Assembly: GCA_016188625.1 (NCBI GenBank)
Contig: JACPHL010000103.1
Coordinates: 1 to 8,202 of the forward strand
Reading direction: 5' to 3'
DNA: 8,202 nucleotides
Source: Candidatus Rokuibacteriota bacterium
GTDB taxonomy: Bacteria; Methylomirabilota; Methylomirabilia; Rokubacteriales; JACPHL01
In this document: positions 1 through 8,202 of the stretch, piece by piece
Position numbering within the stretch: position 1 is the first letter of the stretch
How the letters are laid out: every line of letters begins with the position of its first letter
The notes under the pieces: model-generated
What the model was told of the DNA's origin: nothing
Seen by the model: the letters and a program-made list of their open reading frames with translations, nothing else
The model's database searches: none
Position numbers and translations under genes: made by a program

Positions 1-1
1 G

Positions 2-514
2 CTCGCCGACCTGATCGAGTTCGGCAAGCGCGTGGAGGCCGAGGTCCGCTTCATCGAGTACATGGACGTGGGCGGGGCGACCCAGTGGTCCATGGACAAG
101 GTCTTCTCCCGGGCCGAGATCCTCGAGGCGCTGGGGCGGCGCTACGGCCCCATCGAGCCGGTCGTGGAGGAGAGCTGGGCCCCGGCGGAGCGGTTCGCCC
201 TCCCGGACGGGACCGTGTTCGGCGTCATCGCCTCCATGACCACGCCCTTCTGCCGGACCTGCGACCGGAGCCGGCTCACGGCGGACGGGATGTGGTTCCT
301 CTGCCTCTACGCCCAGCGCGGGATCGACCTCCGGCAGCCGCTCAGGGCCGGCGCCTCGCGCGAGGAGCTCAAGGAGCTCATCGTCCCCCGCTGGACCGCG
401 CGCCGGGATCGCGGGGCGGAGGAGCGGAAGGCGCTGGGGCACCGGGGCGTGCTGGTCCAGATCGAGCGGCTCCGCAAGGATCCCCACCTCGAGATGCACA
501 CCCGGGGGGGGTAG
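2..514 (+). CDS. moaA: GTP 3',8-cyclase MoaA, C-terminal half (5' truncated by window edge)
   Basis: MoaA is a radical-SAM enzyme that rearranges GTP to 3',8-cyclo-7,8-dihydro-GTP with MoaC downstream, the first step of molybdenum cofactor synthesis in the cytoplasm. Only the last 170 residues are here (the family is about 330), so the N-terminal CxxxCxxC radical-SAM cluster lies outside the window. The visible half carries the second, substrate-binding 4Fe-4S motif, C-x2-C-x13-C, with cysteines at nt 251-253, 260-262 and 302-304, inside the family block [14 protein letters not shown]. The upstream block [10 protein letters not shown] is also typical. The protein ends in Arg-Gly-Gly, the conserved C-terminal GG tail that reaches into the active site in this family. 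The frame is open to the left edge, so the GTG at 32 is an internal codon and not the start. The TAG stop overlaps the GTG of the next gene by one base, suggesting translational coupling. No moaC, moaD or moaE is visible. The identification is secure. Confidence 0.95.
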
Positions 515-990
515 TGGGGGCGAGGGCCAAGACAGCACGCGCCGGGTCCAGGCAGGGCGAGACGGGCGCTCCCGAGGGTTTGTGCGGCCCAGTCCCGGAG
601 GCCTCGGGGCCTCTCGGCAGCCGCCCCGGGATCCGGTTCGTGGTGCACCGGCACGCCGCGAGCCACCTCCACTGGGATCTGCGGCTGGAGATGGAGGGGG
701 TGGCCCGGAGCTGGGCGGTCCCCAAGGAGCCGCCAGGGGAGAGGGGGGTCCGGCGCCTCGCCATCATGCAGCCCGACCACGCCGTGGAGTACATGGAGTT
801 CGAGGGGATCATCCCCGAGGGGGAGTACGGGGCCGGAAAGGTGGAGATCTGGGACAAGGGGCGCTACGCCCTCGAGGACCGAGGCAAGGGGAAGCTCCTG
901 GTCTCCTTCGAGGGTCGACGGCTCCGGGGGCGCTACCTCCTCCTCAACACGGCCGGCAAGCAGTGGCTCTTCTTCAAGACGGGCGAGTGA
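514..990 (+). CDS. Stand-alone LigD-type DNA 3'-phosphoesterase (PE domain protein)
   Basis: The 158-aa protein matches the 3'-phosphoesterase domain found at the N-terminus of bacterial DNA ligase D. In that family the domain trims 3'-terminal ribonucleosides and 3'-phosphates so that broken ends can be sealed during non-homologous end joining. From about residue 40 it follows the family pattern FVVxxHxASxLHxDxRLE (H47, H53, D55, R57), then SWAVPK (66-71), H89 and Y93, FEGxIPEGEYGAG (96-108) and a closing WLFFK. The expected metal-binding and catalytic His, Asp, Arg and Tyr residues all appear present. Residues 1-39 are a basic, Gly/Ala/Arg-rich, probably disordered tail. The GTG start at 514 is chosen because it overlaps the moaA stop (TAGTG) and follows a G-run at 503-511. 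The frame stays open far upstream inside moaA, but that part is a shadow. No polymerase or ligase domain, and no ku gene, is in the window, so this is a solo PE protein. A later start near residue 39 cannot be excluded. Confidence 0.88.
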   Translation: MGARAKTARAGSRQGETGAPEGLCGPVPEASGPLGSRPGIRFVVHRHAASHLHWDLRLEMEGVARSWAVPKEPPGERGVRRLAIMQPDHAVEYMEFEGIIPEGEYGAGKVEIWDKGRYALEDRGKGKLLVSFEGRRLRGRYLLLNTAGKQWLFFKTGE

Positions 991-1055
991 CGGCAGTGGG
1001 CGCCGGGCGTCGGGTCGAGGCCGGCCGCCGCCTTTCGCTTTACGGGACTTCGTGA

Positions 1056-4000
1056 ATGGGATCACAAGGACGGTTCACCGCGGGCGGTGAGCCCCCGCGC
1101 CTCCTCTACGACCCGCGCGACGAGCGCGGTGCGTGCGGCGTCGGCTTCGTCGCCGACGTCGGGGGCCAGCGCTCCCACCGGATCGTCCAGCAGGCGATCG
1201 AGGCGGTCATCAACCTCACCCATCGGGGGGCGGTCTCGGCCGACGGCAAGACCGGCGACGGCGCGGGCCTCCTGACCCAGCTCCCCCACCGGTTCTTCTC
1301 GCGCGAGCTCGAGCGCATCGCCGGCCACCCGGTGGCGGACGGGGACCTGGCCGTGGGGGTGGTCTTCTTCCCCCGGGAGCCCCAGGCCCGGCGCCTCTGC
1401 CAGAAGATCGTGGAGGGGAGCCTCATCCGCGCCGACCTCTGGATCCTCGGGTGGCGCGAGGTCCCGATCGATCCGACCGCCCTGGGGGCCAAGGCCCTGG
1501 CGACCCTCCCCGACATCCAGCACGTGCTGATCGCGCGGCCGAGCCCGCTCGGGCCGGCGGAGTTCGAGCGCCGGATCTACCTCGCCCGGAAGGAGATCGA
1601 GCAGCAGGTCCTGGGGGAGGGGATCAAGGAGTTCTCGATCCCGTCCTTCTCGGCGAAGACGGTCGTCTACAAGGGGCTCTTCGTCGCGCCCCAGCTCCCG
1701 CGCTTCTACCGGGACCTGACCGACCCCTGGTTCGAGTCGGCCCTGGCCGTCTTCCACCAGCGCTACTCCACCAATACCTTCCCCACCTGGTTCCTGGCCC
1801 AGCCCTTCCGGATGCTCGCCCACAACGGCGAGATCAACACCCTGAACGCGAACCTGAACTGGACCTACGCCCGCGAGCGCGAGCTCCACTCCTCGGTGTG
1901 GGGCGCGGACGTCGAGCGGCTCCGGCCCCTCATCCTCCCCGACGGCTCCGACTCGGCCATGCTCGACAACGTCCTCGAGGCGCTGGTGCTCTCCGGCCGC
2001 GACATCCGCCACGCCTTCATGATGCTCATCCCCGAGGCCTGGGAGCAGATGCCCGGCATGGACCCGGACCTCAGCGCCTTCTACGAGTTCCACGCCTGCC
2101 TCACCGAGCCCTGGGACGGGCCGGCGTCCATCGCCTTCTCCGACGGGATCGTGGTCGGGGCGACCCTGGACCGGAACGGCCTCCGGCCCGCCCGGTACAC
2201 CCTCACCGAGGACGGGACCCTGATCATGGGCTCCGAGGTGGGGCTCGTTGACCTCGACCCGAGCCGGGTGGTCCGCCGTGGCCGCCTCGGCCCCGGCCAG
2301 ATGAGCGCGGTGGACACCGCGCGGGGGGTCCTGCTCGAGAACGGGGAGATCAAGCGGGAGTTCGCTACCCGCGAGCCGTACGCCAAGTGGCTTACCCGGC
2401 ACCTCGTGCGCCTGGACACCCTCGTGCCGGAGGAGACGAACGGGGCCTCCCCCCTCGACCCGGAACGCCTGCTCCGGCTCCAGACCGCCTTCGGGTACAC
2501 CGAGGAGGAGCTCAAGTACGTCCTCCGGCCGATGGTCGCGGAGAAGAAGGAGCCGGTCTGGTCGATGGGAGATGACACCCCGCTGGCCATCCTCTCGCCC
2601 CGCCCCCGGTTGCTCTACGGCTACTTCAAGCAGAAGTTCGCCCAGGTGACCAATCCGCCCATCGACCCGCTGCGCGAGCAGCTCGTCATGTCGCTCTACG
2701 CCTACCTCGGGCCGCGGCTGTCGTTCCTCGAGGAGTCCGAGTACCAGGCCCTGCTGATCCGGCTCTCGAGCCCGGTCCTGACCGATCAGGAGCTCGAGAC
2801 CCTGCGCGCCCGCTCCGAGTTCCCGGCCGTGACCCTGTCCACCCTCTTCCCCGTCGCCGAGGGGGCGGCGGGGCTCGAGGCGGCCCTCGCGCGCCTGTGC
2901 GAGGAGGCCAGCCGGGCGGTGGACGCCGAGCAGGCGCTGGTGATCCTGTCGGATCGCGGGGTGGACGCGGCCCACGCGGCCGTCCCGATCCTGATGGCGA
3001 CGGGCGCCGTCCACCACCACCTCATCCGGCACGGCAAGCGGATGAAGGTGAGCCTCCTGGTGGAGACGGCCGAGGCCTGGGAGGTCCACCACCTGGCCTG
3101 CCTGGTCGGCTACGGCGCCTCCGCCGTGAACCCCTATCTGGCCCTCCAGACCGTCCGGGCCCTCGCCGCGCCGGAGGAGCCGGCGCTGAACCCCGAGCTG
3201 GCGGTCCGGAACTACAAGACCTCGCTCGAGTACGGGATCCGGAAGGCGATGTCGAAGATGGGGATCTCGACGATGGCCAGCTACCACGGGGCCCAGATCT
3301 TCGAGGTCGTCGGCCTCGACGGGTCGCTGGTGGAGCGGTGCTTCCTGGGGACCGCGTCCAAGGTCGGGGGGATCGGGGTGCCCGGGGTCGCCGAGGAGGT
3401 CCTGGCCCGCCACCGCGAGGCCTTCGGCGAGGCCCGCTCCAGGCTGGCCGACGCGGGCTTCTACCGGTTCCGGAAGGGCGGGGAGCCCCATGCCTTCCAC
3501 CCCAACGTGGTCAAGGCCCTCCACGCCGCGGTCAAGAGTGGGGCTTACGAGGACTACAAGCGGTACGCCGAGCTGGTCAACACGCGGGAGCCGCTCGCCA
3601 TCCGGGATCTCCTCGCCTTCCGCTCCGACCGACCCCCCGTCCCGGTGGAGGAGGTCGAGCCGGTCGAGGCGCTTGTCCGGCGCTTCTCGACCCAGGCCAT
3701 GTCGATCGGCGCCCTCGGCCCGGAGGCCCATAAGACGCTGGCCACGGCGATGAACCGCCTCGGGGCCAAGTCTAACACCGGCGAGGGCGGCGAGGACCCG
3801 GAGTGGTGGCACCCGCTTCCGAACGGCGACCTGGCCGCCTCGAAGATCAAGCAGGTCGCCTCGGCGCGCTTCGGCGTGACCCCCGAGTACCTGATCCGGG
3901 CCGAGCAGCTCGAGATCAAGATGGCCCAGGGCAGTAAGCCCGGGGAGGGCGGGCAGCTCCCCGGCCACAAGGTCGCCCCCCACATCGCCAAGATCCGCCG

Positions 4001-5594
4001 GGCCGTGCCGGGGATCCCCCTGATCTCGCCGCCGCCCCACCACGACATCTACTCCATCGAGGACCTGGCGCAGCTCATCTACGACCTGAAGCAGGTCAAC
4101 CCCCGGGCCAAGGTCGGCGTCAAGCTCGTGGCCGAGGCCGGGGTGGGGACCATCGCGGCGGGTGTGGCCAAGGGGTACGCCGACGTCATCCTCATCTCGG
4201 GGCACGAGGGCGGGACCGGGGCCTCGCCGATCAGCTCCATCAAGAACGCCGGGAGCCCCTGGGAGCTCGGGCTCGCGGAGACCCAGCAGGTGCTGGTCCT
4301 CAATGACCTTCGGGGGCGGGTGACCCTCCGGGTGGACGGCGGGATGAAGACCGGCCGGGACGTGATGATCGCGGCGTGCCTCGGGGCCGAGGAGTTCGGC
4401 TTCGGGTCCGCCTCGGTGGTGGCGATCGGGTGCGTCATGGCCCGGCAGTGCCACCTCAACACCTGCCCGGTCGGGATCGCCACCCAGCGGCCGGAGCTCC
4501 GCGCGAAGTTCGCGGGGCGGCCCGAGATGGCCATCCACTTCTTCACCCACATCGCCCAGGAGGTCCGGGAGCTCCTGGCCGCGCTCGGCTACCGCCGGCT
4601 CGACGAGGTCGTGGGGCGGACCGACCTCCTCGCCTCTGCCACGGGCGTCGGGCACGGGAAGGCCCGGGCCCTCGACCTCTCCCGGGTCCTGGCCCAGGCC
4701 GATCCCACGGGGACCCTCCCCCGCCGCGCCCTCCAGGAGCGGAACGATCGCCCTCCCGATCCCCGCGACCTCGACCTGGTCGCCGAGGTCCTTCCCGCCC
4801 TCGAGGGCCGCGGGCCGGTGCGCCGGACCTTCCCCATCCGCAACATCCACCGGACGGTGGGCGCCCGCCTGGCCGGGGAGATCGCCCGCCGCCACGGCGA
4901 TCGAGGACTCCCGGAGGGCACGGTGGAGCTCCGCTTCCAGGGGAGCGCCGGGCAGAGCTTCGGGGCCTTTTGCGTAGCCGGGATGCGCCTCGTCCTCGAG
5001 GGGGAGGCCAACGACTACGCCGGCAAGGGGATGGGGGGCGGTGAGATCGTGATCGCGCCGCCGCGCCGGGCGCGCTTCGCCTCGCACGAGAACGTCATCG
5101 TCGGCAACACCGTCCTCTACGGCGCCACCGGGGGCGCGATGTTCGTGGCCGGCCGGGCCGGCGAGCGCTTCGCGGTCCGGAACTCCGGCGCCACGGCGGT
5201 CGTCGAGGGGGTCGGAGATCACGGCTGCGAATACATGACCGCCGGCGTGGTGGCGGTCCTGGGGGCGACGGGCCGGAACTTCGGCGCCGGGATGACCAAC
5301 GGGGCCGCCTACGTCCTCGACGAGGGCGATGAGTTCCCGGCCCGCTACAATCCCGAGCTGGTCCGGATCGCCCGGATCGAGGCGCCGGAGGACGCCCAGG
5401 AGCTCCGGGCCCTCGTCGAGCGCCACCTCGCGCTGACCGGGAGCCGGCGCGCCGCCGAGCTCCTCGGCCGCTGGGAGGCATTCCTTCCCCGCTTCTTCAA
5501 GGTGATCCCGCTCCCCGCCGAGGCGATCGCCAAGACCATCGAGGTGGCCAAGCGCGGCACCGAAGCGGCCACCCCGGTCCCGGTCGGCCGCTGA
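1056..5594 (+). CDS. gltB: Glutamate synthase (GOGAT) large/alpha subunit
   Basis: GltB converts L-glutamine and 2-oxoglutarate to two L-glutamates, with reductant delivered through FMN and a 3Fe-4S cluster; it is cytoplasmic. The length of 1512 aa fits the family (E. coli about 1490). An in-frame TGA ends directly before the ATG at 1056, so this is the longest possible start. No clear Shine-Dalgarno precedes it. Cleavage of a 26-residue propeptide would expose the glutaminase nucleophile C27 (YDPRDERGACGVGF). The class-II glutamine amidotransferase domain runs to about residue 430, with HQRYSTN (234-240) and HNGEIN (256-261). A central domain (about 480-770) is followed by the FMN synthase domain (about 815-1200), which has GEGGED (909-914), PPPHHDIYSIEDLAQL and GHEGGTGASP. 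The 3Fe-4S cysteines are C1126-x5-C1132-x4-C1137. The C-terminal GXGXG beta-helix domain spans about 1240-1430. The PE gene lies 65 nt upstream and the M24 peptidase 25 nt downstream. No gltD is adjacent. The 991-1055 gap shows no convincing promoter or terminator. Confidence 0.97.
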   Translation: MGSQGRFTAGGEPPRLLYDPRDERGACGVGFVADVGGQRSHRIVQQAIEAVINLTHRGAVSADGKTGDGAGLLTQLPHRFFSRELERIAGHPVADGDLAVGVVFFPREPQARRLCQKIVEGSLIRADLWILGWREVPIDPTALGAKALATLPDIQHVLIARPSPLGPAEFERRIYLARKEIEQQVLGEGIKEFSIPSFSAKTVVYKGLFVAPQLPRFYRDLTDPWFESALAVFHQRYSTNTFPTWFLAQPFRMLAHNGEINTLNANLNWTYARERELHSSVWGADVERLRPLILPDGSDSAMLDNVLEALVLSGRDIRHAFMMLIPEAWEQMPGMDPDLSAFYEFHACLTEPWDGPASIAFSDGIVVGATLDRNGLRPARYTLTEDGTLIMGSEVGLVDLDPSRVVRRGRLGPGQMSAVDTARGVLLENGEIKREFATREPYAKWLTRHLVRLDTLVPEETNGASPLDPERLLRLQTAFGYTEEELKYVLRPMVAEKKEPVWSMGDDTPLAILSPRPRLLYGYFKQKFAQVTNPPIDPLREQLVMSLYAYLGPRLSFLEESEYQALLIRLSSPVLTDQELETLRARSEFPAVTLSTLFPVAEGAAGLEAALARLCEEASRAVDAEQALVILSDRGVDAAHAAVPILMATGAVHHHLIRHGKRMKVSLLVETAEAWEVHHLACLVGYGASAVNPYLALQTVRALAAPEEPALNPELAVRNYKTSLEYGIRKAMSKMGISTMASYHGAQIFEVVGLDGSLVERCFLGTASKVGGIGVPGVAEEVLARHREAFGEARSRLADAGFYRFRKGGEPHAFHPNVVKALHAAVKSGAYEDYKRYAELVNTREPLAIRDLLAFRSDRPPVPVEEVEPVEALVRRFSTQAMSIGALGPEAHKTLATAMNRLGAKSNTGEGGEDPEWWHPLPNGDLAASKIKQVASARFGVTPEYLIRAEQLEIKMAQGSKPGEGGQLPGHKVAPHIAKIRRAVPGIPLISPPPHHDIYSIEDLAQLIYDLKQVNPRAKVGVKLVAEAGVGTIAAGVAKGYADVILISGHEGGTGASPISSIKNAGSPWELGLAETQQVLVLNDLRGRVTLRVDGGMKTGRDVMIAACLGAEEFGFGSASVVAIGCVMARQCHLNTCPVGIATQRPELRAKFAGRPEMAIHFFTHIAQEVRELLAALGYRRLDEVVGRTDLLASATGVGHGKARALDLSRVLAQADPTGTLPRRALQERNDRPPDPRDLDLVAEVLPALEGRGPVRRTFPIRNIHRTVGARLAGEIARRHGDRGLPEGTVELRFQGSAGQSFGAFCVAGMRLVLEGEANDYAGKGMGGGEIVIAPPRRARFASHENVIVGNTVLYGATGGAMFVAGRAGERFAVRNSGATAVVEGVGDHGCEYMTAGVVAVLGATGRNFGAGMTNGAAYVLDEGDEFPARYNPELVRIARIEAPEDAQELRALVERHLALTGSRRAAELLGRWEAFLPRFFKVIPLPAEAIAKTIEVAKRGTEAATPVPVGR

Positions 5595-5598
5595 GGCT

Positions 5599-5610
5599 CC
5601 GCCCGGGCGG
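5599..5610. repeat. Perfect 12-bp palindrome between gltB and the M24 gene
   Basis: CCGCCCGGGCGG is its own reverse complement. It lies between the gltB stop (5592-5594) and the ATG at 5620. As RNA it could form a short 4-bp hairpin that covers part of the weak GGCGGGA ribosome-binding candidate for the next gene. In DNA this GC-rich, such a palindrome can arise by chance, and no T-run follows it, so it is not a terminator. Confidence 0.3.
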
Positions 5611-5619
5611 GACCTGCCG

Positions 5620-6792
5620 ATGAACGCCGAGCCCTCGCCCCAGGCTTGCCCCGAGAGCCGGGACGCCGGCGAGCGGGGGCCCGCCATCCTGATGATCGCC
5701 GCCAGCGAGGCGGACGCGAACCTCTACTACGCCACCCGCTTCCTCGCCCCCGACCCCTTCGTCTTCCTGGAGGTGGACGGCCGGAAGCTCCTCGTGATGA
5801 GCGATCTCGAGCTGGACCGGGCCAAGGCCGAGGCCAGGGTCGATGAGGTCCTACTCCTCTCCGCCTACGAGGCCAAGGCCCGCCAGCGGTGGGCGACCCC
5901 CCACCTGATCGACATCCTCGGCCTCGTCCTGGACGAGCACGGCGTCCGGGACCTCCTGGTCCCGGCCGGGTTCGCCCTCGAGCATGCCGACCGGCTCCGG
6001 GAGAAGGGGTACCGGGTGACCTGGCGTCCCGACCCGTTCTTCGAGGCGCGCCTCATCAAGTCCGAGGAGGAGGTCGCCGCCATCGAGGCCACCCAGCGGG
6101 CGACCGAGCGGGCGGTGGCGCGGGCCCGGGAGGTCCTGCAGGCGAGCGAGATCCGCGGGGACGCCTTGTACTGGGAGGGGAGGGTCCTGACCGCTGAGAC
6201 CCTCCGGCAGGTCATCCACCTCGCCCTCCTCGAGGAGGACTGCCTCGGCCAGCACACCATCGTCGCGCCCGGGGTCCAGGGGTGCGATCCCCACCACCGC
6301 GGCGCGGGCCCGATCCGTCCCCACGAGTCCCTGGTCCTCGACGTCTTCCCCCGCTCGAGTCGGACCCGCTACTTCGCGGACATGACCCGCACCGTGGTCC
6401 GCGGGAAGGCCTCCGACGGCCTCCGCCGGATGCACGAGGCGGTCCTGGCGGCCCAGCTCCAGGCCATCGGGCTGATCGCCGACGGGGTGGCCGGCGACGA
6501 GGTCCACCGGGAGGTGGGGGCCGTGCTCCGGCGCGCCGGCTTCGAGACCGGGATGGTGGAGGGGCGGATGCAGGGGTTCTTCCACGGGACCGGTCACGGC
6601 CTCGGCCTCGACATCCACGAGCCCCCCCGGATCGGGAAGGCCAAGGCGACCCTCCGGGCCGGGCAGGTGGTGACCGTGGAGCCCGGTCTCTACTACCCCC
6701 GCTGGGGGGCCGTTCGGATCGAGGATCTCGTGGTCGTGGAGGCCGGGGGGTGCCGCAACCTCACCCGCTTCCCGAAGACCCTGGAGCTGTGA
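5620..6792 (+). CDS. M24-family metallopeptidase (aminopeptidase P / prolidase type)
   Basis: This is a probable cytoplasmic dinuclear-metal peptidase that cleaves Xaa-Pro bonds; the exact substrate (tripeptide or dipeptide) cannot be told from sequence. It has 390 aa. Residues about 25-150 form a creatinase-like N-terminal domain (ASEADANLYYATRFLAPDPF). The pita-bread catalytic domain follows. The five expected metal ligands are D241 (LDVFP), D254 (FADMT), H326 (HGTGHGLG), E354 (VEPGLYY) and E368 (RIEDL). Supporting active-site histidines are H225/H226 (DPHHRG), H322 and H333 (DIHEPP). The two Asp ligands are 13 residues apart, against 11 in E. coli aminopeptidase P, so the hairpin between them is two residues longer. 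There is no signal peptide or membrane segment. Two starts are possible. The ATG at 5620 follows GGCGGGA. The ATG at 5692 (residue 25) fits the usual family start better and is preceded by GCGGGGGC. The gene is 25 nt after gltB and probably cotranscribed. No U-rich terminator follows its stop. Confidence 0.92.
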   Translation: MNAEPSPQACPESRDAGERGPAILMIAASEADANLYYATRFLAPDPFVFLEVDGRKLLVMSDLELDRAKAEARVDEVLLLSAYEAKARQRWATPHLIDILGLVLDEHGVRDLLVPAGFALEHADRLREKGYRVTWRPDPFFEARLIKSEEEVAAIEATQRATERAVARAREVLQASEIRGDALYWEGRVLTAETLRQVIHLALLEEDCLGQHTIVAPGVQGCDPHHRGAGPIRPHESLVLDVFPRSSRTRYFADMTRTVVRGKASDGLRRMHEAVLAAQLQAIGLIADGVAGDEVHREVGAVLRRAGFETGMVEGRMQGFFHGTGHGLGLDIHEPPRIGKAKATLRAGQVVTVEPGLYYPRWGAVRIEDLVVVEAGGCRNLTRFPKTLEL

Positions 6793-6803
6793 GGAGACGC
6801 ACG

Positions 6804-6824
6804 GTCTGAGGTCTGACCTCTGAT
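6804..6824. repeat. Three near-identical tandem heptamers
   Basis: GTCTGAG, GTCTGAC and CTCTGAT follow each other without gaps just after the M24 stop codon. Within them GAGGT (6808-6812) and ACCTC (6816-6820) form a 5-bp inverted repeat around CTG. The tract looks like a fragment of an intergenic dispersed repeat, but only one copy is in the window. Terminator activity is unlikely: the stem is short and is followed by TGATTTCC rather than a T-run. Confidence 0.4.
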
Positions 6825-6829
6825 TTCCT

Positions 6830-6857
6830 TTGCACTCCCGGGAATCTCGGGTACACT
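6830..6857 (+). promoter_or_regulatory. Candidate sigma70-type promoter for korA
   Basis: TTGCAC (6830-6835) and TACACT (6852-6857) are separated by 16 nt and lie in the most A/T-rich stretch of the intergenic region. The -10 hexamer matches TATAAT at four of six positions; the -35 keeps TTG. Transcription would begin near G6864, exactly the first base of the P1 helix of the downstream leader, which supports the assignment. The spacer holds an imperfect palindrome (CCCG at 6837-6840, CGGG at 6848-6851) that could be an operator. Confidence 0.55.
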
Positions 6858-6863
6858 CCGTTG

Positions 6864-7000
6864 GGAGTGGCCGAGTGATCGGCCGGCTGCCCGAGCGCAC
6901 GATCCTTCGTGCGCTCGGCCTGTGCTGAGGGGTTTCTGGCCGGCCGCCACTCCTCCGAGGCTATGGGGGCGCCCACCCGGCGTCGAACCTGTCGCCTCGG
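6864..7000 (+). ncRNA. Structured 5' leader of korA, candidate cis-regulatory RNA of unrecognised class
   Basis: Four helices can be read directly. P1 pairs 6864-6871 with 6946-6953 (8 bp). P2 pairs 6881-6887 with 6939-6945 (7 bp) and stacks on the 3' side of P1, leaving 6872-6880 as a 9-nt bulge on the 5' side. P3 is a perfect 12-bp hairpin, 6891-6902 with 6907-6918, capped by the loop TCCT (6903-6906). A purine-rich single strand of about 19 nt (6919-6937) remains inside P2. P4 pairs 6955-6961 with 6994-7000 (7 bp) and may contain a 4-bp hairpin (6964-6967 with 6972-6975). The korA Shine-Dalgarno follows P4 by about 13 nt. All pairs in P1-P4 are Watson-Crick. No U-tract follows P3, so an intrinsic terminator is unlikely. 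I compared it from memory with TPP, cobalamin, glutamine, SRP and 6S RNAs and with tRNA, and found no match. The structure is seen in the sequence; a regulatory role is inferred. Confidence 0.5.
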
Positions 7001-7013
7001 GGTTCTCACGGGA

Positions 7014-7018
7014 AGGAG
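7014..7018 (+). promoter_or_regulatory. Strong Shine-Dalgarno sequence of korA
   Basis: AGGAG within GGAAGGAGAG (7011-7020) ends 5 nt before the ATG at 7024. It is the clearest ribosome binding site in the window and fixes the korA start. CTCCT (6950-6954, partly the 3' strand of P1) and TCCTTC (6903-6908, starting in the P3 loop) are both complementary to it, so access may depend on leader folding. Confidence 0.85.
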
Positions 7019-7023
7019 AGTAG

Positions 7024-8202
7024 ATGCGCAACACGGTCGTCACCGAGTCGTCCGTCCGGAAGCCGCGGCGCTCGCTCGACAGGGCCGTGGTCCGCTTCGC
7101 CGGCGACTCGGGTGACGGGATGCAGCTGACCGGCGAGCAGTTCACCACCGAGTCGGCCTGGGCCGGCAACGACCTCGCGACCCTGCCCAACTTCCCCGCC
7201 GAGATCCGCGCGCCCGCCGGGACCCTGTTCGGGGTCTCGAGCTTCCAGCTCCAGTTCGGCAGCCGGCGCGTGTACACGCCGGGGGACCGCCTGGACTGCC
7301 TCGTGGCCATGAACCCGGCGGCCCTCAAGGTCCACCTCGGCGACCTCAAGGAGGGCGGGCTCCTCATCCTGAACCCCAACGCCTTCGACCAGAAGAACCT
7401 GGATCGGGCGGGCTACGCGGCGAACCCCCTGGACGACCCGACCCTCGCCGAGCGGTACCGGCTCCACAAGGTGGAGATCTCCCGGCTCACCCGGGATGCC
7501 CTCGAGGACCTGCCGCTCAACGCCAGGGAGAAGGAGCGCTCCAAGAACTTCTTCGCCCTGGGGCTCGTCTCCTGGATCTACACGCGGCCGATCCAGCCCA
7601 CCCTGGACTGGATTGCCAGGCGGTTCGCCAAGCACCCGGCCCTGGCGGACGCCAACACCCGGGCCCTCAAGGCCGGCTACCACTTCGGGGAGACCGCCGA
7701 GATCTTCACCGAGTGCTACGGGGTCGAGCCGGCCAAGATGCCGCCGGGCCTCTACCGGAGCATGACCGGCAACCGGGCGCTGGCCTGGGGCCTCCTGGCG
7801 GCGGCCGAGCGGGCGGGGCTCCCCATGGTCTACGGCGCCTACCCCATCACCCCGGCCAGCGACATCCTCCACGAGCTCTCGCTGCACAAGCGCTTCCGGG
7901 TCCGGACCATCCAGGCGGAGGACGAGATCGCCGCCGTCTGCGCCATCATCGGCGCCGCCTTCGGCGGGGCCCTGGGCATCGCGGCGACGAGCGGCCCGGG
8001 GCTGGCGCTCAAGGCCGAGGGGATCGCCCTGGCGGTCATGGCGGAGCTGCCCATCGTCGTCTTCGACATCCAGCGGGGCGGGCCGAGCACCGGCCTCCCG
8101 ACCAAGACCGAGCAGGGCGACCTGCTGCAGGCCCTGTACGGCCGCAACAGCGAGTGCCCGGTGGTCGTCCTGTCGCCCGCGACGCCCGGCGACTGCTTCT
8201 AC
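7024..8202 (+). CDS. korA: 2-oxoglutarate:ferredoxin oxidoreductase alpha subunit (fused gamma-alpha type), 3' truncated by window edge
   Basis: The frame is open to the last base, giving 393 codons of a family that usually has about 600. The enzyme interconverts 2-oxoglutarate + CoA + oxidised ferredoxin and succinyl-CoA + CO2 + reduced ferredoxin, together with a ThDP-binding beta subunit expected downstream. Residues about 20-210 are the gamma domain, with [14 protein letters not shown] (27-40) and the Kor-typical [20 protein letters not shown] block. The alpha (pyrimidine-binding) domain starts near residue 245: YPITPAS (273-279), QAEDE (297-301), ATSGPG (321-326) and a [17 protein letters not shown] block. 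This gamma-alpha order separates it from four-subunit enzymes. Related 2-oxoacid:ferredoxin oxidoreductases share the architecture, so the 2-oxoglutarate preference is probable rather than proven. ATG 7024 is set by a strong Shine-Dalgarno 5 nt upstream. The gene lies 231 nt after the M24 gene with its own candidate promoter and structured leader, so it probably begins a new transcription unit. Confidence 0.93.

Follow-up and report, generated by a model that had tools for sequence, protein, structure and literature searches.

A stable nested-helix element at the head of the predicted korA leader in a Rokubacteriales genome: constitutive stem, switch or chance fold?

What, if anything, does a strongly folded RNA do at the head of a gene for ferredoxin-dependent 2-oxoacid metabolism? 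The question is raised by positions 6864-6953 of an 8,202-nucleotide stretch of DNA from a member of Candidatus Rokuibacteriota; the whole of that stretch is called the window here. The element lies between an M24 peptidase gene (5620-6792), itself preceded by gltB (1056-5594), and a + strand gene that begins at 7024 and runs off the window at 8202. A preliminary description, made from the letters alone, had seen three nested helices here, placed them at the start of a korA transcript, and taken them for a ligand- or protein-binding leader of a class that it did not recognise. At the far end of the window, upstream of gltB (1-990), a moaA-type molybdenum cofactor gene (Mob_synth_C domain) comes to its end; between it and gltB stands a reading frame that, judged by eye, resembles a LigD-type 3'-phosphoesterase domain.

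The downstream gene carries the Pfam domains POR and POR_N of a korA-type 2-oxoacid:ferredoxin oxidoreductase alpha subunit, and the identity first given to it holds; the best NCBIfam model for the fragment is TIGR03710, at a score under that model's cut-off. After the M24 gene, a pattern scan finds a weak terminator-like hairpin, GAGGTCTGACCTC (6808-6820), with a T-rich tail reaching 6831 on the + strand, a match to consensus only. This is followed by a predicted promoter, TTGCAC-16 nt-TACACT (6830-6857); against a weight matrix built from 41 korA promoters of relatives, no + strand site in the window scores higher. Its score is 4.9, against 15.7-25.1 for the relatives' own promoters, and its 16-nt spacer is sub-optimal. 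At the equivalent position before korA, the relatives carry TTGCC-17-TAAAAT. Same-order genomes supplied 41 distinct korA upstream regions, in which a promoter of the form TTGC-17-TA...T stands ~70-165 nt before korA; in most relatives of that order, a promoter thus occupies the position that corresponds to the window's. From the match in the window we infer a transcription start at ~6863-6865, which would coincide with the first base of the outer helix. As a predicted start, then, the placement of the element at the head of the korA transcript is borne out.

The three helices lie exactly where they were first described. Inverted-repeat search pairs GGAGTGGC (6864-6871) with GCCACTCC (6946-6953) as P1, all eight positions being complementary (8 bp), and CGGCCGGC (6880-6887) with GCCGGCCG (6939-6946) as P2, again with 8/8 complementary. 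Because base 6946, the last of the P2 3' arm, is shared with P1, P2 has 7-8 bp. Within them, P3 (6891-6918) is a perfect 12-bp hairpin with a 4-nt TCCT loop, recovered both as an inverted repeat and by ensemble pairing (arms 6891-6902 and 6907-6918, 12/12 complementary). All pairs in P1-P3 are Watson-Crick, with no G-U. Folded from the predicted start site, P1, P2 and P3 together are the minimum-energy structure, and in the computed ensemble of the leader and first codons their pair probabilities are ~0.85, ~0.94 and ~1.0, respectively. The 90-nt element reaches -57.1 kcal/mol, against -39.6 +/- 3.3 for shuffled sequences (z -5.27; 0 of 200 shuffles as good). When folding is extended from the predicted start towards korA, the leader as a whole has a z between -2.8 and -3.6, depending on the exact ends. 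The opposite strand of the element folds equally well (z -5.1). Since the other strand is as stable, and since only Watson-Crick pairs occur, the fold does not demonstrate selection on + strand RNA as opposed to selection on DNA, or on neither.

Stepwise folding adds a competitor. An early hairpin, A (6863-6892, + strand; core GGCCGA-GTGA-TCGGCC; z -3.15), is exclusive with P1 and P2. It forms first and yields to P1/P2 once 6939-6953 have been transcribed, and the folding model favours P1/P2 by a wide margin. The two segments thought to be single-stranded are so only in part. CGAGTGATC (6872-6880) is not simply unpaired, falling within the core of the competing hairpin (6869-6884), and the best fold pulls part of the purine-rich GCTGAGGGG (6924-6932) into a weak mini-helix. 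The exchange between A and P1/P2 is, in the model, the sole switch-like feature of the leader.

Inverted-repeat and folding analyses place a second leader hairpin, P4, at 6955-7000 (arms CCGAGGC/GCCTCGG), and ensemble pairing outlines the ribosome-binding region at 7003-7020. The AGGAGAG of korA (7014-7020) would, by this prediction, be masked by local pairing with TTCTC (~7003-7007) in a small hairpin, whether P1 is formed or not. When the 5' arm of P1 is blocked in ensemble folding, the pairing of P4 and of the ribosome site is essentially unchanged, and therefore no switch output is visible. An anti-Shine-Dalgarno role for the CTCCT of the P1 3' arm was considered and dropped; its pairing with AGGAG is absent when P1 is blocked. 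A pattern scan finds no U-tract intrinsic terminator inside the leader, and folding together with that scan finds no expression platform there, in which a sensing helix would preclude a terminator or a ribosome-site helix.

Because P4 and the ribosome site are indifferent to the blocking of P1, and because no terminator follows, we prefer to regard the element as a lineage-specific, very stable and constitutive 5'-terminal stem in the untranslated leader of korA, one that possibly stabilises the mRNA; we put the probability of this reading at roughly 0.4. Were transcription to start at ~6863, the message would begin inside P1. Hairpin A would form first, then P3; once 6939-6953 had been made, P2 and P1 would close and enclose the 5' end in an almost unbroken, GC-rich stem. 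This stem might then shield the 5' end constitutively from 5'-end-dependent decay, and so lengthen the life of the message, in the manner of the ompA leader. Ligand-controlled switching by the element is probably not the mechanism.

Leaders of the ompA type carry 5'-terminal stem-loops that stabilise their mRNA. Like these, the predicted korA stem is stable, lies at or within a few nucleotides of a predicted 5' end, and belongs to a protein-coding message. Unlike them, it is much longer, is built in three parts, and is GC-rich; a relation in sequence to them is not expected. The constitutive stem is supported by helices that dominate the leader ensemble and beat their shuffles, by a P1 that begins at the predicted +1 of a positionally shared promoter, by the absence of homologues, of an Rfam match and of further copies in the searches made, and by the modest +1 hairpins that many relatives' korA leaders can form. 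Against it stand the 16-nt spacer and the promoter score well below those of the relatives, the equal stability of the other strand with Watson-Crick pairs throughout, and about a dozen equal folds in 303 kb of the same genome.

How unusual, then, is such a fold at home? The background was 303 kb of the same genome (84% complete; G+C 66% in the sampled part), folded on both strands as 37,026 segments of 90 nt. At least as stable as -57.1 kcal/mol are 121 of them (0.33%); 289 have a minimum energy of -55 or below, and 16 of these, at about a dozen places, also have z <= -5. In this sample, comparable folds occur about once per 25 kb, which would extrapolate to perhaps about a hundred in the whole genome. 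Perfect hairpins of at least 12 bp with a loop of 3-8 nt number two in the 303 kb, P3 included. The element exceeds local chance, yet it is not unique in its genome. The second such hairpin (L179:765-791, TCAGAGGGGGGC AGC GCCCCCCTCTGA) lies between reading frames, has no U tract, and is possibly a U-less terminator type of the window's lineage. Exact and three-mismatch searches of the 84%-complete genome return no further copy of P3. It is single-copy, and the scattered repeat family that the preliminary description had raised against itself did not appear.

The comparison with relatives is less kind. It covered 58 genomes of the same order, none from the window's own family. Conservation among homologues (compare PMC8250186) was looked for in these 58 and was not found: none has a homologous leader that could be aligned for covariation, and P3 is absent from all of them within 3 mismatches, the korA promoters included. 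BLAST searches with the leader in 95 genomes of the class give their best matches in the korA coding part, the remainder being short fragments at chance level. In the two nearest families (G003, G002), korA follows another reading frame so closely that a leader has no space, while the main family, f2, has korA leaders without the element. Thus, the proposal of a conserved ligand- or protein-binding leader finds no support within this set. The remark that the class was unfamiliar does: Rfam 15 has no family at gathering score and nothing credible at E <= 5. Among the papers searched, none mentions Rokubacteria together with a riboswitch.

The relatives' korA leaders are not exceptionally folded, their mean full-leader z being 0.01, against -3.6 for the window's leader. 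In many, a modest hairpin of other sequence is possible at +1 (the first 46 nt average a z of -0.5, the segment after them +0.55). The korA leaders of genus g11 (L133, L135, L136, L137) show a nested two-helix arrangement at their own start site, GTAGCGGCYCC/GGGGCCGCTCTGC enclosing CTGGA/TCCAG. These are unrelated in sequence to the window, come from one genus, and follow an upstream gene that ends like the window's M24 peptidase.

The f2 leaders are themselves conserved in sequence. In L031:1353-1441, L010:1371-1458, L018:1369-1455 and 25 further leaders (alignment A2, model R1), the promoter TTGCC-17-TAAAAT is followed by four blocks whose spacing hardly varies: GGTCTGCC, which sits at the start site, then CCTCWG, ~44 nt past the -10 box, ATTCCCG, 12 nt further, and GTGTGCG. 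The covariance model R1 finds strong matches only upstream of korA, once per genome and in many genera. Six of its weaker matches away from korA fall in or around unrelated reading frames, without the full core motif. The f2 leader has no Rfam match. Its own candidate P1 (69.7% of cells paired) is not claimed as a covarying helix: its covariation score was reached by 29 of 500 shuffles of the structure-fitted alignment and by 98 of 500 of the unfitted one, and RNAalifold predicts no pairs in these leaders. Because covariation is weak, the f2 leader may act as RNA or as DNA; it could be an RNA element, or it could be a set of tandem protein-binding sites.

Set beside the f2 leader, the window's leader precedes the same gene and likewise stands directly after a TTGC...TA promoter. 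It lacks GGTCTGCC, CCTCWG, ATTCCCG and GTGTGCG, and it folds strongly where the f2 leader does not. R1, run over 6780-7023 with filters off, gives no match at E <= 10, and the profile HMM likewise gives none. The reverse complement of the GATTCCCG block does occur in the window's promoter spacer (CGGGAATC, 6839-6846); since chance alone would put 0.6 copies into the window, it was disregarded.

Ranking closely behind the constitutive stem is the view that the element does nothing at all, being a GC-rich quasi-palindrome that arose in the lineage by chance or by template switching and happens to fall in the korA leader. This is a serious possibility, if a somewhat less probable one. It sits well with absence from all same-order genomes compared, with comparable folds at every ~25 kb, with a G+C of 66%, and with two strands that fold equally without G-U pairs. 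It sits less well with a z of -5.3, with the rarity of perfect 12-bp hairpins (two in 303 kb, this one counted), and with a P1 whose first base falls on the predicted +1. It appears unlikely that the element is a riboswitch or protein-binding RNA in which the exchange between A and P1/P2 would couple korA to 2-oxoglutarate, redox state or some related signal. Regulation at this leader is plausible in itself, because other Rokubacteria have a korA-specific conserved leader, and the window does offer two mutually exclusive 5'-end folds, A early and P1/P2 later. With known leaders of this kind the element shares its position between promoter and start codon, its nested helices, its asymmetric internal loops and its competing early hairpin. 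It differs from them in lacking a conserved core, phylogenetic covariation, a recognisable expression platform and an Rfam match; moreover, the model strongly favours P1/P2, the ribosome site ignores the blocking of P1, and the leader has no U-tract terminator.

The same letters might, of course, act as DNA. Positions 6891-6918 form a perfect 28-bp palindrome just downstream of the predicted start site, its strands equivalent and free of any G-U-type asymmetry, as would suit the operator of a dimeric transcription factor. Such an operator is improbable: the site occurs once in the genome, is absent from the korA promoters of relatives, and would leave P1 and P2 unexplained. Slightly more doubtful still is the suggestion that regulation in the Rokubacteriales has a hot spot in the korA leader, where the window's lineage would have swapped an f2-type leader for an unrelated bistable RNA (A versus P1/P2/P3) sensing a 2-oxoacid or redox state. 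Least probable of all is a mobile or dispersed palindromic repeat, REP- or MITE-like, inserted upstream of korA; the nested inverted repeats and the terminal arms recall one, against which stand the single copy in the genome and its absence from relatives.

For now, therefore, the element is best treated as an ordinary lineage-specific structured leader, not as a new riboswitch. Its present use is as a negative result: a single sequence in G+C-rich DNA folds strikingly and yet fails comparative tests. The korA-specific conserved leader of f2 is the better candidate. Were the window's element regulatory, an uncultured soil lineage would have, at this place, control through RNA of a ferredoxin-dependent 2-oxoacid oxidoreductase.
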